Of a stretch of 41,049 nucleotides of DNA, positions 1 to 41,049 are shown one piece after another. The stretch covers positions 1 to 41,049 of the forward strand of contig JAIEPM010000020.1 in the NCBI GenBank assembly GCA_019748395.1, read 5' to 3'. The stretch's first letter is position 1, and every line of letters begins with the position of its first letter. The translations under genes and the position numbers were made by a program. A model generated the notes under the pieces. It was not told the DNA's origin. It was given only the letters and a program-made list of their open reading frames with translations, and did no database searches. The DNA is from Candidatus Obscuribacterales bacterium (GTDB taxonomy: Bacteria > Cyanobacteriota > Vampirovibrionia > Obscuribacterales > Obscuribacteraceae).

Positions 1-126
1 TTTTACGCCTGGAATACCAGGCTTAATGATAAAGTCCTGATGCCGGAAGCTATGTTATGGGGACCATGCAAAGATGAACCGGCTCGCAATTTGCTCAGCT
101 TGACCAGTACGAGATTACCGATTTAG
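1..126 (+). CDS. C-terminal fragment of a CDS entering from the left edge, unknown product
   Basis: Frame 1 is open from base 1 to TAG at 124-126 (FYAWNTRLNDKVLMPEAMLWGPCKDEPARNLLSLTSTRLPI*), and ends just before the convergent gene at 134. Confidence 0.4.
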   Translation, partial: FYAWNTRLNDKVLMPEAMLWGPCKDEPARNLLSLTSTRLPI

Positions 127-133
127 AAAGGGA

Positions 134-1252
134 TCAAGAGAATTTGCGGCCTTTTTGCTTGCCTAGCTTGGACCAGCTGAAATCAGGTACTCTCTTGGAA
201 AAATTCGCGTTCAATTTCCAGGCCTCGGACGTGCGTGGATCTATAGCAACGACATGGCGGTCGTCGGTTACCAGTAAAACATTTCGACTGTTAGCCGAAA
301 CATGCGGCAGGTCCATCGGCACTTTATAGACTTTGCCATTGAGTTTTAGCTCAGCCATCGGGCAGAGCAGGTCGCTGCCTGCTCCTACAGCCACTGTTTT
401 TCCGGCAGATGTGATGGGCTTGTAGAAGAGTTGTGCACTATAGATCGTAGCGCCTATTTCAGCTGTTTCCTGGCAGTTCATTTTCAGAACTGCTTTGCGA
501 ACGGCTTCTTTGACATATTCGTTGCTGATATCTACAGCTGCTGTCTGGGGCAGTGTGCCGCGCGAGCGGTTAAAAAAGTCGCCGTCGTGTAGTGCGTTTA
601 TGCTGACCCCGTTATCTAGCTGGGTAACTTTGCTGCTTAAGGGGACGTCGCTTGAAACCTTCTCAATGCCTGGGATAGCCATGGCTTTTAAGATAGTTGT
701 TTCTTTCTTTTGGACCAGACCCTTGATGGGGCTGCTTTTAGACTTATCCAGCACCGGTGATAACTCGCGCAGAGCCTCCTTGGCTGCTCGCAGGTAATAA
801 CTATTTGGTTCGCAATTTTCAAACACTGCGATTGCCCGTTTGTAGAGGTCCCTGGAACGGTCGTATTGACCCATCAAACGTCTGCTTTGAGCTTCCGCAA
901 AACGAGCCTCTGCCAGAAATTTTGTTTCTCCGGCGCTTGCTTCCATCTGATCCCCGGCTATTTGAAAGTAATCTGCGGCAATCTGATACTGTCGTTGCCC
1001 GAGAGCAAACCAGGCTTGCTGGTAGCTTCCAAAGCCGTTAATGCGTGCACATTGTGCAGGCATGCTCGGGACTTTTTCGACTTTCTCGACCCCGCCCTGA
1101 AGAAACATCGGGGGAGCAGATGGTACTTTCATTGGTATATACGAGAGCTTTTGCTCTTCTGCAAACGAAGCTGCCCCGATTGAGACGGAGAAGAGACTTA
1201 GGCTCAAAACTATGCAAAGCCGGAGTTTCTTGGGCAAATCGCTGCTCTCCAT
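134..1252 (-). CDS. Secreted/exported TPR-like protein of unknown function
   Basis: 372 aa ORF with a hydrophobic N-terminus (LCIVLSLSLFSVSIGAASFA) and TPR-like helices (AWFALGQRQYQIAADYFQIAG, ARFAEAQSRRLMGQYDRSRDLYKRAIAVF). Confidence 0.75.
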   Translation of the reverse strand: MESSDLPKKLRLCIVLSLSLFSVSIGAASFAEEQKLSYIPMKVPSAPPMFLQGGVEKVEKVPSMPAQCARINGFGSYQQAWFALGQRQYQIAADYFQIAGDQMEASAGETKFLAEARFAEAQSRRLMGQYDRSRDLYKRAIAVFENCEPNSYYLRAAKEALRELSPVLDKSKSSPIKGLVQKKETTILKAMAIPGIEKVSSDVPLSSKVTQLDNGVSINALHDGDFFNRSRGTLPQTAAVDISNEYVKEAVRKAVLKMNCQETAEIGATIYSAQLFYKPITSAGKTVAVGAGSDLLCPMAELKLNGKVYKVPMDLPHVSANSRNVLLVTDDRHVVAIDPRTSEAWKLNANFSKRVPDFSWSKLGKQKGRKFS

Positions 1253-1425
1253 AAGATTCGCGCGGGATTGAATCCGGGCGGCTTTTTGCGGGCTTTCTTG
1301 AAATTTAAGCTGAAATTTGTGGTTTTTCCGTGAAATAACAGCTACTGAGCCGCTTTTATATCATGCCCGGAATTTGATTAAAATGTTGTAATTACTAGTT
1401 TTTTCGAGCCAAATTAAGGTTTGGG

Positions 1426-2211
1426 CTAATTTTGAGTCCCAAGCCCGTCCTGATGATGGTCAAAAATGTCTCTATCCAGAGCAAAGGCATCAACTCCAAC
1501 CCGCAGGTCCCCCGAAAATGGGTAGGCGAAAAGCAAAATCAAGTCGAGGTTAAGTGAAATCAGCATCGCCACCATAACAGTCATGACGATCTGCAGCTTT
1601 AAGTTTTCCAGGCAGAAGAAATATGTGAAAAACACCGTGACGGCGCCACCCACCAGCAACGTTATCCACTCAACTTCCGGTAAACCATTCACAGCCGCAC
1701 TCACCCGCGAGCGTCTGCTTTGCCAGACCTGGCTTACATCTGAAACCATTTGTGGATACAAAGCTTTTTGATTCTCTGTTGTCGGTTCAAAGTCAATCAG
1801 AACCTTCATCAGATCTACAGCTGCCAACCTGGCTTCCGGACTGTATTTGCCGTCGTCCATTGCCTGCCACTCTCTGTCCATAACCAGGTCGACATAGTCA
1901 CGGCACAAATTTCGAACAACTTTGCTTTTGGGCTCCGGTAGCCTACCGGCTAAAACGAAAACATCAGCCAGAGCTGTTGCTTCCTTTTCTGTGACATCTC
2001 TTGCGTCCTGAAATTTTTGCATAGAATCTACAACAACAAGTCCAAGTAGAACCGCATAAAGAGTGCCGACAACTGATATCAAATAACCTCCGACATCATG
2101 CGATGCCTTTAGCTTGTCCATATCAAAAAATTTGCGTGTTATCAAAAGTCCGAAAACTGAAAAAACGCAACTCATTAAAATGGTAGCGGCGCCGATGATA
2201 TAGGAATCCAC
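1426..2211 (-). CDS. DUF4239-like membrane protein
   Basis: 261 aa with an N-terminal TM, GGYLISVVGTLYAVLLGLVVVDSMQKFQDARDVTEKEATALADVF typical of DUF4239 (bestrophin-like), and two C-terminal TM segments. Confidence 0.75.
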   Translation of the reverse strand: MDSYIIGAATILMSCVFSVFGLLITRKFFDMDKLKASHDVGGYLISVVGTLYAVLLGLVVVDSMQKFQDARDVTEKEATALADVFVLAGRLPEPKSKVVRNLCRDYVDLVMDREWQAMDDGKYSPEARLAAVDLMKVLIDFEPTTENQKALYPQMVSDVSQVWQSRRSRVSAAVNGLPEVEWITLLVGGAVTVFFTYFFCLENLKLQIVMTVMVAMLISLNLDLILLFAYPFSGDLRVGVDAFALDRDIFDHHQDGLGTQN

Positions 2212-2280
2212 TCAGGACCACCTCGAATTCAAGAAAGCAACAGGAATTGTCGCATACTAAATCCTGATTTTGACCTGAAC

Positions 2281-2979
2281 TTATTTAGAGGGACTGTAGT
2301 TGCTCGGAACCGCAATTGGGGGAGGCGGCGGCGGATTGTATTTTTGCTCTACTTCGAAACTAGCGCTGCGATATAAATCTTCAGGGTCAAGATTTATATG
2401 AGCTTCCACATCGCCCAGGTATAGCTCATGATATTTATAGGAGGCGTTTATTTCCAGCATATTTGGCTTGCTTGATTTTGCGGTCAGATGAAATTCGCCC
2501 AGATAGTTACCATTGGCATCAGTAACAGTGTTGATTAGGTCGTTAATCGTCACGCCATCCCTTGGCGTGAACATGCTTTGTCCATCCATCTTCAGCTGAA
2601 GATCGCCGTTCTCACCTTTGAAGTCCGTGTGGGTCGCCAGTCTGTTGTTTACCAGGACCACAAGGAAGTCGCCTCCCATTACTTCATCGGAGCTTGATTT
2701 GTGGCCGGCCGGATCTGTAATTTCAGTGTGATTCCAGATGCCGAAATAAGTACTCTTGTCATCTTTCTTTTTTATCATGCTGCTTTTGAGCAGCTCATTT
2801 ACTGGTCCTTCTATTTTCAAAGTACCGTCGTTTGCCACGGTTTTCATTTTTCCCTGATGCGGCTCGGGAAATTTGTAGGAATCAAGCAGCAATGTCAGTC
2901 CGAGCTGTTCCACTATTAGAATGCCGGCTTGAGTAATGCGGTCTTGAGCTTTTAATTCAATTTTCTCTGCATCACTCAT
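2281..2979 (-). CDS. Hypothetical protein with proline-rich C-terminus
   Basis: The ORF extends to 3036, but ATG at 2979 (MSDAEKIEL) is preceded by AGGAGAG. C-terminus NPPPPPPIAVPSNYSPSK. Confidence 0.7.
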   Translation of the reverse strand: MSDAEKIELKAQDRITQAGILIVEQLGLTLLLDSYKFPEPHQGKMKTVANDGTLKIEGPVNELLKSSMIKKKDDKSTYFGIWNHTEITDPAGHKSSSDEVMGGDFLVVLVNNRLATHTDFKGENGDLQLKMDGQSMFTPRDGVTINDLINTVTDANGNYLGEFHLTAKSSKPNMLEINASYKYHELYLGDVEAHINLDPEDLYRSASFEVEQKYNPPPPPPIAVPSNYSPSK

Positions 2980-3068
2980 AAGTGTCTTGCTCTCCTGAGA
3001 ATTCCGCTTAGCTGCTTGTATCCAGGACTTTCGCAAACTTGACCGGGTGATTATGTGAATCTACTAAT

Positions 3069-4166
3069 CTAACGATTGGCTTTTATCTCCGGAAAGGGAT
3101 AAGTTCCGTCCAGAACTGTTTTCAATCCAAGGTAGGGATCTTCAATATCTGCATGCAATACGTATTTATAAAGCCATCCGGCAAGTTTCGCCGGTGATTC
3201 TTCTTTGCTGCTTGAGCCTGCCTTTGCAAAATAATTGTGAATCTTCAAGCGCATTTCGCTTTCGTTCAGTCTCACGTCATCTAGAAGATGCTGCCAGCTA
3301 GCCAGGTCTCCGGTAGGCAGTGCTTTAATTTTATAGGCGGATTTCTCTTTAAGTGGCTCCAGCCAGCGTTTGTCGTGGTCACCGTATTTGGTGACAAATT
3401 CGATCTCTCCATCGCCAGTCTTATTTGCCGCAATAAATCGCGCCGGTGTTTTCCCTGCTCTAAGGCGTGATTCCTGCAGCTTGTGGTATTTTTCAAGCTC
3501 AAAGTTTTTCTTTTCGTTTCCTAATTTGGAAAAATACTTGCTTGCCAGGCATAGCTGTTTCAGCCGATCTTTGTATGCTTGCGGTTCATATAAACCCGGC
3601 AAAATATCAATGATTCTTCCGTCGGAAAAGCAAACATAAGTAGCTATATTTCCGTTCAACGTGCGTTTGATGACATTGCCCTGACCCAGATCAATTGAAA
3701 CAAGAGGCACTTTGCGAACTGACTGCCAGCAGGCTTCGAAGTTTTCATTTATAAAGTCTGCAATTTCGGTATTTGAGAACAGCACGGTTCTCGCCATTCT
3801 GGCGTTAGTTCAACAGAACTCCTCATCCAGATTACCCATGAGCTGGAATACAAGTACAGGCTTTTTCGATTTTGATGCCAAGGCGCATGCTGCCTCAAAA
3901 TTCGGTCGCCAGGAAATAAGTCCGGCTTTTATTGTTTTAGAGTCAGGGAAAGCGGATGAGTCTTGATACTTAGCATTTTTTTGCTCCGCTTCTTTAGCCT
4001 CGATGCTTCCGCTGAATGAACCTGAAATCAGCTTTTTCAGAGGGGTTTCTATGGCCATTTTCGAGCCGGGAAATCCGCTGCGCCAGCGATTAGTGTTTTC
4101 TTGAGCCGGAGCGCTGCTTCCCGGCAGCATTGCCAAACAAAGTAGTGCTGCAACCCTTATTCTCAC
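3069..4166 (-). CDS. Thioredoxin-like exported protein, candidate selenoprotein read through an in-frame TGA at 3810-3812
   Basis: ORFs 3810..4166 and 3069..3797 are in the same frame and joined as ...KKPVLVFQLMGNLDEEFC-TGA-TNARMARTVLFSNTEIADFINENFEACW.... N-terminal signal peptide (MRIRVAALLCLAMLPGSSAPAQ). The thioredoxin-fold beta-CxxC-alpha context is broken only by the TGA. A bSECIS-like hairpin follows it. The second ORF has no well-spaced Shine-Dalgarno of its own. Confidence 0.7.
3775..3792 (-). promoter_or_regulatory. Candidate bacterial SECIS hairpin
   Basis: - strand RNA after the UGA: ACUAACGCCAGAAUGGC, then GAGAAC-CGUGCU-GUUCUC. Perfect 6-bp stem, 6-nt loop with G at position 2, and 23 nt from the UGA to the loop. 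Confidence 0.6.
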
Positions 4167-4197
4167 TGCTTGTTCTCCTTTATCCAGTATTTGCTAA

Positions 4198-4225
4198 TTA
4201 TTTAGCTTCGCAAGGAGCTAAATAA
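4198..4225. repeat. Inverted repeat TTATTTAGCT-N8-AGCTAAATAA
   Basis: Perfect 10-bp arms at 4198-4207 and 4216-4225, in the divergent intergenic region. Confidence 0.6.
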
Positions 4226-4269
4226 GCGGGTTAACCCTGACTGCAAAGTCCTGAAAATCATGAGACTTT

Positions 4270-4289
4270 AGCTGAACTTAAGTTCAGCT
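4270..4289. promoter_or_regulatory. 20-bp perfect palindrome, candidate operator
   Basis: AGCTGAACTTAAGTTCAGCT, between the divergent genes starting at 4166 (-) and 4363 (+). Confidence 0.45.
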
Positions 4290-4362
4290 CTAGCTAAGCA
4301 AAGTCCTTGAGAGTTATACTTGAAAGCCTGCAATTTAGCAGAACTGGGGATCAGGAGTCAGT

Positions 4363-4932
4363 ATGCCTTCGCGTTTCAACTGGGAGACGCTTTCTTCCGA
4401 ACAAATTGCCGATTGTCGCGTTTTTTCCGTAAATCGTAATCTTGCAGCTCCCGGCGGCAGTGAGGAAAGAGCCCACGATTTTTACGTTTTGCACCCGAAT
4501 CACTGGGTGAATGTAATCCCGATTACTGAAAACAACGAAGTTGTGTTGATTGAGCAGTTCAGACATGGCACCGGACAGCTAACTCTGGAAATTCCGGGCG
4601 GCATGGTTGATGATGATGATCCATCGCCAAAAGATGCAGCTGCGCGAGAGCTTCTTGAAGAAACAGGCTATCAGGGTTCGCAGCTTATTCATCTGGGACG
4701 AAATCATCCTAATCCGGCTTTGCAAAGCAACTATTGCGATACTTTCCTGGCCAGGGGTGTAAAAAGAATCCTTGAGCCTCGCTTTGATCGAAATGAATAT
4801 ATAGAAATACGTCTAACGCCTATCGAACAGATTCCAGTGTTGATTCAGTCAGGAAGAATTACTCACGCCCTTGTAATTGTCGCTTTCTATTATTTGAACC
4901 TTTACGAAAGTACGTTGAAATCAAGCGTCTAG
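4363..4932 (+). CDS. NUDIX hydrolase, ADP-ribose pyrophosphatase-like
   Basis: Nudix box GGMVDDDDPSPKDAAARELLEETGYQ, with upstream VNVIPITENNEVVLIEQFRHG typical of ADP-ribose pyrophosphatases. Confidence 0.92.
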   Translation: MPSRFNWETLSSEQIADCRVFSVNRNLAAPGGSEERAHDFYVLHPNHWVNVIPITENNEVVLIEQFRHGTGQLTLEIPGGMVDDDDPSPKDAAARELLEETGYQGSQLIHLGRNHPNPALQSNYCDTFLARGVKRILEPRFDRNEYIEIRLTPIEQIPVLIQSGRITHALVIVAFYYLNLYESTLKSSV

Positions 4933-4962
4933 CTTAGGGTGAGATTTTCGGCATCAAAAAGG

Positions 4963-4990
4963 AAATGGGCCCTTAGCTGAGAGCCCATTT
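4963..4990. terminator. Candidate bidirectional terminator between convergent genes
   Basis: AAATGGGC (4963-4970), 12-nt loop, GCCCATTT (4983-4990), between the stops at 4932 (+) and 5012 (-). Confidence 0.65.
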
Positions 4991-5011
4991 GTATTTAACT
5001 GAGTACAGGTC

Positions 5012-5932
5012 TTATTTCTCAACTACAAAAGTCATTTCGATTTTGTTCGGTGAGCTAGCCGGAGCCTGACTGGATACGGTTTGTGCACCGCGTTTGGGCA
5101 TCACCTTAACTTCACGAGAGAAGAAGACTTTCGAGCTGTTCACCATATCGCGATACTGATCAACAGTCATTTCAGTCGAGCGGAAAGGTGTTCCGGCAAG
5201 CGGATTTAGCGCTACTGTCAGAGGTGCTTTATCGTTGCCTGTAGGGTATGCATAAACAAATACTTTTTCAACACCGCCCTTACCGGCGACTTGATAGTCA
5301 AATGGACTTTCGTCACCGCCGATTTGCACGGAGTCTCCGGCTTTGACAAAACCGTTTTGTTGATAATCGTTCGGGAAAATCTGGGTCAGAGTGCCTGTAG
5401 CGTCATAGTTGAATACGACCACATTGCAATCTTGATGAGCGTTGACATTGACCACAAGCTTTTCACCGACTTTGTATTTCGGTGAATTGCCGCTGCGGTC
5501 CAGGGAGGCGCTGATCACCGAGCCGTCACTTTGATGCAACTTCACAAGCATTGCAGACGAGTTGCCCGCAGGAAGCGTAGCTGTGTTCGGGCTGGATACT
5601 TTGCTGCTTTGATTCAAGGGATGGCTTGCCAGAGTTTTGGCCGGAGCTACCTTGGCTACAGAGGTTTTGTTGTTCTTGACCTTGATTTTGACTATGTGAC
5701 TTGGCTGCTTTTTGACAGGCTGAGTAACGGCTTTGATGGCGCTGTTAATCTCAACTTTCTTCACTGCCGGGACTGCCACCGGTGCTTGAGCTGAACCGGC
5801 ATTCAGCGGAGTGAAGTTAACCCCTCGGTCGTGACTTTTCGTTTCGTCGATAGCCGGGTCTGCAAGTACCAGCTGAGGAAGAGCAAAGCTCAATGCGATG
5901 CCAGCCATAAGACATTTACCTAGTAATTTCAT
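5012..5932 (-). CDS. Exported protein with DUF4384-like domain
   Basis: Signal peptide, a Lys/Ala/Val-rich linker, then YKVGEKLVVNVNAHQDCNVVVFNYDATGTLTQIFPNDYQQNGFVKAGDSVQIGG, characteristic of DUF4384. Confidence 0.82.
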   Translation of the reverse strand: MKLLGKCLMAGIALSFALPQLVLADPAIDETKSHDRGVNFTPLNAGSAQAPVAVPAVKKVEINSAIKAVTQPVKKQPSHIVKIKVKNNKTSVAKVAPAKTLASHPLNQSSKVSSPNTATLPAGNSSAMLVKLHQSDGSVISASLDRSGNSPKYKVGEKLVVNVNAHQDCNVVVFNYDATGTLTQIFPNDYQQNGFVKAGDSVQIGGDESPFDYQVAGKGGVEKVFVYAYPTGNDKAPLTVALNPLAGTPFRSTEMTVDQYRDMVNSSKVFFSREVKVMPKRGAQTVSSQAPASSPNKIEMTFVVEK

Positions 5933-6052
5933 TCTTTTGGTCCTCGACAGTTATGTTGCGCGTTGCCCCGATTGAGTTCTTAATTTTGCGCACATCCGAT
6001 TTACGATGAGCTTCAAACATTTAGGTGGAAAAGAAAAATCTTTTTGTTATTA

Positions 6053-7333
6053 CTATTTTGAATGAGGACCAATGAAATTGACAAATAGCACGTCATTTCC
6101 GGCGGAGTCTTTAATCTGCTTGATTCTCTCAAGTAAGTTTTTGCCTCTGGTCAGAAGGGGACTGCCTTCCGGTGCATTGGTCGCTCGATCCTCTTTCTTG
6201 AGAATTTCACGGCTGAGCTCCTCACCTTTAGGAGTGTCTCCTCTAACTGCCACTAAATAAAATCTGTCCTGACTTGCGTTGGCAGTCAGCTTGGTGGAGC
6301 CGAATTTGTTAATCAGTCTTGGTTCGCCTTTTTGAAGCATTTCACCATCCTGACCGAATTGCGGGTAAAGGACGGCTACGTCGTCGGCCGAATTAATCTG
6401 GAACAGAAAAACAAAACACTTTGAACCTGGAGTTATTGTAATTACGACATCTTCATCTGCTTTGTATGCATCCACCGCTTCGTTGAATGAGACTTTTAAG
6501 GGCATGAGCTCCGGGTTGCTGAATACCCAGGTCTTTTTAGCCTGCTCGCTCAGATAGCTAAAAGAAGCAAGCGCACTCAAAGCTGCTGCCAGGATAAAAG
6601 TTATGAATGCAGGCAGAAGAGGTAATTTTCTTGAGTCAGCTGAGGCATGAGTCGTTTCGCTGATGCCAAGCTCACGCAAAGCGTCAATCCAGAGAGCTAA
6701 TCTGATTGAAGTCGTGGGCAGATTCAAACCGGGAAGTGTCGCCGTATCACCGCAGTGTATGGCAATTATGTTTTCTCCGTCTGTGATCGGCGCCCCCGAG
6801 TCGCCCGGTGAGAGCGGCAAGTCATGCAATAAATGGAATGTATCATGGATTCTAAGGGGACCCAGGAAGCGACCTTCTTGAGTCAATGGCTGGGGGGCTG
6901 CGCTCAGCTGACCAAGATGCGCCGGGTATCTTATCGCCCAGAGGGTCTGATTGGTGCTCAGCTCCTGCTCATATGAAAACGGTAGTGGACTGGCACTTGC
7001 TTCGGGTTGCTGTAAATTGACTTCAAGTAATGCGACATCGAATTTGACCAGCTGGTCCGGCTGCCGCACAAAGCTCGGGTGCAAGCGAATGCGACTCAAT
7101 GGGTATTTGTTGCCTGAGGCTGGAAAACGCACAAAAAGCAGGCTTGGAGCGTTCACGTAGCGCTCCACCACGTGTCCGCAGGTGATTAAGCGGTCGGGGG
7201 CCGCAAGCCAGGCCTGACCCAGTACCACTTCACGACCGGTTTCCTGGGAAATCACGTTGGCAAGTGCGTTGCTCAATTGTCCCGGATTGCGGACCAATCC
7301 GTCTTTGGAGCGAGATTTTTGGCTTGTAGGCAA
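6053..7333 (-). CDS. Trypsin-like serine protease - TM - DUF4384-like domain fusion
   Basis: Catalytic triad motifs TCGHVVE (His), DVALLEV (Asp) and SPGDSGAP (Ser). TM segment LPAFITFILAAALSALASFSYL, then VVITITPGSKCFVFLFQINSADDVAVLYPQFGQ, similar to DUF4384. Confidence 0.82.
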   Translation of the reverse strand: MPTSQKSRSKDGLVRNPGQLSNALANVISQETGREVVLGQAWLAAPDRLITCGHVVERYVNAPSLLFVRFPASGNKYPLSRIRLHPSFVRQPDQLVKFDVALLEVNLQQPEASASPLPFSYEQELSTNQTLWAIRYPAHLGQLSAAPQPLTQEGRFLGPLRIHDTFHLLHDLPLSPGDSGAPITDGENIIAIHCGDTATLPGLNLPTTSIRLALWIDALRELGISETTHASADSRKLPLLPAFITFILAAALSALASFSYLSEQAKKTWVFSNPELMPLKVSFNEAVDAYKADEDVVITITPGSKCFVFLFQINSADDVAVLYPQFGQDGEMLQKGEPRLINKFGSTKLTANASQDRFYLVAVRGDTPKGEELSREILKKEDRATNAPEGSPLLTRGKNLLERIKQIKDSAGNDVLFVNFIGPHSK

Positions 7334-7598
7334 AACTGACCTCTATCCCCGGAAGAAGCATGCTCAGAGGCATTTTCTCATATTAGGCCGAAATTCTCGA
7401 TTCTTCGCATGCTTCAAGAACAAAATGCGTAATTCTCTGGACGAATGCTTGTCCTGAATTTACAGTTCTTAATCATTGTAAAGCTCCTTGGATGTAATGA
7501 GAGCGCAAACTTGGCTGATGGCTGCTTAGCCTGTGGTTTAATATTTCTGCAGGGGGTTTTGGCTCCCGTATCAGAGTGGATTTTCCACCCACAGGAGT

Positions 7599-9035
7599 TT
7601 GATGATTTCCAGTTCAACCGAATTGCGCGAAGTCTTTCAGTTCGCCCCTGAATGGGAGGCTTTACTAAGGAACTGGGATGCCGGTGAAAAGCCCAAAAGT
7701 TCCGACTTCTTAGCTAAAGTCGGGGCAAAAGCAATGTTCTTGAAAGCCCTGAAGCTTGAGCAGCGTGAAGCTTTCGTCCGATTGCTCCGTAATCATTATT
7801 ACCAGCCTGTGCTTCAGAAGATGCTCTCGTCTAATCAGAATCTCAGGCGCTTCCTGAGCCAGCGATTTGTGGCTGCCGAAGAACAGAAAAGCCAGAGTAT
7901 TTCTCTGTCCGTCGAAATTTCCCAAAAGCTCGAAACTGTGCTCATAAAACATCTGGCTTCAAATACCGAAGATGGTTTCAAAGTTCTTTTGCCGGCATAT
8001 ATCCAGAGAACTGTTCATAACGCAGTCATAGACTTTATTCGGGTCGAGGCCAGCTGGGAAAAAAATACCCTGCAGGATATGTATCTCGACCCTGAGCAGG
8101 ATGATCCTCGTACAAACGTTGCCGACGACCAGTCGGTCACACCTGAAAATCAAATTCTCAGTTCCGAACAGGTTTCTCAGTTAAATCAGTTGCGTTTTCA
8201 CTTAAATCAAATGCTCAATGAACCGGGAGCTGCTCATGATGCTCTAACGGTAGTAGATTGTATTTTCGGGCTGGGTTTGACTCCAAACTCACAGAGCGGC
8301 CAGGAAATGACGATGCGCGAAGTTTGCGATCGACTGCAAATTCAGGCTGAAACCATGCCTCGACGCATTGCTCGATGCCAGGTTCTCCTGGATAAGGGGC
8401 TTGATCTGGTCAGGCAGCGCATTTACAAGCAACTGCCCGGCATTGCTGAATGCTGGCAGCGTGGACTTAACGTGAATACGGCCTCCCGTCGCGAACTTTC
8501 CCAGCAGCTTGGGATGACCGAAGGCGAAATTGAACGCCTTATAAAAGGAAGGCAATACGACTGTCTCGATGATCTGGTGGAAGCTGCAGTAGTTAAGCCC
8601 AATCGGATTTCGGAACTCAAAAGCAAGGGTGCTACAGCTGCCTTTGTGCCGCTTGAAATAAACTCAGCAACCAGCCGGGACATGATCGACATTCTCGGTA
8701 TGAGCAAAGAACTCTCTCAGAAGCTCGTATCGGAGCGGCCTTTCAAGGATTTGAAAGAAATCGTCGGCAAGTCGCTTATCAGCCAGAAAGAGCTCGCTGA
8801 ATTTGTTCGCCGTGGTGCAGTAGTGAAAAGCAAGGCTGCCGACTCAAGGCGGGTAGATCTGAATAGAGCTCCAATCGAAGAGCTTCAAACAGCCGGTATC
8901 GACAATGAACTGGCCCTCCAGATTGTCAGGGTAAGACCCTTTGTTACCTGGTCCGAGCTTGAAGAACTTGTAGGACCGGAGTGTTCGAGCTGGAATTTAT
9001 TGAGGCAAAAATTCTTTTTAGGAATTGTCGGCTAA
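7599..9035 (+). CDS. Sigma-70-like N-terminal region fused to three ComEA-like helix-hairpin-helix repeats
   Basis: The middle region (RTVHNAVIDFIRVEASWEKNTLQD...LTMREVCDRLQIQAETMPRRIARCQVLLDKGLDLVRQRI) resembles sigma region 2/4-like helices. The C-terminus has VNTASRRELSQQLGMTEGEIERLI, INSATSRDMIDILGMSKELSQKLV and DLNRAPIEELQTAGIDNELALQIV (HhH). Confidence 0.7.
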   Translation: MMISSSTELREVFQFAPEWEALLRNWDAGEKPKSSDFLAKVGAKAMFLKALKLEQREAFVRLLRNHYYQPVLQKMLSSNQNLRRFLSQRFVAAEEQKSQSISLSVEISQKLETVLIKHLASNTEDGFKVLLPAYIQRTVHNAVIDFIRVEASWEKNTLQDMYLDPEQDDPRTNVADDQSVTPENQILSSEQVSQLNQLRFHLNQMLNEPGAAHDALTVVDCIFGLGLTPNSQSGQEMTMREVCDRLQIQAETMPRRIARCQVLLDKGLDLVRQRIYKQLPGIAECWQRGLNVNTASRRELSQQLGMTEGEIERLIKGRQYDCLDDLVEAAVVKPNRISELKSKGATAAFVPLEINSATSRDMIDILGMSKELSQKLVSERPFKDLKEIVGKSLISQKELAEFVRRGAVVKSKAADSRRVDLNRAPIEELQTAGIDNELALQIVRVRPFVTWSELEELVGPECSSWNLLRQKFFLGIVG

Positions 9036-9071
9036 TTTTTTCAGCCCTTCAGTAATTTTGATGTGGGAAAG

Positions 9072-10325
9072 ATGAGCGATGAGCTTAGCAAGTCCAATAA
9101 ACCCGCCGGAGATTCACCAATGACAAACGGAATACCGATTACAGCCGAGATAGTCAAGCTGGCGCAATTGCGGAGCAGAGCCACTGGTTGTGATCTCAGA
9201 CAAGAAACCGCAAGACAGATAGCTCAAGAAGCAATCATGGAACTTGATCCTGAGCTTGATTTGCTCGTCGATGAAGAGGCTGCTTTCAGCCGCGATGACC
9301 GATTGCTTTCAACTTTTGATTTGAACGACATAGTGATTAACGGCAGCCGCTTTGACATCAGGGTTGTCGAAGATGGGCGGGTGAGCATTCCTCGATACCT
9401 GCTTAGCACCTCTTATATGAATCTTGGAACTCTGGCTGTGGCTTTTCATGGCGATCGCAGCGCTTCTGTCGTCGGTTATGTGCCGAAAAGCGACTGGGAA
9501 TTGCAGGATAAGCATGCTGCTTCCAAGGACGATAAAGTCATTTTTCGTGTAGGTTCTGCTCACTTCGACCTTTCATCCAGGTTGCAGGAGCTTTTGTCTT
9601 CCGCAAATCATGAGTCCAGAGCAAGGCGCGCCCACCCTGTTCATCAGTCTGAAATTAATCAATTTTGTGGTCATCGTCAGGAGATGACTTTGAGCAAGCA
9701 GCGCGAATTTGTTGAAGCCGTGCTGGCAAACGAAAGCAGCTGGGCTGATTTACAAAGCGGTTTGTCCAGGTCGTTTGTGAAGAAAACACTGACACATGCT
9801 TCAGTCTGGAATCACCGACTCGATTCGATGGCTCAAAGCTTGCAATCCAAGTTCAACAAACTCAGCAAAGACGATATCAAAGTTACACTTGCCAAAGTTG
9901 CAGAAGACTTCGGCGGGCAATTTGATTCGCCCCGTTACCGCAAAGAAATGCTCTTGAGACTGACTCGCGAAGAGCTCTCTCGTTCACTCAAAGGTGAGCA
10001 ACTTGCCAAAGCTGCACGTCTTGTGGAGCAAGTTTTATCCGGGCGTCCGTTAATTGATGCCGTTAAAGACAGCATCAAGAGTCCTATGGCGATTGATCTG
10101 GCTTTGAATATCAAACGCCAGAGACAGAAATTGACAAATTTCATTGAAGCCAGCTCGGATGAAATCTCGCTTGCATTCAGGCAACTGGCACTGCAGCCTG
10201 TTTATGCGACCCACAGCCAGACCGAAGGTGAAGGTGTAGAGTCCGTAAATGAAGCTTTGAGCTTGCTCGATGCCGGTGAACTGGCCGAGAGTCTGAAGTC
10301 GCTTGAACAAGAACCGGCAGTCTAA
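9072..10325 (+). CDS. Hypothetical protein downstream of the sigma-HhH gene
   Basis: The ORF starts at GTG 9063; ATG 9072 (MSDELSK) is preceded by GGGAAAG. Segment YMNLGTLAVAFHGDRSASVVGYVPKSDWE weakly resembles DUF1822-type proteins. Confidence 0.75.
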   Translation: MSDELSKSNKPAGDSPMTNGIPITAEIVKLAQLRSRATGCDLRQETARQIAQEAIMELDPELDLLVDEEAAFSRDDRLLSTFDLNDIVINGSRFDIRVVEDGRVSIPRYLLSTSYMNLGTLAVAFHGDRSASVVGYVPKSDWELQDKHAASKDDKVIFRVGSAHFDLSSRLQELLSSANHESRARRAHPVHQSEINQFCGHRQEMTLSKQREFVEAVLANESSWADLQSGLSRSFVKKTLTHASVWNHRLDSMAQSLQSKFNKLSKDDIKVTLAKVAEDFGGQFDSPRYRKEMLLRLTREELSRSLKGEQLAKAARLVEQVLSGRPLIDAVKDSIKSPMAIDLALNIKRQRQKLTNFIEASSDEISLAFRQLALQPVYATHSQTEGEGVESVNEALSLLDAGELAESLKSLEQEPAV

Positions 10326-10361
10326 TAGCTGCTGAATTCTTGATTCGACAGTGAATCAATC

Positions 10362-10395
10362 AGAAAGCTTCCTGCGGGAAGCTTTCTTGCTTTTT
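10362..10395 (+). terminator. Rho-independent terminator
   Basis: AGAAAGCTTCC-TGCG-GGAAGCTTTCT (11-bp stem) followed by TGCTTTTTG, downstream of the stop at 10325. Confidence 0.85.
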
Positions 10396-10495
10396 GTTCT
10401 AAATAGGCGATGGCAGGATGAGTTGAATTGCATTAAATCTGGAAGTCAATGAGATACTATCTCCTGCATATAAACTGCGTCCCGGGGATTTGCTG

Positions 10496-11581
10496 ATGAG
10501 CAAGAAACTGCCTTATTACAACGACTATCTTGAAGTCTCAAAGCTCATAAATCTTGGTCATCTTGCTACGGAAGAGCATGACGAACAGCTTTTCATGACT
10601 ATTCATCAGGCTTATGAAATCTGGTTCAAACAGATTTTGTTTGAGCTGAAAAGTGTGGTTTTTCTTTTCGTAGATGAGAAAACCGCCAAACCCAGGCGCA
10701 TCGATGATAACTCAGGTGAAATGGTGAAAATTGTGTCTCGCTTGAGTCGCATTGTCGAAATCTGGAAAGTACTTGTAGCCCAGATTGATATTCTTGAAAC
10801 TATGACACCAATGGATTTTCTGGAGTTCAGAAAAAGCCTGACTCCGGCTTCCGGATTTCAAAGTCGGCAGTTTCGCCTTATTGAAGCTTTAATGGGACTT
10901 ACTCCGGATCACCGCTACAAATCAACCGAGTCGGTTGATAAAGGCGCCGGTCATGATTATTACAAAAAAGTCGGAGCGGAAGCCGGTGGTTTTGATCAGT
11001 CTGACAGAGCTGAAATTGACTTGATGGAATCAGGATGCAGTTTGCGTAAAGGCGTGATTGCCTGGCTTGACAGATTCTCCCAGAGTTTTGGTTTCACTGA
11101 AAAACGCTATAACGACATGTGGCAGGATTACTTAAATGAATATCTTGCTTCACTGCCTGAGCATGACCAGGATCATTTATCCAGAGAATTCAGCAGCAAC
11201 TTTTTGGAAGATGCTCCAAATGCCGGTGAGAATAGTTTTGGTAAAGCCTCACGCCGCGCAGCTTTGATTATTTCGCTGCTTCGCGATTATCCGGTTTTGC
11301 GTGCTCCTTTTCAAGTAATAACAAGACTTATTGAAATTGATGAGCAGATGGCAATTTGGCGATTCAGACATTTAAACATGACACTTCGTATGATTGGAAA
11401 ACGTTCCGGCACCGGTGGTCATTCCAGCAAATATCTGGAAGGTGCCGTGCGTGACAATCGAGTATTCCCGGAACTCCTGGAATTACCCACTTATATGCTC
11501 GATACAAGTTCAGTGGATAAAATCATCAAACCAATTCAAACTGTTTTGCAGGGTGAATTCACTCTCAAAAAACAATTATGA
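10496..11581 (+). CDS. kynA: Tryptophan 2,3-dioxygenase
   Basis: YNDYLEVSKLINLGHLATEEHDEQLFMTIHQAYEIWFKQILFELKS and FQSRQFRLIEALMG, RHLNMTLRMIGKRSGTGGHSSKYLEGAV are TDO signatures. Track start TTG 10490; ATG 10496 is preferred. Confidence 0.95.
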   Translation: MSKKLPYYNDYLEVSKLINLGHLATEEHDEQLFMTIHQAYEIWFKQILFELKSVVFLFVDEKTAKPRRIDDNSGEMVKIVSRLSRIVEIWKVLVAQIDILETMTPMDFLEFRKSLTPASGFQSRQFRLIEALMGLTPDHRYKSTESVDKGAGHDYYKKVGAEAGGFDQSDRAEIDLMESGCSLRKGVIAWLDRFSQSFGFTEKRYNDMWQDYLNEYLASLPEHDQDHLSREFSSNFLEDAPNAGENSFGKASRRAALIISLLRDYPVLRAPFQVITRLIEIDEQMAIWRFRHLNMTLRMIGKRSGTGGHSSKYLEGAVRDNRVFPELLELPTYMLDTSSVDKIIKPIQTVLQGEFTLKKQL

Positions 11582-12453
11582 GCTTGAAAGTTAAAGCCGT
11601 TGTCGCGTTTGCATGCACCGTGATTTTTTTAGGGCAGGCGGCATTCAGCCAGGATTCAAATTTGCAGGGTAGTGCCGGGAATCCTCTTCAAGGGAACGCC
11701 GGCAGCACCATGCTTTTCGGCGGCGTCAAGCATGAAGCTAAATTGCCTGCCCTAAATCGTTCTTTGAAGCCCGGCAATCAATTTAAGTATGATACTTTCA
11801 ACAATGATAAAGCTCTTCAAGGAAAAGTCGATAGCTCTCGCCTTGAGGCTAAAGTCAATTTTGAAGAGCAAAAGTGGTATCGCATTCCAGCCTGGCTTGC
11901 AGGCAATGTCTGGCATCATGATCAACAAACGGACTATTACTATAAAGATATGAGCAGCGGTCGCGAAGATCGAAGAGTTCAAACTTCGACTTCGATAGGT
12001 GAGGAAACTCATGGTTGGGAGCAGGATGCCAGAGGTGATTTCTGGGCTTATGACGATCGTCCATTCACCAAACAGCTTGATCGCGGCGACCGATATGAAT
12101 ATACACATGAAAAATTTCGAGAGACTTTGAATCTTTCCGCAGACAGGTTTATCGAGCGTTCCATAGCTGTTCATACAATTGTGGATAAAGGCAGCAATAC
12201 TATTCAGCGCAGCTATCAAACAGAGCAAATTCTAACAACTGTTCCTCTGGCCTCCGGCCAGGTGCGCACCGATTATTCAGCCAAAATATTCGATATGGAC
12301 GGCACAGCGCTGAGCCTGACAAAGTTTTATGTGATCAGCAATCGGCTTAAACCTTTCATCAATATCTATATCTGGAAAGAGATTAATTGGCGCGATAAAT
12401 TCATTGAGTGGCTGGAAGCAAGAGGAATGGCAGATCGTATTCCTAAAGAATAA
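11578..12453 (+). CDS. Exported hypothetical protein translationally coupled to tryptophan 2,3-dioxygenase
   Basis: The ATG overlaps the previous TGA (ATGA at 11578-11581). N-terminal signal peptide (VKAVVAFACTVIFLGQAAFS). No domain recognised. Confidence 0.78.
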   Translation: MSLKVKAVVAFACTVIFLGQAAFSQDSNLQGSAGNPLQGNAGSTMLFGGVKHEAKLPALNRSLKPGNQFKYDTFNNDKALQGKVDSSRLEAKVNFEEQKWYRIPAWLAGNVWHHDQQTDYYYKDMSSGREDRRVQTSTSIGEETHGWEQDARGDFWAYDDRPFTKQLDRGDRYEYTHEKFRETLNLSADRFIERSIAVHTIVDKGSNTIQRSYQTEQILTTVPLASGQVRTDYSAKIFDMDGTALSLTKFYVISNRLKPFINIYIWKEINWRDKFIEWLEARGMADRIPKE

Positions 12454-12483
12454 TTCAAGCTGCGCGCTTTCATGCTCTGTCTT

Positions 12484-13797
12484 TTAATTAACCCTGAGTT
12501 GCGGCTTCAGGTCTTTGTCTGCGGAGCTTGAGCTTTGCTCTTTGTGATCTGTTTTGCCGCTACTTTCAGCGTTCAGGACATTGAATTGATTGCTTCGCAT
12601 CGATGAAAGTAAGTCTCGTCCCAGCCCATCTTTTCTCAGCTGTGAAAATAAAATTCCTCTGCACAGATCATACTTAGCACCGTGATCTCGATCCAGCTTA
12701 TCCAGATCGTGAATTCGGTCCGCTGTATGTATTTCTGCCAGAGCGCCAACCTGCAAGATGCTCACAAAAACACCATTTGGTAGAGGGAATCTTTTGCTTG
12801 CTTCCGCAAGCGTGTTCCTTGCCTCCTGAAAATCCACTTCCGCATCCGTCAGAACTGCAAGAAGCAAAGCTTGATTTGAATGTGCCATATGAACACGGAA
12901 AGCTTCGTTTAAAGCCGATGAAAGATTGGTTCCACTGCCGGCTTTCATCTCTTGCAAAACTTCTCTCAATTGCGCTGCCGATCTTATGTTGAACACTTGA
13001 GGCTGGGAATCGAAACTGATCAGGTGAAAACCATGCGGCAAAGCTGCAAGAATAAGGTCTGAGAATCTGGAGAGCTCTTCAGCACACCAGCCCAGTCGAG
13101 AAGTGAAGCCGTTTCCTTCAGGGCAGTCGCCCTGACTCATTGAGCCTGAATGATCCAATATGATCATGATATCGGCTGCTTGAAGCGCCTGTCTTTCCCC
13201 GGCGCTCAATGGGATCCGGCTATGATCCGGACCCTCGATAGCACCGACTCGCAGAGCCGAATTGTCAGCTGCGGCAGGCACACGCCAGCGATCTCCTCTG
13301 GCTAGCAAAGCCAGCTTGTCGGTTTTAGCTTTCATAGACTGCAGATAGTCCTGACGCATTTGCAAGTTCCAGTCAAGCTTTTTGCTTGAAAGCTTAAAGT
13401 ATTTGTCTCTGCTTTCTTTATTAAATTGACTCTTTTCCGTATTTGCAGCTGAGTTTACCGAGCCCCTGGGCAAGGGCTGCTTGTAGCGAGCCAGTTCCAA
13501 TCGGCAAGCTTCTTTGATTTTGCTGTCCGAACTTAAGAGTGCTGCAAGTTTAAACTCCGAAGCTGCTTCACTAGCTCTGGCCAGATATGAAAGAGATTTA
13601 CCGCGCCAGAAGTGATAGTCGGCATTTGTCGGGTCGCTATCAACACAGCGATCGAAAAATGAAAGCGCGCTTTTGTATTGTTTGACCGCCATATATTTTT
13701 TACCGGCGCTGAACTCGGCTTCTGCGGCGGCCAGAGCCGAGCTGTTGCAGAAAATGAAAATGATCGCGGACTGCAAAAGAATGGACAGCGGTTTCAT
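12484..13797 (-). CDS. Exported TPR - von Willebrand factor A domain protein
   Basis: TPR region (AGKKYMAVKQYKSALSFFDRCVDSDPTNADYHFWRGKSL) and VWA MIDAS ADIMIILDHSGSMSQGD, with LLLAVLTDAEVDFQ. Confidence 0.85.
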   Translation of the reverse strand: MKPLSILLQSAIIFIFCNSSALAAAEAEFSAGKKYMAVKQYKSALSFFDRCVDSDPTNADYHFWRGKSLSYLARASEAASEFKLAALLSSDSKIKEACRLELARYKQPLPRGSVNSAANTEKSQFNKESRDKYFKLSSKKLDWNLQMRQDYLQSMKAKTDKLALLARGDRWRVPAAADNSALRVGAIEGPDHSRIPLSAGERQALQAADIMIILDHSGSMSQGDCPEGNGFTSRLGWCAEELSRFSDLILAALPHGFHLISFDSQPQVFNIRSAAQLREVLQEMKAGSGTNLSSALNEAFRVHMAHSNQALLLAVLTDAEVDFQEARNTLAEASKRFPLPNGVFVSILQVGALAEIHTADRIHDLDKLDRDHGAKYDLCRGILFSQLRKDGLGRDLLSSMRSNQFNVLNAESSGKTDHKEQSSSSADKDLKPQLRVN

Positions 13798-13805
13798 AGA
13801 CTCAC

Positions 13806-14828
13806 CTATTGATGCGTCTGACCATTTAGTCTGGACTTGTCTTTATGCAAATCTTTCTTATTTTGCACTTTAGATAGAAGTGCCGGTAATTTAATTGGAA
13901 CCGCATGCAATTCCTCAGGTGGCTCAGGCAAAATCGGGTCGAAATGACCATAATTACGCACATAAAGGTTGGTTCCCGTAGGTACCAGAAAAACTCCGCT
14001 GCTTTCTGACGGCTTTGTGGTCATTTGGCTTTCAAGTCCCTCGGCGCTTTCTTTTATGCCCAGAGAGCGAAGCTGTGCTTCCTGTTTGCGAATGTCGTAA
14101 TCGGAGCGGGCTTTGAGCAAAGACGATTGCGAGCGGAATTGAATCTCAGCTTGACTTTGCTTGAAATCTGCATCCGCAAAACGTGAAACTCTCCGATTTC
14201 TTTTGAATTCATCGCTCTCACGTCTTAGATCTTCAATCAGCCGATCATGTGCTTTTGAGCGGGAGTTATAAATGCTTCTGGCATAAGTTTCAGAATCGCT
14301 CTGTATGCCTTTAATCTTTTCCTCTGACTGCTGTAGAATTTTTGAAATGCTGCTTTCGACATCCTGCCCTCTGACGCTTGCCGGGCTTGGAGCAGGAGAT
14401 TCTGCAGCGCCGCCGTCAGTCTCGTCTTTAATACCCAGGCTTTGCATTTTTTCTCGACATGATTTTGCCAGAGACGCTGATGGATTCAGGAGCAAAACCA
14501 GTTTCATTTCCTTTTCCGCCTCGGCTTCTCTTCCCAATTCAATTAGTGCCGAAGCTCTTCCAAAATGAGCTTCAGCAGACGCCGGATTCTCGCGTGCCAA
14601 CTTATTGAAATGTTCCAGAGCCTTCTTACTGTCCACCGGGTTGCTTTCGGGATTTCCTTTAAATGGAACCTGTGCGCAGGATTTTCCCTCCAGGCTCAGA
14701 AACAAAAAGAGAGCAAGCAGCTTCAAGCTTCGTGATTTAGAACGAAGACCGCTTCCGCAATGAATTACTCTTTTCCCCATGTTAAAGATCAAAGCACGGC
14801 AGAGCCTAATCCACAATAGAATTTTCAT
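13806..14828 (-). CDS. TPR-containing protein
   Basis: ALEHFNKLARENPASAEAHFGRASALIELGREAEAEKEMKLVLLLNPSA, a TPR pair. Its start overlaps the upstream stop (ATGA). Confidence 0.75.
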   Translation of the reverse strand: MKILLWIRLCRALIFNMGKRVIHCGSGLRSKSRSLKLLALFLFLSLEGKSCAQVPFKGNPESNPVDSKKALEHFNKLARENPASAEAHFGRASALIELGREAEAEKEMKLVLLLNPSASLAKSCREKMQSLGIKDETDGGAAESPAPSPASVRGQDVESSISKILQQSEEKIKGIQSDSETYARSIYNSRSKAHDRLIEDLRRESDEFKRNRRVSRFADADFKQSQAEIQFRSQSSLLKARSDYDIRKQEAQLRSLGIKESAEGLESQMTTKPSESSGVFLVPTGTNLYVRNYGHFDPILPEPPEELHAVPIKLPALLSKVQNKKDLHKDKSRLNGQTHQ

Positions 14829-16027
14829 TCCGATGTCTCCGGTACAGTGGGCTTGGTCAAGCCCAGTTCGAGCAGGGCGTTGTCCAGGCTGCAGCGTGTT
14901 CGCTGGCTATAATGAAGAGCAATTATTGCCTGCTCGCGTTTAATAAAACCCTCTCGCACCAGAAACTGGCAGCGCAATGAGTTATAAAGCATGTTTTCGT
15001 CGATATAGCCGAAAGCTACAAGCATTTTTCCGAGTAGATTTGAGTTTTTGGCTGCCAAATGAATGGCTTCATCAATTTCTTGCTCGCTTATCCAGCCACA
15101 AAGTTTTAAGAGCTCTCCCAGCTTCATGTCTATAATTTCTGCCTTCATCAACCCCAGTTCGGCAACGGCTTTGTTGAGAGACTGATTGCGGTTCTGAATC
15201 GTACGCAAGACATCAACTGCCTGCAACGGCGAAAGAGTTTTGTTATCAGTCATTTCTTGCAATTTGAGAGCATCCGAAAGTCTTTCCTGGCTGAGTAATC
15301 GCATCTGCACAAGTACGTGTCCAAGCGGTTTTTCCTTAACCACGCTTTCTTCGACCGCACCCAGAATATCTTCTTCTCCTACCAGTCCGGAAAGTACAAG
15401 AAGCTCCCCCAGTTTAATTCGATGCTCGGGCAAGGCGTCTTCGATACCCTGCTCTCTCAGTCCCTGCTCGAAACTCGCCTGTCTTTCATGCACTGCTTTA
15501 ACCGCATTTACAGCCTGCTTCCTGCTTATTTTGTTCTCTCGCAGAAGCATTTGAGAGTTTAGGGCACACCAGATCACCGAACCTTTGACTTTGCCTGTCA
15601 GCACAAGAATCCTGCCGAGAGGCAAACCCATAGTGTTTACCTGATTCAGCGCTTCTTTGAGCTCTGCTTTTGTGAGAGCTCCCCCATCCACCAGCAGTTG
15701 CCCGACTTTGTTGACCATGAGGTCAGCCATGGGTTTCCAGCCCAGCTCTATTAAACATTCTTCTACCGGTAAATTCTCCCGGCCGCTGCGAGCCAGGGCT
15801 TGAACCGCCATCTCCCGTTCAATCAGACCATCTTTCATCATTGACTGAATCAAAACTGCCGAACGTACGACTTTCTCGCTGAGAACACCGGACATGACCA
15901 TAGTTTTGCCTATCGGTAAGCCCAGCGAAGCAGACAAATTCATACCTTCGTTCAAATCTTCGCGGCTCAAAAGACCACTTTCGACCAGTAAATCTCCGAC
16001 TTTGCCTACTCCTTTGATTTTGCTCAT
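14825..16027 (-). CDS. Protein with four tandem ~95-aa MshEN/GspE_N-like repeats
   Basis: Repeats begin KVGDLLVESGLLSREDLNEGM, KVGQLLVDGGALTKAELKEAL, KLGELLVLSGLVGEEDILGAV and KLGELLKLCGWISEQEIDEAI. Probable start ATG 16027 (MSKIKG); the ORF extends to 16120. Confidence 0.78.
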   Translation of the reverse strand: MSKIKGVGKVGDLLVESGLLSREDLNEGMNLSASLGLPIGKTMVMSGVLSEKVVRSAVLIQSMMKDGLIEREMAVQALARSGRENLPVEECLIELGWKPMADLMVNKVGQLLVDGGALTKAELKEALNQVNTMGLPLGRILVLTGKVKGSVIWCALNSQMLLRENKISRKQAVNAVKAVHERQASFEQGLREQGIEDALPEHRIKLGELLVLSGLVGEEDILGAVEESVVKEKPLGHVLVQMRLLSQERLSDALKLQEMTDNKTLSPLQAVDVLRTIQNRNQSLNKAVAELGLMKAEIIDMKLGELLKLCGWISEQEIDEAIHLAAKNSNLLGKMLVAFGYIDENMLYNSLRCQFLVREGFIKREQAIIALHYSQRTRCSLDNALLELGLTKPTVPETSE

Positions 16028-16188
16028 TGCTAAGCCTGACCTCTTGTCCTGATTTAATCTCTTTTGGGGGAGATGCAATTTCTTTGCAACATCTGTCCTG
16101 CATAATCTAAGATCTGCCACGTTGGGGCAGATGTTAGTAGTGTATTGAGTTATGGGTATCTCCTTCTTAGTGAAGGCAGGCAGCAGTC

Positions 16189-16737
16189 ATGGTTTCTTCG
16201 TTTTTTGAAAAAATGATTACGAGAGCAGAGCAGGGCTTAAAAGCTTTGATCTTGCTCCTGAGCTTTGCGTTTGCAGGAAGCGCCTCTTTTGCACAGGACC
16301 TACAAAGTCTTCAGGATGCCTATCAGAAGGCTCCCGGGAATAAAACTCTTGTGAAACAATACGGGCTGGCTTTGCTTGCCGCAGGCAAAAATGACGAGTC
16401 TTCTAAAATTTTTGAAAGCGCAGCCGATGCCAATGTTGCCGATGCTGAACTGCGATTTTTATACGGCGAAACTTTATTTCGCCTGCGCAAATACCCTGAA
16501 GCTTCCATTGAGCTCAAACGTGCTTATAAACTGGATTCAAGCAATGCTTCCTATGCGGTTAGAGCCGGAGAATCCCTGCTGGCGGCAAAGCGCTTTGATG
16601 ACTTAAATGAGCTGGTCAACACTGCTTTGCAAAAAAATCCCGACAGCGTCAGTAAAATTACGCTGGAATGGCTGCAAAAACAGGCACTTGATCGTGATAA
16701 GAGCAAATTACCGGCAGCTATACTAGGACCGTCCTGA
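16189..16737 (+). CDS. Exported TPR protein
   Basis: Signal peptide and TPR-like repeats (AELRFLYGETLFRLRKYPEASIELKRAYKLDSSNASYAVRAGESLL). Overlaps the next start (TGATG). Confidence 0.78.
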   Translation: MVSSFFEKMITRAEQGLKALILLLSFAFAGSASFAQDLQSLQDAYQKAPGNKTLVKQYGLALLAAGKNDESSKIFESAADANVADAELRFLYGETLFRLRKYPEASIELKRAYKLDSSNASYAVRAGESLLAAKRFDDLNELVNTALQKNPDSVSKITLEWLQKQALDRDKSKLPAAILGPS

Positions 16738-17258
16738 TGCGTTTTAGAGCAAAGAAAGGAGCTAAGCTCGTTGAGTTGCCAGTGATAATCTGGGTTGTTT
16801 TTATCGTATTTTTATTTCCTCTTATTGATTTTTGCAGTCTTGGCATTGGAGCAATTTTTCTTTTTAATGCTTGCAGTCAAGCTTGTCTTGCAGCCTCTAA
16901 AGCTAGAGCGTACGAAAGCAGCAGCACCGGCTATCCGTCAGCTCAAGCTACTGCACTGGCTTCGGCACAGGCAGCTTGCGCGGCCTGGCGAGGAATCAAT
17001 CTCAATTCGGCAAGAACCAAAATTATAACGACAAGAATATCCGACCAACGCCAGAGCAGCCAACTAGGCAAATTAAGTTCTCCGCCTGATACAACTTCAA
17101 ATACCTATCAAATTGAGCTTACTGTAAATGCGGACATAGACCCTCTCATAAAACTTGAGTTCCCCCTACTGGGACAGATACAGGGAATTTCTGCACCGCT
17201 CAATTTATCGGTAACCCAGAGAAACTATTTTGAAAACTCTCAGGGGCTCAGTCGCTGA
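16737..17258 (+). CDS. TadE-like pseudopilin-type membrane protein
   Basis: KKGAKLVELPVIIWVVFIVFLFPLIDFCSLG, TadE-like N-terminal class III-type hydrophobic segment with Glu. Coupled to both neighbours. Confidence 0.65.
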   Translation: MRFRAKKGAKLVELPVIIWVVFIVFLFPLIDFCSLGIGAIFLFNACSQACLAASKARAYESSSTGYPSAQATALASAQAACAAWRGINLNSARTKIITTRISDQRQSSQLGKLSSPPDTTSNTYQIELTVNADIDPLIKLEFPLLGQIQGISAPLNLSVTQRNYFENSQGLSR

Positions 17259-19054
17259 TGAATTTAAAGCAAAGTAGAAAACAATCCGGAATTTCAGTGA
17301 TTTTGCTTGTCACCGGAATCGCCATTATTGTTTTGCCGATTATCGCCATATTCTCATTTGAAATTGGTCGCGCAAATCTCGGTACTCAGCAATTGAAGAA
17401 CGCGGCCGACTCTGCTGCTCTTGGTGCGGTTGCCACCATGGCCAGTAATGATAATCCGGATCTGGCTCAAGCGCAGACTAATGCCAAGCAGGTTGCTTTG
17501 AATTTGTTCAAGCAGAATTCGATACTGGGCAATCAACTGAGCGACTCGGTGCTGGGCTCAAGCAGAAACCCGGCAGCACTGCACGGTGAAGTGCAGGTGC
17601 AGTTCCTCGATCCAAATACACTGAGAGTGGTGCCGGACGGCGATCCTAACGGCAAGATAGTCCGGCTTACAGCTTCCTATGGAATGGAACCGGCTTTTGG
17701 AAGGTACCTTGGCATAAACAGGCAAGTGTTACTGGCATCTTCAAATGGTGCTGTGCCTCAGCTTGATGTTGTGATCTGTTTTGACATTTCTGGGTCAATA
17801 GACGATCAAACAAGAGTCACAGTTTTGAAAAGGCAATGGGACAAAAATATTGCTCCGCTTGCCTTGCCCGCTGGCTCTCCGAATGGCTCTATTGTATATA
17901 AAACGCCGAGTTCACCGAAAAGTTCCGGCAAAATATTTGATCTTGTTTCAGCGCCACCATCAGGAACAGGTTTAAATGGTTATGGTTTGCAAAATTTGCA
18001 ATCAGCGGATACCTCATACTCCGGATTGGTCTTTTCTGAAAAATACGCCAAGGATACCCGTTCCTTAGGTCTTCGCAGCGGCGGCGTTGTTCCAGAAGGG
18101 GGACGTGCTCCCGGTAATTTCTATGGAGCGCCAAGTCTTGATTCGAATTCTCTGATTTTTACAGATATGGTTGTAAATCTGGATGGCAAAGACGTATTTG
18201 CAGGTTATACAAGCAGCGACGGCTTCAACTTCCCGGATCTTGCCACTCTGGTGGAAGCTTCTCGTGGAAATCTTGAAAGCGATGCTCTCAAAGCCAGCAG
18301 CAAGGCTGATACTGTCTGTACAGTAGCTGCAAAAAGCGGCTATCAGGCTGCCTATAACGCGGCGGCCCTGCATGCATTGCAGCCGCTGCAAGATGCTAAG
18401 GACGCTACGGACCTCTTTTGCCGGATCTTGCACAACGATACTGATGCGCATTTTGGGCTTGTAACTTTCGATGGTGGAGTCGGCTCTAATGCAAGCTCTA
18501 CCGAATCGCATCGAACAATCGACGATGGAGTTCCCTACGGTGAAAGCAAGGCACAGCCTTTTCCGCTCGTGCCGCTTGATGCCGCCACGGGGGTTGATCA
18601 TTATCTTGATGTGAAAAATGCTCTGCCCAATTGTGTGGCAAAAGGCAGCACCAATATCGGACTTGCTGTCAAGACCGCTGTTGATCAACTTAACGCTCAT
18701 GCCCGCACAAACGCAGTCAAAGCCATCATTCTTTTCACCGACGGTCAGCCGACTGCTCATGGACCTCTGGACAACGACAATTTTCAAAATGCACGCAAAG
18801 CTGCGGTTTTAGCTAAGAATGCCGGTATACCGGTTTATACGATCGGACTTGCCACAAACCCGCAAATAGCCGTTAAAGAAGATGAGATATTGAACGACCG
18901 CAATTCCGACCCTGAAACGGGCGGCATAGCTGCAATTTCCGGACAGGGAGCGCTTTATTATTTGGTTAACGACAGCAGTCAATTGCGTGATGCTTTTAGA
19001 AAAATTGCAAGACATCTGGTGCAGTTGGTTCAAGACCAGGTGAACGAGTCATGA
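17258..19054 (+). CDS. TadG-like protein with VWA domain
   Basis: N-terminus QSGISVILLVTGIAIIVLPIIAIFSFEIGRANLGTQQLKNAADSAALGAV is typical of TadG-like proteins. VWA motifs LDVVICFDISGSIDD and KAIILFTDGQPTAHG. Confidence 0.85.
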   Translation: MNLKQSRKQSGISVILLVTGIAIIVLPIIAIFSFEIGRANLGTQQLKNAADSAALGAVATMASNDNPDLAQAQTNAKQVALNLFKQNSILGNQLSDSVLGSSRNPAALHGEVQVQFLDPNTLRVVPDGDPNGKIVRLTASYGMEPAFGRYLGINRQVLLASSNGAVPQLDVVICFDISGSIDDQTRVTVLKRQWDKNIAPLALPAGSPNGSIVYKTPSSPKSSGKIFDLVSAPPSGTGLNGYGLQNLQSADTSYSGLVFSEKYAKDTRSLGLRSGGVVPEGGRAPGNFYGAPSLDSNSLIFTDMVVNLDGKDVFAGYTSSDGFNFPDLATLVEASRGNLESDALKASSKADTVCTVAAKSGYQAAYNAAALHALQPLQDAKDATDLFCRILHNDTDAHFGLVTFDGGVGSNASSTESHRTIDDGVPYGESKAQPFPLVPLDAATGVDHYLDVKNALPNCVAKGSTNIGLAVKTAVDQLNAHARTNAVKAIILFTDGQPTAHGPLDNDNFQNARKAAVLAKNAGIPVYTIGLATNPQIAVKEDEILNDRNSDPETGGIAAISGQGALYYLVNDSSQLRDAFRKIARHLVQLVQDQVNES

Positions 19055-19545
19055 GCGATATTTTTCAAGCCGATAAAAACTATTTGCGGAGCAGAAATTC
19101 ATGCTCCGGCAGTGTGCTTGTAGAGCTTGCCTGCAGCTCGGTTTTCGTTGTCATATTTGCCATTTTTGCAGTATACATGTCATTGCTGCTTATTTGCGCT
19201 CATATTACAGATCGAGCTTGTCGTGACGCGGCCAGAGCTGCAGGCCAGGCCAGGAGCCAGTCAGCGTCGATAAGCGACCAGGAGCAAGCTTCGGCTGTGG
19301 CTACAAGTATTCTCAAGGCATATGCAAGTGCAAATCCATTTATGACTGCGCCGACTTTGCAGAATCTTGTTTATGAAGACTTCGGCGGAAGTCCGCCCAG
19401 TGATACCAGTCCTTATGTAACCGTAACAGTTGTTTCTAGTGCCAGGCTTCCTTTTGCACCGGTGACTTTGTTCGGCAATATTTACGGTAGCGATCAATAC
19501 ACATTCAGCCAGACTTATACATTTCCAATCATCAACACCAGATGA
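19051..19545 (+). CDS. TadE-like protein
   Basis: SCSGSVLVELACSSVFVVIFAIFAVYMSLLLICAHITDRACRDAARAAGQA. ATGA overlap with the upstream gene. Confidence 0.72.
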   Translation: MSDIFQADKNYLRSRNSCSGSVLVELACSSVFVVIFAIFAVYMSLLLICAHITDRACRDAARAAGQARSQSASISDQEQASAVATSILKAYASANPFMTAPTLQNLVYEDFGGSPPSDTSPYVTVTVVSSARLPFAPVTLFGNIYGSDQYTFSQTYTFPIINTR

Positions 19546-19563
19546 CCAGAGCTTGCTTAATCG

Positions 19564-22383
19564 ATGAATCTCAAGATACTTACATCAGGATTAATTTCGA
19601 GTGACTACGGCATCCGGCCGGCTCTCATGTGTGCTACGCGAAAAGATCTGTCTCAACATTCAGTGGTTCGCATCGTTTCAAATACGGTCTCCGGGTGGAT
19701 TGGCATAGCCTATGGTCATTTAATTACAGGTGCAAAATGTCAAAGCAGTGAGCAAACGCTGAGCGGACTCGAGGCTCTGGCTGTGTTTTTGAAGCTTGAT
19801 TCCGGGGCTTTTGATTTGATCCAGATGGATCGGAGGTTGCTGGGCGATGAACTCGCGCAGGCTCTGGGTGTCAGTATCAGCGTTTTGCTTGAAAAATTCG
19901 AGACGGCTTCCGATAAACCTGTTATGGAGCTTTTGCAGCTTTGCAGGCAAGGTGATGACGCTATTAATATCTTGCTTTCTACGCAGCCTGCTTTGCCTGC
20001 TTCAAGTACCGGAATCTTGAATGAATCGGATTCAGATGCGGATGCCGATTCGGATGCCGATTCGGATGCCGATTCAGATGCCGATTCAGATGCCGATGAC
20101 TGGGACCTCGGTGGAAACGGTGAATTGTCGACTTCTGGAACTTCGCAGCTGAAACTATTGCCGGAAAAACTAAGATCTACGGATTTTGTTTTGCTCAGCA
20201 ATAATGAAGCTTCAATTCCAGATGATGAGTATTCAGCTTTAAATATGCCGGCCAGATTTACAGACGAACACGGTCAAGCAGTTGAGGCTTTTAAAGCTTT
20301 TGAAGATTTTGAAGCACATGAGCAAAGCAACACTGAGTTAGGAGCTCAAGAAAGCTCTGCCGAAGCCGATTTGAGTGCCTGCAATCGTTTTGTTATAGTT
20401 ACTGATGCAAGCCCACAGTCGCCGCGCCGCAGAGATCCACTTGGGGAAGAATTGCGCGCAGAACTCCATGACTTTGTAAAGTTGAAGTTTGGATTAGACG
20501 GAAAAGAATTTTTCGAAGAACTTGATATTGAAGATTCAAATGATTATCAGGCTTCACTGGTTTTAAAAGACCTGGAAAAAAGTATTGCTAAAGCTCGTCT
20601 GGAAGACCCTGAATTTCGCAATATTTTGCCTGTTCTGGTCGATTCTCTGAAAAAGGAAGTTAGTATCGGCAAAGTCGCTGAGCAAGAAGAGAAATCCGAA
20701 GAGTCTGCTGCTTCGAAGCTGGCAAACGTTTCCTGGATTAGAAGCTCCGGAACATTCCAATCCATTCCCAAGATCAAATTGGGAGAAACTCTTTCATCGG
20801 AGGAAGATCCCGAATCCGGTCGCAATGTTTACACCGAACAAGTGCGCAAGAGCACAGAGGTGGATGCCCGAGAGTTTATAAAAGCCGGTGATGAAGATGC
20901 AAATCTTGAGCTGAGCATTTTGAAGCAGGCACGTATTCGTCAGTTGATTGTTTTTTCGTCCAGCCTCTGTATCGTTATTTCCGGTTTTATTCTGATTTTG
21001 TTCTATGCCCAGAGACAATCTGCCATGCAACAAGCCTCCGACAAACTTGTGGCAGGTGACCTTAAGGCTGCCCGGGAAGATTTTGAAAATATCCTCAAAA
21101 AAAATCCTCGAAACCTGGAGGCCTATCTTGGGCATGCTCTTTCGATTCCGACCGACTACAGAGCGCAAATAGCCGACTATGAACATGCACTGGCTTTGAG
21201 CCCTCGAAATTTTTCAGTGGCTTTCGATCTGGCAAGGGCACATTTTGAATTGAAGGAATACCAAAAGGCTCTGAACTATGCCGACTTGGCATTAACGATT
21301 GAGAGTAAAAGTGCTGCCGCCATGAAGTTAAAGGCAGAAGCGCTATTCAGGATGGCCGAATATAAGGAAGCAGTTGCTGTTCTAAAAGCTGCGCTCGCAC
21401 TTAAATCTCCCAATAATGCCGAGTTCTACTATCTCATTTCCAAATGCTACGGCAAGCTGAATGAAGAGAAGGCGCAGGAGTCTTACCTGGCTGAAGCCCT
21501 TGAAGCTGAACCTGCCAATTCAGCATTTTTGAAAGAGAAGGCGCTTTTAGGTCTGGCGCATGAAAAACCGGAGCAGTCACGAAAAGAACTTGAGCGAGCG
21601 CTTTCAGTCAATCCGGGGGATGGTGAATTACACTATCAGCTTGCCCTGGTTTATCTAAAGCAAAAGCAGCCGGATCGGGCTATTTCTGAATTGAGCAATG
21701 CTATCGAACATGCTTATGCAAATGCTGAAAGTCTTGGACTGCGCGGCCGGCTTTATTTCAATAAAGCTATGTATGGTGCCGCAAAAGCAGACCTTGATGA
21801 AGCGCTTTCTGAGCGACCTGACAAAAACCTGCAGAAATATCTTGATCAGACTGAAAAGCAGATTCAAGCTGCTAAAGAGCGCGCTGGGACACGCAAGTTG
21901 TCATCGCCTGAACTTGATGATCTTGCATCGGTAAATCTTGAAGGTGATTATCTTGGCAAAGCATATGAGCTGATTGGCAGTGGGCGAAATCAGACTGCAG
22001 CTCGAATATTGAGAGCTGCGCTTAGATTAAATCCCAATGATTTGAAAGCTCGTCGTTATCTGGCTAATGCGCTTTATAATCTTTCCGATTATGCAGAAGC
22101 GTCATCCCAGTTTGCATATCTTGCCTCACAGCAGAATCTCAGCCTGCCCGAACAGCTCTTGTACGGAAAAGCACTTGTAAAATCCAATAGACTGGAACAG
22201 GCTATAAAAGTTCTGGAAAATCTTGTAAGTGAGCAGCCAAGGCTGGCAAAAGCCAGAATTGAATTGATCAAAGCTTATTTACTGGCAGGCTTCAGCGAAC
22301 ATGCCAGAGAACAGTGCCAGGAAGGCATGAACGAGGCAAATAATCAGAGTGAGTACAGTGAATTTAAGTCTCTAATGCCTTAA
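19564..22383 (+). CDS. Large PATAN(DUF4388)-like - acidic linker - TM - TPR protein
   Basis: N-terminal GWIGIAYGHLITGAKCQSSEQTLSGLEALAVFLKLDSGAFDLIQM resembles DUF4388/PATAN. TM IVFSSSLCIVISGFILILFYA. Multiple TPRs follow. Confidence 0.72.
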   Translation: MNLKILTSGLISSDYGIRPALMCATRKDLSQHSVVRIVSNTVSGWIGIAYGHLITGAKCQSSEQTLSGLEALAVFLKLDSGAFDLIQMDRRLLGDELAQALGVSISVLLEKFETASDKPVMELLQLCRQGDDAINILLSTQPALPASSTGILNESDSDADADSDADSDADSDADSDADDWDLGGNGELSTSGTSQLKLLPEKLRSTDFVLLSNNEASIPDDEYSALNMPARFTDEHGQAVEAFKAFEDFEAHEQSNTELGAQESSAEADLSACNRFVIVTDASPQSPRRRDPLGEELRAELHDFVKLKFGLDGKEFFEELDIEDSNDYQASLVLKDLEKSIAKARLEDPEFRNILPVLVDSLKKEVSIGKVAEQEEKSEESAASKLANVSWIRSSGTFQSIPKIKLGETLSSEEDPESGRNVYTEQVRKSTEVDAREFIKAGDEDANLELSILKQARIRQLIVFSSSLCIVISGFILILFYAQRQSAMQQASDKLVAGDLKAAREDFENILKKNPRNLEAYLGHALSIPTDYRAQIADYEHALALSPRNFSVAFDLARAHFELKEYQKALNYADLALTIESKSAAAMKLKAEALFRMAEYKEAVAVLKAALALKSPNNAEFYYLISKCYGKLNEEKAQESYLAEALEAEPANSAFLKEKALLGLAHEKPEQSRKELERALSVNPGDGELHYQLALVYLKQKQPDRAISELSNAIEHAYANAESLGLRGRLYFNKAMYGAAKADLDEALSERPDKNLQKYLDQTEKQIQAAKERAGTRKLSSPELDDLASVNLEGDYLGKAYELIGSGRNQTAARILRAALRLNPNDLKARRYLANALYNLSDYAEASSQFAYLASQQNLSLPEQLLYGKALVKSNRLEQAIKVLENLVSEQPRLAKARIELIKAYLLAGFSEHAREQCQEGMNEANNQSEYSEFKSLMP
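20029..20099 (+). repeat. 12-nt tandem repeat (GATTCRGATGCC) encoding (DSDA)n
   Basis: Sequence GATTCAGATGCG-GATGCC-(GATTCGGATGCC)x2-(GATTCAGATGCC)x2-GATGAC, inside the 939-aa ORF. Confidence 0.9.
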
Positions 22384-22474
22384 AGCGCAAAGACTGAACG
22401 GCTTTCTTGCATTTTTGCACAGTCACCCCGGGGCGAATTAAAGATAACTTATAAATGGGGTTAATCAAGGCGCC

Positions 22475-23290
22475 GTGCTTGCGGCAGCTTTTATCGGTAT
22501 GCGTTTACTTGAGGGCAGGATAAGTATGGGCATTAAAGCAGATGAGCCTGAGAGTCCAAAAACGGAGTCTCACGAGAAGGGCGAGAATTTTAGTCGAATT
22601 GTTTTTGAGAGCTCGAATTTACTTAGCAGCAAAAAAACTGAGTTTTCCGATCAATTACAGCTTTCAAATAAGAGCAAGGATGCACTTCCGAGTCTTACTG
22701 TGAGCGGACCGCAAGGACAGGTAATTAGCAAAGAACATAAAGTTAAAGAGGGTGACAGTCTCTGGAAAATTTCCGAACAGCATCTGAAAGCTAATAAGGA
22801 AACTGCCAATCCGCCTGCGATTCAAAAAATGCTGGATGAGATCGTGAAAGCAAACAAAGATCGTTTTCCGCAACTGGAAAAAGATCCCGGACGCCTCAGT
22901 AATGGCTGGAATTTGATTTTACCTAAGTCTGAAGCCGAGAATTCAAATACAAAAACTGAGCGGCAAAAGACTAAGCAAATCCAGGAGAAAACAGAGTCAG
23001 AACTGCAAAAAACAACAGCATCCTGGTATCACGAGGGGCGAAAAACAGCCAACGGTGAACGTTATAGACCTGACGGACTCACTGCTGCTCATAAAACTCT
23101 GCCATTCGGCACCATGCTTGAAGTCAAAAATCTGGAAAACAACAAGACTGTGGTTGTGCGCGTAAATGACCGTGGTCCTTACATTCGCGGACGCGGAATC
23201 GATATGTCCCGTGGAGCCGCCAGAGAACTGGGTATGCTGGATTCAGGTGTGGCTCCGGTCGAATACAGAATTCTAAATCGAAAATCTTAA
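22475..23290 (+). CDS. rlpA: LysM domain - RlpA-like double-psi beta-barrel protein
   Basis: [22 protein letters not shown] (LysM) and [74 protein letters not shown] (RlpA). Start is uncertain (GTG 22475 or ATG 22526). Confidence 0.9.
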
Positions 23291-23391
23291 GTTCGACTTC
23301 ATGCAAAGCATTAAGAATGAGCAGTTCTTTCTTGATGAGCTTAATAGTTCTGCGCTAATCTTGGCTCGATTTCCGAAGTCCAGGAGTAGAT

Positions 23392-24066
23392 ATGCGTAAA
23401 TTCAGCTCTGCACTCATGATTTTTTGCCTCTTGAGCCCGGCAGCGGCATATTCCGGGGAGGAGAAATCAGGAAGCGATAAAACTCGAGTTCTGGTCGATC
23501 AAATTATCGAGGCTGTGGAAGCCGAAAAGCTGAGCGCTGAAGAGCAGGAAGCTTTCAAGAAAAAGAACAAAGAAAGAGTTGAGCGTGTTGTCGATGCAAT
23601 CGCTGACAAAGCCAATATGAGTGCCGAAGCAAAGGCCGAACTCAAAGCTAAAATCGCTGAAAAAAGAGAACAGCACCATAGCATGCCGCCTGAAATGAAA
23701 GAGAAGCTGGAAAAGCGCTTTGATTTTAAAGGCTTCAACAAAGAGAGCAGTTACACTGTTTTGAAAGATCATTTTTCAGATACTGAACTCAAGTCTATTC
23801 TCAAATTCCTGAAATCATCCACAGGCAAGAAACTCATCAAAGAAACTCCGGACATGATTTGTGAAGTGTTTGAACTGGCTTTAGAGCGTTATGTGCCGAT
23901 TGTTATTGATCTTGTAAAAGAATTGAAAATGCCTCCCGCTTTAAATGGACCAAATGCAAATCCTGAAAAGCGCAAAGAAATGATGGAAAAGATTCGCAAA
24001 ATGCTGCAGGAGCAAATGCCAAGCCCGATGCCCCATTCTGACGCTCCGGCTAAGGACGAGACCTAA
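23392..24066 (+). CDS. Exported DUF2059-like protein
   Basis: Signal peptide and YTVLKDHFSDTELKSILKFLKSSTGKKLIKETPDM, typical of DUF2059. Confidence 0.75.
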   Translation: MRKFSSALMIFCLLSPAAAYSGEEKSGSDKTRVLVDQIIEAVEAEKLSAEEQEAFKKKNKERVERVVDAIADKANMSAEAKAELKAKIAEKREQHHSMPPEMKEKLEKRFDFKGFNKESSYTVLKDHFSDTELKSILKFLKSSTGKKLIKETPDMICEVFELALERYVPIVIDLVKELKMPPALNGPNANPEKRKEMMEKIRKMLQEQMPSPMPHSDAPAKDET

Positions 24067-24076
24067 ATTCGGCCGC

Positions 24077-24463
24077 CTAAGGCTGATTGATCATGAAAGT
24101 GGCAAAATCCTGGAAATAAAAATCAAGAGCTGCTCGAAAAGGGCTGAATTCAGTGACTTTATCGAGTGCATTGCCCATATGTTTTACCCATGCATCGCGT
24201 TCGGCTACGCCGATTTTAAATGGCATGTGCCTGGCACGCATTCGCGGATGGCCTCTTTCTTGACTGTATGTCGTTCTTCCACCGAAACGTTGCAATAGAA
24301 ACAGAGCAAGTAATTGTTTTGAGTGGCTCAGATCATCCGGATAAAGAGGACGAAGAATCGGATCTTTCTCGACCCCGGCATAAAATTCGTCAACCAGCCG
24401 AAAAAATGGCTCTTCGCTGGCGACCGATTGGTAAATGTTTGCGACTGGATCTTCCATGGGCAA
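24077..24463 (-). CDS. Truncated haemoglobin (group II/trHbO-like)
   Basis: FFRLVDEFYAGVEKDPILRPLYPDD...LLALFLLQRFGGRTTYSQERGHPRMRARHMPFKIGVAERDAWVKHM, canonical 2-on-2 globin. Confidence 0.93.
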   Translation of the reverse strand: MPMEDPVANIYQSVASEEPFFRLVDEFYAGVEKDPILRPLYPDDLSHSKQLLALFLLQRFGGRTTYSQERGHPRMRARHMPFKIGVAERDAWVKHMGNALDKVTEFSPFRAALDFYFQDFATFMINQP

Positions 24464-24477
24464 ATTTTAGCATGCAG

Positions 24478-25227
24478 CTAAGAGTCTTTTTTAGGTGCCA
24501 GGACCTGGACCTTAATGATTCTGCTTCGATAGGTCCGGATAGAAACAGACAGATCGTAGCTGCCTGCCGGGAATCCCCTGGGAATGAAAACTTTCAAGAA
24601 ATTTGAAGCTGACTGAGCGACCGGCAGATAGCCTGGACCAAGTTGGACTGTATTCTCTTCGGGGCGCAAGCTGAATCCGTTTCCGTAAATAGTCAACCAT
24701 GCACCGCCAGTGGTGCTAAGTTGCTCGGGCATGGAAAGCTGAGGCTTACCGATGGAGCGAATTTCCCAGTTAAACACTGCACCGGGGCGACCTGCGGCCT
24801 CTATGCAAATTTTGTTCTCACCTGCTCTTAGTTGAGCGCTCAAATCAATATAAATTTGAGCTGAGGAGAGAAAAGAATTTTCGTTTACGAGCAGTCTTCC
24901 CAGCGGCTCTCCATAACTTTGCAAGTTCTGATCGCTGCTGTCGGGCAAAAGAATCATACGCAACCAGGCGAATCCCTGCTCAGTAATAGAACCGTTTGTG
25001 CAAACCAGCGATAATGGCTGGCCCAGATACTCTGGACCTATTGCAATTCGATCGTAGAATCTTTGAATAGAAGCTGTTTGCGATTGGTATGGACCGCCTG
25101 AAGCCACAACTACTCTTGGTAAACGCAGATCTTCATCCGAGCTTGCCGGAAGCAAGGAACTTAATAGGAGCATGACGAACAAAGCGGATATGATTTTTCC
25201 GACTTTGCCCGGCTGCTTAGTTTTCAC
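24478..25227 (-). CDS. Exported IPT/TIG-domain protein
   Basis: Signal-like N-terminus, and GGAWLTIYGNGFSLRPEENTVQLGPGYLPVAQSASNFLKVFIPRGFPAGSYDLSV (IPT/TIG pattern). Confidence 0.7.
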   Translation of the reverse strand: MKTKQPGKVGKIISALFVMLLLSSLLPASSDEDLRLPRVVVASGGPYQSQTASIQRFYDRIAIGPEYLGQPLSLVCTNGSITEQGFAWLRMILLPDSSDQNLQSYGEPLGRLLVNENSFLSSAQIYIDLSAQLRAGENKICIEAAGRPGAVFNWEIRSIGKPQLSMPEQLSTTGGAWLTIYGNGFSLRPEENTVQLGPGYLPVAQSASNFLKVFIPRGFPAGSYDLSVSIRTYRSRIIKVQVLAPKKDS

Positions 25228-25232
25228 TCTGA

Positions 25233-25877
25233 TTAATATCCGCCGAAAAGCTGCTGACCGCCGTTGAAGCCCATGCCGCCCATGTTGTACGTGGCTCCTC
25301 TCTGAGGATGCACCCAGGTGGCAGGACCCATTTCGGTCTGCAATTCGTTGAAATAATTGATTTGCATTTGCTGGCGAAACTGGTCATCGGCACGGGCATT
25401 ATTGGCAGCTTCTCTCATAGCTGAAACATCACCGCTAAGATTGGTCATCGTTTGCTGTTGATTTTGTTCCATGCTGTAAATGCGTCTGCGCAAAGCGTTT
25501 ATAGTCTGCTGATCTCTCAGTCTCATAGCTGAATCGGCTTTCAACCAGTTTTGCAAAATGGCGATTTGTTTGTCGTTGTCAGGGCTGCCCTTCTTTAGTT
25601 TTTCCAGTTCCTGGACTCGTTTTTCTGCATAAAGTCTGTACGCTTGATTTCTTTTGTCGTCGAAGGCTGCCTGCTGCTCCGCGGATTGTTCTTCGCCTTC
25701 GACTTCCCTGACCTGGCTGTTGTTGAGGCGCAGTAGCTCATCGTCATCTTGGAATGCAGTCTGGTCTGCTGACATCTCTCCGCCTTGAGCAGAGGACTTT
25801 ATGAAAAGTCCCGGCAGCAGAGCTGAACTCGTTAGAATTCCCAGGACAAGCGCGTATTTGAGCCTCTTCATCGGCAC
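25233..25877 (-). CDS. Exported coiled-coil hypothetical protein
   Basis: Signal peptide, Gln/Glu-rich helices (LRRRIYSMEQNQQQTMTNLSGDVSAMREAANNARADDQFRQQMQ) and a Gly-rich C-terminus. Confidence 0.7.
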   Translation of the reverse strand: MPMKRLKYALVLGILTSSALLPGLFIKSSAQGGEMSADQTAFQDDDELLRLNNSQVREVEGEEQSAEQQAAFDDKRNQAYRLYAEKRVQELEKLKKGSPDNDKQIAILQNWLKADSAMRLRDQQTINALRRRIYSMEQNQQQTMTNLSGDVSAMREAANNARADDQFRQQMQINYFNELQTEMGPATWVHPQRGATYNMGGMGFNGGQQLFGGY

Positions 25878-26000
25878 AGTCTCCTTGGCAGCAATAACTC
25901 AGCATCGGGCGGACTATATAAGATACATTATATGTGATGTTCGCAATTGATATACAATAAGCACATTGAACTGCCTTTCTTGAAATTCAGGGTTTTACTA

Positions 26001-26597
26001 ATGACTGCAAAAGACCTTTTCGTTTTTTTCGCCATCAGTGTAGTTGCCGCTTCTGTCTGGACGCCGCCCGCATTATCGGCGGCCGAAGAAAAAAAGGCGC
26101 CGCTATCTATGGATGAAATTAAAGAGCGGCGCAGAGCCATTCGCGAAGAAATGATGTTGCCTTCATTAAACGGTCTGCGCAGTTTGTCTTATCGTGTAAC
26201 CGGCTACAGCGATTATTCGCCACTCGAAAAAAAACTCGGAACTAAACTTCAAGAGCTGAAAATAAACATTGAACCGCTTCTCAAAATGAACGCAGATCAC
26301 AAGACCTGCGATGCCATCTTGCAAATCTCTTTCAACAGGCTTGCTTCAAGCACAATTGCCGAATTGAAAGTTACTGAATGGGTTTCTTTGATGCGAAATC
26401 CGAAAATCATGATTCAAGCTGTGACTTACAGCAACAAGGTCTTCCTTGCGGGCAACAAGCCGGAAGAGGCTATCGACGAGCTTGCCAATCAATTTGTTAT
26501 AGATTTTTTGAAAGCTAATCAAAAAGATTTCGATGCTGAAAAGCATGCAAAAGAATTCAGTAAAGTGACAGACTCAGCTAATAAGCGCAAAAAATAA
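26001..26597 (+). CDS. Exported hypothetical protein
   Basis: ORF from 25947; ATG 26001 gives the signal peptide MTAKDLFVFFAISVVAASVWTPPALSA. Confidence 0.7.
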   Translation: MTAKDLFVFFAISVVAASVWTPPALSAAEEKKAPLSMDEIKERRRAIREEMMLPSLNGLRSLSYRVTGYSDYSPLEKKLGTKLQELKINIEPLLKMNADHKTCDAILQISFNRLASSTIAELKVTEWVSLMRNPKIMIQAVTYSNKVFLAGNKPEEAIDELANQFVIDFLKANQKDFDAEKHAKEFSKVTDSANKRKK

Positions 26598-26648
26598 ATA
26601 GTCAAATCAGGTAGCCCTTTTGAATCATATTTTCAGGGAGGCGGCGCC

Positions 26649-28748
26649 TTGTCCAAGACTCGTATCATTATTCTGGGAGCAGGCTTTGCCGGTGTGAAAT
26701 GCGCTCGTGTTTTGCGCAACTTGCTTGCTCTCGATAGTTATGAAATAGTTCTGTTCAATCGAGAAAATCACATGGTTTTTCATCCGCTTCTCGCTGAAGT
26801 CGCTGGAGCGGCTTTGCAGCCGGAAAATGTAGCTGCGCCATTGCGTCAGCTTTTGAAAAATGTTTGGTGCAGAACAGAGGAAGTTTTAAGTATCGACATT
26901 GATAACTCTGAAATCGAGTATGAGGCGCACGACAGCAGTCGCAGGCGCCTGAGCTATGATCAACTGGTTATAAGTTGCGGCAATGAGGTCAGTCTGGGCA
27001 TAGTTCCAGGCATGGACGACCATGCTTATCCGCTCAAAACAATAGGTGATGCCCTGGCTTTGCAATCGCATATCATGGAGCAAATGGAAAAAGCGGAGGT
27101 TTGTGACGACCCTGCTCAAAAGCGCTTTTATTTGTCATTTGTGGTGGTCGGCGGAGGCTTCAGCGGTGTTGAAGTTGCCGGCGAAATTAACGATCTTGTC
27201 AGACGCAGTCTGAAGTTTTTTCGAAACATTTCACATGAAGACATCTCGGTCACTATTGTGCATTCTCGCGAGCAATTGCTTCCGGAAGTAAGCCCATCTT
27301 TGAGAGAGTTTACCGGCAGATGCATGAAAAAAAGCGGTGTGAGAGTTCTGTTGAATGCCGTTGCCGCCAGGGCAACAGCTCAGGGCATTACTCTCAAGGA
27401 TGGTTCGCAAATTTATGCAAATACGGTTGTATGCACGATCGGTACCAGTGCATCCGCTCTGGTTAAAAGACTTAATTTACCCAAGCAAAACGGTCGCTTG
27501 CAAACAGAAGCCGATATGAGCATTGCAGGCTATCCGAATGTTTGGGCAATTGGTGATTGTGCCGCTGTGATTAATCATGCCGACAATAAACTTTGTCCGC
27601 CGGTGGCGCAGTTTGCGGAAAGACAGGGTGTGCAGCTGGCAAAAAATATAAAAGCTCGTCTTTCCGGAAAACCAACCTGCGCTTTCAGCTATCGCATGAT
27701 GGGTCAGCTCTGCGCAATTGGTGGTCATAAAGCCGTTGCTGAATTGATGGGCGTTCGCTTATCCGGGTTTCTAGCCTGGTTCATATGGCGCGGAGTTTAT
27801 TTGATGAAGCTGCCTTCGTTTTTTCAACAATTGAAAGTCGGGTTGGAATGGGCTTGCGATTTAATATTCCCGCGTACTCTGGCTCATTTGAAAGCAAATC
27901 GTTCGCGCAAAATTTCCAGAGCCTTTTACGGCGCGGGCGATATCGTTTTGCGCGAAGGCGATGCCGGTACTGAGTTCTACAGTATCGAAGAGGGTGAGGT
28001 CGAGGTCCTCAAACGTATAGATGATCGTTTTGAGGTCTTAGCCGTGCTTGGTCCGGGTGATTTTTTCGGCGAAGCCGCTGTGCTTGAAAATCGACCGCGG
28101 AATGCCACAATCAGGGCCCGAACCGACATTGAGTTGACTGTCATGGGCGCAAATGTATTCTCTCAAATTTCAGGATCTTTGAGCCCTTTGAGAGATGCCA
28201 TAGTAAAAGCAGCTAAAAGGCGAACTAATATCTGGAAAAATTTGCATGAGATTCGCGCGGTTCTCGATGAAATACCACTTAAATTTTTGATTGAACCAAT
28301 CGGTCAAGCCTCACTTTATCCGGAAGTGCATGTGGCTGATGCAATTTCACTTATAAATGAGAAACGCCTCGACTTTTGTTTCGTAGTTGACCAAAAGCAG
28401 ACTCTTGTGGGCATTGTTTCTCGCTCCGATTTGCTGCGTTCCATCGAAGTGGCGGCTGCCTTGCCTGAAGGAGCTGAAATGAAAGTTCAAGTGCAGGATA
28501 TTATGGTCAAAGAGCCGATTTCAATTCACATTGACGAGAGCTCTGCTCTTGCCGTGATGACGATGAGAGAGCATGGTTTTAAAACATTGCCGGTGATTTC
28601 CGATAGCGTATCCAAACGCCTTGAGGGATATCTTCGCATTGAAAGAATTATGGATACAATCATAAAACGCATGCTTGTTTACGATAAAAACGATCGAGGA
28701 CGAGTTGCTCCCAGGGTTACAAAAGAAATCAAGAAATTGCATGCCTAG
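26649..28748 (+). CDS. Type II NADH dehydrogenase-like FAD/NAD oxidoreductase fused to cNMP-binding and CBS-pair domains
   Basis: TTG start with strong SD (CAGGGAGG). RIIILGAGFAGVKCARVLRNLL and FVVVGGGFSGVEVAGEINDLV dinucleotide-binding folds, VWAIGDCAAV, then CNBD (GDIVLREGDAGTEFYSIEEGEVEVL...GPGDFFGEAAVLENRPRNATIRA) and CBS motifs (LVGIVSRSDLLRSI, VQDIMVKEPISIHIDESSALAVMTMREHGFKTLPVI). Confidence 0.9.
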   Translation: MSKTRIIILGAGFAGVKCARVLRNLLALDSYEIVLFNRENHMVFHPLLAEVAGAALQPENVAAPLRQLLKNVWCRTEEVLSIDIDNSEIEYEAHDSSRRRLSYDQLVISCGNEVSLGIVPGMDDHAYPLKTIGDALALQSHIMEQMEKAEVCDDPAQKRFYLSFVVVGGGFSGVEVAGEINDLVRRSLKFFRNISHEDISVTIVHSREQLLPEVSPSLREFTGRCMKKSGVRVLLNAVAARATAQGITLKDGSQIYANTVVCTIGTSASALVKRLNLPKQNGRLQTEADMSIAGYPNVWAIGDCAAVINHADNKLCPPVAQFAERQGVQLAKNIKARLSGKPTCAFSYRMMGQLCAIGGHKAVAELMGVRLSGFLAWFIWRGVYLMKLPSFFQQLKVGLEWACDLIFPRTLAHLKANRSRKISRAFYGAGDIVLREGDAGTEFYSIEEGEVEVLKRIDDRFEVLAVLGPGDFFGEAAVLENRPRNATIRARTDIELTVMGANVFSQISGSLSPLRDAIVKAAKRRTNIWKNLHEIRAVLDEIPLKFLIEPIGQASLYPEVHVADAISLINEKRLDFCFVVDQKQTLVGIVSRSDLLRSIEVAAALPEGAEMKVQVQDIMVKEPISIHIDESSALAVMTMREHGFKTLPVISDSVSKRLEGYLRIERIMDTIIKRMLVYDKNDRGRVAPRVTKEIKKLHA

Positions 28749-29820
28749 AGTTCAACTGCCGTTCTTTTTGTTTCTCCTTTTTTTCAGCCAGAGTCAGCTC
28801 CTCTTTGCACAGACTGATGAAGTTTCTGCATTTCAGAATGAGCAGCCCGGCTTTTTCAGCATAGTGACGAGAAGTTTTGAGCGCTGGGACTTAAATCATG
28901 ATGGCGTACTTGAACCGCGTGAGGTTGATCATGCTTTAATGGACGCAGAAAATCGTGGACTCGATGCCTGCGCCCTTTCGGCTTTGCATGTTAATTTGAA
29001 AAAGAGTGAGCCGAAACTTTATGACAGAGCTTATTTTTCAGCGCTTCAGTTAAATGCAAAGCTGGCAAAGCCCTTTTTAGCTCGTTTCAAAAAGTCGCAA
29101 ACAAAACTTTCGCGCTCATCTCGTGAGTTATTTGCTGCCGGTGCTCCACACCTCGAGTCAATGCATCAGGGCAAAACCGGAGACTGCTACTTCCTGTCGG
29201 CTCTTGGCTCGATGGTTTCAGTAAATCCTGAAAAAGTCCGTCAAATGATTCGATTGAATCAAGATGGAAGCTACACGGTTAGCTTCTTCGGCAAAGAGCC
29301 TGTTACGGTCAATGGACCGACTGATGGCGAAATTGCTGCTTTTGCTGATGCCTATGAAGATGGTTTGTGGCTCAGTGTAATTGAAAAGGCTTTTGCAAAA
29401 CTGAAAATTTCCGCAAACCCGGATGAAAATGAGGACCAAATGTATCAAGCCATCAGCGGTGGTGCGGCAGGGTCTGTTATTAAACTCTTAACCGGTCACA
29501 AATGCAGACGTTATTCTTTTGAGAAGCCTGAAAACCGAAAAGAAATTAGACCGGAGCTTGCCAGGGCTTTTGCCGAAGGTCGACTTGTAAACACAGGCAT
29601 AAAATCCCTCTCGAAAAGCGGCAGGCTGAGCGGTCATGCTTTAGCTGTAATTGATTATGATCCGTCAAACGATACTGTGAAAATCTGGAATCCCTGGGGG
29701 ACAACGAAAAGCTACGCTTCAGTAGGTCTTTTGATGCAGAACGGTATTTTTAGCATGCCGGTTGATGACTGGCTTAATCGTTTTAGCGGTGTTACTTTCG
29801 AGTTGAATAAAAATCTTTAG
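28741..29820 (+). CDS. Exported calpain-like (C2) cysteine protease with EF-hand-like segment
   Basis: Track ORF from 28675; ATG 28741 gives a signal peptide (MPRVQLPFFLFLLFFSQSQLLFA). DLNHDGVLEPREVDHAL (EF-hand-like). Catalytic Cys QGKTGDCYFLSALGSM, His SGHALAVIDYD, Asn VKIWNPWG. Confidence 0.85.
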   Translation: MPRVQLPFFLFLLFFSQSQLLFAQTDEVSAFQNEQPGFFSIVTRSFERWDLNHDGVLEPREVDHALMDAENRGLDACALSALHVNLKKSEPKLYDRAYFSALQLNAKLAKPFLARFKKSQTKLSRSSRELFAAGAPHLESMHQGKTGDCYFLSALGSMVSVNPEKVRQMIRLNQDGSYTVSFFGKEPVTVNGPTDGEIAAFADAYEDGLWLSVIEKAFAKLKISANPDENEDQMYQAISGGAAGSVIKLLTGHKCRRYSFEKPENRKEIRPELARAFAEGRLVNTGIKSLSKSGRLSGHALAVIDYDPSNDTVKIWNPWGTTKSYASVGLLMQNGIFSMPVDDWLNRFSGVTFELNKNL

Positions 29821-30641
29821 TTTCTCGCATTCTTATGGTGCTCGGCGGCTTTGAGCACGAATTCTCGAAAGAGTCCGGCATTGCTTTCATAATCTCTTTC
29901 CGGGTGCCATTGAACACCGACCATAAATCTCGGACTTTTCGCTTCTATGGCTTCTGCCACGCCATCATCGGCTTGGGCTGTGATTTTGAACGAATCGCCG
30001 ACTTTGTCCACACATTGATGGTGCGAACTCACGACTTCGAGCTTTTCTTGTTTAAGTGCTGCGGCAATCTTGCTCTTATGCTCGAAGCTGACTAGATGTT
30101 TGCTGAATCCCTTTTGCCAGCCCTGCGGACTTGAATGTTTTATTTTTGAATCAGGATTCATGCTTGGAATGTCCTGTTTCAAGCTGCCGCCAGAGGCAAT
30201 GTTCAATGCTTGTGCGCCCGCGCAAATGCCCAGCACAGGAATCTCTTGCGTTTTGAGCAGCATTCTTGCCAGGCTGATGTCGAAATCGCTGCGAGCTGTT
30301 TTCATAAGCTGCACTGTTGGATGGCTTTCTTGTTTATACAAAGATGGAGGGTAGTCGTCGCCTCCTATCATTAAAACGCCGTCGATTCTTTTCAGAATTT
30401 GTCGGAGTTCGGCTTCAGGCAGGGGCGCAAGCAGAACCGGTATGCCTCCTGCTTTTCTGATGGCGTCGATATATGTGCTCTGCACGCGGGATTCTTCCGG
30501 TTTATCACCGCTGATGTCAGTGTTTATGCCTATTACAGGCTTCTCTTCAGTCTCGGCTGCCTGGCTGGACGAGGTTTGCACTAAAATAGTGACAAGGACT
30601 GCAGTCTTGATTCCTGTTCGTTTTTGGGCAGCAATTTTCAT
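29817..30641 (-). CDS. Exported gamma-glutamyl-gamma-aminobutyrate hydrolase-like class I amidotransferase (PuuD/peptidase C26)
   Basis: KPVIGINTDISG, VLMIGGDDYPPSLY, PVLGICAGAQALNIASGGSL (Cys nucleophile), VSSHHQCV, VGVQWHPERD. Signal-like N-terminus. Confidence 0.88.
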   Translation of the reverse strand: MKIAAQKRTGIKTAVLVTILVQTSSSQAAETEEKPVIGINTDISGDKPEESRVQSTYIDAIRKAGGIPVLLAPLPEAELRQILKRIDGVLMIGGDDYPPSLYKQESHPTVQLMKTARSDFDISLARMLLKTQEIPVLGICAGAQALNIASGGSLKQDIPSMNPDSKIKHSSPQGWQKGFSKHLVSFEHKSKIAAALKQEKLEVVSSHHQCVDKVGDSFKITAQADDGVAEAIEAKSPRFMVGVQWHPERDYESNAGLFREFVLKAAEHHKNARN

Positions 30642-30821
30642 GGAAATCCTTTATTCTCTGCGCTCTTCAGAGCTGCGGCTATTCTACTGCACAAATCCAC
30701 ATTGTTCGGAGATTAGAGCGCTGTAATAATGTGCTTGGGGATAAGGGTAATCCCTTGATTGGGCCAGGCATCAAAGTCGATATTTTCGACTTATATACTC
30801 ATTGGCAATCAGGGATTTTGC

Positions 30822-32057
30822 ATGGACAAACAAGAAGAGAGCGAGAAAACCCCAAAGGGTCCTGAGGCAGAACTGGATAAAGGCAAAGAAGCAAAGCCGG
30901 AAGCCGCAGCTTACGATCCTCTAAAACTACTGGACGACGCCTCTAAAGTGCTTAAAAATCTGGGCGGCAGCTCAAGTACATTATTGCCCGGTTTCGAGTT
31001 GAAAGGCGAGAAAGAAAGCTCTGCCGCCAAAAGCGATAAAGAAAATCCCTCTACTAAGTCAGCTCTTGAGAAAAAGCCTGAGGTCAAAGCTGTGGCTCCG
31101 CCTGAACAGGCAAAGCCCGGACCTCTGGATCAATTACCAAAGGAGTTGCGCAACAAAGTAATAGATAAGATCACCGACACCCATGATCCGGTGGCTGAAA
31201 TTAAGTCAGCTTTGCTCAAACTCGACAATTTGCAAAGCGCTTCAGTGACCATGAATGGTCGCAGCAGCCATATTGAAATCAACCTGAAGCAAGGTCAAAG
31301 CAGTGCTGCTCCCAATATTTCTGTTCGTGGTTTTCGTCCAGTCGCCAGTCATATAGATTCGCACTTGAGTTTTGATCTGACTCCGGTAAACGGCGGAGTT
31401 TCTTTGAGCAACATGAATGGATTTAGCGGCACTGTCCAGGGACCTCTTGGGCGCCTCAGGCATAGTGAAACAAACAGCATGTTTATCGGCAAAGATGCAC
31501 ATGGATCATTTGTGACAACAAGTTCAGACCTCTACATGCGAAGAAGAGTTCATTCAAGCACGACGACTTTGCGAGAAGGACATTTCCCGGTGGGTAGCCC
31601 GATGCGCAGTGCCATGCAACATCCCGAGTCTTTTAATGAGCTCGGCAAAACTCTTCGTTTGTTCCAGGGTACGGAAGATTTGAGCAAAATGGGAATTCAG
31701 CGCTCAGCAAATGGTTTTGATCTTCACTCAGAAGCAAAAAATGCCAAGCATGTTGAACTGAATTTCAAACCTGAAAATGCAAAACTGCCGCTTACTGTAA
31801 AATCTATTGATCTCGAAAAGAACCTGAGCGCATCTCTTGCTCAACAAAAGGACTCCGTGAGTCTTGAAAAGATTTCCGGTATTCAGGTGAATGTAGATTT
31901 TGCAGGCATAAAAGCGTCTGTTTGTCCAAGCAAGCTCACAGTCGAGAAAGACAGAATAAAAATGGAGCTGAGGAATCCAAAGGACGGTCAAATCATGCCC
32001 GTCGAAATTCCGATTTCCAAGCTCAAAGAGGCTGCTGCCGCTAAGCGCAAGTCATAG
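30822..32057 (+). CDS. Hypothetical protein with charged low-complexity N-terminus
   Basis: Track ORF from 30759; ATG 30822 (MDKQEESEKTPKGPEAELDKG) follows CAGGGA. No domain recognised. Confidence 0.7.
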   Translation: MDKQEESEKTPKGPEAELDKGKEAKPEAAAYDPLKLLDDASKVLKNLGGSSSTLLPGFELKGEKESSAAKSDKENPSTKSALEKKPEVKAVAPPEQAKPGPLDQLPKELRNKVIDKITDTHDPVAEIKSALLKLDNLQSASVTMNGRSSHIEINLKQGQSSAAPNISVRGFRPVASHIDSHLSFDLTPVNGGVSLSNMNGFSGTVQGPLGRLRHSETNSMFIGKDAHGSFVTTSSDLYMRRRVHSSTTTLREGHFPVGSPMRSAMQHPESFNELGKTLRLFQGTEDLSKMGIQRSANGFDLHSEAKNAKHVELNFKPENAKLPLTVKSIDLEKNLSASLAQQKDSVSLEKISGIQVNVDFAGIKASVCPSKLTVEKDRIKMELRNPKDGQIMPVEIPISKLKEAAAAKRKS

Positions 32058-32124
32058 GATAAGGTTGCTGTAGCTTTCTTTTGTGCTAGTCTTTGCATGT
32101 AAATTGTCAAATTGATGCAGTGAT

Positions 32125-32697
32125 ATGAGGGAAGCTTCCAGTCCCCGAAAAGCTAGATTCGCTCTTTCCGGCTTCAGTGCTTATACTTTAGCCTCAGTTT
32201 TTGCGGATTATCCTCTGGCGCCTTGCATGAGGGCCGTTCTGTCAGATCTGGCAATCAGGATTTTTGTTGCTTTCTTCGTGGCTGTCTTATGCAATCATGA
32301 GTTCAGTCTTGTTGCCGGAATTGTTTCTTTTGTTTGTGTATTTCTGCTTTTTCCGAAGCTGCCGAAGCAAGACCTAATTCTTGATTCAGGGCATAAGGTC
32401 AAGAACGTTAGGCCGCATGTAATAAAGTACTTGCATGGTGATTTTATCGGTCAGAAAATTCTCTTGGTCAGCTATGAAAGTTGCAGCCGCAACTTGAACT
32501 CGCAGGCTCTGATCGATGAATTTCAGCAGCTTTCTTCGGCGGTTTTCAGATCTTGCGAGCAAATGCATATTAAGCATGCAGAAATCAGTCTGGAGATACC
32601 CGGCACAAAAGCTCCCGGTGAACCGGAAGTCAAAACTGTATATACAGCAGTTTTTGCCGGCTTAAATGGCTACTGGCAAGAACTCGAGGATGCCTAG
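32125..32697 (+). CDS. Hypothetical membrane-associated protein
   Basis: 190 aa ORF with two hydrophobic segments (LAIRIFVAFFVAVLC, LVAGIVSFVCVFLLF). Ends 1 nt before the convergent gene. Confidence 0.6.
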   Translation: MREASSPRKARFALSGFSAYTLASVFADYPLAPCMRAVLSDLAIRIFVAFFVAVLCNHEFSLVAGIVSFVCVFLLFPKLPKQDLILDSGHKVKNVRPHVIKYLHGDFIGQKILLVSYESCSRNLNSQALIDEFQQLSSAVFRSCEQMHIKHAEISLEIPGTKAPGEPEVKTVYTAVFAGLNGYWQELEDA

Positions 32698-32698
32698 T

Positions 32699-34603
32699 TC
32701 AAGCCACATGTATTCGCGGACGGCGTTTGGGGTCGGCTTCAGCCGAGCGCAAAATTTCCCTTGTAATTGGCGCTGTTTCGCCTTCTCCAAGTAAAACGTA
32801 TTTCAGTACATAAGCAATTGGATTGCCTTCAGTCCAGCCGAAATAGGCATGAGGGACGGCTGAGCTTTGATCTCTGATATGCAGCAATAGAGCTGCAATG
32901 GCATTGGGCACGCTCGCCGAACTGCAGCGCAATATGCGATAGCCATTTTCCAGATGACCGCTGACTGGTAAGAGATCGTCCATAAAGTCCGATACATCGG
33001 TGGCGGTCACTTCCAGGAAAATGAAATCACCTTCTGCTTTCTCAAAAGTGTGCAGTTCTCGTGTTTCCCTTTCGGTTTCCGCATAAGCATGACCACCCGG
33101 TTTATGGGCCAGCAGCCTTACCACGCCCCAGCGCTCCGTGCATTCTTTTATAAAGCGTTCGGCAGTTTCGTCGAGCGTGACTTTGTTTATGCGCAATTCC
33201 GTGGAACGCAAGGCCCTTGAAACGAGAGAGCTGGTCAGGATTGAAACAATGAAAAAAATTGCGATATTCAGCCCATCGGGGCGGATGAACATAATATCGA
33301 TAGAGGAGTAAATGAAAACCAGACTTATGAGTGAAAAAATCAGTCGATATAAAAGCCCCTTCTTCCATACCGACAGTGTGATTGCAACTGTAGCTGATGT
33401 TATCAAAACTAGTAGGCCTGTGGCAAAAGCACCGGCTTGCGGGTCTACTTCGGCTTTGAAGATTACAGTGATGAATACTGATACTGCCGTAATAAATATA
33501 ACGAGTGGGCGGCTGGCTGCTGCCCAGCCCGGCGCCATTCCGTAGCGTGGCAAATATTGAGGCACGAGGCTCAGTAAGGCTGCCATACCGGAGGCTCCGG
33601 CAAACCAGAGAATCAGAATCGTAGATAGATCATACAAAGTTCCGAAGGCTTCGCCTTTGTATAGATGCGTCAAATAGGCAAGTGCTCTGCCATTAGCGGC
33701 CTGACCTTCTTTGAAGAGTTCAGGCGGAATTAGAAGTGCACAAACAGTGCTGCCTACGATCAGAAAAAGGCTCATAATCAGAGCTACAGTAATGAGCAAT
33801 TTTCTCGTGTTCTTAATGCGCTGCTTGATTTCGATTTCATTTCCATGCTCCGGCGTTTTGATTAAAGGCATTACTGCCACGCCGGTTTCAAATCCGGAAA
33901 GACCCAGAGCTAACTGAGGAAAAACCAGCGCCGAGATCCCCAGCATTTGCCAGGGAGATTGATATTGTGTTTGTAATTTGCCCAACCAATCTTGAAAATA
34001 ATGAGGTTCGGCAATTAAACGCATGCAGCATTCATGTAAAGTGATCAGGTTTACAGCTAAATAAAGCATAACCAGCCAGAATGAAACTTTAATTGCTTCT
34101 TTGAAGCCGATTAAAAAGACGGTTCCCAGGCTGCCTATCAAAGCTAGGGTCAGCAGCATTCTGTTTCTGAGAATCTCAGGCACAATTGGATTTTCCATGA
34201 TGTGAGCAGTGGCGTCGGCTGCGCACATAGTAATTGTGAAAACAAAATCCGTAGCTGCAAATCCCAGCAAAATCAAGACCAGAGTTTTGCCTTTCCAGCC
34301 CTTCATTAAATTCTCGAAAATCGCGAAACTGCCCTGTCCATGGGGGCTTTCCTCTGCGACCAGCCAGTAAGTCGGTAGCGCCCCGAGCAAGGTAACAAGC
34401 ACCAGATTCAGTGTCGCAAGTGGAGAAAGCAATCCGGCTGCAAGGAAAGCCAGGCCTGGCTGGAACCCCATTGACGAGAAATAGTCAACCCCGGTTAAAC
34501 ACATAACCTGCCACCAGGGCAATTGATGATGAACTTCAGTTGGCGCTGCCTGCTTTTGTCCTTCAAAGAGCCAGACTTTCAGCTTTTTTTGAAGACTTGT
34601 CAA
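32699..34603 (-). CDS. APC-superfamily amino acid permease-like transporter
   Basis: Multiple TM segments and motif VDYFSSMGFQPGLAFLAAGLLSPLATLNLVLVTLLGALPTYWLVAEESPHGQGSFAIFENLM. The ORF extends to 34663; TTG 34603 preceded by GGGGGA is a plausible start. Confidence 0.82.
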   Translation of the reverse strand: MTSLQKKLKVWLFEGQKQAAPTEVHHQLPWWQVMCLTGVDYFSSMGFQPGLAFLAAGLLSPLATLNLVLVTLLGALPTYWLVAEESPHGQGSFAIFENLMKGWKGKTLVLILLGFAATDFVFTITMCAADATAHIMENPIVPEILRNRMLLTLALIGSLGTVFLIGFKEAIKVSFWLVMLYLAVNLITLHECCMRLIAEPHYFQDWLGKLQTQYQSPWQMLGISALVFPQLALGLSGFETGVAVMPLIKTPEHGNEIEIKQRIKNTRKLLITVALIMSLFLIVGSTVCALLIPPELFKEGQAANGRALAYLTHLYKGEAFGTLYDLSTILILWFAGASGMAALLSLVPQYLPRYGMAPGWAAASRPLVIFITAVSVFITVIFKAEVDPQAGAFATGLLVLITSATVAITLSVWKKGLLYRLIFSLISLVFIYSSIDIMFIRPDGLNIAIFFIVSILTSSLVSRALRSTELRINKVTLDETAERFIKECTERWGVVRLLAHKPGGHAYAETERETRELHTFEKAEGDFIFLEVTATDVSDFMDDLLPVSGHLENGYRILRCSSASVPNAIAALLLHIRDQSSAVPHAYFGWTEGNPIAYVLKYVLLGEGETAPITREILRSAEADPKRRPRIHVA

Positions 34604-34723
34604 TAGAGATCCCCCGGGTTCAGGAAAGCTAAACGCAACTAATATTACACGATGATGCCGCACTAATTTGAGTCAGGCTCTTTTAGCCTAAGATCACTTG
34701 CAAACAGTTGTAGTATCAAGTGG

Positions 34724-37213
34724 GTGCGCGTTTTGCAAAGCGCTACTGCCGAAGGCAGCATCAGCAACAGAGAGCATGGGACTAGCAGGAAGGGCTTGCT
34801 CGGTTCCGGGATTCTGGTTTTTGGAATCTCAGTTCTATTTGCGTTGCTCTTTCACTTTAGTGCTGAAGTGCCGAGGCGCACCTTATGTTTTGATGCCAGA
34901 CAATATTTGTTTGACATTGCCCGTATAAGCGAATTTCTTATTGCAATCTTTCACTTCAAATGGCAGCCTGCGCTGGTAAGCGATCAGCTTTTTGTGACTT
35001 CCATTCTCGCAGATGGTCCGGCTTTTCCGACTGTTTTTGGAGCATTCTTTGCTGTGCTGGGGCATGTGCCCGGCATAAACGATTGCAGAGCTATCGAAAT
35101 TTTTCAGTCGCTTTTACATTCCAGCTCAGCCTGCATGATCTTTGGATTGAGTTATTTATTGAATCGCCGCCTCTGGCTTGCGCTTGTGAGCGGACTTATC
35201 TGGGGGTTGTATCCTGCGGCGGTTTTCTGGTCGGGAATTCTTTATACGGAAAGCACTGTCATATTTTTTGCGCTGGCCTTTGTCACAGCTTTGTCCTTCG
35301 CTGATCGCAGAGTTCAAGCTTTTTGTGCCGGACTTTTAGCAGGGTTTGTAGCTTTGTTGAAACCGGCCCTCTTGCCTGCTGCTGCAGTATCCAGTTTACT
35401 TTCCTATCGTTTTAAGAAACTTTCTTTCCTGCTTGTGATTCTGGGACTGCTCTGCTCTCTTGCCCCCTGGATGGCTTATACGAAGCTTCTGACCGGGCAA
35501 GTTAAAATCACGGCACAGCGCTTTCCTGCATTTAACCTGGCCATGGGCTCGGACAGCGAGGTCGATGGCTGTCTGGTTTCACCGGCACCACCGCTAACAA
35601 CGATGTTCAGCCGTGAAGATGCTCAGCCGATAGCCTTTCCTCTTTCTCAGTGGGAGTTTCATACAGCTGATTGCTTGCGCATGTCGGCTGTTAAACTTTC
35701 CGCACTCTGGTCGCGCCCGGCAAATGATTTTAGACAGAAATACTTCGGACTTAGCTGCAGCGTCCAGAACTACTGGCACCTTGTTCTCGTTTTTTTCGGA
35801 CTCAGTGGAATTATTCTCTACTTGCTTTCTTTTCGCTCCGCTTTTGATTCAAAACAGCAAGAAACCGCAGCCCTGGCTTCTTTGATTTTTATAGGGACGC
35901 ACTTTTGCTACATTCTTTTTACTCCGGCTGCGCGTTATGGACTAACGGCAATGCCGTTCTTTCTGATTTTTGCTTCTTTTGCCGTTAATTTCGTAATCAA
36001 AAACGGCAAAAAAGTTGATTGGAAATTACTTGTTTCCGTTTTTCTCTCTTTTGTTCTTGTGCTTTTGATGCAGTCCGGACGTGAGCTGTCTAAAGTATTT
36101 GTTTTTCCGGAAATTGCCGTCAAACTTGCGCCTGCGCAGGCGGTGCTTAAGCAACTTGACCTGAGCAAATTGGCAAAACCGGCCTCTATCTACTCGGTGA
36201 TTTTGCTTGTTGATGGTGACCAGTCAATTGAAAGGGCGAGCGTCGAGGTGAACGGACACAAACTTGACGGACACTTAAAGCATTTGCGGTCTTTTGATTC
36301 AACCCTTTATCTTCAATCTTTCGAACTCAGATCTCTTGGTTATCCAAGCGGAATTGCCACGGATGAATTTCGCCACTGGCGAGGCATAGTAGTGCCTGCC
36401 GATTATATAAACTGGCAGGGCATCAACCAAATCAAAGTGACTCAGCAGGTGGAAGGCTCGACCATTTATGCAGATCCAAAGGCGAGCAGACAAATGCTGG
36501 CGCTGGACTATTTTTCAGTAAACAGCCTGTGTAATTCGGACACAAGTCTGGATTTGCGCATTCCCAGTCCGATATTAACTGCCGATATAAAGGAGTCATC
36601 CGAAATTTTATCCGGATCTTCAAGAAAGCAGATTGCGCCCCTGCGAATAAAGCTGGCCGTTGCTCTCGGTGAAGCCTACAAAGGAGCCGGCAACACCGGA
36701 AAGTTGATTTATTCAGAGACTCTGAACCCTAAGCTTTTTGATTTATACATTCAAGATCCGACAATTAATGGGATTCGAGCCAACCGCATCAACATGAAAG
36801 CCGCAAGAAGCATGGGCGTGACACGTGAGCTCCCGGAGCTACCGAACTCAAGCATCTTGCGGGTGAAAGTCAGCGGAGAGCTTAAGGGCAAAAACAAAGG
36901 GCGCGCCGAACTTGTAATAGCTTTGCAGCCGTCCGTGCAGGGGCAGGCACTGGTATTGAATATGACACCAGAAACCATTCCTTATGGACCGAATTGGAAT
37001 TCTTTTCAAATAGAAGACAGTCTGCAAAGCAAATTGCTGGATCCTAAAGCCAAGCATTCTATTTATCTGGCTGTTTACCCGGGACGCTGGCTGGACTTTT
37101 GCGGTTATGTTGCAGATAAGAGCTGTGGTGATGCGCAGTTCCGCAATTTGAAGATAGAGATTTTTTCAGACGAGGCTCCTGATCTTGCCGGGAAAAGGAA
37201 GATCTTTTATTAG
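34724..37213 (+). CDS. GT-C (PMT/ArnT/GT39-like) multi-pass membrane protein with long C-terminal extracytoplasmic region
   Basis: FDARQYLFDIARIS..., LNRRLWLALVSGLIWGLYPAAVFWSGILYTESTVIFF...ALLKPALL, typical of GT-C glycosyltransferase-like membrane proteins. Roughly 370 aa of soluble C-terminus follow. Confidence 0.72.
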   Translation: MRVLQSATAEGSISNREHGTSRKGLLGSGILVFGISVLFALLFHFSAEVPRRTLCFDARQYLFDIARISEFLIAIFHFKWQPALVSDQLFVTSILADGPAFPTVFGAFFAVLGHVPGINDCRAIEIFQSLLHSSSACMIFGLSYLLNRRLWLALVSGLIWGLYPAAVFWSGILYTESTVIFFALAFVTALSFADRRVQAFCAGLLAGFVALLKPALLPAAAVSSLLSYRFKKLSFLLVILGLLCSLAPWMAYTKLLTGQVKITAQRFPAFNLAMGSDSEVDGCLVSPAPPLTTMFSREDAQPIAFPLSQWEFHTADCLRMSAVKLSALWSRPANDFRQKYFGLSCSVQNYWHLVLVFFGLSGIILYLLSFRSAFDSKQQETAALASLIFIGTHFCYILFTPAARYGLTAMPFFLIFASFAVNFVIKNGKKVDWKLLVSVFLSFVLVLLMQSGRELSKVFVFPEIAVKLAPAQAVLKQLDLSKLAKPASIYSVILLVDGDQSIERASVEVNGHKLDGHLKHLRSFDSTLYLQSFELRSLGYPSGIATDEFRHWRGIVVPADYINWQGINQIKVTQQVEGSTIYADPKASRQMLALDYFSVNSLCNSDTSLDLRIPSPILTADIKESSEILSGSSRKQIAPLRIKLAVALGEAYKGAGNTGKLIYSETLNPKLFDLYIQDPTINGIRANRINMKAARSMGVTRELPELPNSSILRVKVSGELKGKNKGRAELVIALQPSVQGQALVLNMTPETIPYGPNWNSFQIEDSLQSKLLDPKAKHSIYLAVYPGRWLDFCGYVADKSCGDAQFRNLKIEIFSDEAPDLAGKRKIFY

Positions 37214-37223
37214 AAGCTTCCCT

Positions 37224-39107
37224 CTATTCGGCTTTCGGCATGATTAAAGACTCCACGCTTGGAACCGGCAGCGGACCCTCATCCAATGCCTTATTGTGAA
37301 ACTCGAGCATGTTGAAATTTTTGCCTTTAGCTTTCTGGAATTTTTCGCGGAACTTGAGCCATTCTCGCAGTCCCACATAATAAGTTGGAAGTTGCGTGGA
37401 AGTGAGTTTCGCTCGTTTAAGTTTACCCTCTGCTTCAGCTTCAGTTTGAAATGCTTCTTTAGTCATGAGTCGAAGCGCTTCTTCGTCACTCATGTTTTGC
37501 GTGTGCATTTTGATATCAATGATCGCATTGCAAAGAAGTCTCAAACGGATTTTTCTCATGATGATTCTGAAGCGCGGGTCGTCCTTCATATAACCTTCAT
37601 CCATCATAACCTGGGCTATGTACTCAGCCCAGCCTTCGATGTATGCGCCGTTGCCGCAGAGTGAACGAAGAAGGCGTCGCCATTCGGGCTCCAGGCTGTT
37701 CAAGTGTTCAAACTGAATATAGTGACCCGGTAGGGCTTCGTGAATGCTCAACCACTTCAGTGTAAAATTGTTGTACTCACGCAGCTTTGACTCGGCCTTA
37801 TCCTCAGCAATGGATGCATCAATGGGCGTAACCCAGTATTGAGCTTCGGCTTTTGGGTTTAAAGCCGGTGCGCTGTGGAAGGCCGCCACTGAAAGAACAC
37901 CTCGCTGGAAGATAGGAGTTGCCGTTACTTTAAGGTTGTTTCTCTCACTCAAAGAAACTATCTTTTTGTTGCGAATGAATTGTTTGATGCTTTCAAGATC
38001 ATCTTCTATTGTTTTCTGCAAATCTTCTCGTTTTGGATGATTATCAGAGATTTTTTTCAAAACCTCGCTGATGATCAGATTCTCTTTTTCGTGCGCGCTC
38101 AGTTCGTTATGCTCGTTGTGATCTCCGTAATATTCTTTGTGCAAAGGTAATGCTAAGTTCAAAATTTCAGCACGCACAGATTTCAGGTCGGACTCTGCAT
38201 CCGCCAGCACTTGCTCCGGACTTAAATCAGCCTCCATAACATACTTGAATTTTTCAGCGTAAAGTTCTTTACCCAGCCGCCAGCTTCGATTGCTCGGACG
38301 TTTTGCTAAGTCGTTTTGCAGCCAGCTTGAAAATTCATTCAAGGCAGCAGCTGCCTCTCCGGAAACTCTTTCATACTGAGCTCTGAGCGGAGAGGACTTG
38401 GGAATCTCGTCGCCTATGGTTGTTTCGATCAGTTCAAGATTGCCTGCATTTTCTTCAATTGCGGTTTTTATATAAACCGGGTTGGCATCGTCTATGTATT
38501 CTTTGACATCTTTGAGCAGTTTGGGAATCTGGGAGATTCTGGAAAGAATATGAGAAAGCCTAATTGATTTGTCGGCATAATCTTCGGTGAGCGGCTGAAA
38601 GAGTGCTGTGCCGATCAGCTCCACCGGAACTGTCGGGTTATGCTTATAGTTCTGGATTTTATTGAACTCAAGCAATTGCAGCGAGATCTGATCGTCTATT
38701 AAATGCCAGTCTGCCGAGTCTTCAGGGTTTAATGAAGCCGGAGCAGCCTCTTTGTGGAATCTTTCGCGCCAGTTTTCATAAAAGGCCTTCTGCTCGGCTA
38801 TCCCTTTGCTGCTCAGGTCATCTAGTACGGAATCCAGTTCAATTACTTTGCCGCTCTTGGCGTCTCGATGTTTGTGATATCCTGCCTGAGAAGCATTAGT
38901 TGGTGAAAGTGCCAGTGATTCCTTCATAAATCTCTCTGCCAGCTCAGCAAATTTAACCGAGCCGCTCTTTGACTTATCCGACACTGCCGCCAGGTTTGCT
39001 TGCGAACTTAAAAGCAGGCTTGCTGCCAGCAAGCCTGCCAGTTTACCTAAGTCTTTACGCAATATCGACATGCTAAATTTCTCCAGCTCCGGCTTTTTCT
39101 TGCTCAT
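37224..39107 (-). CDS. DUF885 family metallopeptidase-like protein
   Basis: HEALPGHYIQFEH motif and YIEGWAEYIAQVMMDEGYM, typical of DUF885. ATG 39107 is preceded by AAGGAAGGATA (the ORF extends to 39149). Confidence 0.92.
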   Translation of the reverse strand: MSKKKPELEKFSMSILRKDLGKLAGLLAASLLLSSQANLAAVSDKSKSGSVKFAELAERFMKESLALSPTNASQAGYHKHRDAKSGKVIELDSVLDDLSSKGIAEQKAFYENWRERFHKEAAPASLNPEDSADWHLIDDQISLQLLEFNKIQNYKHNPTVPVELIGTALFQPLTEDYADKSIRLSHILSRISQIPKLLKDVKEYIDDANPVYIKTAIEENAGNLELIETTIGDEIPKSSPLRAQYERVSGEAAAALNEFSSWLQNDLAKRPSNRSWRLGKELYAEKFKYVMEADLSPEQVLADAESDLKSVRAEILNLALPLHKEYYGDHNEHNELSAHEKENLIISEVLKKISDNHPKREDLQKTIEDDLESIKQFIRNKKIVSLSERNNLKVTATPIFQRGVLSVAAFHSAPALNPKAEAQYWVTPIDASIAEDKAESKLREYNNFTLKWLSIHEALPGHYIQFEHLNSLEPEWRRLLRSLCGNGAYIEGWAEYIAQVMMDEGYMKDDPRFRIIMRKIRLRLLCNAIIDIKMHTQNMSDEEALRLMTKEAFQTEAEAEGKLKRAKLTSTQLPTYYVGLREWLKFREKFQKAKGKNFNMLEFHNKALDEGPLPVPSVESLIMPKAE

Positions 39108-39231
39108 TATCCTTCCTTTGACAAGCTCCGGCGCCTCGGCTGCCTTCATTTTAGAATCTCCGGACCTGCAGCGCTAAATGTTTTGCCATAGAGCCTTTTC
39201 GGGAATAATATCGGGGAAGCAATATAAGAGC

Positions 39232-40791
39232 ATGGTCATGAGCGACAATCAAGATTTACTTTTTCGGGCTTATGCAGTCAATTCGAAAGTTGATAAGCTT
39301 TCGTTGATTGATACTTTCGCAAAAAGCGGTATCCTCCCTACAGATCCCAGAGCTGCGTCTTTGTATCGAAAGCTTTCTTATCTAGGTGAGAAGCTCGGCG
39401 AAGAAGAGTTTCGCGACTTGCATAACTGTTCTCCCGCACTGTTTGAAAAAGTTTTGACAGGACAGTTGGCTATTCCGCAATTTAGCGAGTTCACAAATGA
39501 TCTGGACTCGATTTTTGAGCAGGTTTCTTCTTGCCGGGACGGCAAGCTGGCAGATTACATTCCACAGCTTGCAAGAGTAAATCCCGAGAAGTTTTCTATG
39601 GCTGTTTGTTCAATCGATGGACAGCAGCATTCGCTCGGTGATGCGGATGATTTCTTTTGCGTTCAGTCCTGTTCCAAGCCGATTACTTATTGCCTGGCGC
39701 TTGAAGAAAATGGCGAAAACATTGTTCATAACTATGTCGGGACCGAGCCCAGCGGTAAGACTTTTAATGAACTTACCCTCAATTCTCGCGGTTTTCCCCA
39801 TAATCCCATGATTAATGCCGGAGCCATCATGTGTGGTGCTCTCATTAAGAGAGACTGCAGTGCTTCAGATCGTTTCGATTATGTGATGGGTAAATGGAAA
39901 GAACTGTCCGGAAATATGAAAGTTGGATTCGATAATGCTGTTTATTTGTCTGAAAGACAAACCGGCGATCGCAATTTCGCGCTTGCATATTTTATGAGAG
40001 AAAAAGGGGCCTTTCCTCCTGATACCGAGTTGCTCGATATTCTCGATTTTTATTTCCAATGCTGTTCTATAGAAGTTACAAGCAAAGCCATGTCGGTGAT
40101 TGCTGCAACGCTCGCCAACGGCGGTACTTGCCCGCTTACCGGTCAACAAGTCTTTCGTCCTGATCATGTAAAAAACTGCCTTTCGCTCATGTCTTCTTGC
40201 GGACTATATGACTTTTCAGGCGAATTTGCTTTTAGAGTAGGGATACCTGGAAAGAGTGGCGTATCAGGCGCCATAATGTTGGTGGTGCCGAATTTACTGG
40301 GACTTGCACTCTGGTCGCCGCGTCTTGATGAGCTGGGAAATTCAGTGCGCGGAATAGAGTTTTGCAAAAAGCTGGCCGCTCGATTCAAAATGCATGCTTT
40401 CGATAGTATGGTCGGATTGAAAGATAACAGAATTGATCCTCGACGCAACATTTACGAGTCAAGACATGGCGGCATCGTCGCTTTTTGCACGGCGGCTCTG
40501 GAGGGTGATCTTCAGGAAATGCGGCGTCTGCTGGCCAACGGTCTTGATCCTGAAATGAAGGATTACAGCGGGCGAACGGCTTTGCACCTTGCTGCCAGTG
40601 AAGGAAAAATGGCTGTTTTGCAGTATTTGCTTGAGTTGGGAGTCGAAATAAATCCGGTTGATTCGTGGGGAAATACACCCTTAAATGACGCGCTTCGCCA
40701 CAAACACTTGAGCATAGTTTCGCTTTTGAGAGAACACGGTGCAAAGCAGTTGGCGGAGCAGCTTGAGCTTAATAAACATACTGGCGAATGA
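39232..40791 (+). CDS. glsA: Glutaminase with N-terminal EF-hand-like helical domain and C-terminal ankyrin repeats
   Basis: GKLADYIPQLARVNPEKF, FCVQSCSKPITYCLALEENG, GTEPSGKTFNELTLN, NPMINAGAIM, SERQTGDRNFALAYFM, LDFYFQCCSIEVT, GIPGKSGVSGAIMLVVPN (serine-dependent glutaminase). Ankyrin: DYSGRTALHLAASEGKMAVLQYLLELGVEINPVDSWGNTPLNDALRHKHLSIVSLL. Confidence 0.95.
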   Translation: MVMSDNQDLLFRAYAVNSKVDKLSLIDTFAKSGILPTDPRAASLYRKLSYLGEKLGEEEFRDLHNCSPALFEKVLTGQLAIPQFSEFTNDLDSIFEQVSSCRDGKLADYIPQLARVNPEKFSMAVCSIDGQQHSLGDADDFFCVQSCSKPITYCLALEENGENIVHNYVGTEPSGKTFNELTLNSRGFPHNPMINAGAIMCGALIKRDCSASDRFDYVMGKWKELSGNMKVGFDNAVYLSERQTGDRNFALAYFMREKGAFPPDTELLDILDFYFQCCSIEVTSKAMSVIAATLANGGTCPLTGQQVFRPDHVKNCLSLMSSCGLYDFSGEFAFRVGIPGKSGVSGAIMLVVPNLLGLALWSPRLDELGNSVRGIEFCKKLAARFKMHAFDSMVGLKDNRIDPRRNIYESRHGGIVAFCTAALEGDLQEMRRLLANGLDPEMKDYSGRTALHLAASEGKMAVLQYLLELGVEINPVDSWGNTPLNDALRHKHLSIVSLLREHGAKQLAEQLELNKHTGE

Positions 40792-40808
40792 GGAACAGGG
40801 TGGATTAA

Positions 40809-40838
40809 GTAAGGGGCTACGCATGGCATAGCCCCTAC
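40809..40838. repeat. REP-like palindrome
   Basis: GTA-a-GGGGCTA CGCATGGCA TAGCCCC-TAC hairpin, followed by a related GGGGCATGGCGTAGGC segment. Confidence 0.5.
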
Positions 40839-40874
40839 AGGTGGGGCATGGCGTAGGCGCTGCGGGCATAGTTT

Positions 40875-41049
40875 TTATGGGTCAGCTTGAGTCTCAGGGG
40901 TGCTTTGTTGCATCAAAGTGATTTCAAAATTCAAAGAGCTGGCTCTGTATGAATCTGGTAGAGCTGAAAATTGCTTTGCTCTAATTGTTTCCAGTAGTTT
41001 CGCGACTACGGGCGGAGCTGAGTTTGAGTCAGTCATGTCGCAACTGAGT
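40875..41049 (-). CDS. Possible small or truncated CDS at the right edge, unknown product
   Basis: - strand frame open to the window edge and ending with TAA at 40875-40877. From ATG 41036 it reads MTDSNSAPPVVAKLLETIRAKQFSALPDSYRASSLNFEITLMQQSTPETQADP*. Confidence 0.35.
   Translation of the reverse strand, partial: LSCDMTDSNSAPPVVAKLLETIRAKQFSALPDSYRASSLNFEITLMQQSTPETQADP

Follow-up and report, generated by a model that had tools for sequence, protein, structure and literature searches.

Proteins of the Thioredox_DsbH type carry a CxxC motif as redox pair. The human AGR2/AGR3 proteins are monothiol members of the thioredoxin fold, i.e., they use a single attacking Cys. Among known selenoproteins, the VPGUxxT types 1 and 2 (NF041382, NF041383) are nearest to the protein described here; they are thioredoxin-like as well and appear as hypothetical protein OS_HP5 in a 2026 review (PMC13188914). 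For the accompanying RNA signal, the bSECIS model expects a stem of 4-16 bp, a loop of 3-9 nt with a G in loop positions 1-2, a UGA-to-loop distance of 16-37 nt and a free energy no higher than -7.5 kcal/mol (PMC13188914). With regard to the phyla concerned, a 2006 survey recorded no Sec trait in Cyanobacteria (PMC1794560), a later proteome count lists a single Sec protein in the cyanobacterial phylum, from a melainabacterium (PMC9529120), and selenoproteins are reported for planctomycetes (PMC4807772).

Here, we analysed a stretch of 41,049 nt (the window), i.e., contig C674 in an Obscuribacterales assembly of 6.47 Mb. On its reverse strand, the ORFs 3810..4166 and 3069..3797 share a common frame and are separated by a single TGA (3812-3810), after which ACT AAC GCC AGA leads to the ATG (3797) of the second ORF. 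Re-reading the sequence confirmed this arrangement, from which a preliminary description had derived a read-through product of 366 aa; the single frame stands, the length has to be corrected to 365 residues plus stop. The putative selenoprotein gene spans 3069..4166 (-), from GTG 4166 via the UGA at residue 119 to TAG 3071-3069, and residues 18-363 of its product have a homologue in a related genome (G002), where the open frame likewise contains one TGA. A Shine-Dalgarno sequence AAGGAG (4175..4180, -) can be read directly 8 nt 5' of the GTG start. Residues 1 to about 22, VRIRVAALLCLAMLPGSSAPAQ (4101..4166, -), look by eye like a signal peptide, and the N-termini of other members resemble this region; these signal sequences suggest that the protein is exported.

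We assign a probability of about 0.94 to the reading that this gene encodes one exported selenoprotein with thioredoxin fold and monoselenol redox role, in which UGA 119 is read as Sec. Computationally, the locus presents one conserved frame, a UGA that is kept or exchanged for a Cys codon, a conserved hairpin, a predicted thioredoxin fold and, in the source genome, the complete Sec machinery.

With regard to conservation, comparing the read-through protein with 60 relatives gave matches in 17 genomes, nearly always with one TGA inside the match. In 50 genomes from the organism's family, the A1 profile found 104 matches, 97 of which contain exactly one TGA. Among the seven matches without TGA, one member of the distant family B (L036) shows Cys exactly at the Sec column, the TGA of L108 lies just beyond the matched segment, L034 is without its N-terminal half and G013:C8 matches the C-terminal part of the profile only. 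The remaining three were rejected as Cys homologues, since L106 and L107 are thioredoxin-like proteins with a CxxC motif and L105 is a paralogue that has diverged. In a collection of 84,980 genomes, the single-protein query had no match; the alignment query A1 found 27 loci, from Obscuribacterales and Planctomycetota (Pirellulales, Gemmatales and others), and residue 119 is encoded by TGA in 27/27. This uniformity is not a bias of the search, since its pattern 1 requires Cys codons at the site and so favours Cys, and pattern 2 (RT[LM][NHQ]GNIA) sits elsewhere. Finally, the profile gave 31 matches in 29 of 392 Planctomycetota genomes, 20 with TGA and 11 without. All 11 uninterrupted homologues (L120-L130) carry Cys in the Sec column, within the motif SCANSR[FY]F. 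Homologues with Cys or U at the TGA position, by which the Sec proposal was to be judged, are thus both at hand.

These searches also bear on the idea of a pseudogene, in which the TGA would stem from a nonsense mutation or a sequencing error. In its favour, standard gene callers would give two short ORFs, and decayed copies do occur occasionally, i.e., the above-mentioned L034 and L073, which has an extra in-frame TAA four codons ahead of the UGA. However, about a hundred sequences from two phyla share this TGA at the identical residue, and the downstream half is conserved through to its end. Since TGA and stem recur in dozens of homologues, a sequencing error or strain-specific nonsense mutation is excluded, and the conservation across independent genomes refutes the pseudogene reading, to which we give virtually no chance. 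Equally negligible is the probability of two separate genes, one for a short exported protein that terminates at the UGA and the other, downstream, for a protein translated from ATG 3797. Both ORFs are mechanically present and the ATG lies only four codons past the TGA, yet the break would fall within one predicted thioredoxin domain, where it would part the first strand from the helix of the active site, and the Cys homologues run uninterrupted across this point. Furthermore, the downstream ORF has no signal sequence, as had been noted before, and its ATG is not conserved, because at position +5 relative to the Sec, where the window protein has Met, 34/36 sequences of family A, the family close to the window protein, have Leu, Ile or Phe.

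The proposed SECIS element (3775..3792, -) starts 17 nt after the UGA and consists of the stem GAGAAC/GUUCUC with loop CGUGCU. It fits the bSECIS geometry with its 6-nt loop, 6 bp, G at loop position 2 and a UGA-to-loop distance of 23 nt. A 48-nt segment containing the hairpin folds with -11.3 kcal/mol (z = -2.5 vs. dinucleotide shuffles); the stem-loop alone reaches -5.4 to -6.9 kcal/mol, such that the threshold of -7.5 is attained only by the longer 48-nt fold. For 55 sequences of families A and B, 97.9% of the cells of the six base pairs are standard and three of these pairs show changes on both sides, and none of 500 shuffles equals either the pairing percentage or the covariation score. 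Sliding the stem by -2 columns gives a covariation of 0.260 vs. 0.249 for the true register, but leaves only 65% of the cells paired. Extending the set by 14 UGA sequences to 69, 403/414 cells pair (about 97.4%) and 62/69 stems are complete, compared to a maximum of 46 in 2000 block shuffles of the 3' halves. The stem occurs in several variants, namely GAGAGC/GCTCTC (family B and the planctomycete L064 and L065), GAGGAG/CTTCTC (L063) and GCGTAC/GTACGC (L131, L133, L134), and the loop starts with CGTG in 65/69 sequences.

Codon usage within family A points in the same direction. Synonymous codons are nearly frozen for Ala (GCG, 34/36), Thr (ACC, 30/30) and Val (GTG, 36/36), and the Arg at +7 uses AGA/AGG in 35/36 sequences vs. 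only 9/34 for the Arg at +4 (Fisher p = 2e-10). In the Cys homologues, which serve as negative control, only 53% of the stem cells are paired and 10/11 use CGC for this Arg. That is, the conserved-stem signal tracks the UGA rather than the amino acids, because both stem and codon decay where Cys replaces Sec. A synonymous-codon folding-energy test yields a modest signal (mean z of -1.3 for family A and -0.6 for family B), and the SECIS proposal, which had been put forward from the window alone, is therefore borne out by covariation and codon conservation and not by energy. Since several protein changes (T127A, L129S, F130L) go along with stem changes, the motif ARTVLFS / LRAVSLS may in part reflect an RNA constraint.

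A search of the source genome recovered all four components of Sec biosynthesis and decoding that the preliminary description had named, i.e., selA (522 bits, cut-off 268), selB (341 bits, cut-off 242), selD (364 bits, cut-off 125) and tRNA-Sec (70.8 bits, cut-off 47), the latter also reported by ARAGORN as tRNA-SeC with anticodon TCA. The tRNA-Sec locus (L038, G000:C593:3886-3980) lies near a divergently oriented rpoB-like gene, named by eye. In the organism's family, counting genomes with a completeness of at least 80%, UGA homologues are present in 20/24 selA-positive vs. 0/6 selA-negative ones (p = 3.5e-4), and 17/19 planctomycete carriers have selA. No selA match was obtained for the two other planctomycete carriers (G081, G089) nor for three relatives of 65-70% completeness (G003, G022, G030); most carriers are metagenome-assembled genomes (MAGs), and these gaps may reflect MAG incompleteness. 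The Cys forms are not simply the result of Sec loss, because most of their genomes (8/11) carry selA.

UGA might be read otherwise, either by reassignment of the code to Trp or Gly or by unspecific read-through, and a reassigned code would likewise produce an in-frame TGA within a conserved protein. In the window, however, TGA terminates 9/33 long ORFs and is therefore an ordinary stop in a code that is not reassigned. Against this reading stand as well the dedicated tRNA-Sec(UCA) with SelA/B/D in the genome, the conserved SECIS 3' of the UGA, and Cys, not Trp or Gly, as substitute residue at the site. We rate it as very unlikely, if a shade less so than the pseudogene and two-gene readings. 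Judged from these sequence features, the UGA codon of the window gene is very probably read as selenocysteine.

To the encoded protein, an AlphaFold2 model based on alignment A3 (34 sequences; mean pLDDT 74, mostly above 80 for residues 80-240 and 290-350) assigns a predicted thioredoxin-like domain at about residues 80-215 (3522..3929, -), within which pLDDT mostly exceeds 83. Here, strand 104-109 is followed by helix 120-129, which is capped by the directly preceding Sec119 (3810..3812, -). The model thus agrees with the earlier placement of the TGA where a thioredoxin fold has its redox Cys, i.e., after a strand and at the start of a helix. Best Foldseek hits are the DsbD-like domain 3f9u, Thioredox_DsbH 7tkv, DsbH 2ju5, AGR2/AGR3 and DsbD-gamma; TM-scores are modest, which is partly due to the large share of the query that does not belong to the thioredoxin domain. 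A PDB sequence search with A3 returned chance-level matches only. Ungapped extension of the profile alignment to the CxxC protein L107 places the Sec on the first Cys of WCGFC; in it, F69 of L107 pairs with F130 and C58 lies 11 residues earlier. A conserved C-terminal module (about residues 289-360, ending in LYKYVLHADIEDPYLGL; 3087..3302, -) is modelled as helices and shows D297, N301, R306, H310, D343, P344 and G347 conserved in A3. In the linkers, we observed the motif SKxxIExPLKxxL, once in the window protein (residues 35-45; 4032-4064, -) and seven times in L070 (residues 207-392), with 15 matches in 34 family A sequences vs. 0.09 expected from shuffles.

The active-site stretch of the window protein reads EEFCUTNA and had been described as a Cys-Sec active site. 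The Sec part of this claim holds, the Sec alone being invariant; Cys118 is replaceable. It is present in 30/36 family A sequences, which is what a vicinal Cys118-Sec119 selenenylsulfide as functional pair, comparable to mammalian thioredoxin reductase, would lead one to expect. But residue 118 is Thr in the other 6/36 and in 21/21 family B sequences, and Ser precedes the Cys in the 11 planctomycete Cys homologues, such that Cys118 and Sec119 do not form a defining pair and we regard the selenenylsulfide as improbable. The resolving position is occupied by Ala in family A (+3 Ala in 36/36; UTNA in the window) and by Gly or Ala in family B, and A3 contains no other invariant Cys. Given the lack of a resolving Cys and of any other invariant one, the most likely chemistry appears to be one in which a lone selenol catalyses and an external thiol resolves, at somewhat better than even odds.

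For the selenoprotein reading, the following course of events, including actual Sec insertion, export, redox activity and substrate, is what we infer. The ribosome would start at GTG 4166, codon 119 (UGA) together with the hairpin 17 nt downstream would be decoded by SelB and tRNA-Sec as Sec, and translation would run on to residue 365. The product would have Sec in place of the attacking (N-terminal) Cys of CxxC and no Cys at the resolving position. Most likely, it would be a monoselenol oxidoreductase of the cell envelope, whose Sec may attack a disulfide, sulfenate or peroxide and be resolved by an external thiol or partner protein. Upstream of the gene, the window encodes a divergent NUDIX-type hydrolase (4363-4932, +; named by eye), which is not kept beside the homologues. 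Within the short flanks available, no other window gene recurs next to homologues either, so that no operon partner can be named.

The homologues fall into family A, whose members in A1 are 36-48% identical to the window protein (FCUTNARLARTVLFS), and the distant family B from Obscuribacterales (GATUSAGNSLRAVSLS). Family B is homologous (hhalign probability 98%, E 1.4e-13) and shares the Sec site and the SECIS, but has only about 25% identity, Thr before Sec and a different C-terminal region. The window's genome itself contains a second thioredoxin-fold selenoprotein candidate, the family B member L104 (G000:C534:4529-5059; GKTUSAGNSLRAVSLS) with the same SECIS. Family genes are markedly multiplied in the Obscuribacterales genomes G009 (8 matches), G013 and G030. 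In a tree based on 141 columns, families A and B are apart, and family A sequences from Obscuribacterales and planctomycetes are interleaved, for which transfer between the two phyla is a possible explanation. The Cys forms cluster (support 88/73, not starred) and sit within a clade with four UGA forms (support 100/99). That is, the Cys sequences L120-L130 group with L131-L134, UGA forms with the re-paired SECIS stem GCGTAC/GTACGC, and this group is a candidate for a conversion between Sec and Cys, in one direction or the other. The planctomycete Cys homologues share the thioredoxin domain of the window protein, with Cys at the Sec column, but have no UGA and a degraded SECIS stem. We see the chances as balanced for a wider picture, in which exported thioredoxin-fold enzymes with a single selenol would form an unrecognised superfamily. 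This would be the main Sec use of Obscuribacterales, with up to 8 copies in a genome, and would be common to them and Planctomycetota; the RNA hairpin would have constrained and partly shaped ARTVLFS after the active site.

In Pfam and NCBIfam, no model reaches its cut-off with the family, and the 119-family table of prokaryotic selenoproteins (PMC13188914, 2026) contains no match; a planctomycete member is possible among the candidates of PMC4807772. The gene founds a large uncatalogued selenoprotein family, i.e., the family is new and its biology is of known kind. It adds to the two model libraries and the 2026 catalogue, which have no entry for it, and because of this absence such genes will have come out split or truncated in standard gene calling. 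Beyond that, it is a record of Sec being used in the cyanobacterial phylum, and its Sec and Cys branches with intact and decayed SECIS, respectively, provide a natural experiment on why Sec is retained.

Compared to the known systems, the VPGUxxT selenoproteins show weak similarity (best E of about 3e-5 among 34 members; best scores of 19.1 and 18.5 bits vs. cut-offs of 350 and 275, respectively), and their models do not match the window protein alone up to E = 1. The VPGU motif is absent from the window protein, which has EEFCUTNA instead. Thioredox_DsbH / DUF255 (PF03190; 13.3 bits vs. a Pfam gathering score of 27) and Thioredoxin_7 (PF13899) match weakly at window residues 83-143. The predicted fold corresponds to the structures 3f9u, 7tkv and 2ju5 (DsbH), but CxxC is missing, with Sec at the place of the first Cys and Ala or Gly at the second, and the conserved C-terminal helical module is present in addition. 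The model also resembles the human AGR2/AGR3 type (Foldseek, 3ph9, 66 columns at 2.2 A); these, however, are eukaryotic ER proteins without close sequence kinship to the window protein.
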